From Rhodoferax sp. OV413 (GTDB taxonomy: Bacteria > Pseudomonadota > Gammaproteobacteria > Pseudomonadales > Pseudohongiellaceae): a DNA stretch of 43,569 bases. The notes below the pieces were generated by a model that did not search any database, was not told the DNA's origin, and worked only from the letters and a program-made list of their open reading frames with translations. Positions 1 to 43,569 of the stretch are shown piece after piece. The DNA is taken from assembly GCA_943330915.2 (NCBI GenBank), contig CALQJO020000024.1:1-43569 (forward strand), read 5' to 3'. Numbering within the stretch: position 1 is the stretch's first letter; each line of letters opens with the position of its first letter. The translations under genes and the position numbers were made by a program.

Positions 1-33
1 ATGAGCTACATCGGATAACACAACACACGGGTT

Positions 34-1179
34 ATGACTCAAGCCAACAACATGCAATCACTGCAGACAGAATTGCGCAGCATTTGTGTCCTGGGATTGC
101 TGATGCTGCTGGGCATATCCTTGTTTGCCACTCTGTTCACACCGTTTGACCGCAGTTTGCCATGGTTACTGGCCAGTTCGGTGTTGTGGCTGCTGGTCTA
201 TCTGCTGACCCGTCCGCGGCTGCACCTGAATCGGACCGACGCCTCCGACCCCCTGTTTGAGGGGCTGGGCTGGGCTAATCGTATGACGCTTGCACGCGGA
301 TGGCTGATTGCCGCTTGTGGCGGCTGTCTGGCCATTCCTGCGATTCTTGAGCACACCGCCATTGTTGTGTGGATCGCAGCCGCCGCCTATTCAATTGCCG
401 CTATCTTTGATCGGGTGGATGGTTTCATCGCCCGCAAAACCGGACGCACCACTCAGTTGGGGTCTGAACTCGACACCTTGTTTGACGCACTGGGACTGAT
501 GGTTGCGCCGGTACTGGCCTTGCTGCTGGGTAAAATTCACTGGTCATACCTGTTGGTCAGTGTTGCCTATTACCTGTTTGTCGCTGGCATAAAAATTCGC
601 CAACGTAAACAACTGCCGGTCTACCCCTTGGCGCCCAGTCAACTGCGCAGAACACTGGCCGGATTCCAGATGGGTTATGTCGCGGTAGTGTTATGGCCGC
701 CATTTGACGCCGGTGTCACGGTGTTGGCAGGCGTTGGTTTTATGTTGCCTTTGCTGATCGGATTTCTGGTGGACTGGTGCGTTGTCAGCGGTCGCATCAA
801 TCCGTTCGAACCAAGACAGGGCGCAGTGTTTGAGCGCTTGAAGCAAACCACGAATGCCATTCTAATGCCCGCTGCGCGGGTGATACTGACAGCCAGTATC
901 TACTTGGCGTGGAGTGCAGATCCGTTCACCAGAACTTTGGATATTCCCGCCGTTTTGTTGGTACTTGTCAGTGTGCTGATGATGGCCGCTGGTGTTGCCG
1001 GGCGCGCTGGCGCGATGCTGTTGCTTATGGTGCTGGCGTGGAATACCCCGATCGCGGTCTCTGACCCTCTGTTTAATCTGAGCCTGTTTATGAGTATTGC
1101 CATTCTGCTGCTGGGCTGCGGACGCTACAGTCTCTGGCAACACGATGACCATTGGGTCAATCGCCAGGATGGTGCCTGA
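34..1179 (+). CDS. CDP-alcohol phosphatidyltransferase family membrane protein
   Basis: This is an integral membrane enzyme of the family that swaps CMP on a CDP-alcohol (such as CDP-diacylglycerol) for another alcohol, making phospholipids or related phosphodiesters. The family signature DG-x2-AR-x8-G-x3-D-x3-D is complete: D126, D129-G130, A133-R134, G143, D147 and D151. At 381 residues it is about twice the length of PgsA-type enzymes. The extra length is an N-terminal membrane region of about 80 residues and a long hydrophobic C-terminal part. The ATG at 34 is used; an in-frame ATG at 52 is an alternative with no better ribosome site. The stop overlaps the ATG of the next gene by one base, so the two are translationally coupled. 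Substrate is unknown. It lies beside the pterin/pyrimidine-type cluster and could supply its lipid or phosphodiester step, which is inference. Confidence 0.88.
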   Translation: MTQANNMQSLQTELRSICVLGLLMLLGISLFATLFTPFDRSLPWLLASSVLWLLVYLLTRPRLHLNRTDASDPLFEGLGWANRMTLARGWLIAACGGCLAIPAILEHTAIVVWIAAAAYSIAAIFDRVDGFIARKTGRTTQLGSELDTLFDALGLMVAPVLALLLGKIHWSYLLVSVAYYLFVAGIKIRQRKQLPVYPLAPSQLRRTLAGFQMGYVAVVLWPPFDAGVTVLAGVGFMLPLLIGFLVDWCVVSGRINPFEPRQGAVFERLKQTTNAILMPAARVILTASIYLAWSADPFTRTLDIPAVLLVLVSVLMMAAGVAGRAGAMLLLMVLAWNTPIAVSDPLFNLSLFMSIAILLLGCGRYSLWQHDDHWVNRQDGA

Positions 1180-2168
1180 TGCGGCAGTTCCGGCAAGCAG
1201 GCACCGTGCTGTGGCTGGTGGCACTGGCCCTGGTCAGCTGGACGCTGAGTCAGATGCCACTGGCAGATATTGGTTCAACACTGAGTCAGCTGACGTGGAC
1301 AGAATGGAGCGCCTGGGCTGTTGTGAACATACTGGTTGTTCTGGCAGGCAACACGCGCTGGTTTTTGCTGACACGCATGGTGCGGGGGGCAATAGGATTT
1401 TTCCATCTGCTCATCATTCGTCAGGCAGGACAGACCGTCAGTTTTATCACGCCCGGGCCGCAGTTTGGTGGCGAACCCCTGCAGATTTATTGGCTCTACA
1501 AACGAACAGGCATGGCAATACACAGCGCAATTCTATGCTTAGGCCTGGATCGATTTTTTGAACTGTGGATTAATTTCCTGATGCTGATTCTGGGCATCAG
1601 TCTGCTGATGTCGATGCCAGTGTCGGGCATTGGTGAGCAGGCAGACACTAACTGGCAGCAGATCCTGCTGTTGATGGCCGGCGCGTTGCTGTTGCTGTCA
1701 GGACTGGCGATGGTTGTCATCCGTCAGCCAGCACTGTTGTCCAGCAGACTGGAAAAGCTCAGTGCGCGTTGGCTCAGCAGCCCCCGACTGCAAGCGATAG
1801 ACGATCATTGGCAATCCCTCGGCAGCGATCTGCGTTTAGCCATCAGTACACAGAAGCCGGTGTTATCGATGGCCTTACTGCTATCGCTGGGCGGCTGGGT
1901 ACTGATCATTGTGGAGATGTGGCTGGTGCTGAGCTTTTTTGACATTGCGCTGTCCAGCAGCGGCCTGGTGCTGATACTGGTCGCCATGAGACTGGCACTG
2001 CTGCTGCCTCTGCCGGGCGGTATCGGCACCCTAGAGGCTTCGGTGTTCTGGTCGTTTCAGGCACTGGGGCTGCCAGCCGGCGCCGCATTGGGCGTGATCG
2101 CCATTATGCGTCTGCGCGACGTACTGGTGCTGATCGCCGGGGTGCTGTGTGTGCGGGCGTTGCGTTAA
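1179..2168 (+). CDS. Flippase-like membrane protein (LPG synthase TM region family)
   Basis: A polytopic inner-membrane protein of 329 residues, resembling the N-terminal transmembrane domain of lysylphosphatidylglycerol synthase/MprF (the UPF0104 type). Such stand-alone domains are thought to move lipids or lipid-linked intermediates across the membrane. The family features seen are GGEPLQIYWLYKRTG in the first third and LPLPGGIGTLEASVFW near the C-terminus, with about seven or eight hydrophobic segments. There is no soluble aminoacyl-transferase domain. The ATG at 1179 is chosen because it overlaps the upstream stop as TGATG; the longer reading frame would need a TTG at 1152. Its stop shares a TTAA with the stop of the convergent gene downstream. 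Pairing with a CDP-alcohol phosphatidyltransferase suggests make-and-flip handling of one lipid. Confidence 0.82.
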   Translation: MRQFRQAGTVLWLVALALVSWTLSQMPLADIGSTLSQLTWTEWSAWAVVNILVVLAGNTRWFLLTRMVRGAIGFFHLLIIRQAGQTVSFITPGPQFGGEPLQIYWLYKRTGMAIHSAILCLGLDRFFELWINFLMLILGISLLMSMPVSGIGEQADTNWQQILLLMAGALLLLSGLAMVVIRQPALLSSRLEKLSARWLSSPRLQAIDDHWQSLGSDLRLAISTQKPVLSMALLLSLGGWVLIIVEMWLVLSFFDIALSSSGLVLILVAMRLALLLPLPGGIGTLEASVFWSFQALGLPAGAALGVIAIMRLRDVLVLIAGVLCVRALR

Positions 2169-2542
2169 AACGCTTTACGGTAGGCCGCCCAGCAGCTTGC
2201 GTTTTCCCACAGTTTGACCTGCAGCACGCCGTGTCCCGGGGGATGAATGGTCGCCAGCATGCGCTCGCAGATGATGCGACTGAAATGCTCGATACTCGGA
2301 TTCAGGCCTGCGAACTCTGCTTTGTCATTCAGCAGACTGTCACGAAAGTCATTCACAATCGCTGTCAGCGCCGACTCAATATCAACGATATCAACCAGGT
2401 AACCGTGTTTATCAAGCTCTGCTGCCTCAATACTGATTTCAGCCACATACTGGTGTGCATGTGGAAAATTTTCACTGCCCCAGTCTCCACCGATCAGAAA
2501 ATGTCTGGCAATAAACTCTTTGGTAACGGCAACGCTGTACAT
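2165..2542 (-). CDS. 6-pyruvoyl-tetrahydropterin synthase/QueD-family protein, divergent active site
   Basis: A 125-residue T-fold protein of the PTPS/QueD family, whose members act on 7,8-dihydroneopterin triphosphate or similar pterins. The three zinc-binding histidines are present (H14 in FIARHFL; H28 and H30 in PHAH), and the pterin-anchoring glutamate fits E113 in LWENASCW. The catalytic cysteine normally four residues before the first histidine of the HxH pair is replaced by E24 (ENFPH). The usual LDH of the LDHxxLN motif reads F66-R67-D68, so the Asp-His dyad is lost. The ATG at 2542 follows AAGGA at good spacing; upstream codons in frame lack this. It is the last gene of the minus-strand ribA operon. 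It probably binds a pterin- or pyrimidine-like molecule, but ordinary PTPS or QueD activity is doubtful. Confidence 0.85.
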   Translation of the reverse strand: MYSVAVTKEFIARHFLIGGDWGSENFPHAHQYVAEISIEAAELDKHGYLVDIVDIESALTAIVNDFRDSLLNDKAEFAGLNPSIEHFSRIICERMLATIHPPGHGVLQVKLWENASCWAAYRKAF

Positions 2543-2617
2543 AACAATATCCTTGGTTAAAATCCTGGAAAAACTTGCCAAACATGATGGCGGCTGACGT
2601 TCGGCCATGCAACCGGT

Positions 2618-3679
2618 TTATTGATACAAAAACACTGCCTGTAAAACATCACCCGGGTTGGTGTCCAGCAAGTGATAGAGCGCGGCAGCATCCGTTATTG
2701 GTTGTTGATGGCTGATCAGCTTTTCAGGCTGCAATCGCCGGATCATATCCCACGCGGTATCAAAGCGACGGGGTTTATCCCATCGCCCACGCAGCGAAGA
2801 TGCCAGCGTGCTGACCTGACTGGTGGAAATCTGTAATCGGTTGCGATGTGCATCTCCGCCCAGCGCAATCACCGCAGATTTGTTGCCATACCAGCTGCCA
2901 ATAACGATCCGGCTTTCAAACCCACTGAGGTCAACCGCCAGATTCAAGGCCTGCGGTACACCGCTGACTTCATAAATCAGGTCAGCGCCGTCTTGTTGCC
3001 CAAGGCGGTGCCTGGCAAGATCAGACTGCGTCAGCGGATCAAAACTGGCATGCGCACCTACCGCAAGCGAGAACGCTCGCCGTTGGCTGAAGCCATCCAG
3101 TGTCAGCAGATTTTTAAGGGGAAACTGCGCCAGAATACCTGCCAACAACAGCCCCACAATGCCTTGACCAAGCACCACGACCTGCTCACCGATGACAGGC
3201 GCGCCATCGTGTGCCAGGTTGACGGCGGTTTCCATGTTAGCTAAAAAAACCGCCGCCATGTCGTCAATATCATCAGGAACAACAATAAGTTGATCAGCAT
3301 TTGTCAGGTAATGACTTACATGCGGTTGAAAGGAAAACACGCGCTTCCCCAGCCATGCAGGCTCCACTTCGGACCCGATCGCTATGACCTTCCCCACACA
3401 GGCGTACCCATATTGCAAGGGATAACCCAGCGTTGATTGCATGGACTCAAAACTCGCATCTAAGGCCATTTGCTCCGGCATCTGCCCGCGGTAAACAAGC
3501 ATTTCTGTGCCGGCGCTGATGGCTGAGCAACGAGTCTGTATCAGTAGCTGTGCAGGCCCCGGATTCCCAAGCGAAGCATGGCGAAGTTCAACACAGCGAG
3601 GCGCGGTGAACCATAATTGTTCGGCTGTGGTGACAGCCGTATCGAGAGATTGCAGGGTCGGCTTATCGGAACGAGTCAT
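2618..3679 (-). CDS. Zinc-alcohol-dehydrogenase-family (MDR, BchC-like) oxidoreductase
   Basis: A 353-residue medium-chain dehydrogenase/reductase. The N-terminal GroES-like half contains RCSAISAGTE (residues 50-59), the form seen in bacteriochlorophyllide dehydrogenase (BchC)-like members. The nucleotide-binding half has the GxGxxG motif GQGIVG (161-166). The GHE zinc motif of typical alcohol dehydrogenases is replaced by YGYACVG, and no four-cysteine structural zinc loop is visible, so the metal site is incomplete or absent. The ATG at 3679 overlaps the TGA of the upstream reductase by four bases (ATGA), giving tight coupling. It would oxidise or reduce an alcohol/ketone side chain using NAD(P)(H). 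From its neighbours the substrate is likely a product of ribA and the RibD-type reductase, which is inference. Confidence 0.85.
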   Translation of the reverse strand: MTRSDKPTLQSLDTAVTTAEQLWFTAPRCVELRHASLGNPGPAQLLIQTRCSAISAGTEMLVYRGQMPEQMALDASFESMQSTLGYPLQYGYACVGKVIAIGSEVEPAWLGKRVFSFQPHVSHYLTNADQLIVVPDDIDDMAAVFLANMETAVNLAHDGAPVIGEQVVVLGQGIVGLLLAGILAQFPLKNLLTLDGFSQRRAFSLAVGAHASFDPLTQSDLARHRLGQQDGADLIYEVSGVPQALNLAVDLSGFESRIVIGSWYGNKSAVIALGGDAHRNRLQISTSQVSTLASSLRGRWDKPRRFDTAWDMIRRLQPEKLISHQQPITDAAALYHLLDTNPGDVLQAVFLYQ

Positions 3680-4383
3680 GATGATGGATACCGCACGTCG
3701 CCCCACATAATCAAATCCTTACCCAGTTTTTCGGTGAACATAGGTGAAATCTCAGGCAACTCAGTTAGTGATGCAAATCCCAGATCGGTCACAGCCTTAT
3801 ACCCACCCACCAGTCGTGGGGCAACGGTGAGCACGATCGCATCCACGAGTTTAAGTCTGAGAAAAGAGCTGATAACTCCAGCGCCACCTTCGACCATCAA
3901 GCTGTGGATACCGCGGTGTTTGAGAGCAAGAAGCGCTTCATGCAGGCAGACGCGCCCCTGGCTATCGCCAGCAAGACGAATCACGTCCAGCTGCATCGTA
4001 TCAGGTAGCTCTGCTTCGGAGCTGGTGATAACCCAGCAGCGCTTGGCGGGTAGATGGCAAAGCTTTGCGGGAGCAGGCATGCGCAGTTGCGCGTCCAACA
4101 CAATAGGTTGCGGATCGCGACCTTCGCACAGTCGCACATTCAGTCGGGGATCATCAGAAATCACAGTACCAATGCCAACCAGGATACCATCGTGACGGCT
4201 GCGTAATTGATGCGTGAGCAGCGCTGACTGCTCACCACTCAGGGCCATAGACGCGCCAGAATACAAGGTAATGCTGCCGTCCCAGCTTTGAGCATAACTC
4301 AGGGTCACAAACGGCCGGTCAGTCCGGGCGAACTGCGACAAGCGCTCGCCCAACCATTGCTCAATTTGCTGATTGGGCGTCAT
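3676..4383 (-). CDS. RibD C-terminal-domain (dihydrofolate reductase-like) reductase, stand-alone
   Basis: A 235-residue protein of the RibD_C family, the NADPH-dependent reductases that turn the ribosyl side chain of the riboflavin pyrimidine intermediate into ribityl. Matching blocks are VTLSYAQSWDG (residues 26-36), GIGTVISDDPRL (70-81) and VEGGAGVISSFL (164-175). The N-terminal cytidine-deaminase-like domain of bifunctional RibD is missing, and no separate deaminase lies nearby. Such deaminase-free reductases act directly on the GTP cyclohydrolase II product in the archaeal and fungal riboflavin order, and similar domains occur in natural-product clusters. The ATG at 4383 has AGGGA about six bases upstream and lies inside the 3' end of ribA (23-base overlap). 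An in-frame codon at 4398 is a weaker choice. Confidence 0.88.
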   Translation of the reverse strand: MTPNQQIEQWLGERLSQFARTDRPFVTLSYAQSWDGSITLYSGASMALSGEQSALLTHQLRSRHDGILVGIGTVISDDPRLNVRLCEGRDPQPIVLDAQLRMPAPAKLCHLPAKRCWVITSSEAELPDTMQLDVIRLAGDSQGRVCLHEALLALKHRGIHSLMVEGGAGVISSFLRLKLVDAIVLTVAPRLVGGYKAVTDLGFASLTELPEISPMFTEKLGKDLIMWGDVRYPSS

Positions 4384-5068
4384 GCACGTCCCTGACAAAA
4401 ACCGCCGGTACCGGTGTTAGCACTGCCGGCCTGAAAGACTGCATAGGCAGAAGGTGATCCATGCGTCTTGCTTTGGTTAACAGATACGCTTCGTTGTCAG
4501 CGTTTACCGGCGCCTCCAGGGAAACACGTGAATTAACTTTCACACCTTCCGCCTTCAACGCACTGATTTTAAGAGGATTATTCGTCATTACCCGCACCGA
4601 TCTGATCTGCAGGTCATCGAGTATGCAGGCCGCTAGAGAGTATTCACGGGCATCTGCCTTGTGTCCAAGCATCAGGTTGGCATCCACCGTGTCGTATCCC
4701 TGATCCTGCAGATTATAGGCGTCAAGCTTTGCCATGAGGCCAATGCCCCGGCCTTCCTGACGCAGATACACAATCACTCCGCGCCCTTCACTGGCAACCA
4801 TGGCCATGGAGCGCTGTAACTGTTCCCCGCAATCACAGCGGCGTGAACCCATCACATCGCCGGTGAAGCACTCGGAATGCACACGAATCAGCACATTTTC
4901 ACAATTGCTGACATCACCCATGCAGAACGCCAGGTGTTCTTTGTTGTCCAGGGAATTAGTGAAGTAGACCAACTGAAAGTCGCCGTGCTCAGTAGGGATA
5001 CGTCCGGAGGTCATACGGGTGACCGATGGCGTAACTGACGAATTCTTTACAGCGCTGATGATTGACAT
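4361..5068 (-). CDS. ribA: GTP cyclohydrolase II
   Basis: This enzyme converts GTP to 2,5-diamino-6-ribosylamino-4-pyrimidinone 5'-phosphate, formate and pyrophosphate, the entry step of riboflavin synthesis. The zinc cysteines are C67, C78 and C80 (ECFTGD...RRCDCGEQ). The GTP/catalytic block YLRQEGRGIGL (101-111), the conserved tyrosine Y118 and TNNPLK are intact, so it should be active. It has 235 residues against about 196 in E. coli. The extra length is an N-terminal arm and a C-terminal tail of about 25 residues with no recognised domain. It is the first gene of the minus-strand operon, and its 3' end overlaps the RibD-type reductase. No FMN riboswitch is visible upstream. The deaminase-less reductase and PTPS homologue next to it suggest a dedicated copy for a side pathway; whether another ribA exists cannot be seen here. 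Confidence 0.93.
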   Translation of the reverse strand: MSIISAVKNSSVTPSVTRMTSGRIPTEHGDFQLVYFTNSLDNKEHLAFCMGDVSNCENVLIRVHSECFTGDVMGSRRCDCGEQLQRSMAMVASEGRGVIVYLRQEGRGIGLMAKLDAYNLQDQGYDTVDANLMLGHKADAREYSLAACILDDLQIRSVRVMTNNPLKISALKAEGVKVNSRVSLEAPVNADNEAYLLTKARRMDHLLPMQSFRPAVLTPVPAVFVRDVHDAQSAN

Positions 5069-5268
5069 AGTGCGGCATGTTACGGTGCGGCCTTTTTTAA
5101 GGCAAGCTACCGCCTCCAGTAGTGGTTTTTATAGGTTACAAAGCCTAAATGCTGCTTTGGCGCTTATACGTTCAGACCGGTTAAACTGGTTTTCCAGCCA
5201 ACAGCATTTGATTGATTGTCATATCAGCATTTGGAACATATGCTGCTGATTTTGCCCCGGGGACTCGT
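5069..5268. promoter_or_regulatory. Divergent intergenic region between ribA and glycosyltransferase
   Basis: Two hundred bases separate the divergent starts. The plus-strand side has a fair sigma70-type promoter (listed separately). For ribA a TATAAA-like element is readable on the minus strand around 5129-5134, without a convincing -35 box. No riboflavin-type riboswitch core and no strong palindromic operator were found. Confidence 0.4.
5216..5244 (+). promoter_or_regulatory. Candidate sigma70 promoter for the glycosyltransferase-methyltransferase pair
   Basis: TTGTCA (5216-5221) and TATGCT (5239-5244) are separated by 17 bases. Transcription would begin near 5251, upstream of the proposed TTG start at 5269. 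This argues against the longer reading frame that opens at 5212. Confidence 0.45.
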
Positions 5269-6321
5269 TTGAACACAGATCTGTATTTTGTTATCCCTGG
5301 CAAGCTGAGCACGATGACCGGTGGTTATGAATATGACCGACAGTTAATCGCCGGCCTGCTGGGCATGGGTATTCGTGTCCATCACGTGGAACTTTCAGAC
5401 AGCTTCCCGGTGCCCGACAGTGCCGCCATGGCTGACGCTGCCGCCATGATGGCCGCAATACCCGATGGCGCAGTTGTGTTAGCAGATGGTCTTGCGTGGG
5501 GGACCATGGATACGATTGCACAGACCGAACACCAGAGGCTGAGGATAATTGCCCTGTGCCATCATCCTCTGGCGTTTGAGACAGGGTTGTCTACCGCTCA
5601 ACAGGCTGCTCTCTTCCGCTCGGAAAAAAAATCGCTTGATCTGTCAACCGCCATTGTAGTGACCAGTCAGGCAACGGCCGATCTGCTTATCAAAGCCTAT
5701 AGCATTCCGCCAGCCAAGCTGACGGTTGCGCTGCCAGGCACGCAGCAACAAAGTTTTGCAGCCTGCGAGGGCGATCCACCGGTATTGTTGACGGTGGCAA
5801 CGCTCACTCAACGCAAAGCACATGACGTATTGATTGACGCGCTATCGCGCATTACCGATCTGCCCTGGACTGCGCGTTTTGTCGGGGGCCAGCAGTTTGA
5901 CCCTGCCTGGGCCGCACATCTGCATAAGATCACTGACGCACTTGGACTTGGTGAGCGTATCAGCTTTGTTGGCAGCGTGGCGGATCTGACACCGGAGTAC
6001 ACAAATGCTGATCTGTTTGTGTTGCCGTCGCGTTTTGAAGGCTACGGCATGGTGTTTGCTGAAGCGCTTTCGTTTGGTTTGCCCATCGTAGCTGCCCGCA
6101 CCGGCGCAGTGCCCGATGTGGTTCCCGAGTCTGCAGGCGTGCTTGTTAACGCGGATGATGCAACGGCGCTGGCGTTCGCGCTTCATCGGTTACTCAACGA
6201 TAAACAACGGTACCAACAACTGCGGCTGGGTGCGCAGACTGCAGCAGCCGCGCTGCCGTCGTGGCAGGACACCGCAAATATTATGAATAAACTGCTGATG
6301 ACACTGTCAACGAGGCCCTGA
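5269..6321 (+). CDS. Glycosyltransferase family 4 (GT-B fold)
   Basis: A 350-residue cytosolic GT-B glycosyltransferase that should move a sugar from a nucleotide-sugar donor. The N-terminal domain has the GT4-like acceptor loop (GKLSTMTGGYEYDRQL). The donor half has TLTQRKAHDVLIDAL (residues about 178-192) and the E-x7-E motif with E257 and E265 in FEGYGMVFAEAL. The start is taken as the TTG at 5269, preceded by GGGGA at five bases and lying just downstream of a candidate promoter; the frame also runs open to 5212. The methyltransferase begins two bases after its stop. It is divergent from ribA and probably decorates the product of that operon. Donor and acceptor are not predictable. Confidence 0.87.
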   Translation: MNTDLYFVIPGKLSTMTGGYEYDRQLIAGLLGMGIRVHHVELSDSFPVPDSAAMADAAAMMAAIPDGAVVLADGLAWGTMDTIAQTEHQRLRIIALCHHPLAFETGLSTAQQAALFRSEKKSLDLSTAIVVTSQATADLLIKAYSIPPAKLTVALPGTQQQSFAACEGDPPVLLTVATLTQRKAHDVLIDALSRITDLPWTARFVGGQQFDPAWAAHLHKITDALGLGERISFVGSVADLTPEYTNADLFVLPSRFEGYGMVFAEALSFGLPIVAARTGAVPDVVPESAGVLVNADDATALAFALHRLLNDKQRYQQLRLGAQTAAAALPSWQDTANIMNKLLMTLSTRP

Positions 6322-6323
6322 GT

Positions 6324-7130
6324 ATGAGTGGATTTTCAATTAACTGGCTGGATATGCGCGAACCCGCTGACATGGCAGCGCGCGACAAAGCACTGGCTGC
6401 TCAGGTCGTTGAATACCTGCACACAGTTGCTGACCAATCACCGTTGATTGTTGATCTTGGCTCTGGGACTGGATCAACGCTTCGCGCGTTGACCTCTCTC
6501 GGAGCCCAACAATGTGTGTGGAGGCTGATCGATCATGACCCCGCACTGCTGAATGAGGCATTACGGCGTCATGGACAGCACGAAATCATTGAAGACTACG
6601 AAGCTGACCTGCTCGATATTGACGCACTGCCGCTGGGTGCGGCAACGCTGCTGTCTGCGTCAGCCCTGTTTGATCTGGCCTCAGCAGACCTTGTTGATCA
6701 CCTGGTTGAAAAACTGGCGCATCAGAACACCGCGTTTTACGCCGCGCTCAATTACGACGGGCGCACCCAATGGACACCAGTTCATCCGTTTGATCAACAA
6801 GTACTGCAGGCGTTTAATGAAGATCAGCGCCGCGACAAAGGCTTGGGGCCGGCCTTAGGCCCGCAAAGTTCTGCTCATCTGCAACACGCCCTGGAACGCG
6901 CCGGATACAACGTACAGATTGCCGACAGCGCATGGGATCTTGGCCCGGCACAGCACGAATTGGTTGCGGATCTCGTCCGTGGAATCAAGGCCGCCGTTAC
7001 AGCAGGTTACGGTTTGGACACGAAGGCTCTGGAGGACTGGGAAGCGTTTCGTCTGGCAAACAGCGTCAACGGACGCTGTATTATCGGGCATCTGGATGTG
7101 CTGGCATTCCCGGTGAAAACGTTTCGATAA
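6324..7130 (+). CDS. Class I SAM-dependent methyltransferase
   Basis: A 268-residue Rossmann-fold methyltransferase. Motif I is VDLGSGTGSTLRAL (residues 43-56), and an acidic residue near the end of the next strand (WRLIDHDPALL) would bind the SAM ribose. The C-terminal part has no recognised substrate domain. The start ATG lies two bases after the glycosyltransferase stop, so the two form one transcript. The 3' end overlaps the convergent sulfatase-fold gene by 50 bases. In context it most likely methylates the same small molecule or lipid that the glycosyltransferase modifies. The substrate is unknown. Confidence 0.82.
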   Translation: MSGFSINWLDMREPADMAARDKALAAQVVEYLHTVADQSPLIVDLGSGTGSTLRALTSLGAQQCVWRLIDHDPALLNEALRRHGQHEIIEDYEADLLDIDALPLGAATLLSASALFDLASADLVDHLVEKLAHQNTAFYAALNYDGRTQWTPVHPFDQQVLQAFNEDQRRDKGLGPALGPQSSAHLQHALERAGYNVQIADSAWDLGPAQHELVADLVRGIKAAVTAGYGLDTKALEDWEAFRLANSVNGRCIIGHLDVLAFPVKTFR

Positions 7131-8733
7131 AGCGATCACGGACAGTATCCATCCGCCATACCGGTGCATCCTGTGCCGGCAACATTCCCGGTGTCCACTG
7201 CCAATCTGCAGTGGCCGCCATGACTGCGGGGTCCGCACTGATGATGTGCACCATCACATCCGGTGCCGAAGCGCCTTCGGCGATTAACGGCATAGGCTGA
7301 TGGTCGCCCATCACCAGAACAACCAGATTGCTATCGCCATAGCGCTCGATGTAGGACACCAAAGTGTCCAGTACATACACCACCGAGTCACGATACTGGC
7401 TTTTTAACAAATCTATATCCTGCCAGACCTGATCGGTGCGAGGCCCACGTTGGGCTTGCTCATTAAATTCGGTGCCGTCAACGATGCTGTCCCAGTCAAT
7501 GACCTCGGGAATCGGTGTCCACGGTGCGTGTGACGAAATCAGCGCAAATTCCGCCATTACCGGTTTGCGCGCTGCAGGATCACGCTCGCGCTGCTGAAAT
7601 CGCGCCAGCGTAAACTGATCCGGCATGGTGACGTAATTAAACGGCAATCCCTGATACTCCAGCGCGGCGGCATCATAAATCTGATCGTATCCAAAATACT
7701 GGCCTTCCGGCCATGCCAGCGTAATGGCCGGCATGACACCCACCGTGCGCCAGCCAGCGCGCTGAAACAACCGGATCAGTGACGGACGTTGACTCATCAT
7801 CAACGCGTCATAACGCAACTGACTGTCTATCCACAATCCAGACATCGCCGTTCCATGTGCCAGCCAGCTCAGCCCGCCAATAGTTGAAGAAGCCAAAAAC
7901 GCGCTTGACGAGGCATAACCCTGAGCGCTGAGTGAACTGCCGGCGCGCTCCAGTGCGGGACGAATGACGTCGGCATACCGTGGGCTGTCGAGCAACACGC
8001 GCCCGTAAGACTCCAGAAACACGACCAGTACATCCTTACCCTGCAGCGCTCCAAACAACTGTTCACCGGGAACATTGTTATAAACATCCTCGTTGACGAT
8101 CTCCCTGAACGCTCGCAATTCAACAAGGCTGTTCACAGCATTAAAAGTGTGCGAGACCAGTTGGTCGTGAAAGTAGCGCGAGGTCACGGTTGAACCTGAC
8201 GCCGTCATTGCGCTCCAAATCAACAGCGCTATCAGCAACGCCCCGCCTGTCCTGCGCGCCGGAAATCGCCATAACAACGACCTGATACGCCTCAACGACA
8301 ACCAGCACGCTGCGATCACCAATCCAACGGTCAACAGCATCAGAATTGACACTAATACGGTAGCGGGGTAACCAATACTTGACCCCAGCAAATGAAACCC
8401 ATCACTTAACAGGTAAGCATCCAGCACAGGATTAAAGGCACGCGCAAAAATCATAAACGCTGCCATGTCCGCCAGCCTGAAAATCAAACCAGCAGCAATC
8501 AACACTGTTGAAAAACCCATTATCCAGACAGACGCCCGCCCACGGATCAGCAGCAACAAGGGGAACACCACTGCTTCCAGCGGAAAGTAAAATATGTACC
8601 ACCAGTGCAGCCAATCAAGGCGGTTAGGCACCACAAAAATAGTCAGCAGGTACCAGACCGCCAGCACAGTTAACACAACTCTGACGGATCGGTTTTGCAA
8701 ACTGTCCTGATACAAACGAATGATTGCTGACAT
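7081..8733 (-). CDS. Membrane-anchored sulfatase/phosphoglycerol-transferase-fold protein
   Basis: A 550-residue protein of the alkaline phosphatase superfamily, built like LTA synthase or phosphoethanolamine transferases. About five transmembrane segments fill the first 190 residues, followed by an extracytoplasmic sulfatase domain. Metal and nucleophile positions fit E241 (VVFLESYG), T284 (ASSTIGGLSW), SHAPWTP and VMGDHQPMP. The nucleophile is Thr with no Cys/Ser sulfatase signature, so phosphotransferase activity on a lipid or glycan is more likely than sulfate hydrolysis. The ATG at 8733 follows an AAGAAG-type ribosome site; the frame also extends to 8823 with poor support. Its promoter region holds a Fur-like box. 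It converges on the methyltransferase with a 50-base overlap and may act outside the membrane on the cluster's product. Confidence 0.83.
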   Translation of the reverse strand: MSAIIRLYQDSLQNRSVRVVLTVLAVWYLLTIFVVPNRLDWLHWWYIFYFPLEAVVFPLLLLIRGRASVWIMGFSTVLIAAGLIFRLADMAAFMIFARAFNPVLDAYLLSDGFHLLGSSIGYPATVLVSILMLLTVGLVIAACWLSLRRIRSLLWRFPARRTGGALLIALLIWSAMTASGSTVTSRYFHDQLVSHTFNAVNSLVELRAFREIVNEDVYNNVPGEQLFGALQGKDVLVVFLESYGRVLLDSPRYADVIRPALERAGSSLSAQGYASSSAFLASSTIGGLSWLAHGTAMSGLWIDSQLRYDALMMSQRPSLIRLFQRAGWRTVGVMPAITLAWPEGQYFGYDQIYDAAALEYQGLPFNYVTMPDQFTLARFQQRERDPAARKPVMAEFALISSHAPWTPIPEVIDWDSIVDGTEFNEQAQRGPRTDQVWQDIDLLKSQYRDSVVYVLDTLVSYIERYGDSNLVVLVMGDHQPMPLIAEGASAPDVMVHIISADPAVMAATADWQWTPGMLPAQDAPVWRMDTVRDRFIETFSPGMPAHPDAR

Positions 8734-8789
8734 GCGGGGCTTCTTTAAGACGATGTTTAGGCAGGGAACTTCCCTGATACGATTTGGGG

Positions 8790-8816
8790 AGTATAACGGA
8801 TGAGAATGATTGTCAG
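8790..8816 (-). promoter_or_regulatory. Candidate promoter for the sulfatase-fold gene
   Basis: On the minus strand a TATACT -10 (8790-8795) is preceded by CTGACA (8811-8816) with a short 15-base spacer. The Fur-like box lies between and over these elements. Confidence 0.35.
8801..8815. promoter_or_regulatory. Fur-box-like operator
   Basis: TGAGAATGATTGTCA matches the 7-1-7 Fur consensus TGATAAT-n-ATTATCA at 12 of 14 informative positions. It overlaps the -35 box of the rightward promoter and the spacer of the leftward one. Bound Fur-Fe(II) would be placed to repress both genes when iron is plentiful. This is sequence matching only. Confidence 0.5.
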
Positions 8817-8839
8817 ATAACAATTACTGTGAGTACACT
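8810..8839 (+). promoter_or_regulatory. Candidate promoter for the Tat-exported aldo/keto reductase
   Basis: TTGTCA (8810-8815) and TACACT (8834-8839) are spaced 18 bases apart, about 45 bases upstream of the start codon. The -35 box is inside the Fur-like site. Confidence 0.4.
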
Positions 8840-8883
8840 CTGTAGGTCAGTTGTTCAACCAACACCAATGAGGGCAGATCTTT

Positions 8884-9915
8884 ATGACCTACAAGCACGC
8901 CGCAGACACTGGCGCACAGGCTTCAGTGCTGTCCGTGGACAGAAACTATCGGGCAGCTTCACTGAATCGTCGGCAATTTATGGGCGCAGCACTCGGTGCC
9001 GGTGCTGCATTGAGTTTCAGCCCGTCCTTTTTGGCGCTGGCACAAGACTCCGAATTGATCACCCGCGCGATCCCTTCCACCGGCCAACTGATTCCCGCAG
9101 TGGGTCTGGGCAGCTCGGCTACCTTTGCCGCCGTAGCCCGTAGCGAAGATATCAGTGCGCTAAGCTCGGTGCTGTCGAAGATGGCGGAATTGGGCGGCAG
9201 AGTCTTCGACACCGCGCCAGGTTATGGAGCCTCTGAAGAAGTGGCGGGCGCCATCGCGCAGCAACTGGACATTCAAGAGACTTTGTTCTGGGCCACTAAG
9301 CTCAATGTGGCCCCACGTGGCGGTGGGGCAGCAGATCCGGCGGCAGCGCGCGCTCAGATCGACGCCTCATTCCAGCGCATAGGCAAACCGGTCATTGACC
9401 TGATTCAGGTCCATAACATGGGAGATCCAGCTCTACAACTGGGCCTGCTGCGCGAACTCAAGGAACAAGGGCGAATTCGATACCTCGGCATTACCACCAC
9501 CTTCCCGGAACAGTACGAAAATCTGATTCAGGTGATGCGCTCGGAGCCTCTGGATTTTATTGGTACCGACTACGCCGTCGACAACCGGGAAGTTGAAGAG
9601 GTCATCCTGCCGCTGGCCATGGAGCGCGGCATCGCTGTGCTTAACTACGCACCTTTCGGACGCACCCGTTTGTGGTCGCGGGTCGGCGACCGTCCGGTTC
9701 CCGACTATGCACATGAGTTTGACGCTCACACCTGGGCGCAGTTTTTCCTGAAGTTTGTGCTGAGCCATCCAGCGATTACCGCCGTTACCCCGGCAACCAG
9801 TCGCCCCACCAACATGGAAGATAACATCGGCGGAATGCTCGGGCGCCTGCCAGATGCTGCCATGCGTCAGCGCATGATCGCCACGGTGGAGGCGTTGCCG
9901 ACAGTGTCCGCTTAA
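8884..9915 (+). CDS. Tat-exported aldo/keto reductase
   Basis: A 343-residue aldo/keto reductase with a twin-arginine signal peptide: LNRRQFMGAALGAG (R29, R30), a hydrophobic stretch and an ALAQ cleavage region near residue 54. The catalytic tetrad is visible as D109 and Y114 (DTAPGYG), K139 (WATKL) and H157 (IQVHN), so activity is expected. Tat export fits a protein that folds around NADP(H) in the cytoplasm before export. The ATG at 8884 has AGGG upstream at about nine bases. Its promoter overlaps a Fur-like box, suggesting iron control. The stop shares TTAA with that of the convergent RNase J-like gene. The physiological substrate is unknown. Confidence 0.88.
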   Translation: MTYKHAADTGAQASVLSVDRNYRAASLNRRQFMGAALGAGAALSFSPSFLALAQDSELITRAIPSTGQLIPAVGLGSSATFAAVARSEDISALSSVLSKMAELGGRVFDTAPGYGASEEVAGAIAQQLDIQETLFWATKLNVAPRGGGAADPAAARAQIDASFQRIGKPVIDLIQVHNMGDPALQLGLLRELKEQGRIRYLGITTTFPEQYENLIQVMRSEPLDFIGTDYAVDNREVEEVILPLAMERGIAVLNYAPFGRTRLWSRVGDRPVPDYAHEFDAHTWAQFFLKFVLSHPAITAVTPATSRPTNMEDNIGGMLGRLPDAAMRQRMIATVEALPTVSA

Positions 9916-11279
9916 GCTGCCGGCACTTTCTCCAGCACGCCTTTACGCTCATCCAGCCAGAGTCGGCCCACCGGGGCCGACTTGCGCTTTACCGTACCCT
10001 TGACCAGATCAAACAGATCACCATTGATGCCTTGCAACTGAAACGGAACCCCTGCCGCCTTGGCAATCGCCGCGTTACAACGCATATGCTCGCGTTCACC
10101 ATGAACCGGTATGGCAATACGTGGCTTCACCCATCGATACATCTGCAACAATTCGTCCGCACAGGGGTGACCAGACGCGTGTAACGGCGACTGCCCTTCT
10201 GGCAAATGTGAAGCATGCGTCACGCGGATATGACGGGACTCAAAGGCTTTGAGCAGACGTTCCACGTCTGCCTCATTACCAGGAATGGTTTTGGCGCTGA
10301 AAATTACGTGATCACCCGCCTGCAAACTGATATCAGGATGATTGTCCATCGCCAGCCGATGCAGCGCTGCGTTCATCTCACCCTGACTGCCGGTCGCGAT
10401 CGCCATCAGCTCTGAAGGCAGCAAGTATGCAAGATCCTCATTATCAACCGGTCGGAAATTATCACGCAGATAGCCCGAGGCTTTGGCGCAAGACACCATG
10501 TTATGCAGAGATCGACCCAGTAAACCCACATAACGATTGGCCACCAGGGCAACATTTCCTAACGTTTGCAAACGAGCAACATTGCTGGCAAAACAGGCAA
10601 GTACTACCCGCCCTTCAGAACCTTTGACAGCCTCAAGCAGACCACTGAACAACTCGCTCTCCGACACCGAACTGCCACTGTAATTGGCATTGGTGGAATC
10701 ACACACAATCGCATCGATTCCGCGAGCGGCCAAGCGGCTGTAGTGCCCGGCATCAATGGCCTCTCCGACCACAGGTGCCATGTCTATCTTCCAGTCTGCC
10801 GTATGCAAAACACTGCCAGCCGCGGTTGTGATCAACAAGGCATTGGTTTCCGGCGTCGAGTGTGTAATCGGTATCCAACGCACTTCAAACGGCCCCAAGC
10901 TCAGTGTTTCGCCATCCTCCACGGTGATTATCGGAGCATCGATGCCTTTCTGTCTGAGTTTGCGAACAAGCACCTGGCGGGTGAAGGCTGTGGTGTAGAT
11001 CGGACAGCGGAACTGGTCCCACAAATGAGCCAGTGCACCGATATGGTCCTCATGGGCATGGGTTGCAATGATGCCAGCAAGAGACTGGTGCCGGCTGCTG
11101 ATAAACAGCGGATCAGCCATCTCCACTCGGTTACCTATGCCTGCGGCAGTCTTTTCAAACGTAATACCACAGTCAACCATCAGCCACTGACCCGCATGGC
11201 CATAAAGATTCAGGTTCATGCCGATTTCGCCGCAACCGCCAAGCGGCAGGAACCAGAAATCCTTGTGCGTGGGGTTCAT
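9912..11279 (-). CDS. RNase J-like metallo-beta-lactamase-fold hydrolase
   Basis: A 455-residue member of the beta-lactamase/beta-CASP group closest to RNase J. The opening FLPLGGCGEIGMNLNLY is typical of RNase J, the dinuclear zinc motif is THAHEDHIGAL, and the beta-CASP part ends with ASGHPCADEL and IPVHGEREHM. RNase J proteins usually have about 550 residues; this one lacks most of the C-terminal dimerisation domain. It may process RNA or another phosphodiester. It starts 21 bases after the VanX-like gene, so the two are probably co-transcribed, and it converges on the aldo/keto reductase with overlapping stops. The RNase J assignment is good at family level; the activity is uncertain. Confidence 0.82.
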   Translation of the reverse strand: MNPTHKDFWFLPLGGCGEIGMNLNLYGHAGQWLMVDCGITFEKTAAGIGNRVEMADPLFISSRHQSLAGIIATHAHEDHIGALAHLWDQFRCPIYTTAFTRQVLVRKLRQKGIDAPIITVEDGETLSLGPFEVRWIPITHSTPETNALLITTAAGSVLHTADWKIDMAPVVGEAIDAGHYSRLAARGIDAIVCDSTNANYSGSSVSESELFSGLLEAVKGSEGRVVLACFASNVARLQTLGNVALVANRYVGLLGRSLHNMVSCAKASGYLRDNFRPVDNEDLAYLLPSELMAIATGSQGEMNAALHRLAMDNHPDISLQAGDHVIFSAKTIPGNEADVERLLKAFESRHIRVTHASHLPEGQSPLHASGHPCADELLQMYRWVKPRIAIPVHGEREHMRCNAAIAKAAGVPFQLQGINGDLFDLVKGTVKRKSAPVGRLWLDERKGVLEKVPAA

Positions 11280-11300
11280 TTGCAGCGCAATCCGCAGAGA

Positions 11301-12059
11301 CTAACGGACGGGAAAATCAAAATACTGATCAGGGAAAGGTTCATCATTCAGTGTGTAATGCCACCACTCTTGTTCGTAGTTGGAAAATCCTGCCACTTCC
11401 ATCAAATCGCGCAGCAAATGACGACGCTGCAGAACTTCAGCGCCCACTGCGATGTCATCGGTATGTGAGCGCAGGTCGAAGCAATCATAACCAGTACCCA
11501 TATCAATACTGTTATCGGGGAAACGCTCAGACTGCGACGCGCGACAATCGAACTGCCTTGACAAAGGATCTGCCACAGGCACAGTTGTGCCAAGTGGCAC
11601 TAACGTCAGATCCACTGTGCTACCGCGCGAGTGACCTGATTGACTGGCGATATACCCGCGGGAAAACAGTTCGTCTTTTGGCACTTCAGGGTAATAACTG
11701 GTACGCATCACGTCGTCCAGCGGATCCGCAGCCCATTGCACAAAATCGTCCACTGCGCGTTGCGGACGAAAGCAGTCGTAAACCTTAAGCGAATATCCAA
11801 GCGTTGTAACCGCTTCCTGCACCAAAACTAACGCCTCAGCGGCTGGGTCAGTCAATATACATTCACCGGCTTCATAACCAGCAACAGGCCGGCCGAGAAA
11901 GTTATTTGTGCCAAGGTAGCGCATATCCTGTTGGATGCTGCTGTCGAGTTGGGACAAGTAACTAAACCCTTCGGGCAAAACGTTTGGTGAGTTATTGTCG
12001 CTGCAGGCCACCACAGAACCCACCACACAAACGAAAAATAAAGTGCGCAATTTTCTCAA
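11301..12059 (-). CDS. VanX/DdpX-like D-alanyl-D-alanine dipeptidase lipoprotein
   Basis: An M15D zinc dipeptidase that should cleave D-Ala-D-Ala or related cell-wall dipeptides. Metal and catalytic residues are visible: SGHSRGSTVD (H143, D150), EWWHY (E231, H234) and the arginine R98 in CFRPQR. A short signal ending VGSVVAC gives a lipobox, so the mature enzyme would be anchored at C19 in the periplasm. The start is uncertain. The TTG at 12059 gives a normal lipoprotein signal; a TTG at 12050 has AGGGA at nine bases; the frame also runs to a GTG at 12149 with a less signal-like N-terminus. No resistance genes (vanA/H) are nearby, so a role in peptidoglycan turnover or nutrition is more likely than glycopeptide resistance. 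Confidence 0.85.
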   Translation of the reverse strand: MRKLRTLFFVCVVGSVVACSDNNSPNVLPEGFSYLSQLDSSIQQDMRYLGTNNFLGRPVAGYEAGECILTDPAAEALVLVQEAVTTLGYSLKVYDCFRPQRAVDDFVQWAADPLDDVMRTSYYPEVPKDELFSRGYIASQSGHSRGSTVDLTLVPLGTTVPVADPLSRQFDCRASQSERFPDNSIDMGTGYDCFDLRSHTDDIAVGAEVLQRRHLLRDLMEVAGFSNYEQEWWHYTLNDEPFPDQYFDFPVR

Positions 12060-12296
12060 TCCCTGTTCTCTGGTTGCTACGATTTTTTGTCTGACTGCAC
12101 TTGATCGGGCGCCAACAATGCCCGCCGGCAACACGATTGTAAAGTGCACTGAGGCAAACTCGCTCCTAAAACGTTAGATTGATTGCACCAGTCTCGTCAA
12201 ACCGCCATTCCACCCCTATTCCTCCCTTTTCCTGTGCTGGTCAATCAATTGAAAGGTGTATTTGAAGGGGTCTTGCAGACAACTGGAGTGTTGCAA

Positions 12297-12368
12297 CACA
12301 TGTCAAACAACAAAAACAAGAGACCAGAAAAATCTTTGGTTTCGACAAAAATGATTCCATGACATGTG
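12297..12368. repeat. Inverted repeat CACATGTCA / TGACATGTG
   Basis: A perfect 9-base inverted repeat with arms at 12297-12305 and 12360-12368. It could be a paired operator or a weak hairpin; no known regulator is assigned. Confidence 0.45.
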
Positions 12369-12477
12369 CGATTATCGCTGTTCTGTTTATCATCCTTTCG
12401 CATCAACTGATGCTATGTTCTGACCAGGCCTGGTGCCTGCACACGTCATCTCGGAGTCTGACAGCGCCTGCCATTTC

Positions 12478-12507
12478 TTGTTCACCCCATGCTGAACATG
12501 CTAGATT
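12478..12507 (+). promoter_or_regulatory. Weak promoter candidate for the dehydrogenase gene
   Basis: TTGTTC (12478-12483) and TAGATT (12502-12507) are 18 bases apart. A TGC just before the -10 makes it an extended -10 element. It lies 86 bases upstream of the start codon. Confidence 0.3.
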
Positions 12508-12592
12508 ACCGGCCTTTTCATTGACCCTGCCTTCGGTTAATGACACCACCTTCTGGAAATAACACCAGCTTTTAAAAAAGACGGGATCACGC

Positions 12593-13702
12593 ATGAGCCA
12601 CTATAAAATCGCATTGCTTGACGGGGATGGAATCGGTCCCGAAATTATGACGGAAGCTGTCAAGGTACTGAACCTGATAGCTGAACGAAACAACATCACC
12701 TTTGATCTAATTCACGCACCTTTTGGCGCCAGCGCCTATTTCGAGTGCGGGCACCCTTTCCCCGAGCAGACACAAAAAATTTGTGACGAAGCCGATGCCA
12801 TTCTCAAAGGCCCAATCGGGCTGAACCACGAAGAATCCAAAAAAATTCCGGTCGACATGCAACCCGAGCGTGGAGCGTTGTTACCACTGCGTCGTCGTTA
12901 TAACACCTACGCTAATTTCAGGCCGGTGTTTCTGCCCAAAAGTCTCGCGCATTTTTCCCCTCTGAAAGCAGAAATCATCGGCGACGGTATCGACATTATG
13001 ATCATCCGCGAACTGGTGGGTGGACTGTATTTTGGGGAAAAAGAAACCGGTGTGACAGCCGAAGGCGTGCGCTATGTCAAAGAAGTGTTGGAATACGACG
13101 AAATCCAGATCCGACGCATAGCCAAGGTTGCGTTTGAAACAGCCATGAAGCGCAAAAAAGTCCTGCATAACATTCATAAAAGCAACGTACTGAAATCAAG
13201 TGTGCTTTGGAATACTGTCATGGAAGAGGTCGGGCAGGACTATCCTGAGGTCAGAATTGAGCACATTCTGGTTGATGCGGCAGCCACTTACCTGTGCCTG
13301 AATCCAGGCCGTTTTGACGTCATGGTGATGGAGAATATGTTTGGAGATATTCTCAGTGACCAGGGCGGTGGCATTCTGGGCTCGCTCGGCTTAATGCCAT
13401 CCGCCTGTGTCGGAGATAACAAAGCCTATTACGAACCGTCCCACGGATCAGCGCCAGATATCGCCGGAAAGTTTATTGCCAATCCATACTCGATGATCGG
13501 CTCGGTTGCGATGATGCTGGAGATGAGTTTTGGTATGGATCAGGAAGCTAAAAATGTCTGGCACGCCATGCAAAGCGTTTTTGCTGACGGGTATTCCACG
13601 GCAGATCTATCCAAACCAGGCTCTGGTGTCATTATGATCAACACGCCGGCATTCGGCGATCGTGTTGTTGAAGCCTTGCGACAAATGCCTGTTCCTGCCT
13701 GA
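12593..13702 (+). CDS. Isopropylmalate/isocitrate dehydrogenase family protein (LeuB-like)
   Basis: A 369-residue beta-decarboxylating dehydrogenase. The family blocks are LLDGDGIGPEI at the N-terminus, LRRRYNTYANFRP and IIRELVGGLYFGE in the substrate region, and the metal/cofactor segment MENMFGDILSDQGGG followed by PSHGSAPDIAGK. The substrate block looks like 3-isopropylmalate dehydrogenase rather than isocitrate dehydrogenase. LeuB enzymes also oxidise 3-methylmalate to 2-oxobutyrate. Because a citramalate synthase lies 0.7 kb downstream on the same strand, I infer that 3-methylmalate could be the physiological substrate. Whether the genome has another leuB next to leuCD cannot be seen. 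The ATG at 12593 follows GGGA at about six bases. Confidence 0.88.
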   Translation: MSHYKIALLDGDGIGPEIMTEAVKVLNLIAERNNITFDLIHAPFGASAYFECGHPFPEQTQKICDEADAILKGPIGLNHEESKKIPVDMQPERGALLPLRRRYNTYANFRPVFLPKSLAHFSPLKAEIIGDGIDIMIIRELVGGLYFGEKETGVTAEGVRYVKEVLEYDEIQIRRIAKVAFETAMKRKKVLHNIHKSNVLKSSVLWNTVMEEVGQDYPEVRIEHILVDAAATYLCLNPGRFDVMVMENMFGDILSDQGGGILGSLGLMPSACVGDNKAYYEPSHGSAPDIAGKFIANPYSMIGSVAMMLEMSFGMDQEAKNVWHAMQSVFADGYSTADLSKPGSGVIMINTPAFGDRVVEALRQMPVPA

Positions 13703-13733
13703 TCTGACTCACTCTGCTTATCCGCAGCCATTG

Positions 13734-13766
13734 GACGCATGACTTTAAAAAGGTCGTGCGTCTTTA
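13734..13766 (+). terminator. Possible terminator hairpin after the dehydrogenase gene
   Basis: GACGCATGAC and GTCGTGCGTC pair around a TTTAAAAAG loop and are followed by a short T-rich stretch. It overlaps the 3' end of the convergent RDD gene. The T tract is weak, so termination is uncertain. Confidence 0.35.
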
Positions 13767-14287
13767 GGCAGCAAAACGGTTTTAGTGCGGGAAAACGCCT
13801 CGTGCATCGCATCCCCGGAACTGTTCACGTACATGTAGAAATATCCTATGCCAAGACACCAGAAACTTGGCCATGCCAACGCAAATCTGATCAGAGCCTG
13901 ACGTAGGGACATGGGTTGATTGTTCATATCCAACGCCCGGATACGCCAGGCGATCATTCCCAAGGTCTGACCGGTGCGCCGCCAGAACCAGACATAAAAG
14001 CAGGTCATCGTGCTGACCATCATCAATAGTTGCAAGAGCGACAGCAGTCGTGGGGTTACCACTTCGCCTTCAATCAACACGCTGGTGTTATCTGCAAAAA
14101 TACCGAACGAAAAAATAATGATGTAACCCAGAATCAGCCATATCGATAAGACCAGAAATATATCGTAGAGCAAGGCTGCCAGCCGACGTAGCAAGCCTGC
14201 GCGGGGCAGTTGTGCAAGTTCGTGATCCGCAATGATGCGGCGTTCCATCTTGGATTTGGACATTATCAGACGCACCGTGCCAGCCAT
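13745..14287 (-). CDS. RDD family membrane protein
   Basis: A small polytopic inner-membrane protein of about 180 residues. The RDD hallmarks are PRAGLLRRLAALLYD before the first membrane helix and GQTLGMIAWRIRALD after the second, with three or four hydrophobic segments. The role of the family is poorly defined; some members have been linked to ion transport. In many gammaproteobacteria an RDD gene sits close to lptF/lptG, and here it lies 1.7 kb from lptG with the citramalate synthase gene between. The start may be 14287 or the ATG at 14263 (MSKSK); neither has a strong ribosome site. Confidence 0.85.
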   Translation of the reverse strand: MAGTVRLIMSKSKMERRIIADHELAQLPRAGLLRRLAALLYDIFLVLSIWLILGYIIIFSFGIFADNTSVLIEGEVVTPRLLSLLQLLMMVSTMTCFYVWFWRRTGQTLGMIAWRIRALDMNNQPMSLRQALIRFALAWPSFWCLGIGYFYMYVNSSGDAMHEAFSRTKTVLLPKDARPF

Positions 14288-14360
14288 TTTGAGGGCAGTG
14301 AGTATAGCCCAGGCTTATGCCAGACAGGTAATCAGAACAATGCGACCCTGACGGCCTGCC

Positions 14361-14389
14361 TTATGATCATCAAGAGTATCTGCTAGAAT
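14361..14389 (+). promoter_or_regulatory. Candidate promoter for the citramalate synthase gene
   Basis: An extended -10 TGC-TAGAAT (14384-14389) has TTATGA (14361-14366) 17 bases upstream. It is 36 bases before the start codon. Confidence 0.42.
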
Positions 14390-14424
14390 CCCGAGCCTAA
14401 TCCAGCCAAGGAATCTGATCAGGT

Positions 14425-15966
14425 ATGAACGCACAGACACAACGCAGGCACGTTCAGCTTCTCGACACAACTCTCCGCGATGGGGAGCAGACTCAGGGTG
14501 TTTCATTTGCAGCCAAAGAAAAGCTGCAGATTGCGCGTGCGTTGCTGCAGGCTCTGAAGGTTGACCGCATTGAGGTTGCCTCTGCAAGGGTCTCTGAGGG
14601 AGAACAAGAAGCGGTCAAAGCCATCAACGCCTGGGCAGCGCAGGAGGGCTTCCTGGAGCGGGTTGAAGTGCTGGGGTTTGTTGATTACACACTGAGTGTG
14701 AACTGGATCTGCCAGGCCGGAGGCAAGGTGATCAATCTGCTGGCCAAGGGCAGTGAGAAGCATTGCCGCGAACAATTGGGCCGCACGCTGGCTGAACATA
14801 TCTCCGATATCAAACGCACTGTTGCCTACGCGCACGAGAAAAATCTGCTGGTAAATATGTATCTGGAAGACTGGTCCAATGGCTACAAAGACAGTCCTGA
14901 CTACGTGTTTAATCTGGTTAACGGTGTCACTGATATTGGCATACGTCACTTTATGCTGCCGGATACCCTGGGCGTCATGACGCCCGACGAAGTGTTCAGC
15001 GCACTCACCGATATGCAAACGCGCTTCCCTGATCTTAAGTTCGATTTCCACCCCCATAACGATTACGGACTGGCAACCGCTAATGTCATGGCCGCTGTTA
15101 AAGCCGGTATCAGCACAGTCCACTGCACCATCAATTGTTTGGGTGAACGCGCCGGAAACGCCTCGCTGGCTGAAGTCGCCGTGGTGTTAAAAGATAAAAT
15201 GGACATACAGTTATCGATAGATGAAACACGAATCGCCATGCTCAGCCGCATGGTGGAGAACTTCTCCGGCAAATGGATTGCAGCCAACACCCCGATTGTG
15301 GGGGCTGATGTGTTTACGCAAACTGCGGGCATCCACGCTGATGGTGATTCCAAAGGTGGCCTTTATATCACCGCCTTACGACCAGAGCGTTTTGCCCGTA
15401 AACGAACCTATGCACTGGGCAAAATGAGTGGAAAGGCATCGCTGGCTAATAACCTTGAAGAACTCGGGCTGGTGCTGTCGGAAGACGACCAGCGCAAAGT
15501 GCTGCAGGAAATTGTCAAACTGGGCGACTCCAAGGCGGTCATTACCTCTGACGACCTGCCGTTTATCATCGCCGATGTATTGGAGAACCGTGAGTACCGA
15601 TACATTGAACTGCTGAACTGTTATATCAGCAGCGGTATGGATGTGGACAGCACTGCCAGCCTGCGTGTCAGCGTGCACAACACGATTCACAACGCTACCG
15701 GCTCTGGAAACGGCGGTTTTGCTGCCTTTATTGCCGCGATCAGTCAGATTCTGGATAAGCTAGAATTCACCATGCCGGCCTTGCTGGACTATGAAGTGCA
15801 TATCCCGCGCGGCGGCAACACCAGTGCCCTGACCGAATGTATCATCACCTGGAAAATTGAGGATCGCGAGTTAAAAACCCGCGGAGTGGATTCCAATCAG
15901 GTGTTAGCGGGGGTAAAAGCAACCATGCGCATGATCAATTTGCGCATGCATGCGGCGACATCCTGA
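14425..15966 (+). CDS. cimA: (R)-citramalate synthase, Leptospira type
   Basis: A 513-residue acyl-CoA condensing enzyme of the isopropylmalate synthase family. It should join acetyl-CoA and pyruvate to (R)-citramalate, the first step of the threonine-independent isoleucine route. The TIM barrel carries R18-D19 (DTTLRDGEQTQG) and the metal histidines H208 and H210 (FHPHND). The residues that line the pyruvate pocket in the Leptospira enzyme, Leu81, Leu104 and Tyr144, align with L82, L105 and Y145 here, and blocks such as NVYLEDWSNG and DVFTQTAGVHADGD are nearly shared. This favours pyruvate over 2-oxoisovalerate. A regulatory LeuA-type C-terminal domain follows (from about residue 390) and probably gives feedback control. 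The stop lies four bases from the convergent lptG stop. Confidence 0.85.
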   Translation: MNAQTQRRHVQLLDTTLRDGEQTQGVSFAAKEKLQIARALLQALKVDRIEVASARVSEGEQEAVKAINAWAAQEGFLERVEVLGFVDYTLSVNWICQAGGKVINLLAKGSEKHCREQLGRTLAEHISDIKRTVAYAHEKNLLVNMYLEDWSNGYKDSPDYVFNLVNGVTDIGIRHFMLPDTLGVMTPDEVFSALTDMQTRFPDLKFDFHPHNDYGLATANVMAAVKAGISTVHCTINCLGERAGNASLAEVAVVLKDKMDIQLSIDETRIAMLSRMVENFSGKWIAANTPIVGADVFTQTAGIHADGDSKGGLYITALRPERFARKRTYALGKMSGKASLANNLEELGLVLSEDDQRKVLQEIVKLGDSKAVITSDDLPFIIADVLENREYRYIELLNCYISSGMDVDSTASLRVSVHNTIHNATGSGNGGFAAFIAAISQILDKLEFTMPALLDYEVHIPRGGNTSALTECIITWKIEDRELKTRGVDSNQVLAGVKATMRMINLRMHAATS

Positions 15967-15970
15967 CGGA

Positions 15971-17062
15971 CTAAACCCGACGCAGCAGATACACACCCCA
16001 GAGCGCACATAACAGGATCGGCGCCAACACCGCTACAAACGGGCTGATCCCGTAGAGGATAGTTGCCGGTCCCAAGGTGCGCTGCACGATGGTAAAGGTC
16101 AGCCCCATCGCAATCGCGATAAACACGCGGAATCCCATGGTGGTCTCGCGCAGAGGACCAAACACAAAAGACACAGCCAGCAGTACCAGACTTAATGTTG
16201 CCAGCGGCTGCAGCAGTTTTTTCCAGAACGCCAGGTAATAACTGCTGCTATCCAGACCTTCGTTGTCGAAATAACGCGCGAACTGCCATAAGCCGCTGAT
16301 TGACTGTCGGTCGGGCCGGACTAACAGCACACTTAGCAAAGAGGGCGACATATCAACAGCCCATTGATATTGGTCGTGCTGCCTGGAAAACAATTGTTCC
16401 GGCGTGAAGACAGTTTCTGCGACGTCAGTCAGCAACCAATATGGCTCGACGCCCGGCTCCTCAACACCCGGATTCTCAATGTAGTGCCCTTGTGCAGCAA
16501 AACTGCTGCGCACCAATTGGCGGGTTTCATCCAGCTCAAAAACCGTGATACCAAAAAGTTCACGGCCACCGGGCGCAATGGCATTGATGTGAATGAACTC
16601 ATTGCCGACTTTTCGCCAGTCACCATCCTCGCTGCTGATTGCCTGACCGCCACTCATCAGCAGTGCCCGGTCACTTTGCGCCTGTTGTTGCAGTGCAGGA
16701 GCAATCCACTCGCCGAGTATCAGACTGAACAACATGACACCCAGCACCGGTAGCATCACCCAGCCAACCAACACCGGTGTCCGCACGCCGGCCGACTGAA
16801 TCACCAATAACTCCTGACTCGACGCCAGCACACCAAGACCAATCAGCGCACCGCCCAGTGCAACATAAGGCAATAACTCATAAACACTGGTTGGCAGCGT
16901 TCTGAGCACATACACAATAGCATCAGTCGCGCTGTAGCTCCGATTGGTACTGGCCATTTCATCTGCCAGCGTGAACACCAGGTCTATTGTGGAAATCACA
17001 CCCAAAACCACCAGCATGGCGGCCAGTACCGTTTTTGAAAGGTAACGCGCTAACATCGACAT
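15971..17062 (-). CDS. lptG: LPS export ABC transporter permease LptG
   Basis: A permease of the LptB2FG transporter that pulls lipopolysaccharide out of the inner membrane towards LptC and LptA. It has 363 residues with three N-terminal membrane helices, a periplasmic beta-jellyroll domain (about residues 120-270) and three C-terminal helices, the normal LptG layout. The N-terminus MLARYLSKTVL and the segment FGPLRETTMGFRVFIAIAMG are typical. It starts three bases after the lptF stop and is the last gene of the thioesterase-lptF-lptG operon. The ATPase lptB is elsewhere, as is usual. Confidence 0.93.
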   Translation of the reverse strand: MSMLARYLSKTVLAAMLVVLGVISTIDLVFTLADEMASTNRSYSATDAIVYVLRTLPTSVYELLPYVALGGALIGLGVLASSQELLVIQSAGVRTPVLVGWVMLPVLGVMLFSLILGEWIAPALQQQAQSDRALLMSGGQAISSEDGDWRKVGNEFIHINAIAPGGRELFGITVFELDETRQLVRSSFAAQGHYIENPGVEEPGVEPYWLLTDVAETVFTPEQLFSRQHDQYQWAVDMSPSLLSVLLVRPDRQSISGLWQFARYFDNEGLDSSSYYLAFWKKLLQPLATLSLVLLAVSFVFGPLRETTMGFRVFIAIAMGLTFTIVQRTLGPATILYGISPFVAVLAPILLCALWGVYLLRRV

Positions 17063-17065
17063 GGT

Positions 17066-18181
17066 TCAGCTTATCCTTGCTTTCAGGGTGACTGTCGGAC
17101 GTCGCGCACGGCCGCGCATCAATAACCAGATCGCCACGCCCACAAACATCACATGTACCCACCATAAGCCCACGAATGCCGGCAAACTGCCGTCTTCCAG
17201 AGCGTCACGCGATACCTGTAGCAACATGAAGTACAAGCCATACAACATCGCAGCCGGCACCAGTCGCGCAAAGCGTCCCTGCCGAGGGTCTACCCGGCTG
17301 AGCGGCACCGCAATGAGTGTCAGCACCGGAATCAGAAAAACAACAGAAATCCGCCACTGCAACTCTGCGCGCAAGCCGGGCTCATCTGACCCGAAGAGTT
17401 GTGAAGTCGGCATTGCCCTTTCTTCCAACACCGGTGCAATCATGGTTTGATCCGGCAGCAGAATACCTTGCTGCTCGAACCGGGTGACTGCGTAGTCAGC
17501 CTTGCCGGGCGTTCCATCATAAAAGTGCCCTTCTTCGAGCAACATAAAACGTCTTCCACTCGAAGCATCGAGTACAGGGCTGGCAGTTTTCGCCACCAGC
17601 ATACGCAACCCCGATTCGCCTTCAGGCGGGTTGAGGTCGCGAATCACCACAAACGCGTTGTTGAGCTGGCGTCCAACGCCGGTCTCGGAAATTGATTCGG
17701 CATAAGTGACACGCTCTCCGCGCGCAAACTCCTGAAATTGGCCGGCGACAATCAAATCAATTTCCGTCAGTTCATCCTGTGACTGACGCAAGGCATCTGT
17801 CTGTTGCAAACCAGTCGGCGCAACATAAAGACTGGTGTACGCCAACAGCAGGGTCAGCAACAGGGCAAAACTCATGGTCATTGCCAACAGTTTGCCGCGA
17901 CTGAAACCACAGGCATGTAACACCACCATTTCGTTTTCAGCATACATACGGCCGTAAGCCAGCAAGACGGCCAGAAAAAATGCAAAGGGCACAATGATCA
18001 GCAGGAAATCCGGAAGTCGATACAACATCAACATCAGCAAGATGTCAGTGGTCATTTGCCCGGCCACCGCATCTGCAAGATACTGCAGAAACCGGGAGGT
18101 AAACGACACAACCAGCAGTATCAGTGACACCGCCAGCGTCACCTGAAACACCTGACGGGTAAAATACCAGAATAGAATCAC
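17066..18181 (-). CDS. lptF: LPS export ABC transporter permease LptF
   Basis: The partner permease of LptG in the LptB2FG LPS exporter. It has 371 residues with the same 3 + 3 helix layout and a central periplasmic domain. The N-terminus ILFWYFTRQVFQ, the helix with YRLPDFLLIIVPFAFFLAVL and the block PLSRVDPRQGRFARLVPA are characteristic. The start is a GTG whose last two bases and the next A form the TGA stop of the upstream thioesterase (GTGA, four-base overlap), which indicates translational coupling. All features of a working protein are present. Confidence 0.93.
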   Translation of the reverse strand: MILFWYFTRQVFQVTLAVSLILLVVSFTSRFLQYLADAVAGQMTTDILLMLMLYRLPDFLLIIVPFAFFLAVLLAYGRMYAENEMVVLHACGFSRGKLLAMTMSFALLLTLLLAYTSLYVAPTGLQQTDALRQSQDELTEIDLIVAGQFQEFARGERVTYAESISETGVGRQLNNAFVVIRDLNPPEGESGLRMLVAKTASPVLDASSGRRFMLLEEGHFYDGTPGKADYAVTRFEQQGILLPDQTMIAPVLEERAMPTSQLFGSDEPGLRAELQWRISVVFLIPVLTLIAVPLSRVDPRQGRFARLVPAAMLYGLYFMLLQVSRDALEDGSLPAFVGLWWVHVMFVGVAIWLLMRGRARRPTVTLKARIS

Positions 18182-18612
18182 AGCTCGGATTCACCCACCA
18201 GACTCAAAAACGCCACCGGCACAGCGGCAATTTTGTGCCTGTCAAAATCAAAAAATACAACAGCCTGCTTGGCATTACAGACCACTTTTTCCAGAGCTGA
18301 ATTGGTGATCTGGAAGCAGATATCACAACCGTACTTGTTAAAGCCCGCAACACCGACGTCTATGACCAGCACATCCTTGGCAAAGGATTCTGAGCGGTAA
18401 TCGATCGCCATATCGGTGACGACCATCCCCAGCCCGAATATATTGGCCTCGGTCAGGCCTAAACTCGCCAGAAACTGCAGACGCGCCTCGTGGAGGATAT
18501 GCACCATGGCAACACTGTTCAGGTGCTTGGCATAGTCCAAGTCACTGAAGCGAACCGAATACTCCATAGAGTACAAAAACTCTTCGGGCATGCTGACTTT
18601 GACTCTGGCCAT
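18178..18612 (-). CDS. Hotdog-fold acyl-CoA thioesterase (4-hydroxybenzoyl-CoA thioesterase-like)
   Basis: A 144-residue hotdog protein. YSVRFSDLDYAKHLNS matches the family block that normally reads F-x-D-x-D-x-x-G-H-x-N; the aspartate likely to be catalytic is present, but the glycine before the histidine is lysine. The ATG at 18612 has GGAG six bases upstream and is preferred over the in-frame codon at 18645. The stop overlaps the GTG of lptF, so it is the first gene of the lptF-lptG operon. It should hydrolyse an acyl-CoA; a link to lipid A acyl supply is tempting but not shown. Confidence 0.82.
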   Translation of the reverse strand: MARVKVSMPEEFLYSMEYSVRFSDLDYAKHLNSVAMVHILHEARLQFLASLGLTEANIFGLGMVVTDMAIDYRSESFAKDVLVIDVGVAGFNKYGCDICFQITNSALEKVVCNAKQAVVFFDFDRHKIAAVPVAFLSLVGESEL

Positions 18613-18692
18613 ACCGGCTCCATGATGGGGGTTTATAACGGGCAAGGAATTTTAATCGCCACGGCCGGTAAAGTACACTTAGACGCCCGGCA

Positions 18693-18721
18693 TTGCCATG
18701 CTCACTGCGATTCAATAGCAT
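18693..18721 (+). promoter_or_regulatory. Candidate promoter for pepA
   Basis: TTGCCA (18693-18698) and TAGCAT (18716-18721) are 17 bases apart and end 39 bases before the start codon. Confidence 0.35.
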
Positions 18722-18760
18722 GACGGCCTGACATCCTTCTTTCGATTCCAGGAAAACTTT

Positions 18761-20248
18761 ATGAAATACCAGGTTCACAGCAGCAAAACATTGGATAAAA
18801 AAACAGACTGTCTGGTTCTGGCTGTCTGGGAAAAAACCGGCCCGGCGCAATGCTCGCTGCTGGATGAAAGTTTGGCGGCACTGGCAGGTGCGGTGTTCAA
18901 GGCCGGCGACATCAAGGGCAAACCCGGTGAAACACTGCTGATCCCGGCTCACTCACACGCCAAAGCCGAACGCCTGTTGTTGGTAGGTGCGGGTGATGCG
19001 GCAAAATTTAATGCCAAGGTTTACCGCAAAGTGGTGCGCGCAGCGGCTCAGGCCATTAACAAAACGACCTCCAAAACCGCAGTCTTTACACTGCCGCAAC
19101 TGACTGTTTCCGATCGAGATCTGTCATGGGCTGTCACACAACTAGTGATGGAAAACAGCAATTCCCAGTATCGCTACGATCACACCAAGAGCAAAAAGGC
19201 AGAACCCTTACACCTGAAAACTGTCAGTCTGGCATTGCCTGCAACTGCCAATCGCAAAGCAGTTGATGAGGCAATTCTGGCCGGAGAATGCATCAGCAAG
19301 GGAATGTCACTGACCCGTGAACTGGGCAACCTGCCTGGCAACATCTGCACACCGAGTTATCTGGGTGACAAAGCCACTGAATTGGCAGGGCAATACAAGT
19401 CCCTGAAAGCCAAAGTACTGAATGAAAAGCAGATGGAAAAACTCGGCATGGGCTCGCTGCTGTCCGTGGGCCATGGCTCTAAAGAAGAATCACGGCTGAT
19501 AGTCCTTGAATACAAAGGCGCCGCAGACCCCGCCAGCAGCCCTTACTGCCTGGTTGGCAAAGGCATCACCTTTGATACAGGCGGCATCAGTTTGAAACCG
19601 GGTCTTGGCATGGACGAAATGAAGTACGACATGTGCGGCGCTGCGTCGGTCCTGGGTACGATGCTGGCGGTGGCGGAACTCCGCCTGCCAATTAATGTCG
19701 TAGCGGTCATCGCGTCGGCCGAAAACATGCCATCGAGCACCGCGACCAAACCCGGTGATGTGGTGACCAGCATGTCAGGCAAAACCATCGAAATTCTGAA
19801 CACAGACGCCGAAGGCCGTCTGGTATTGTGCGACGCACTTACCTATGCCGAACGTTTCAAACCCAAAACAGTGATCGACATTGCTACCCTGACCGGCGCA
19901 GCTGTGGCGACCTTTGGCGAGGTGAATACGGCGTTGTTGAGCAACCACGATCCGCTGGCAAAAGAACTGCTGGAACTGGGCCAGCAAACGCTGGATCACG
20001 TTTGGCAACTGCCGATGAATGACGAATACCAGGCGCTTCTGGACAGCAACTTTGCCGACATTGCCAACATTGGCGGACCCAAAGGCGGCACCATCACCGC
20101 GGCATGTTTCCTGTCACGCTTCACAGAAAAATTCAAATGGGCGCATCTGGATATCGCCGGTACAGCATGGTTAAGTGGCGCACAGAAAGGCGCAACCGGA
20201 CGACCGGTACCACTGCTGGTTGAGTATCTGCGTCGGCAAAAAGCCTGA
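18761..20248 (+). CDS. pepA: Leucyl aminopeptidase (M17)
   Basis: A 495-residue cytosolic di-metal aminopeptidase that removes N-terminal residues during peptide turnover; in E. coli the homologue also binds DNA. The M17 signature NTDAEGRLVL is present, and the metal/catalytic block KGITFDTGGISLKPG precedes MKYDMCGAA. The first 150 residues form the variable N-terminal domain. Length is normal. An AGGAAA ribosome site lies about seven bases before the ATG. It is divergent from the thioesterase-lptFG operon, the classical neighbourhood of pepA, and a terminator hairpin follows it. The holC gene that often sits between pepA and valS is replaced here by a DMT permease. Confidence 0.95.
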   Translation: MKYQVHSSKTLDKKTDCLVLAVWEKTGPAQCSLLDESLAALAGAVFKAGDIKGKPGETLLIPAHSHAKAERLLLVGAGDAAKFNAKVYRKVVRAAAQAINKTTSKTAVFTLPQLTVSDRDLSWAVTQLVMENSNSQYRYDHTKSKKAEPLHLKTVSLALPATANRKAVDEAILAGECISKGMSLTRELGNLPGNICTPSYLGDKATELAGQYKSLKAKVLNEKQMEKLGMGSLLSVGHGSKEESRLIVLEYKGAADPASSPYCLVGKGITFDTGGISLKPGLGMDEMKYDMCGAASVLGTMLAVAELRLPINVVAVIASAENMPSSTATKPGDVVTSMSGKTIEILNTDAEGRLVLCDALTYAERFKPKTVIDIATLTGAAVATFGEVNTALLSNHDPLAKELLELGQQTLDHVWQLPMNDEYQALLDSNFADIANIGGPKGGTITAACFLSRFTEKFKWAHLDIAGTAWLSGAQKGATGRPVPLLVEYLRRQKA

Positions 20249-20284
20249 TCACCTAGGGTTTTTTTAACACTCTGCGTGCCCCCT

Positions 20285-20320
20285 GTGTGGAGGAAGTCTC
20301 CCCTTCCGCCACACTTTTCT
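20285..20320 (+). terminator. Rho-independent terminator after pepA
   Basis: A 12-base stem, GTGTGGAGGAAG with CTTCCGCCACAC (one mismatch), has a six-base loop and is followed by TTTTCT. It separates pepA from the permease gene. Confidence 0.7.
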
Positions 20321-20346
20321 ATCCAGCATTCATATAGATCTTGGTT

Positions 20347-21240
20347 ATGTTAGACGCCAGCGGCAAACACCTGAACACCGCCATTTTGTTGCTGGTCGCT
20401 GGTAATTTTATGGCGATCATCGCGGATGTGATTGTGAAGATCATGGGCTCAGATGCGCCGGTTTTTCAGCACATGTTTGTGCGCACTCTGATTATCATCG
20501 TCCTGCTGTCGACGCTTTACCGTCAACTGGACTGGCAAACACCCCTGTCTGGTGTCGGTTTTCACCTGCTGCGCGCTATGTTTAATGTGATTGGCATGTT
20601 CGCCATTATTACCGCTCTGACCTTGTTACCACTGGCTACAGCAAACGCTGTTTTTTATCTGGCACCCATCCTGGTGATGTTGCTGGCCGTTGTGTTATTC
20701 AAAGAGCGGTTGACCCGCTGGAGCCTGCTGGCCGTGATCAGTGGTTTTCTGGGCGTCATTGTGATTCTCAGACCCGTAGAACTGGGCTGGGGAGCATTGG
20801 CTGCGCTGGCAGGAGCCTGGGCACTGGCATTTAATGCCGTGCTGGTGCGCAAACTTCCCAAACATCAATCCACTGTGCACAAACTGATGATGAGCAATCT
20901 GCTTGCGCTGCCAGTCATTTTCACGCTGTTTATCTGGGAGTTTATGACCGGTGACACCGGCTGGCATCGTGGTGCCATCCTTGCCGCCGCAGGATCATCT
21001 GTTTTTGTTATGGCCTACAGTATCAGCGTCCTCAAAGCGTATAAAACCGTCGATGCCAATCAGGTCACCAGTGCTGAATACACCGGCCTGATCTGGGCTG
21101 CTTTGATCGGTTGGATCTGGTTTGCCGAAGTGCCCGACCTGTGGTTTGTTGCGGGCAGCGCCATGATAGTTATCCCCTTGGTATTACTGAGTCTGCAGCA
21201 GAACAGGCAGCGCAGCACACTCAAGAAAACGCCTGCCTAG
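20347..21240 (+). CDS. DMT/EamA-family permease
   Basis: A 297-residue inner-membrane protein with about ten hydrophobic helices in two EamA repeats. The end of the first repeat, TLLPLATANAVFYLAPILV followed by FKERLTRW, and of the second, ANQVTSAEYTGLIW, are typical of the drug/metabolite transporter superfamily. Members export or import amino acids, nucleotides or other metabolites, and the substrate cannot be told from sequence. The ATG at 20347 is preferred to the TTG at 20341; no strong ribosome site is visible for either. It sits alone between the pepA terminator and valS. Confidence 0.85.
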   Translation: MLDASGKHLNTAILLLVAGNFMAIIADVIVKIMGSDAPVFQHMFVRTLIIIVLLSTLYRQLDWQTPLSGVGFHLLRAMFNVIGMFAIITALTLLPLATANAVFYLAPILVMLLAVVLFKERLTRWSLLAVISGFLGVIVILRPVELGWGALAALAGAWALAFNAVLVRKLPKHQSTVHKLMMSNLLALPVIFTLFIWEFMTGDTGWHRGAILAAAGSSVFVMAYSISVLKAYKTVDANQVTSAEYTGLIWAALIGWIWFAEVPDLWFVAGSAMIVIPLVLLSLQQNRQRSTLKKTPA

Positions 21241-21270
21241 CCAGGTGCTGCGCGGCACAGACGCATCGGT

Positions 21271-21276
21271 TATACT
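21271..21276 (+). promoter_or_regulatory. Possible -10 element upstream of valS
   Basis: TATACT lies 39 bases before the valS start with no convincing -35 hexamer. It suggests valS has its own promoter inside the 75-base gap after the permease gene. Confidence 0.3.
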
Positions 21277-21315
21277 CCCTGCCCTTCCGAAACACGAGCC
21301 ACAACGGGTCACATC

Positions 21316-24126
21316 ATGGACAAAACCTACCAACCCCAGCAGATCGAACGCCAATGGTACAGCACCTGGGAAGCGCGCAATTATTTTGCACCTTCCGGCT
21401 CCGGCGAGTCCTATAGCATTGTGATACCGCCGCCGAATGTAACCGGCCGTTTGCACATGGGTCATGGTTTTCAGAACGCCATCATGGATGCGCTTATCCG
21501 TTATCAGCGCATGATGGGCAAAAACACGCTCTGGCAGGTGGGCACTGATCACGCGGGTATTGCCACCCAGATGGTTGTCGAGCGTCGTCTTGAGCGCGAA
21601 GGTATCAAACGCAAAGTGCTTGGTCGCGAAAAATTCCTGGAAAAAGTCTGGGAATGGAAAGAAGAATCGGGCGGCATGATCACCCAGCAGATCCGCCGTC
21701 TGGGTGGCTCAATTGACTGGTCACGCGAACGCTTCACCATGGACGAGGGCCTGTCGGCAGCCGTAGAAGAAGTGTTTGTGCGCTTGTACGACGAAGGCCT
21801 GATTTACCGCGGCAATCGTCTGGTGAACTGGGATCCGAAGTTGCACACCGCCGTCTCCGATCTTGAAGTGTTATCCGAAGAAGAAGACGGATTTTTCTGG
21901 TACTTCCGCTACCCACTGGCCGATGGCGCAAAAACCGACAGCGGTGACAGTTTTATCACCATCGCAACAACACGACCTGAAACCCTGCTTGGAGATACTG
22001 CAGTTGCTGTGAATCCACACGACGAGCGCTTCAAATCGCTGGTTGGTAAATGGATAGACCTGCCCCTGTGTAACCGGCGCATCCCAATCATTGCCGATGA
22101 TTATGTTGATCCGGAATTTGGTACGGGCTGCGTCAAGATCACGCCCGCACACGACTTTAATGACTATGAAGTTGGCAAACGTCACCAGCTTGAGATGATC
22201 AACATTTTCACCATTGATGCTGCGATCAACGAAAACGCACCGGACGCTTTTCGTGGTCTTGATCGTTTTGATGCACGCAAAAAACTGGTCGCTGACATGG
22301 ACGCTGCCGGCCTGCTGCTAAAAGTTGAGCCGCACAAATTAAAAGTGCCACGTGGCGACCGTACCGGCACAGTGATCGAACCCTACCTGACAAATCAATG
22401 GTATGTGGCAGTCAAAGCACTGGCCGAGCCTGCCATCAAAGCTGTCGAAAACGGCGATATCGAATTTGTGCCCAAGCAGTGGGAGAACACCTACTTTGCG
22501 TGGATGCGTGACATACAGGATTGGTGTATTTCCCGCCAACTCTGGTGGGGGCATCGTATACCGGCCTGGTATGACGCTAACGGCAATATTTATGTGGGCC
22601 GCAGTGAATCTCAAGTGCGCAGCAAATACAATCTCACCGCGGAACTGCCACTGCATCAGGACGAAGACGTTCTGGATACCTGGTTCTCATCAGCGCTGTG
22701 GACATTCTCCACGCTGGGATGGCCTGATGATCTCGAGACCTTAAAAACCTTCCACCCTACGAACGTGCTGGTCACCGGCTTTGACATCATTTTCTTCTGG
22801 GTTGCCAGAATGGTGATGATGACGCTGAAGTTCACCGATCAGGTGCCGTTTAAAAAGGTCTATATCCACGGCCTGATCCGCGATGCGCAGGGTCAGAAAA
22901 TGTCCAAATCCAAGGGTAACGTGCTGGACCCGATCGACCTGATCGACGGTATTGGTCTGGAAGATCTGGTAACCAAACGCACCGAAGGTCTGATGCAGCC
23001 GCAGCTTGAACAGAAAATCGAAAAGAGCACCCGCGCTGAATTCCCCGAGGGTATCACCGGGTACGGCACTGACGCCTTGCGTTATACCTATTACTCACTG
23101 GCATCCACCGGTCGCGACATCAAATTTGATCTGGGTCGTATGGAAGGTTTCCGCAACTTCTGCAACAAGATCTGGAATGCCTCGCGTTATGTGATTATGA
23201 ATACCGAGGAGAAGGGCCTGCAGTTTACGGCAGCGGATGTGGCTTCATTAAAAGATGATATCCACCTCAGCCTCGCTGACCGTTGGATTTTATCGCGCTT
23301 GCAGCAAACCGTGGCACAAGTTCATGAGCACATGAGCAGTTTCCGCTTTGATCTGATGTCGCAGGTGATTTACGATTTTTTCTGGAATGAGTACTGCGAC
23401 TGGTATGTGGAATTATCCAAACCTGTGCTCTGGGATGCCGACAATCAACCCGAAAAAGCGCGCGCCGCACGACTGACCCTGCTCACGGTACTGGAAAGCA
23501 GTCTGCGCATGTTGCATCCATTAATGCCGTTCATTACCGAAGAAATCTGGCAGAAAATTGCAACGCTGATCGGCGTGGAAACAGCCAACACCAGCATCAT
23601 GTTGCAGGCTTATCCGCAGGTAGACTCCTCGTTGATCAACACCACGGTGGATGCAGACATCGAATGGGTCAAAGGCGTGATCATCGGCGTACGTAACATC
23701 CGCGGCGAAATGAATATTCCGCCGGGCAAAACCTTCCCTGCCCTGCTGCGTAAAACCGGCGCTGAAGATCAGCGTCGGCTGCACGAGAATCTGCAGAATC
23801 TTTTGAAACTCGCCAAGCTCTCTGAGCTGCGTTGTCTGGCAGACGATGAAACAGCACCCGTCAGCGCCACACAGTTGTATCAGGACATGGAAATTCTGGT
23901 ACCGCTGTCTGACCTGATCGACAAGAACGCAGAAATTTTGCGTCTCGAAAAAGAAATCGCCAAGCTTGATAAAAATCTGCAAGGCATCCTCGGCAAACTC
24001 AGCAATGAAAAATTTGTGCAAAATGCGCCGGTGGAACTGGTTGACCAAGAGCGTGAGCGTCAACGCGCGGCGCAGGCTGCCATCGATGCTCTGAACGAAA
24101 AACTTGCTGCTATCAAGGCGCTGTAA
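21316..24126 (+). CDS. valS: Valyl-tRNA synthetase
   Basis: A class I aminoacyl-tRNA synthetase that charges tRNA-Val with valine and edits misactivated threonine. It has 936 residues, normal for the bacterial enzyme. The HIGH motif is HMGH (47-50) within [14 protein letters not shown], and KMSKS is at 528-532. The inserted editing domain (about 200-340) carries [17 protein letters not shown] and the block [16 protein letters not shown]. The anticodon-binding domain follows, and the last 70 residues form the coiled-coil arm that contacts the tRNA. All parts look intact. It is followed 28 bases later by an ElaA-like acetyltransferase on the same strand. Confidence 0.97.
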
Positions 24127-24154
24127 ACGGCAGTACGAGGGTTAGCCAACAACA

Positions 24155-24607
24155 ATGACCACACCGATTTACACTTGGGCCAGATTGCATGAACTGACAG
24201 GCCCTCAGGTGCATGAAATTTTGCAGGCACGTGAATCGGTGTTTATTGTTGAGCAACACTGTCCGTATCAGGAAGCCGACGATTGTGACCCCCATGCATG
24301 GCACATGACAGGTCGCATCAACGGTAAACTGGCCTGTTATGTGCGGGTGGTCGACCCCGGAAAAAGATACCCGCATCCATCCATAGGCCGCGTATTAACC
24401 ACCAGAGAATTCCGCGGCACGGCACTGGGCCGTCCGATGATGCAAGAGGCTATCCGCTACACCCATCAACTTTATCCCGGCCAGCCTATCCAGATTGGAG
24501 CCCAAGCGCATTTGTACGCGTTCTACAACGCCTTAGGTTTTGAGCAAATCAGTGATGAATATCTGGAAGACGGCATTGCGCATATTCTGATGCTGCTGCG
24601 TTGTTAA
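24155..24607 (+). CDS. ElaA-like GNAT family N-acetyltransferase
   Basis: A 150-residue GNAT acetyltransferase of the ElaA type. The opening WARLHELTGPQVHEILQARE and the segment FIVEQHCPYQEADDCD are characteristic. The acetyl-CoA binding region lies around RVLTTREFRGTALGRPMM, and the C-terminal YAFYNALGFEQISDEY is typical. The acceptor is unknown; family members have been described only as putative acyltransferases. It is transcribed in the same direction as valS and ends before a strong terminator. Confidence 0.88.
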   Translation: MTTPIYTWARLHELTGPQVHEILQARESVFIVEQHCPYQEADDCDPHAWHMTGRINGKLACYVRVVDPGKRYPHPSIGRVLTTREFRGTALGRPMMQEAIRYTHQLYPGQPIQIGAQAHLYAFYNALGFEQISDEYLEDGIAHILMLLRC

Positions 24608-24679
24608 CGGAACAACAGGTCACCTTTGTTTAAAGCGGTAATGCCCGCCGCATTACAAAAAATGGTAAGCCTTACAAAC

Positions 24680-24707
24680 AAAAAGCCCGGGCAAACCCGG
24701 GCTTTTT
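24680..24707. terminator. Bidirectional rho-independent terminator
   Basis: GCCCGGG (24685-24691) and CCCGGGC (24696-24702) form a perfect stem with a CAAA loop, flanked by an A tract on the left and five Ts on the right. It can end transcription of the valS side (+) and of the DUF885 gene (-). Smaller hairpins just upstream are GTAATGC/GCATTAC (24638-24656) and GTAAGCCTTAC (24665-24675). Confidence 0.85.
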
Positions 24708-24725
24708 AATTCTCAACAACAACAC

Positions 24726-26612
24726 TTATTGCGCTTTTACTGTCTCTATCCACTGCATGACCCGACGTTCCAGTAAGGCCAGTGGCATGGCGCCGCCCAG
24801 CAATACGGTGTCGTGGAAGTCGCGGATATCAAACTCATCACCGAGTTCGGCTCTGGCATGGGCACGCAATTCGAGAAACTTGTTCATGCCGATTTTGTAA
24901 GAGGTGGCCTGACCAGGCATCACAATGTAACGCTGCACTTCAGAGCGGATCGCGGTCAATGGCACTGAAGAATTTGCGGCAAAATAGTCAACGGCCTGCT
25001 GTTCGGTCCAGCCTTCGGCATGCAGACCGGTATCCACCACCAAGCGGATAGCGCGCCACATTTCAGACATCAGACGACCAAATTTAGAATAAGGATTGAC
25101 ATAGGTGTCCGGCATTTCACTAGCCAGATACTCCGAGTACAAGCCCCAACCTTCGGAGTAAGCCGTGAACCCGGCCTGGGTGCGGAACATCGGAATACCC
25201 TGCAATTCCTGGGCAATGGAAATTTGCATGTGATGGCCTGGCAGACCTTCGTGATATGCGATCACTTCCATCTCTGACTTGGGCATGGCGTTCATATCAG
25301 ACAGGTGTGCGTAGTAGACACCCGGGCGTGAACCATCTGGCGTGCCGGGATAGTAGTGCTGTGCGGCACCGTCCTGCTCACGGAATGCCTCTACCCTGCG
25401 CACGACCAGATCAGCCTGAGGTAAGGTTTTGAAATAATTTGGCAGTTGTGCCTTGATGTTCTCGATCGCGGCAGTTGCATCGTCGATGTAGCCCTGACGG
25501 CCGGCATCGTCATTGGGGTAATAGAAACGTTCATCATCGCGGGTTTCCCGCAGCATGACAAAAAATTCCTGCAGCGTGCCGCTAAAGCCGGCAAGCTCTT
25601 TTACGGCTTCCATTTCACTGCGCAGGCGAGCCACATCCGCAAGTCCGATCTGATGTATTTCATCCGCAGTCAGAGTGGTTGTTGTTTGCGTTTCCAACAA
25701 ATAGTTGTAGTAAGCAAGCCCGTTAGGTTGTGACACCAGCCCCGTTGAGATCTCCGGCACTTTGGCTTTTTCCGCTTCTGCCCACGCAATCACTCTTTCG
25801 TAGGCTGGCCCCAAGTGTTCCATCAGTGCAACACGCGTCTGCTCCAGCAATTCATCGGCACGCAATTGATCCAAGGTCCCGGCAGTGACCAGCGCTTGTA
25901 CATCGGTTTTGGCATCTGTCCACATGGCCGAGTCTTCACCCTCGGTAAAGGGGATACCGCTGATCACATTACGTGACTGCTGAATCACGCCGTCCAACGC
26001 AAAGCCGGGGGTAATCACGCCCAGTTGCGAGGACTCCTGTGCTGTCACCAGTAACTGATCCAGTGCGCGGGCAGATTCACGAATTCTTGAGATTAGCGCC
26101 TCAACATCAGCGGCCTCTTCAATCAGGTGGAAACTGATCAGGAAGGTTGGCAGAAAACTTTGGGCTCCATTCATCTGCTCAAAGGTCAGACCATTATTGC
26201 GGAATTGCACTGCCCGTTCTGATTGCTCGTACTGATACATCCAGATATCCCAGGATGTTTTTGTTTCGGCATCAAGTTGCTCGTAGTCAAACTCACGCTG
26301 CATCTCCGCGACAGCGGCTCGCGCCCACTCGAGTTGCAGGTCAGCACCTGCCATGGAGAAATCATCCAGCTCATTGTTGCGCTCTTTGCGCCCCAGGAAC
26401 GTCAACTGAATCGGGCTGAGCTGCAACAACTCTTCGTACTTGGCATCAAACCAGCTGTTAAGACGCTGGGATTCACTTTGTGTTTCCTGGGCTACACTGT
26501 CAGCGGACTGAGTGGTTTGACTATCAGAGACGGTTTCAGTCACTTGCTCTGGTGGCTGTCCACAGCCAGCCAGTGCCAGCAACAGGACTAGCGCTGTTAT
26601 GGGTTTTTGCAT
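24726..26612 (-). CDS. DUF885 family peptidase-like lipoprotein
   Basis: A 628-residue exported protein with a lipoprotein signal (VLLLALAGC) and a Ser/Thr/Gln/Glu-rich linker of about 35 residues. The body is DUF885, a domain that resembles zinc metallopeptidases. The likely metal site is the helix AYHEGLPGHHMQ, an H-E-x-x-x-H-H pattern, with EGWGLYSEYL further on as the probable source of the third ligand. The ATG at 26612 has AAGGA eight bases upstream; the in-frame ATG at 26621 is too close to it. It is divergent from the M13 peptidase gene, so two lipid-anchored peptidases stand back to back. Family function is inferred from homology only. Confidence 0.88.
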   Translation of the reverse strand: MQKPITALVLLLALAGCGQPPEQVTETVSDSQTTQSADSVAQETQSESQRLNSWFDAKYEELLQLSPIQLTFLGRKERNNELDDFSMAGADLQLEWARAAVAEMQREFDYEQLDAETKTSWDIWMYQYEQSERAVQFRNNGLTFEQMNGAQSFLPTFLISFHLIEEAADVEALISRIRESARALDQLLVTAQESSQLGVITPGFALDGVIQQSRNVISGIPFTEGEDSAMWTDAKTDVQALVTAGTLDQLRADELLEQTRVALMEHLGPAYERVIAWAEAEKAKVPEISTGLVSQPNGLAYYNYLLETQTTTTLTADEIHQIGLADVARLRSEMEAVKELAGFSGTLQEFFVMLRETRDDERFYYPNDDAGRQGYIDDATAAIENIKAQLPNYFKTLPQADLVVRRVEAFREQDGAAQHYYPGTPDGSRPGVYYAHLSDMNAMPKSEMEVIAYHEGLPGHHMQISIAQELQGIPMFRTQAGFTAYSEGWGLYSEYLASEMPDTYVNPYSKFGRLMSEMWRAIRLVVDTGLHAEGWTEQQAVDYFAANSSVPLTAIRSEVQRYIVMPGQATSYKIGMNKFLELRAHARAELGDEFDIRDFHDTVLLGGAMPLALLERRVMQWIETVKAQ

Positions 26613-26836
26613 GAATAACATCCTTGAAAAGAAATACCGGACATAAACAGATGCCGGCTGATTTGAAAATAAAGATCAATGATTGGGGTCTTAAGGGTGT
26701 CTTGACGACAAGGCCCGCAGTTTATCGGATTGCAGGAAGGCGAGTCCAGCTTGAGATACTGGCGTGCCAGAGGCTAAATCCGTAAACTTGACTCGTGCCT
26801 TGTTTGGCAACTCGATAATAACTGACGGAATCAATT

Positions 26837-28930
26837 ATGAAAAAAATCTTTAATCTGGCAACTGCAAGTATTGTTGTTGCGCTCGGCATTGCGGCCTGCT
26901 CACCAGCAGAACAAACGCCGGCAACAACGTCCGCTGAACAAAGCACACCAGCCACGCCGGCTGAGCCAATCCAGCAGACCCTGACCTCCGGTTTATTCCT
27001 CGACGACTTTGACAGAAACGTGCGCCCGCAAGACGATCTGTTTATGTTTGTCAACGGCACCTGGTACAACAACACCGAGATACCCGCCGATCGCTCCACC
27101 TATGGTGCGTTTAACATGTTGGCTGAGGCCAATGAACTGCGGCTGCGCAGTATCATTGAAGACGCTGTTGCCTCTGGTGCGGCCGCTGGTAGCAACGCTC
27201 AAAAGATCGGTGACTTCTATACCAGTTTTATGGATGAAGCACGTATCGAGGAGCTTGGGCTCACGCCCGTGCAACCCATGCTTGATCGCATTGCCGCGAT
27301 TTCCAGTCATGCCGAATTGACCACCACCATGGCTGAACTGCGGCGCAGTGGCCTGAGTGAGCCTTACGGATTTTTTGTATCAACCGATGCCAAAGCCCCG
27401 GACGTTAACGCCTTGCATTTGAGTCAGGGCGGACTGGGTTTGCCGGATCGCGATTATTATTTCCGTGACACGGAAGACTTTGCCAGAATTCGTGACGAGT
27501 ACGTTAACTATCTGAGCGCCATGCTCAACGCATCCGGGCATTCCGATGCTGAAGGTGCTGCGCAACGCATTTATGACCTTGAGTACAGACTCGCCGGCTA
27601 TCACTGGACCCGTGCTGAGCTCAGAGATGCCGAAGCACGTTACAACAAAATGACCATTGACGAAGTGCGTACCCTGCTCGGCGGCATTGATTATGACGCC
27701 ATGGCGAGCGTTGCCGGCATCGACTCCGCGGAGTATGTCATTGTCAGCACGCCTTCTTACATCGAAGCGCTGGGCGCTTTGTACACCGAGGTCGACCTGC
27801 AGACCTGGAAAGATTATCTGCATGCCCGCCTGATGGGTAATTTTGCATCGCGTTTGCACAAAGAAGTCGCCGACATCCAGTTTGGGTTCTACGCGACCAC
27901 TCTGAACGGTACACCCGAGCAGCAGGAACGCTGGAAGCGTGGTGTGCAGGCGACCAGTGGCGCACTCGGGGAAGTGTTGGGTGAAGCCTACGTCGAGCGG
28001 CATTTCCCGCCTGCTGCCAAAGAGCGCATGGGAGAGCTGATCGATAATTTGTTAGTGGCCATGGAAGAATCCATCAACGAACTGGAATGGATGACTGCGG
28101 AAACCAAAGAAAAAGCACTGATTAAACTCAGCACATTTACGCCAAAAATCGGTTACCCCGATGTCTGGAAAGACTACTCCGCTCTGCAGGTCTCGGCCGA
28201 TGACCTGATTGGCAACACCATCCGCACCAACCAATACGACTATGACCAGAACGTAGCTGATCTTGACAAACCAGTTGATCGCAACCGTTGGGGAATGACA
28301 CCACAGACGGTCAACGCCTATTACCGGCCGACCGCCAATGAGATTGTGTTTCCTGCCGGCATTCTGCAACCGCCATTTTTTGACATGAATGCGGATGACG
28401 CGGTCAATTACGGTGGTATTGGCGCGGTCATTGGCCATGAAATCGGTCATGGTTTTGACGATCAGGGCTCACGTTATGATGGTAACGGCAACCTGCAGAA
28501 CTGGTGGACCGATCAGGATCGCCAGCAGTTTGAAGCCAAAACCAATATTCTGGTTGAGCAATATGCGCAATACGAACCATTGCCGGGCATGAATATTGAC
28601 GGCCGCGTATCACTGGGTGAAAACATTGGTGACCACGTCGGGCTGCTCAGTGCTTACCGCGCGTATCAGAAATCACTGAACGGGCAAACTGCGCCAGTCA
28701 TGGACGATTTCACCGGCGAACAACGCTTCTTTATCAGTTGGGCGCAGATCTGGAAGATCAAGTTCCGTGATGATGCCATGCGTGCACAGTTGGCTCAGGG
28801 GCCACACTCGCCCGGCAAGTACCGTGCGATGGCAGCGCCACGTAACATTCCCGGCTTTTATCAAGCGTTTGACATCAAAGAAGGCGATGGCATGTACCTG
28901 CCGCCAGAACAGCGCGTTGTGCTCTGGTAA
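26837..28930 (+). CDS. M13 family zinc metallopeptidase lipoprotein (PepO/neprilysin-like)
   Basis: A 697-residue oligopeptidase of the neprilysin/PepO family, which cuts short peptides before hydrophobic residues. The zinc site is HEIGH (534-538) with E595 in GENIGD as third ligand and D599 as the supporting aspartate. The PxNxVNAYYxP-like substrate block appears as PQTVNAYYRPTANEIVFPA. A lipoprotein signal (VALGIAAC) and an Ala/Thr/Pro-rich linker precede the catalytic domain, so it should act in the periplasm or at the outer membrane. It probably feeds on peptides together with the divergent DUF885 protein. A perfect hairpin lies just after the stop. Confidence 0.93.
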   Translation: MKKIFNLATASIVVALGIAACSPAEQTPATTSAEQSTPATPAEPIQQTLTSGLFLDDFDRNVRPQDDLFMFVNGTWYNNTEIPADRSTYGAFNMLAEANELRLRSIIEDAVASGAAAGSNAQKIGDFYTSFMDEARIEELGLTPVQPMLDRIAAISSHAELTTTMAELRRSGLSEPYGFFVSTDAKAPDVNALHLSQGGLGLPDRDYYFRDTEDFARIRDEYVNYLSAMLNASGHSDAEGAAQRIYDLEYRLAGYHWTRAELRDAEARYNKMTIDEVRTLLGGIDYDAMASVAGIDSAEYVIVSTPSYIEALGALYTEVDLQTWKDYLHARLMGNFASRLHKEVADIQFGFYATTLNGTPEQQERWKRGVQATSGALGEVLGEAYVERHFPPAAKERMGELIDNLLVAMEESINELEWMTAETKEKALIKLSTFTPKIGYPDVWKDYSALQVSADDLIGNTIRTNQYDYDQNVADLDKPVDRNRWGMTPQTVNAYYRPTANEIVFPAGILQPPFFDMNADDAVNYGGIGAVIGHEIGHGFDDQGSRYDGNGNLQNWWTDQDRQQFEAKTNILVEQYAQYEPLPGMNIDGRVSLGENIGDHVGLLSAYRAYQKSLNGQTAPVMDDFTGEQRFFISWAQIWKIKFRDDAMRAQLAQGPHSPGKYRAMAAPRNIPGFYQAFDIKEGDGMYLPPEQRVVLW

Positions 28931-28944
28931 CTGACAATGGCCAC

Positions 28945-28976
28945 TGGCGTGCTCTGTCACTCTGCAGAGCACGCCA
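28945..28976. terminator. Perfect hairpin between convergent M13 and PhoH genes
   Basis: TGGCGTGCTCTG pairs with CAGAGCACGCCA around an eight-base loop. Neither strand has a T tract after it, so it is either a weak terminator or a 3'-end stabilising hairpin shared by the two convergent genes. Confidence 0.45.
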
Positions 28977-28980
28977 TGCG

Positions 28981-30360
28981 CTATAAATTCTCTTCTGCAA
29001 AAGCCGCCAGCGCCGATCTTGGAACACCTTTCAGCTGCAAATTGCCACCGTGACTGAAGTGTTTAAAGCGTTCCGTCAGGTAGGTCAGCCCGGAACTGGT
29101 CGGGCTCAGATACGGCGTATCGATTTGAGCCAGATTTCCCAGACACACCACTTTTGATCCCGTGCCGGCACGCGTGACGATGGTCTTCATTTGATGTGGC
29201 GTCAGATTCTGACACTCGTCAATCAGAATCAGGCTGTGCTGAAAACTGCGGCCACGAATAAAATTCAGTGACTTGAACTGCAGCGGCACCTTGGCCAGCA
29301 CATAATCGATGCTGGATGAACTGTTGATATCATCCAGATGCAAGGCCTCAAGATTGTCGGTGATCGCGCCCAGCCACGGTTCCATTTTTTCAGCTTCAGT
29401 ACCTGGCAAAAACCCGATGTCCTCATCCAGCCCCTGAGTACTGCGTGTGGCAATGATGCGGCGGAACTGTTTGCTGGCCAGTGTCATATCGATGGCAGCC
29501 GCCAACGCCAGAATGGTTTTTCCAGAGCCCGCAGCACCGGTCAGATTCACCAGATGCACGGTGGGATCCAGCAAAAGATCCAGCGCCATGGCCTGATAGA
29601 TATCGCGCGGATACAAACCCCAGGCTTCGCGCTGCAGCATGCGTTCACGATCCTGATGTTTGAGCACCACAACATGCTCGTCAACTTCAATCACCCGCCC
29701 GATAAAACCAGCGTCGTCCAGAAAATACTGATTGGGATACACATCAAACGCGATGCTGTCGCGTCCCAAGCGGTGAAAGGTTTCGCCCGCATGCGACTGT
29801 TCAGTGTCTACTGTCTGAATGCCATCCCAGAAACTGCCGGGGAATTCTATGTAGCCCTTATGCAGTTGATTGATATCTGTCACCAACTGATCCGTGTGAT
29901 AGTCCTCTGCATCAATGCCACAGGCTCTGGCTTTTAATCGCATATTGATATCTTTGGACACCAGCACAACGCGGTTGGCGGGCGACTTGCTGTGTTTGAG
30001 CTCGGCCACTGCATTGAGAATTTTATTGTCATTCAAATGCAGTGGCAGAATTTCTCTGATGTGCGGCGAATCGGTCATCAGCACACTGAGATAACCCAGC
30101 CCGGGCTGGTTTTTGCCGCGATTGATCAGCACCCCGCTTTCCACGGCTTCCGGCGGTGCGTCTGCGAGGATGCGATCCAGTTCACGAATGGCCTGACGGG
30201 CATCCGCGGCCAGTGCACCTCGCCCACTCTTGAGTTTGTCCAACTCTTCGAGCACGGTCATCGTGATGATCAGGTGATGTTCGTCGAAGTTCCAGATGGC
30301 AGAGGGGTCGTGAATGAGGACGTTGGTATCAAGGACATAATAGATCGTGCTGGATGTCAA
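28981..30360 (-). CDS. PIN-domain PhoH-like ATPase (YlaK/PhoH2 type)
   Basis: A two-domain protein of about 459 residues. The N-terminal PIN ribonuclease domain begins YYVLDTNVLIHDPS, with acidic residues of the nuclease site (the D of LDTN, EELDK, DARQA, SKDINMR). The C-terminal PhoH domain is a P-loop ATPase with Walker A GAAGSGKT (about 275-282) and Walker B LILIDECQN. PhoH2-type proteins are described as RNA helicases/RNases. The TTG at 30360 is chosen because GGAGG lies seven bases upstream and the domain starts right after it; an ATG at 30441 would add 27 residues with no family similarity. It is divergent from the ADP-ribosylglycohydrolase-like gene. Confidence 0.9.
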   Translation of the reverse strand: MTSSTIYYVLDTNVLIHDPSAIWNFDEHHLIITMTVLEELDKLKSGRGALAADARQAIRELDRILADAPPEAVESGVLINRGKNQPGLGYLSVLMTDSPHIREILPLHLNDNKILNAVAELKHSKSPANRVVLVSKDINMRLKARACGIDAEDYHTDQLVTDINQLHKGYIEFPGSFWDGIQTVDTEQSHAGETFHRLGRDSIAFDVYPNQYFLDDAGFIGRVIEVDEHVVVLKHQDRERMLQREAWGLYPRDIYQAMALDLLLDPTVHLVNLTGAAGSGKTILALAAAIDMTLASKQFRRIIATRSTQGLDEDIGFLPGTEAEKMEPWLGAITDNLEALHLDDINSSSSIDYVLAKVPLQFKSLNFIRGRSFQHSLILIDECQNLTPHQMKTIVTRAGTGSKVVCLGNLAQIDTPYLSPTSSGLTYLTERFKHFSHGGNLQLKGVPRSALAAFAEENL

Positions 30361-30524
30361 AGGCTTGCCTCCGCAGTGTGTTGTGTCGTCACCGTTGACA
30401 GTAGTCGAGCACTTTGACGATTTTGTGACAGGTGTTGACATCAAAACGCCAGTGCATCAGTCCGCCGCTGTTGATCAAACGTACCACTGAGCAGTAACCA
30501 ATCTGCTGTCATCGGAGCTATGCC

Positions 30525-31616
30525 ATGGACAATCATCTTCTGCAATCTCAACGCGCCCGTGCGGCACTGAAAAATCTGTTTGTGGCTGATGCATTAGCCA
30601 TGCCGGTGCATTGGTATTACAGCCTTTGGGATATCGAAAAGGCGTTTCCTGGCGGCGTCAGGCAACTGGCGCCAGCACCGCAGTTTCATCCCTCGTCTAT
30701 CATGTCCTTACACTCAACCAGCAGTGGCGGACGCCGGACTGCACACGCCGGCTCACGGCTACCCGAGGTTGTCGGCGAGGTCATTTTGAAGGGCCGGCAA
30801 CAATACTGGAACAAGCCAAATACCCACTATCATCAGGGCATGACTGCGGGCGAAAACACGCTGAACGCACACTGCGCGCGAGTGCTGATGCGCTGTCTGG
30901 CACGCACGGGCGGACAATACGACCCGGCTGCGTTTCTCAGCGATTACATCAGCTTTATGTGCGCGGATGTTGCCCAGCACAACGACACCTATGCTGAGTC
31001 GTATCATCGGGGATTTTTTGCCAATCTGCAGCGTGGATTTCCGCCCGAGCGCTGTGCTGCGGTGACTCATGACACGCCGTCCATTGGTGGCCTGGTGACG
31101 GTGGCGCCGCTGGTATTGTCGGGAAGAGTGCATGGCATCGGGCTGGACATCATCAGAGCTGATGTACAGACACACGTTCAACTCACACACCCCGACGCGC
31201 TGCTGCTGCGCATTGCTGATGACTACACCCAATTGCTCGACAAGCTGTTGCACAACATAAACAACAGCGATGTCGCCGGCATTATTGCGGACACCGCACT
31301 GCGTAGTGTTCGCCTGGATCTGCCCGGCTTGATGCTCAAAAAACGTGATGATCGGGAAATCATCGGACAACTGTACTCCAGCGCCTGTTACATCGATGGT
31401 GCGTGGCCGGGTATTCTGTATCTGCTGTACAAGTATCACGATCAACCTGAAGCAGCCTTGCTTGCCAATGCCAACCTGGGTGGAGATAACGTGCACCGTG
31501 GCGCGGTACTTGGCGTGTTGCTGGGTTTGATCAACGGTCAAACTATCGAGCCCTGGTACAACGCACTGACGGCAAAGCAGCCGATAACACAGGAGATTGC
31601 CCAGTTATTTGACTGA
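30525..31616 (+). CDS. ADP-ribosylglycohydrolase-family protein, degenerate metal site
   Basis: A 363-residue all-helical protein of the ADP-ribosylglycohydrolase/crystallin J1 family. The N-terminal FVADALAMPVHWYY takes the place of the usual GALVGDALGxP, and the C-terminal ANLGGDNVHRGAVLGVLLGL takes the place of NxGGDSDTxGAxxGxxxGA. The two-metal motifs are altered: the TDDT-type cluster is absent (GENT in MTAGENTLNAH sits in its place), and DSDT reads DNVH. It may have another substrate or be a binding protein. The ATG at 30525 is preceded by GGAG. The divergent PIN-PhoH gene shares its upstream region. Function should be treated as unknown. Confidence 0.8.
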   Translation: MDNHLLQSQRARAALKNLFVADALAMPVHWYYSLWDIEKAFPGGVRQLAPAPQFHPSSIMSLHSTSSGGRRTAHAGSRLPEVVGEVILKGRQQYWNKPNTHYHQGMTAGENTLNAHCARVLMRCLARTGGQYDPAAFLSDYISFMCADVAQHNDTYAESYHRGFFANLQRGFPPERCAAVTHDTPSIGGLVTVAPLVLSGRVHGIGLDIIRADVQTHVQLTHPDALLLRIADDYTQLLDKLLHNINNSDVAGIIADTALRSVRLDLPGLMLKKRDDREIIGQLYSSACYIDGAWPGILYLLYKYHDQPEAALLANANLGGDNVHRGAVLGVLLGLINGQTIEPWYNALTAKQPITQEIAQLFD

Positions 31617-31700
31617 TGTGACAGGGGTGTCATGGCTGTGTCAAATTGAAGGCATAGCATCGCCCGCAACTCACAGACTTACCACATGGAGCTTCCCGAT

Positions 31701-33392
31701 ATGTCACACAAATCCATAGCGTGCTGCCTGCTCAGCACCTTGCTGGCCGTGTTCAGTGCCAATACACAGGCCCAATGCGGCGTCGAACTACCCGCCACAG
31801 AGACCGCACGCGGCATCGTGTTTACAGACTCCAATGCCAATGGTGTGTTGGATACCGGAGAAGCCGGTGTGGCCGACGTCAGTGTCAGCAACGGCTGCGA
31901 GGTGGTGCTGACCGATGCTGACGGCCGCTACGAAATTGCCATCGCCCCTTTGCAGATTCTGTTTGTTTCCCAGCCAAGCGGTTACAGCGTGGCACTTGAC
32001 GACAACAACATCCCGGCGTTTTATTACCGCCATTACCCGCAAGGCACTCCCGACATCGTGGATGGTGCGACCGTGGAGTGGTTATTTCCGGTCGTTGACG
32101 CCACCGGACCATTGCCAGCATCCATCGATTTCCCGCTCACTCCAATCATGGATGCCAGCACTCAGTTCGATGCACATGCCTTTGCAGATACACAAGCGCG
32201 CACAGATCTCGATCAGGACAAACTGCGTGAAGACCTGATTACCACCCTGATCGGCAATCCGTTTTCAGCAGAGTTTGGCATTACTGTGGGTGACGTGGTC
32301 TACGACAATCTTGAACTGTACGATCGTCACAAGCAGATGATGGCTTTGATGGAGTTTCCGCAATGGTATCTGCCCGGCAATCATGATCTGAATTTTGAAT
32401 CACCGGATGCGCGATTTGCCAACGAGACCTATAAACTGCATTTTGGCCCGGATTATTATTCGTTTAATTATGGCAATGTCCATTTTGTTGCGCTCAACAA
32501 CGTGGAATATGCCGGCGCGGGGCAACAGCTTGAGGATGGCGATCGTTACCGCGGCTACATTCATGATGATCAGCTGTACTGGCTGGAACGTGATCTGGCT
32601 CAGGTACCCAAAGACCACCTGATTGTCATCGCCTCCCATATCCCGCTGGTATCAGAAGCGGACGACGGCAGTGGAACTGAACCAGCCACCGGGCCCGGGA
32701 CCGAGAACTTCGCAGCCTTGTTGAAGATACTCGCGCCTTTTGCACACATTTATGGCATTGCCGGGCATGACACCAGCAATAGCTGGAAAGTTGAAGTTGA
32801 CCATGATCACGGCTGGCATGGCCAACCATGGATAGCACACACGCTGGCAGAGGTGCGCGGCAATGGCTGGCAGACCGGCCTCGCAGATGCACGTGGTGTC
32901 AACGATGCGTTGATGCAGGACGGCAACCCCAACGGCTACTACCTGCTCAGATTTGACGATGTGCAGGTCACACCCGAATTCAAACCCTTTCCCTTTGGTG
33001 CTGATGCACATCAGCACATGCGTATTACCCTGGATCCGCCGTTAACACAGCAGACTGAGGGCAGCATCAACCGCGGCCAGCTTGAGAACAACACCCAGGT
33101 TGTTGTGAACTTATTTGATGGCGGTGTGCGCGATAAAGTCTGGATGTCGCTGAACAAAGGTGAACGCCAACCTATGACCTATCGTGTGCGCACTGACCCC
33201 TTCATGGAAAGGCTTTATGAATCCTTGCAAGGTACCAACAATGCCATCGGCAGACCCACACGATCGGCGCATATCTGGGAATTGGCGTTGCCTGACACGC
33301 TGGCACCCGGCGTTCATCGTCTCGAGGTGTACAGCGAAGATGAGTTCGGCCAGCATCATCACAGTGCCATCAGTTTTGAAGTGATGCCTTAA
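31701..33392 (+). CDS. Secreted calcineurin-like metallophosphoesterase
   Basis: An exported phosphoesterase of about 563 residues. A signal peptide (CLLSTLLAVFSANTQA) is followed by a prealbumin-like N-terminal domain (GIVFTDSNANGVLDTGEAG) of the MetallophosN kind. The catalytic domain has FADTQ, TVGDVVYDN, PGNHD and ASHIPL, the last metal motif being GHD (AGHDTSN) where GHTH is more usual. A C-terminal beta-rich domain (MetallophosC type) finishes the protein. The ATG at 31701 has GGAG nine bases upstream; the in-frame ATG at 31686 does not. The substrate is unknown; such enzymes act on periplasmic or extracellular phosphoesters. Confidence 0.87.
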   Translation: MSHKSIACCLLSTLLAVFSANTQAQCGVELPATETARGIVFTDSNANGVLDTGEAGVADVSVSNGCEVVLTDADGRYEIAIAPLQILFVSQPSGYSVALDDNNIPAFYYRHYPQGTPDIVDGATVEWLFPVVDATGPLPASIDFPLTPIMDASTQFDAHAFADTQARTDLDQDKLREDLITTLIGNPFSAEFGITVGDVVYDNLELYDRHKQMMALMEFPQWYLPGNHDLNFESPDARFANETYKLHFGPDYYSFNYGNVHFVALNNVEYAGAGQQLEDGDRYRGYIHDDQLYWLERDLAQVPKDHLIVIASHIPLVSEADDGSGTEPATGPGTENFAALLKILAPFAHIYGIAGHDTSNSWKVEVDHDHGWHGQPWIAHTLAEVRGNGWQTGLADARGVNDALMQDGNPNGYYLLRFDDVQVTPEFKPFPFGADAHQHMRITLDPPLTQQTEGSINRGQLENNTQVVVNLFDGGVRDKVWMSLNKGERQPMTYRVRTDPFMERLYESLQGTNNAIGRPTRSAHIWELALPDTLAPGVHRLEVYSEDEFGQHHHSAISFEVMP

Positions 33393-33404
33393 CACAACAA
33401 AAAA

Positions 33405-33431
33405 ATCTGAAGGACAGGCTGTCCTTCAGAT
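33405..33431 (-). terminator. Rho-independent terminator for the beta-propeller lipoprotein gene
   Basis: ATCTGAAGGACA and TGTCCTTCAGAT form a perfect 12-base stem with a three-base loop. On the minus strand it is followed by seven or more Ts. It starts just after the TGA at 33433 and may also slow plus-strand transcription from the phosphoesterase gene. Confidence 0.8.
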
Positions 33432-33432
33432 G

Positions 33433-34620
33433 TCAATAAACCACGAGGAAATTGCCGTCCGGCTTCATCATGACTGCCACTGAACTGCGATCAGGGATGT
33501 CAGTATCGTCCATGGCGGGAAGATCAGCGGGTTTACCCTCTGCATCAAACAACGCCAGTCGCAAAGATCCGCCACTAAAAAAACCGCCGCCCTCGCCCCA
33601 GGCGATCAGCTGATAACCGTCAGCATTAAAGGCCATTGCCGGATGTTTTTCACGCGCTGATGACGCTTGCGCAGACACCCGTTGAGGAACTGAATTAGCC
33701 GACAGGTTCTGTTTGACCAGTTGATTCTCAGTTTCATACACCAGCCAGTAAGCACCGGACACTTCTCTGGCCATGTCATTGGTACTGACCGGGCAGGACG
33801 CTATCTCCCACTCACTGAGTGCATGCACTGGCTGATAAAACGACTGCACATCACCCTGAGCATTCTGATTAATGATCAGTTGCTGCATGTGCCGTCCGGT
33901 ATTGTTGACGGCCGAGCGATAGGCCACCAACAACTCGCCAGCCTGATTAAATTCCGCCGACAACGCGCAACAGGCACACGCACCTAATGCACTGTCAGCA
34001 ATCATCACTGGATCGCCAAAACTACCGCCATTATCCTGTGATTGCAGCATAAACACCGACCGCTGATCCTCGCGCATCAGATCACCGGACGCCCACACCA
34101 GCGCCACGCGGTTGTTGTAACTGGCGATGTCTGCATTGGCATCTATGCCGTCGAGGTAAGCGCCGCTGATCAATCGCGGTGTCTCAAAATTGCCTTTGTT
34201 AATATCTGACCGTGTGTACAAAAATCGCTCCGGTCTGTCCACAAACCAGACCACATGAATTCTGCCTTCACCACCGACGCTAAAGTTGGCGCGGTAAATT
34301 TGGTCTTTATAATTAAACGGTTCAGCGGAAACTCTGGCTGACGGCTGCCAGGCGCGCTTTCGATTGTCGTAACGGGTGTAATAAAGATGACCGAGGTAGG
34401 CGCCGCTGTCCGGAAATTCTGCCCGGAAATACAACAAATGAGTGTCGCCCCATTCATCAAGTACGATGCGGGGCTGAATCCCATTTTCGGGCACACGCTG
34501 TACTTCGATTGTCGGCAACAACTCTGGCTCTGTGCACGACACCAGCACTGTCAACATCAACACCATAAAGCCGCGACACACACGATGGAACAAATTGAGA
34601 AATTTTTGTGCCTTCAACAC
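33433..34620 (-). CDS. Sialidase/beta-propeller-like lipoprotein with CxCC motif
   Basis: A 395-residue lipoprotein (LMLTVLVSC, anchored near C29) with no assigned function. The body shows repeated segments ending in Trp/Tyr-rich strands (IHVVWFVDRPE, VALVWASGD, SQDNGGSFGDPV), as in BNR/sialidase-type beta-propellers. No sialidase catalytic arginines or aspartates can be assigned. A conserved-looking GACACCALS segment near residue 210 has three cysteines in a C-x-C-C pattern and could bind metal or form disulfides. The start is the GTG at 34620 or the TTG at 34617; AGGAG lies three and six bases upstream respectively, so the TTG is as good. It is transcribed after the MoxR-DUF58-TgpA operon but may be separate. 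Confidence 0.7.
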   Translation of the reverse strand: MLKAQKFLNLFHRVCRGFMVLMLTVLVSCTEPELLPTIEVQRVPENGIQPRIVLDEWGDTHLLYFRAEFPDSGAYLGHLYYTRYDNRKRAWQPSARVSAEPFNYKDQIYRANFSVGGEGRIHVVWFVDRPERFLYTRSDINKGNFETPRLISGAYLDGIDANADIASYNNRVALVWASGDLMREDQRSVFMLQSQDNGGSFGDPVMIADSALGACACCALSAEFNQAGELLVAYRSAVNNTGRHMQQLIINQNAQGDVQSFYQPVHALSEWEIASCPVSTNDMAREVSGAYWLVYETENQLVKQNLSANSVPQRVSAQASSAREKHPAMAFNADGYQLIAWGEGGGFFSGGSLRLALFDAEGKPADLPAMDDTDIPDRSSVAVMMKPDGNFLVVY

Positions 34621-34662
34621 TGACTCCTGCCATCAGGCCTTGTTGGTTAAAAAAAGCATACG

Positions 34663-36711
34663 CTATAAGCCAGATGCAGCCCGTACAATTTTATGTCTGG
34701 GAATCAACTGACGACGCAGCTGTTTCAGATGCTGCGACAACTGACCCAGTTCTTGTTTGACCCAAGCAGCCTTTGGATCAGGGCTTGCGTCATACATCAA
34801 TTGGTTGATCTCGCGCGCACAAAACTCCAGTGCCTCGCGATGCAAGGGGCTGCCTGCGGCCAGCCTGTGAAAATACGTCTGCGCCCCCTCGCCCGGCAAT
34901 CGTTCCAATGGGGTGCCGGCAAAAGAATTCATAAAATCCAGACAAACCTCAATGATGGGGTCACGACGACGCCGGCCTTTATGGACGCTGCCAAACACAA
35001 CCGCGCTGAGCATCAATACCACCAGCATCACCATGATGGCGGGCAACCACTGCATGCGCGCTGCCCCTACCCATTGCTGAAGAAACTCTAACTGCGTGGC
35101 TTCGTCATAGCTGATCACCCTGCGGCTCCACGCGTACTCAAGGGAGTCCAGCCGCAAGCGAATCGCTTGTAACAAGGGTCTGTCCAGCAGATTGGCAAAT
35201 GCAGAGTTCTGCAAAGTCTGTGCATTCTGCCGCAGCAACATCTGAGCACCCTGTTCAATGCGCTCAGGCGCTAACCAGGCAGTAGGATCCAGGCGCTGCC
35301 AGCCCTCACCTTCGAACCAGGCTTCAACCCAGGCATGCGCGTTGTATTGATATACCATCAGATAGTCATCAAAAGGATTGGCTTCAGCGCCTTGATAGCC
35401 CACGACCACCCGCGCCGGAATTCCGGCTGCCCGTAGCATAAATGCCAAGGCACCGGCATAGTGTTCACAAAATCCCTGACGACTGTCGAACAGGAATTCA
35501 TCAATGCCGTTAACACCCAACAGCGGCGGATTTAAGGTATAAAAATATTCTTCCGATAGAAAACGACTCAGCATCGCATTGGCAAGCTGCCTGTCGTCAG
35601 CGTATTGCTCTCGCATCTGCGATGCCAGTTCACGGGCGCGTGGATTGGTTTCTTCCGGCAATTGCAGCGACAAGGCACGTGCGCGCTGACCCAGCAACAG
35701 ATCAGTGGGCACCTGCGTGTACGAACTCACATCGTAACGCAGTCGTTGCACAACTGGCCGCGAGACATACAAGGTATTCTGGTTATCCAGAAATACGCCC
35801 GGCAGCGACACATGGGGCACACTGATGGCATACAACCAGTTTTGCTGACTCGGTTCCATGATAATGCTGTATTTAAGCGGATTCTGACTGCTGTCCGTCA
35901 GGTATTGTTGATCCCGACGCGGGCCAATCATTGCAGTGTTGCGAGACCAGGTGGTGCCGTCAAACTGCTCAAGTGCAAGGCCTCTCCAATAGAGCTGTTC
36001 CGGTGAGGGTACTTCATCAACAAATTCCACTCTGAATGCGATCTCTGTGGATCGGGCCAACTCACTGATTTCCCCCGGCCTCATCTGATCGCTGACACCC
36101 GTGCTGCTGACGTTGGACGGTTGTGGCACTCCCCACAAGGGCGAAATCCGCGGCACGGTAACAAACAGCACCAACATCAGCGGGAAAGCCTGCAACATGA
36201 TTACCCCCGCCATTCGCAGATTACGCAACTGTGCGACCCGACCCTCTGCAAAATCGGGCGCGCGGTTCAATGAGATCATTGACGACAGTATCAACAAGGC
36301 GATCAGCAGGTTATAAAGCCCCGACACAATTGATTGGGAGTAAATGAATCCTGCCATCAACAACAAAAACGCCAGGGTATTCACAATGTTGATATCACGC
36401 CGGTAGCGCATCTCCAACAATTTCAACAGGCATCCGCTGATCAACAGCATCACCATGCCCTCAATGCTCAGGCCCTCACCACCATATTGCAACAAGCTGG
36501 CGCTACCCACGGCCAGCAGCGCCCCAACCCTGACCGCGCGACCGGGATAATCGGCACGGCCTTTGTAGATAAGCCAGCGCCAGGTCAAACACACCAGTGC
36601 CAGCAATACTAACCAGATGGGCATGCGCGACAGATGGGGCAGAATCAGCAGTACCATCACTGACAGCACCCAGATCAGGCTGGTTCTTGGAATGGTAGCG
36701 TTTACGACCAT
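34663..36711 (-). CDS. tgpA: Transglutaminase-like membrane protein TgpA (DUF3488 + transglutaminase core)
   Basis: A 682-residue inner-membrane protein. About six transmembrane helices lie in the first 190 residues, followed by a large periplasmic transglutaminase/protease-like domain with the triad C415 (GFCEHYAGA), H459 (YNAHAWVEAW) and D475 (RLDPTAW). A further helix near 545 leads to a DUF4129-like tail. Pseudomonas TgpA with this layout is essential for viability, although its substrate is unknown. The start overlaps the DUF58 stop by ten bases. It is the third gene of the MoxR-DUF58-TgpA operon. Confidence 0.92.
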   Translation of the reverse strand: MVVNATIPRTSLIWVLSVMVLLILPHLSRMPIWLVLLALVCLTWRWLIYKGRADYPGRAVRVGALLAVGSASLLQYGGEGLSIEGMVMLLISGCLLKLLEMRYRRDINIVNTLAFLLLMAGFIYSQSIVSGLYNLLIALLILSSMISLNRAPDFAEGRVAQLRNLRMAGVIMLQAFPLMLVLFVTVPRISPLWGVPQPSNVSSTGVSDQMRPGEISELARSTEIAFRVEFVDEVPSPEQLYWRGLALEQFDGTTWSRNTAMIGPRRDQQYLTDSSQNPLKYSIIMEPSQQNWLYAISVPHVSLPGVFLDNQNTLYVSRPVVQRLRYDVSSYTQVPTDLLLGQRARALSLQLPEETNPRARELASQMREQYADDRQLANAMLSRFLSEEYFYTLNPPLLGVNGIDEFLFDSRQGFCEHYAGALAFMLRAAGIPARVVVGYQGAEANPFDDYLMVYQYNAHAWVEAWFEGEGWQRLDPTAWLAPERIEQGAQMLLRQNAQTLQNSAFANLLDRPLLQAIRLRLDSLEYAWSRRVISYDEATQLEFLQQWVGAARMQWLPAIMVMLVVLMLSAVVFGSVHKGRRRRDPIIEVCLDFMNSFAGTPLERLPGEGAQTYFHRLAAGSPLHREALEFCAREINQLMYDASPDPKAAWVKQELGQLSQHLKQLRRQLIPRHKIVRAASGL

Positions 36712-37706
36712 AGCGCCAACGCCTCCAGTAACGTGCGCCGATGCTCATCGCCCCGACCGGGCAAAAACTCCTGTCCGGGCAAACGTAATCCAAACTCGAT
36801 ATCGCGCGCTGATAACTGCACAACCTGATAACACAAACAAGACAAACGGTTTTCCAGCGCAAGACCAGAAAACTGCGCCCAATCCAGCATCAAACTGACA
36901 TCGCAGGGATCAACAAATTGCTTGGTCTTCAGACCTTGGCCGCGCGCCAGCACCTTCCAGGCAATCTGACGGTGAGAGTCACCGGGCTGATAGGGGCGCA
37001 GACCGTAAAAATCCTCAGTGCCGGGAACAAAGGCTAGATTGTCGGTACTGTTTCCTGCACCCGCCGATGAAGGCAGATCACACACCCGAGGTTGCGGATA
37101 CACCAGACAGTGCATATCCAGATCAGGGCGCGACCAGGCTTCCCACAGTCCCAGCGGGTAAACGGTTTTAACCCGTAACCGCGGTGCTTTGAAATGACCT
37201 CTCACAGAGGTCTTGATCGCCAGAAACACCTCGTCAGCGGCCGCGTGTGTGAGGTTGGCAAGTTGACCATGCTGTTTTATCTGAATTGCAGCGCCTGTTA
37301 CCGGCGCACTGACCTCAATAGCCTCGCGGATACGGTTGTCCTGGCGGCTGACCGATATCCTGAAGACTGCGTTTTCGCCGGCAAAACAGGCCTCAGCACG
37401 AGAAGCTTGCAGGCTGATACCCTGCAGATTCAGAAACGTATGAACCAAGGTCAGCAGAAACACACCGGTCATTAAAAATGACAAGGCAAACGCCAGACTC
37501 AAGGCGTAATTGATCGCCGCCACAAAGACCACCACTGAGCTGGCAACAAACAACCATCCCTGAGCGGTTGGCAGCATATAAATCGTGCGCCCGCCCAAGC
37601 TTACCTGCGATGCTGCGGGCGCGCGCCGGGCCAACCAGTTCAGATGCCAGCGATCCAGCGGCTGCTTTATTTGGCTGCGAAAACGTCGACGGTATTGAGT
37701 ATCCAC
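36702..37706 (-). CDS. DUF58 domain-containing membrane protein
   Basis: A 334-residue protein with two close transmembrane helices (about residues 50-95) followed by a soluble part. The DUF58 core is visible as PGTEDFYGLRPYQPGDSHRQ and IAWKVLARGQ. It is usually encoded between a MoxR ATPase and a transglutaminase, as here, and is thought to be a client or partner of MoxR in envelope stress or protein assembly. The GTG at 37706 lies inside the 3' end of the MoxR gene (40-base overlap), and no ATG is available before the membrane helices. The DUF58 stop overlaps the TgpA start. Confidence 0.88.
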   Translation of the reverse strand: MDTQYRRRFRSQIKQPLDRWHLNWLARRAPAASQVSLGGRTIYMLPTAQGWLFVASSVVVFVAAINYALSLAFALSFLMTGVFLLTLVHTFLNLQGISLQASRAEACFAGENAVFRISVSRQDNRIREAIEVSAPVTGAAIQIKQHGQLANLTHAAADEVFLAIKTSVRGHFKAPRLRVKTVYPLGLWEAWSRPDLDMHCLVYPQPRVCDLPSSAGAGNSTDNLAFVPGTEDFYGLRPYQPGDSHRQIAWKVLARGQGLKTKQFVDPCDVSLMLDWAQFSGLALENRLSCLCYQVVQLSARDIEFGLRLPGQEFLPGRGDEHRRTLLEALALWS

Positions 37707-38593
37707 TGACTTGCTGTCTCACCTGACTGACGATAGGTTGCACTGCGGGACTGTAAACGGTGCTCGGCAACGGATGGAAAAACCGCCTGCACATCTTCAG
37801 GAATCACATGATCGCGACCTGCCATCAGGGCAAACGTTTTAGCGGCGCGTATCAACGAAATGCCCCCTCGGGGGGACAGACCGGTCAAAAAACGCTCACT
37901 GTCACGGCTACAGGCAATCAAGAGCTGAACATAATAAAGCAGGTGCGAACTGCACTTGACGCGGGAGGCCTGGTCACGCCACTCGGAAAGCTGTTGCGTA
38001 TCAAAACACTGGCGGACATTCATCAAAGAAATGCGCTGCTCAGCGCGTTCCAGCAATAACCGCTCGGCGGCAGGATCGGGATAACCCAGGGTCAGGCGCA
38101 TCAGAAAACGGTCGGACTGCGACTCTGGGAGCGGATATGTGCCGGCAAGGCTGACCGGGTTCTGGGTTGCAATCACAAAAAACGGCGACGGCAGTGCCCG
38201 GGTTTGTCCTTCGATAGTGACCTGAGCCTCTTCCATGGCTTCAAGCAGTGCACTCTGTGTTTTTGGTGTGGCGCGATTGATTTCATCGGCCAGTAACAGC
38301 TGACAGAACACCGGACCCTCGTGGAACACAAAACTGCCTGTGCTGGTTTCATAAACTGACGCACCCAGGATATCTGCCGGCAGCAGATCACTGGTGAACT
38401 GCACACGCCTGAATTCCAGACCAAACACCTTGGCCAGTGACTGTGCCAGTGTGGTTTTACCCATCCCCGGCAAATCTTCAATTAACAGATGCCCCCCGGA
38501 CAGCAGGCAACACAGTGCCAGTCTGATCTGTTGATCCTTGCCTAAAACCACCGAACTGATTTCTGCTAACGCCTGATCGATCTGTGCCTGCAT
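37667..38593 (-). CDS. MoxR family AAA+ ATPase
   Basis: A 308-residue AAA+ ATPase. Walker A is PGMGKTT (42-48), Walker B is LLADEINRA near residue 100, and the sensor block IATQNPVSLAGTYPLPESQ followed by DRFL is typical of MoxR. These ATPases act as chaperone-like remodelling factors for neighbouring membrane or VWA/DUF58 proteins. It is the first gene of the operon with DUF58 and TgpA. The gap of about 240 bases upstream, shared with divergent sbcD, holds no gene and must contain both promoters; I could not pick them with confidence. Confidence 0.93.
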   Translation of the reverse strand: MQAQIDQALAEISSVVLGKDQQIRLALCCLLSGGHLLIEDLPGMGKTTLAQSLAKVFGLEFRRVQFTSDLLPADILGASVYETSTGSFVFHEGPVFCQLLLADEINRATPKTQSALLEAMEEAQVTIEGQTRALPSPFFVIATQNPVSLAGTYPLPESQSDRFLMRLTLGYPDPAAERLLLERAEQRISLMNVRQCFDTQQLSEWRDQASRVKCSSHLLYYVQLLIACSRDSERFLTGLSPRGGISLIRAAKTFALMAGRDHVIPEDVQAVFPSVAEHRLQSRSATYRQSGETASQWILNTVDVFAAK

Positions 38594-38836
38594 GCCATTA
38601 CTTCCCTTTCCGGAATGTCAGATAACCGCGATGGCACGGAGTGTATCCCGAATGGCGCAAATCAGGCTTTCATTTTTTTGCTTTACACTGTTCAGTCTAT
38701 TCATAAACATTCATCGCGAGGTTTCAGTGCGTGGAACGCGCCGCAAACTTCACCTGTTCGTCCACACTCGGTTATGTTCTGACCAGCAACGCACCGCAAG
38801 CTGCTATTATCCGGGTGACACGACAAGGACTATCCC

Positions 38837-40117
38837 ATGGCTCTGCGAATTCTTCACACCTCCGACTGGCACCTGGGCCGCGCCCTTTACGGCCAAAAGC
38901 GTTATGAGGAATTTGACGCGCTGCTGGACTGGATGATCAGCACATTGCAGCAACAACACGCAGATGTGCTGCTGATTGCCGGTGATGTGTTTGATACCGG
39001 CACCCCCAGCAACCGCGCCATGCAGCAATATTATCGGTTTCTGACCCGAGTCAGCGGTACCGGTTGCCGGCATGTGGTGGTTATTGGTGGCAATCATGAT
39101 TCACCTACCTTCCTGAATGCACCCCGTGAATTGCTCAAGGTATTAAACGTGCATGTGGTGGGCGCCAAGGCTGATGACGTGGCAGACGAAGTCATTGTGC
39201 TGCGAGATTCGAATCAACAAACGCAAGCGATTATTTGCGCCACCCCTTACCTGCGTGACCGTGATGTCCGCAGTGCCGAGGCTGGTGAATCCATCGAGGA
39301 TAAAGCGCAAAAACTATTGGAAGGCATACAGGCGCACTATGCTGCCGTTACTGCACAGGCGGAAGCGCTGCACGCTGCTTTGCCAGCTGACGAAGCCGCG
39401 CACGTGCCCATCATTGCCATGGGACACCTGTTTACGGCGGGCGGTCGCACCACAGACGGTGACGGCGTGCGCGACCTCTATGTGGGTTCGATTGCCCATG
39501 TGGGCGCGAGCATTTTCCCCCCTGCCTTGGATTATGTAGCACTGGGCCACTTGCATGTGCCACAAGCCGTCAGTGGCAACGAACATATTCGCTACTGTGG
39601 ATCACCCATCGCCATGGGCTTTGGAGAAGCGCTACAACAAAAATCCGTGTGCTTGATAGCGTTTAATCAGCGCAAACCCGAACTGACCCTGATTGATATT
39701 CCTTGTTTCCAGCGTCTGCGCCAGTTGCGCGGTGATCTGCAGCGCTTGCAGTCGGACCTCAAAGTGCTGGTGCAGGACAATGTCAGCACGTGGGTGGAAA
39801 TCATTTATACCGGCGATGAAATTGTTCCGGATCTGCGCGAACAACTTGAGCACTGCGTTATTGCTGACCATGTTATTGCTGAACATACAAACGCGCAGAG
39901 CCCGGTGACAATACTGCGCATTAAAAATCAACGCAGCAGTGCGCTACTGTCAAACAGCGACAGTGCACAACAAACGCTGGATGACCTGACGCCAAAAGAT
40001 GTATTTGAGAAATGCCTGGATGCCAATAATGTTGCCAGTGAGCAACGCCCTGCGCTGCAACTGGCCTGGCAGGAAATCCTGCAACAGTTGCACGAACACG
40101 ATACCAGGGCGGAGTGA
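38837..40117 (+). CDS. sbcD: Exonuclease subunit SbcD
   Basis: The Mre11-like nuclease of the SbcCD complex, which opens DNA hairpins and trims double-strand ends. It has 426 residues. The metallophosphoesterase motifs are LHTSDWHLGR, AGDVFDTG, GGNHDSP and, further on, MGHLFTAG and ALGHLHVPQ. The capping domain and the C-terminal SbcC-binding region follow. The ATG has AAGGA seven bases upstream. The sbcC start is three bases after its stop, the standard operon order. Confidence 0.95.
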   Translation: MALRILHTSDWHLGRALYGQKRYEEFDALLDWMISTLQQQHADVLLIAGDVFDTGTPSNRAMQQYYRFLTRVSGTGCRHVVVIGGNHDSPTFLNAPRELLKVLNVHVVGAKADDVADEVIVLRDSNQQTQAIICATPYLRDRDVRSAEAGESIEDKAQKLLEGIQAHYAAVTAQAEALHAALPADEAAHVPIIAMGHLFTAGGRTTDGDGVRDLYVGSIAHVGASIFPPALDYVALGHLHVPQAVSGNEHIRYCGSPIAMGFGEALQQKSVCLIAFNQRKPELTLIDIPCFQRLRQLRGDLQRLQSDLKVLVQDNVSTWVEIIYTGDEIVPDLREQLEHCVIADHVIAEHTNAQSPVTILRIKNQRSSALLSNSDSAQQTLDDLTPKDVFEKCLDANNVASEQRPALQLAWQEILQQLHEHDTRAE

Positions 40118-40120
40118 CCT

Positions 40121-43100
40121 ATGCGCATCCTTGGCATCCGCTTTAAAAACATCAACTCACTGGCCGGCGAATGGCAGGTGGATTTCACCCGACCTGAATA
40201 CACCGCTGACGGCATCTTTGCGATCACTGGCCCCACCGGTGCCGGTAAAACCACGTTGCTGGATGTGATCTGCCTGGCGTTGTATGGGCGCACACCGCGA
40301 CTCGATCGTGTCAACAAGTCCGGCAACGATGTCATGACGCGTCAGACTGGCGAGTGTTTTGCCGAAGTCACGTTTTCGACTCAAAAAGGCAGCTTCCGAT
40401 GTTATTGGTCACAACACCGTGCGCGCAAAAAAGCCGACGGCGATCTGCAGACACCCAGACACGAAATCAGTGACGCACATTCCGGCCAGATTATCGATAA
40501 CCAGATTCGTAGCGTTGAAAAACGTATCGAAGAAACCACCGGCATGGATTTTCAGCGCTTCACACAATCCATGATGCTGGCACAGGGTGGATTTGCAGCA
40601 TTTTTAAAAGCCTCAGCAGATGAGCGTGCACCGATTCTGGAACAAATCACCGGCACTGCCATTTACTCCGACATTTCTATCAAGGTGCATGAACGACACG
40701 CATTCGAGCGTACTCAGTTACAGTTGCTGCAAAGTGAGCTGAGTGGCTTGCAACTGCTGACCCCGGAACAGGAAACGGCCTTAAGAGCCGAAGAGCAAAT
40801 ACATTCACACGCACTACTCGCTGAAAAAGAACAGCTGGCCAAACTCAAAGAACACCTCGCTTGGCAAAGCCAGCGCCAGGATATACAGCAAAAGCTGCTG
40901 ACTCTGAAACAGCAACAGACAGATTGGCAGCAGCAACATAACGCCTTTGCTGAACAGCGCGAGCAATTGCACAAAGCCAATCGTGCGCTGGAATTGTCGG
41001 GCCACTACAGCGCACTGGCCGCCTTGCGCCAACAACAGCAGGCAGACCTGCAAAAGGATCTCAGCGCAGCGCACGTGGAGCCGGCTTTGCAGGAACAACG
41101 TCTCTCCTTACAGAGCCAGTACAACCATGCTGAGGCGGCACACCAGCAGTCTAACCAGAAACTGATACATATGCGTCCCGTGTTCAGACAAGTGCATATA
41201 CTGGACAGCAGTATCAGCCAGCAGCGCACTCAACTCGCCCGACTCAATGCCGATGTCAGCAAACTTGATGGCGATCTGCACACTGCACAGCAGCAAACAA
41301 ACGTGCTGCAAACTGCTGTTGATGAAGATTCACAAGCGTTGGCATTGCTGTTGGAAGCAGGTGAGTCCACTTACGATGACATACTGAAACGTCTGAGCGC
41401 CGACGTACAGCGCAGGCAAGCGCTATTCGACAAAAAGCAATCTGAGCTCGACGTATTAACTGAAGTCAAGTCGCCGCACCATTGGCGCGAAACACTCGAT
41501 CAGCTGTCTCAAACACTGGCCAAAACCGACGCGCTGTTGCAACGTTATCGCGAGCGCAACACGCTGCTTGAGAGCCTGCAGTCACAACAATACCAACGAA
41601 CTCTGGCAGAGACTGAGCTTGCAGAACTGACACAAAAACAACAGCAGCAACAGCAATTGTTTAGCGCCCGCGACGCGCTGGTGGCAGCCTTACAGAAAGA
41701 AGTGTCCTTGCTGCACACCATCAAAAATCTTGAGTCGCTGCGCGCACAGCTAGTGGATGGTCAGCCTTGCCAGCTGTGTGGTTCATTGCAGCATCCCTAT
41801 GCCAGCCATGCGCCCGATGCCGATGTTGAAGCATTAAACACGCAACTTCGTGAGGCGCTCAGCTTGCTGAATGAAAGTCGCGATCAACGGCAACACGCAA
41901 ACAATCGCACACTTCAACATCAGGAAAAAATCAAACACTTAGCCGGTCAGTGCCTGGCAACACGTGACACAATCAACGCGCTTGAACAGACGCTTTTAAC
42001 ACAAACCGAGGCGCTCGGGCTTGGCGCGGACGTGACGCTTGAGCAACATCGTGAAAGGCTGCTTGCAGAGCAAGACGCCATCAAGAAAACACTACAGCAC
42101 ATCGACTCTGCGCAGCAGGATTTAACTGTGCTGGACAAATCTGCACGCGCAGCCAAGGAAAGCGTTGTTGCCATCACGCAACGCATAACAACGCTTTCTC
42201 ACACTCAAACGCGACTGCATGACAATAAACAGCAACTGGAGAAAATCAGACAACAGAAAAATGCCACTCTGGCAGAGCGTGAACGTCAACAACAGTCACT
42301 TAATGATTTGATAAGTCAGCGTCAAGGACTGCTGGGCGACAACGATGCTGACCAGCATGAAGCACAACTTGAAGCAGAACTTGCCAGCGCAAACAGCACC
42401 CTGCAGACCTCATTCGCCCAGTTTCAACTGGCAGAAAAGCGTCTGGACGACAATCGTCAGCTTCGTTTGACGCTGGCACAACAACTCATTGAGCGTGCCC
42501 AAAAAATCAGCGCCGACGAAGCAGCATTCAATAGCCTGTTAAACAACAAATCGTTCAACAGCAAATCGTTCAAAAACGAGACGGATTATCTGGCCGCTGT
42601 GCTCCCCGATCAGGTGCGACAAGATTTACAGCAGCAGACGGATCAACTGGATCGGCAAGGCAGTGAACTACAAGCACTGATCAAGCAGTACACTCACGAA
42701 CTGGACAATCTCTTACAGGCAGCACTCACCGATCAAACCCACGATCAGCTGCTACACGCCATTGACGAGCAGGATAAACGGGTCAGTCAGTGGCAGGAAG
42801 CGCTGGGCGGCATCCGTCGGGACTTAAGCAACAATGAGTTGGCGCGCAGCAAACAACAACAGCAGGCAGAAAAAATAGACATCCAAAAAATTGAACTGGC
42901 GCGTTGGGCCGCCCTGCACGAATTAATCGGCTCGGCTGATGGCAAAAAATTCCGAAATTTTGCCCAAGGCCTGACCTTTGAAATGATGATCAATCACGCG
43001 AACCAACAGCTATCAAAAATGACAGACCGGTATCAGTTGATCCGTGATGCGGAGCAACCGCTGGATCTGAACGTGGTTGATCATTACCAGGCGGGCGAGA

Positions 43101-43414
43101 TCCGCTCCACTAAAAATCTGTCTGGTGGTGAAAGTTTTATTGTCAGCCTGGCACTTGCCTTGGGCCTGTCACGTATGGCTAGTCGCAATGTGCGTGTTGA
43201 CTCGCTGTTTCTGGATGAGGGGTTTGGCACACTGGATGAAGACGCGCTGGATACTGCGCTGGAAACCTTGGGTAGTCTGCAGCAGGAAGGCAAACTGATC
43301 GGGGTTATCTCCCATATGCCAGCCCTGAAGGAACGCATCAGCACACAGATCAGAGTGTCGCCCGGCACCGGTGGCCGCAGCACACTCAGCGGACCAGGAT
43401 GCAGCGCCCTTTAG
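40121..43414 (+). CDS. sbcC: Exonuclease subunit SbcC (Rad50-like ATPase)
   Basis: The SMC-like ATPase of SbcCD, in which two ATP-binding heads are joined by long coiled coils. It has 1097 residues. Walker A is GPTGAGKT (37-44). The zinc hook CxxC is C550-C553 (QPCQLCG), halfway along the coiled coil, where two molecules join. The ABC signature LSGGE is at 1000-1004, and Walker B SLFLDEGFGTLD follows. The arms are very rich in Gln, Leu and Ala, giving runs of CAG/CAA codons at the DNA level. The 3' end converges on a LysE-type gene with an 11-base gap. Confidence 0.95.
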   Translation: MRILGIRFKNINSLAGEWQVDFTRPEYTADGIFAITGPTGAGKTTLLDVICLALYGRTPRLDRVNKSGNDVMTRQTGECFAEVTFSTQKGSFRCYWSQHRARKKADGDLQTPRHEISDAHSGQIIDNQIRSVEKRIEETTGMDFQRFTQSMMLAQGGFAAFLKASADERAPILEQITGTAIYSDISIKVHERHAFERTQLQLLQSELSGLQLLTPEQETALRAEEQIHSHALLAEKEQLAKLKEHLAWQSQRQDIQQKLLTLKQQQTDWQQQHNAFAEQREQLHKANRALELSGHYSALAALRQQQQADLQKDLSAAHVEPALQEQRLSLQSQYNHAEAAHQQSNQKLIHMRPVFRQVHILDSSISQQRTQLARLNADVSKLDGDLHTAQQQTNVLQTAVDEDSQALALLLEAGESTYDDILKRLSADVQRRQALFDKKQSELDVLTEVKSPHHWRETLDQLSQTLAKTDALLQRYRERNTLLESLQSQQYQRTLAETELAELTQKQQQQQQLFSARDALVAALQKEVSLLHTIKNLESLRAQLVDGQPCQLCGSLQHPYASHAPDADVEALNTQLREALSLLNESRDQRQHANNRTLQHQEKIKHLAGQCLATRDTINALEQTLLTQTEALGLGADVTLEQHRERLLAEQDAIKKTLQHIDSAQQDLTVLDKSARAAKESVVAITQRITTLSHTQTRLHDNKQQLEKIRQQKNATLAERERQQQSLNDLISQRQGLLGDNDADQHEAQLEAELASANSTLQTSFAQFQLAEKRLDDNRQLRLTLAQQLIERAQKISADEAAFNSLLNNKSFNSKSFKNETDYLAAVLPDQVRQDLQQQTDQLDRQGSELQALIKQYTHELDNLLQAALTDQTHDQLLHAIDEQDKRVSQWQEALGGIRRDLSNNELARSKQQQQAEKIDIQKIELARWAALHELIGSADGKKFRNFAQGLTFEMMINHANQQLSKMTDRYQLIRDAEQPLDLNVVDHYQAGEIRSTKNLSGGESFIVSLALALGLSRMASRNVRVDSLFLDEGFGTLDEDALDTALETLGSLQQEGKLIGVISHMPALKERISTQIRVSPGTGGRSTLSGPGCSAL

Positions 43415-43425
43415 CAAGAGCGTTT

Positions 43426-43569
43426 TTATTGAAACAGCGGATACATTGACCCAAGCAACAGCACACCCATCACCAGATTAAACACTCTGGCTTTTATTGG
43501 ATCCAGCAAAAACGTTCGCAGACTGGCACCAAACAGATTCCACAGACTGATGACTGGCATACCCAACAC
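43426..43569 (-). CDS. LysE/RhtB-family amino-acid exporter, C-terminal fragment
   Basis: The last 47 codons of a minus-strand gene that continues past the right edge of the window. The translated end reads SLWNLFGASLRTFLLDP, then IKARVFNLVMGVLLLGSM and YPLFQ-stop. A polar loop of the form LRxxLxDPxxxRxFN followed by a final membrane helix is the usual C-terminus of LysE/RhtB amino-acid exporters. The stop is TAA (43428-43426). Family-level call only; the substrate cannot be predicted from the fragment. Confidence 0.7.
   Translation of the reverse strand: MLGMPVISLWNLFGASLRTFLLDPIKARVFNLVMGVLLLGSMYPLFQ

What the first reader, a model, noticed from the sequence alone, without database searches (positions are those of the whole stretch)
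34..8733. Possible undescribed pathway: ribA, deaminase-less RibD, MDR enzyme, PTPS homologue, GT4, methyltransferase, with lipid genes
Four minus-strand genes (ribA, RibD_C, MDR, PTPS-like) have overlapping or close ends and face a GT4-methyltransferase pair across a 200-base divergent promoter region. A CDP-alcohol phosphatidyltransferase/flippase pair and a membrane sulfatase-fold transferase flank them. This is not a riboflavin operon: ribB, ribE, ribH and the deaminase are absent. It looks like toxoflavin-style diversion of the GTP cyclohydrolase II product, but with pterin-family and glycosyl/methyl tailoring and possible attachment to a phospholipid headgroup. The enzyme families are seen; the shared pathway and lipid link are inference.
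Basis: partly seen in the sequence, partly recalled or inferred. Interest (0 to 1): 0.78.

Follow-up and report, generated by a model that had tools for sequence, protein, structure and literature searches.

The report
Undescribed GTP-derived pteridine-lipid gene cluster
These genes form a cluster kept together in many bacteria and some salt-loving archaea that appears to turn GTP, through vitamin-B2-type enzymes but not into vitamin B2, into a sugar- and probably lipid-decorated pterin-like compound that I could not find described.

Summary
In detail: CDP-alcohol phosphatidyltransferase, flippase-like protein, PTPS homologue, MDR, RibD_C, RibA, GT4, methyltransferase and a sulfatase-fold membrane protein. 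The set recurs in Gammaproteobacteria, Chloroflexota, other phyla and haloarchaeal plasmids; 20 control regions of 20 kb hold none of the families.

It is not riboflavin synthesis. The genome has separate rib genes. The cluster reductase lacks the lysine that selects the deaminated substrate (0 Lys in 87 cluster proteins; the genome's own RibD has it), so it should use the un-deaminated GTP cyclohydrolase II product. Haloarchaeal clusters (8) lack RibD_C, and in 3 GTP cyclohydrolase IIa stands in RibA's place. Of 11 Chloroflexota genomes without lumazine synthase, riboflavin synthase or FO synthase, 10 keep a separate RibD_C-RibA pair.

The PTPS homologue keeps the pterin-anchor glutamate but not the PTPS catalytic triad. 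Lipid linkage is supported by linked CDP-alcohol transferases (in Chloroflexota alternating with an acyltransferase), flippases and YceI genes.

Best reading: a pathway from GTP to a glycosylated, methylated, probably membrane-anchored 2-aminopteridine. Steps 1-2 are well supported by sequence; ring closure, product and function are inferred.

The parts
34..1179 (+). CDP-alcohol phosphatidyltransferase, with an intact DxxDGxxAR...GxxxDxxxD motif (motif recalled)
   Evidence: motif found in 63 of 68 cluster homologues
1152..2168 (+). LPG-synthase-TM / flippase-like membrane protein
2165..2608 (-). PTPS (T-fold) homologue; probable start at 2542; His36/His50/His52 and pterin-anchor Glu135 kept, catalytic Cys/Asp/His replaced (roles recalled)
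2618..3706 (-). BchC-like MDR dehydrogenase, probably NAD-dependent and without catalytic zinc; start uncertain (3706 or later)
3676..4398 (-). Stand-alone RibD_C reductase without deaminase domain; Ser at the position of BsRibG Lys151 / ScRIB7 Thr35
4361..5068 (-). GTP cyclohydrolase II (RibA) with three cysteines and Tyr kept
5069..5211 (.). Divergent intergenic region between ribA and the GT4 gene (GT4 start uncertain)
   Evidence: coordinates; no promoter scan was run
5212..6321 (+). GT4 glycosyltransferase (best NCBIfam model MshA, below cut-off)
6324..7130 (+). Class I SAM methyltransferase (weak family match)
   Evidence: distances follow those of GT4 (r 0.95)
7081..8823 (-). Membrane sulfatase/alkaline-phosphatase-fold protein (accessory; within 10 kb in 3 of 20 unnamed and 23 of 80 named loci)

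Best explanation
A dedicated biosynthetic cluster. (1) RibA opens GTP to 2,5-diamino-6-ribosylamino-4(3H)-pyrimidinone 5'-phosphate (DAROPP). (2) The deaminase-less RibD_C reduces it, without deamination, to the 2,5-diamino-6-ribitylamino compound (DARIPP). Archaea need no cluster copy because their riboflavin route makes DARIPP anyway. (3) The NAD-type MDR dehydrogenase and the PTPS-fold protein, which keeps the pterin-binding glutamate but not the PTPS catalytic triad, turn the diaminopyrimidine into a 2-amino-4-oxo-pteridine; one route is oxidation of a ribityl hydroxyl followed by closure with the 5-amino group. (4) GT4 and the methyltransferase decorate it. (5) The CDP-alcohol transferase (or, in part of Chloroflexota, an acyltransferase) attaches a lipid, the flippase-like protein moves it across the membrane, and in some lineages a YceI lipocalin carries it. 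Steps 1-2 are well supported by sequence; 3-5 are inferred, and the exact ring and the biological role are unknown.
For: Conserved set: within 10 kb of the MDR in 80 named loci PTPS 76, GT4 73, RIBDC 66, RIBA 57, MT 55, FLIP 54, CDPOH 46; in 20 unnamed loci of the window's class PTPS 18, GT4 17, RIBDC 17, MT 15, CDPOH 15, second flippase family 11, RIBA 8; controls 0 of 20. Distances correlate: MDR-PTPS 0.93, MDR-RIBDC 0.92, MDR-RIBA 0.89, MDR-CDPOH 0.86, GT4-MT 0.95; none of 200 permutations reached any of them. Un-deaminated substrate: 0 Lys of 87 cluster reductases at the BsRibG Lys151 position, Lys in the genome's own RibD; ScRIB7 T35K switches preference between the two substrates (PMC3631187, passages). 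RibD_C in 87 of 105 bacterial loci but in 0 of 8 haloarchaeal loci of the main MDR group; GTP cyclohydrolase IIa annotated directly before the MDR in 3 of these 8. Of 11 Chloroflexota genomes whose cluster has no RibD_C match, 10 have a stand-alone RibD_C beside RibA elsewhere, all 10 with Asn at the key position, and 0 of 11 have lumazine synthase, riboflavin synthase, or CofH over cut-off. Pterin-anchor Glu135 in 95 of 100 PTPS rows, the other 5 gaps. Lipid link: CDPOH and acyltransferase never together in 22 Chloroflexota loci with over 4 kb upstream (7 CDPOH only, 12 acyltransferase only, 3 neither; Fisher p 0.0007, relatedness ignored); of 20 YceI matches, 17 lie within about 150 bp of, or overlap, a same-strand cluster gene.
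Against: No product or activity is known. GTP cyclohydrolase I is present in the window's genome and in 11 of 11 Chloroflexota genomes, so a plain dihydroneopterin product would be redundant; the ring made must differ or the pool must be separate. GT4 and MT follow the core less closely (MDR-GT4 r 0.52), and three of the 73 named GT4 matches score under 100 bits. Zinc ligands vary: His50 in 86 and His52 in 81 of 100 rows; the 12 rows with Asn50 include all 11 Chloroflexota genomes tested for riboflavin genes, so that test speaks for a sub-group with an altered PTPS site. One of the 11 (G370) has neither RibA nor a strong RibD_C. CDPOH is seen in 46 and FLIP in 54 of 80 named loci (31 and 35 of the 45 with long flanks), so lipid linkage may not be universal. 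The profiles were built from cluster members, and the YceI, acyltransferase and second-flippase families were picked because they recur there.
Confidence: 0.55

Rival explanations
1. Redox detour to 7,8-dihydroneopterin 3'-phosphate: RibD_C reduces the ribosylamine, the MDR re-oxidises C2' to the Amadori ketone, the ring closes, and the PTPS homologue acts on the resulting dihydropterin; a GTP-cyclohydrolase-I-free route feeding a tailored pterin.
For: Explains why a reductase and an NAD-type dehydrogenase sit side by side and why a pterin-binding T-fold protein follows. Acidic residue at the NAD position of the MDR in 113 of 113 rows.
Against: GTP cyclohydrolase I is present in the window genome and in 11 of 11 tested Chloroflexota genomes, so the same compound could be had without the cluster.
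Confidence: 0.25
2. An 8-ribityl-pterin type compound (a pterin analogue of the lumazine/flavin series): the PTPS homologue or MDR helps condense DARIPP with a small carbonyl compound, and the ribityl phosphate end is the site of glycosyl or phosphatidyl attachment.
For: Explains why GTP cyclohydrolase II and a reductase are used, keeping the ribityl chain, although GTP cyclohydrolase I is present; a polyol phosphate suits a CDP-alcohol transferase and an MshA-like GT4 (inference).
Against: No direct evidence for the condensation or its partner; the cluster loci were not searched for lumazine-synthase-like genes.
Confidence: 0.25
3. Auxiliary riboflavin supply: extra ribA and ribD copies beside unrelated lipid and sugar genes.
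For: RibA keeps the residues of GTP cyclohydrolase II.
Against: Separate rib genes in the genome; reductase lacks the AROPP-selecting Lys; 10 of 11 Chloroflexota genomes without RibH and RibE keep the pair; neighbours conserved across phyla.
Confidence: 0.04
4. Toxoflavin/pseudoiodinine-like azapteridine natural product cluster.
For: Shares GTP cyclohydrolase II, a RibD-family enzyme and a methyltransferase.
Against: In pseudoiodinine the RibD-like protein is compared to the deaminase and WD-40, sulphatase-modifying and glyoxalase-superfamily genes belong to the cluster (PMC9911603, passages); here a PTPS homologue and an MDR are core and the window's RibD_C lacks a deaminase domain. No direct sequence comparison was made.
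Confidence: 0.04

Closest known systems
Riboflavin pathway, first two enzymes (RibA, RibD reductase domain; fungal/archaeal RIB7)
   Same: Same enzyme families; RibA residues kept; reductase resembles RIB7 and archaeal enzymes in lacking Lys
   Different: No deaminase domain on the window's RibD_C and no ribB, ribE or ribH among the window genes 34-8823; RibA and RibD_C occur in genomes without RibH and RibE
PTPS/QueD family; S. coelicolor SCO6650 (PDB 3d7j)
   Same: T-fold family; closest solved relative by sequence, E 6e-9; pterin-anchor Glu kept
   Different: PTPS catalytic Cys-Asp-His replaced; SCO6650 has the LHGAT form of the smaller sub-group that lacks one zinc ligand. Recalled, not read: SCO6650 was reported to lack zinc and PTPS activity
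Toxoflavin / pseudoiodinine clusters
   Same: Divert the GTP cyclohydrolase II product; RibD-family and methyltransferase genes
   Different: RibD-like protein compared to the deaminase; other partner genes; here PTPS, MDR, GT4 and lipid genes
BchC (chlorophyll-pathway MDR)
   Same: Best NCBIfam relative of the MDR
   Different: 78.8 bits against a cut-off of 291.25
YceI-cytochrome b561 (BcnA-LcoA) lipid peroxyl radical detoxification
   Same: YceI genes sit beside cluster genes in 17 of the 20 loci that have one; cytochrome b561 near the MDR in 5 loci
   Different: The abstract of the BcnA-LcoA paper does not mention pterins (PMC9113575); no YceI match within 10 kb of the MDR in the window

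Membership tests
Riboflavin biosynthesis | Genes serve RibH/RibE downstream steps | tested here: not met
   10 of 11 Chloroflexota genomes have the RibD_C-RibA pair but 0 of 11 RibH or RibE; the window genome has separate rib genes
Riboflavin biosynthesis | Bacterial reductase with Lys selecting the deaminated substrate | tested here: not met
   0 of 87 cluster reductases have Lys
GTP cyclohydrolase II | Three zinc Cys and the catalytic Tyr (roles recalled) | tested here: met
   Cys 66, 67, 67 of 67; Tyr 65 of 67
PTPS / QueD enzyme activity | Catalytic Cys, Asp, His (positions recalled) | tested here: not met
   Cys position Glu 80, Ala 18, gap 2 of 100; Asp and His positions read as Arg89 and Asp90 in the window by hand alignment to recalled motifs
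PTPS fold family | Pfam PTPS match and pterin-anchor Glu | tested here: met
   PF01242 88.1 bits, cut-off 22.4; Glu135 95 of 100, rest gaps
Folate-supply bypass of GTP cyclohydrolase I | GTP cyclohydrolase I absent | tested here: not met
   Present in the window genome and in 11 of 11 Chloroflexota genomes
F420 (FO) biosynthesis | FO synthase present | tested here: not met
   0 of 11 genomes over the CofH cut-off; one weak match of 22.7 bits. The window genome was not tested
Toxoflavin-type azapteridine | RibD deaminase and the other partner genes | tested here: inconclusive
   RibD_C in the window has no deaminase domain; partner genes were not searched for
Zinc-dependent MDR | Catalytic zinc cysteine (recalled) | tested here: not met
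   At the aligned place Ser53 is Ser in 112 of 113 rows, one gap
CDP-alcohol phosphotransferase | DxxDGxxAR...GxxxDxxxD motif (recalled) | tested here: met
   63 of 68; at least two of the five misses are short rows
Lipid-linked pterin | Lipid covalently attached to a pteridine | not testable with these tools
   Needs mass spectrometry

The most novel reading that the evidence does not exclude
The cluster makes a membrane-anchored, glycosylated, redox-active pteridine lipid, a new class of lipid cofactor or membrane antioxidant shared by bacteria and archaea, made from the GTP cyclohydrolase II product and handled in some lineages by a YceI lipocalin and cytochrome b561.
Probability: 0.33. Interest if true: 0.93.

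Novelty: new variant of a known kind. Interest (0 to 1): 0.77.

Why it matters
RibA and RibD reductase genes are usually read as riboflavin synthesis. Here they appear to belong, with a different first enzyme in some archaea, to a widespread second pathway, so vitamin B2 capability could be over-called; ten Chloroflexota genomes have the pair but neither lumazine nor riboflavin synthase. If the product is a lipid-bound pteridine, it would be a new class of membrane cofactor. It also offers a testable pathway for PTPS homologues of unknown role such as SCO6650 (PDB 3d7j).

Tried and rejected
Plain riboflavin reinforcement: rejected (separate rib genes, Lys position, riboflavin-negative genomes). 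Folate bypass: rejected because GTP cyclohydrolase I is present. F420 supply: rejected for the 11 Chloroflexota genomes. Deazapurine (queuosine-type) product: considered only; the entry enzyme is GTP cyclohydrolase II, not I, and no QueE/QueC search was made. PTPS-III-like activity (Glu in place of Cys): considered; the Asp-His pair also seems gone, so not claimed. Toxoflavin-like: see rivals.

Literature: ten searches in open-licence PMC listed no paper whose title or start of abstract describes this gene set; most listed papers were not opened. The phrases for lipid-linked or membrane-anchored pterin had no occurrence in the 20 papers listed of 250. One 2026 review of bacterial pterins had no hit for lipid, glycosyl, gene cluster or 6-pyruvoyl (PMC13259868, passages). 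SCO6655 is listed only as a riboflavin gene in PMC2853524 (passage). Subscription papers are mostly not held. Two guesses at identifiers for the SCO6650 structure paper were not held, so that paper is recalled only.

An archaeal genome-wide search was not possible. The first count of gene neighbours used a greedy caller that missed PTPS genes behind antisense frames; counts come instead.


Full report
OBSERVATION. RibA, RibD_C, MDR and PTPS run on the minus strand with overlaps or gaps under 10 bases; GT4 and MT run divergently; the CDP-alcohol transferase and flippase-like frames overlap each other and converge on PTPS; a sulfatase-fold membrane protein converges on MT. The genome (2.89 Mb, 96.7% complete) also holds ribH (C2:61600-62007), a ribD match in a 414-aa frame (C2:64035-64682; deaminase motifs in its first half seen by eye), two more GTP-cyclohydrolase-II matches (C2), another PTPS gene (C12) and GTP cyclohydrolase I (C11). 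So the cluster genes are extra copies.

CONSERVATION. With the MDR as query, 21 of 369 genomes of the class, the window's own included, have a match at E below 1e-30. They come from Gammaproteobacteria (Pseudohongiella, Cellvibrio, Methylomonas, Saccharospirillum and others), Chloroflexota, Verrucomicrobiota, Fidelibacterota and Myxococcota (labels). Thirty-nine plasmid records match, among them haloarchaea, Streptomyces, Methylosinus and Thiodictyon; I opened 14 of them. Maps show the same set in several orders. Within 10 kb of the MDR: named loci (80) PTPS 76, GT4 73 (three under 100 bits), RIBDC 66, RIBA 57, MT 55, FLIP 54, CDPOH 46; unnamed loci (20) PTPS 18, GT4 17, RIBDC 17, MT 15, CDPOH 15, FLIP2 11, RIBA 8, FLIP 0; bacterial plasmid loci (5) PTPS 5, MT 5, GT4 5 (one a weak distant match of 24 bits), RIBDC 4, RIBA 2, CDPOH 2. 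Many loci are cut by contig ends; among the 45 named loci with more than 6 kb on both sides PTPS 45, GT4 45, RIBDC 37, MT 36, RIBA 35, FLIP 35, CDPOH 31. The profiles were built from cluster members, and YceI, FLIP2, cytochrome b561 and the acyltransferase were chosen because they recur near the MDR.

COUPLED DESCENT. Pairwise protein distances correlate strongly within the core (MDR-PTPS 0.93, MDR-RIBDC 0.92, MDR-RIBA 0.89, MDR-CDPOH 0.86, MDR-FLIP 0.83), GT4 with MT 0.95, and less between GT4/MT and MDR, PTPS, RIBDC, RIBA (0.44-0.60); none of 200 permutations reached any of these values. Shared species history alone could give part of this. The MDR tree has two deep groups of 92 and 21 rows under midpoint rooting; eight haloarchaeal rows form one supported group within the larger.

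FIRST STEPS. Cluster RibA proteins keep the three cysteines (66, 67, 67 of 67) and the tyrosine (65 of 67) (roles recalled). Bacterial RibD reductases carry a lysine (BsRibG Lys151) that favours the deaminated AROPP; yeast RIB7 has Thr35 there and archaea have Asn; T35K switched RIB7 to AROPP (PMC3631187, passages). In the alignment (92 rows) I dropped L148 (the genome's own RibD), L149 and L153 (second copies of the window region), L150 (another RibD_C match of the genome) and L125 (gap): of the 87 left, 44 Ser, 9 Thr, 9 Ala, 9 Gln, 9 His, 7 Cys, 0 Lys. L060 is a near copy of the window and was kept. The own RibD row has Lys. So the cluster reductase should take un-deaminated DAROPP.

TWO TESTS OF THAT READING. 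Archaea make DARIPP in their normal riboflavin route (PMC3631187, passages), so archaeal clusters should not need a RibD_C. None of the 8 haloarchaeal loci of the main MDR group has it, against 87 of 105 bacterial loci; a ninth, distant MDR (L147) has no cluster at all, and L056 shows only GTP cyclohydrolase IIa and MDR. RibA is also absent from these loci, and in 3 of the 8 (L056, L143, L146; the last two of one genus) the record annotates GTP cyclohydrolase IIa directly before the MDR. Whether these hosts have their own reductase was not tested. Second, 11 Chloroflexota genomes whose cluster shows no RibD_C match: ten also without RibA there, and that of L128, which has RibA there. A twelfth such locus, L102, on a 6.4-kb contig, was not tested. 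Ten of the 11 have, elsewhere, a stand-alone RibD_C frame of 230-269 aa beside RibA, each with Asn at the key position, counted by spacing to the DG motif. None of the 11 has lumazine synthase or riboflavin synthase, and none CofH over cut-off, one having a weak match of 22.7 bits. One genome (G370) has neither RibA nor a strong RibD_C. GTP cyclohydrolase I is present in all 11. Completeness of these genomes is not told, but joint absence of two genes from all 11 is hard to explain by gaps. All 11 loci belong to the 12 PTPS rows with Asn instead of His50, so they are one sub-group of the family.

PTPS AND MDR. Over 100 PTPS rows: His36 98 (2 gaps), Glu46 80 (Ala 18, gap 2), His50 86 (Asn 12), His52 81 (Ala 17, Thr 1), Asp73 100, Glu107 97, Glu135 95 (5 gaps). 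By comparison with recalled QueD/PTPS motifs the catalytic Cys, Asp and His are replaced and the pterin anchor is kept. The nearest solved chain is SCO6650 (3d7j, E 6e-9), which shares the LHGAT form of the smaller group. The MDR has an acidic residue at the NAD position in 113 of 113 rows (Asp 94, Glu 19); at the zinc-cysteine place Ser53 is Ser in 112 of 113 (one gap); His118, Glu148 and Asp156 are invariant in 113.

LIPID LINK. CDPOH keeps its motif in 63 of 68 rows. In 22 Chloroflexota loci with more than 4 kb upstream, 7 have CDPOH only, 12 an acyltransferase only (one representative is PF01553), none both, 3 neither (Fisher p 0.0007, not corrected for relatedness). In the 13 of these with a flippase match, the CDPOH (7) or acyltransferase (6) frame lies directly upstream of it; in the other six acyltransferase loci no flippase was matched, and in L120 the acyltransferase is on the other strand. 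YceI (one representative is PF04264) was found 20 times in cluster loci; 17 lie within about 150 bases of, or overlap, a same-strand cluster gene (MT, RibA, RibD_C, CDPOH or FLIP2) and 3 do not. YceI/BcnA with cytochrome b561 protects envelope lipids from peroxyl radicals in Burkholderia (PMC9113575, abstract). That the cluster product is such an antioxidant is speculation.

VERDICT. A conserved pathway, apparently undescribed as far as the ten searches go, starting at the GTP cyclohydrolase II product without deamination and probably giving a tailored and often lipid-linked 2-aminopteridine. Shown by sequence: gene set, conservation, residue signatures, independence from riboflavin. Inferred: each reaction after DARIPP, the lipid bond, the function.

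Noticed in passing
L175-L184 (ten Chloroflexota genomes): A RibD_C-RibA gene pair in genomes without lumazine or riboflavin synthase matches; such genes could be misread as riboflavin genes.
   Followed up: partly
L050, L051, L053, L042: YceI-family stop-to-stop frame overlaps the CDP-alcohol transferase frame by 12-76 bases on the same strand, suggesting close coupling.
   Followed up: partly
L057, L081, L095, L111, L114: Cytochrome b561 gene near the cluster; in L057 it lies between the methyltransferase and RibD_C genes.
   Followed up: partly
L102, L112, L113, L117, L119, L121, L122, L128, L129, L132, L133, L139: A Chloroflexota sub-group has Asn in place of the zinc-type His50 of the PTPS homologue and no RibD_C match in the cluster, perhaps a variant of the pathway.
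   Followed up: partly
L067, L108: Contigs titled Klebsiella pneumoniae group with environmental Gammaproteobacteria in the MDR tree; probably misnamed metagenome bins.
   Followed up: no
L140 (Streptomyces fungicidicus plasmid p1) and L055 (Haloarcula marismortui pNG700): Creatininase-family gene near the cluster, beside ribA in L140; this family includes an archaeal formamide hydrolase of the riboflavin route (recalled).
   Followed up: no
L058, L141: PfkB/ribokinase-type kinase beside the cluster in two Rhodobacterales plasmids, and in L058 also an inositol-monophosphatase-family gene.
   Followed up: no
L112, L113, L121, L139: Shared frame of about 228 aa next to the MDR in four Chloroflexota loci, not identified (family 32).
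   Followed up: no
window 11301-12149 (-): By eye resembles a D-Ala-D-Ala dipeptidase (VanX-like); not tested with a tool.
   Followed up: no
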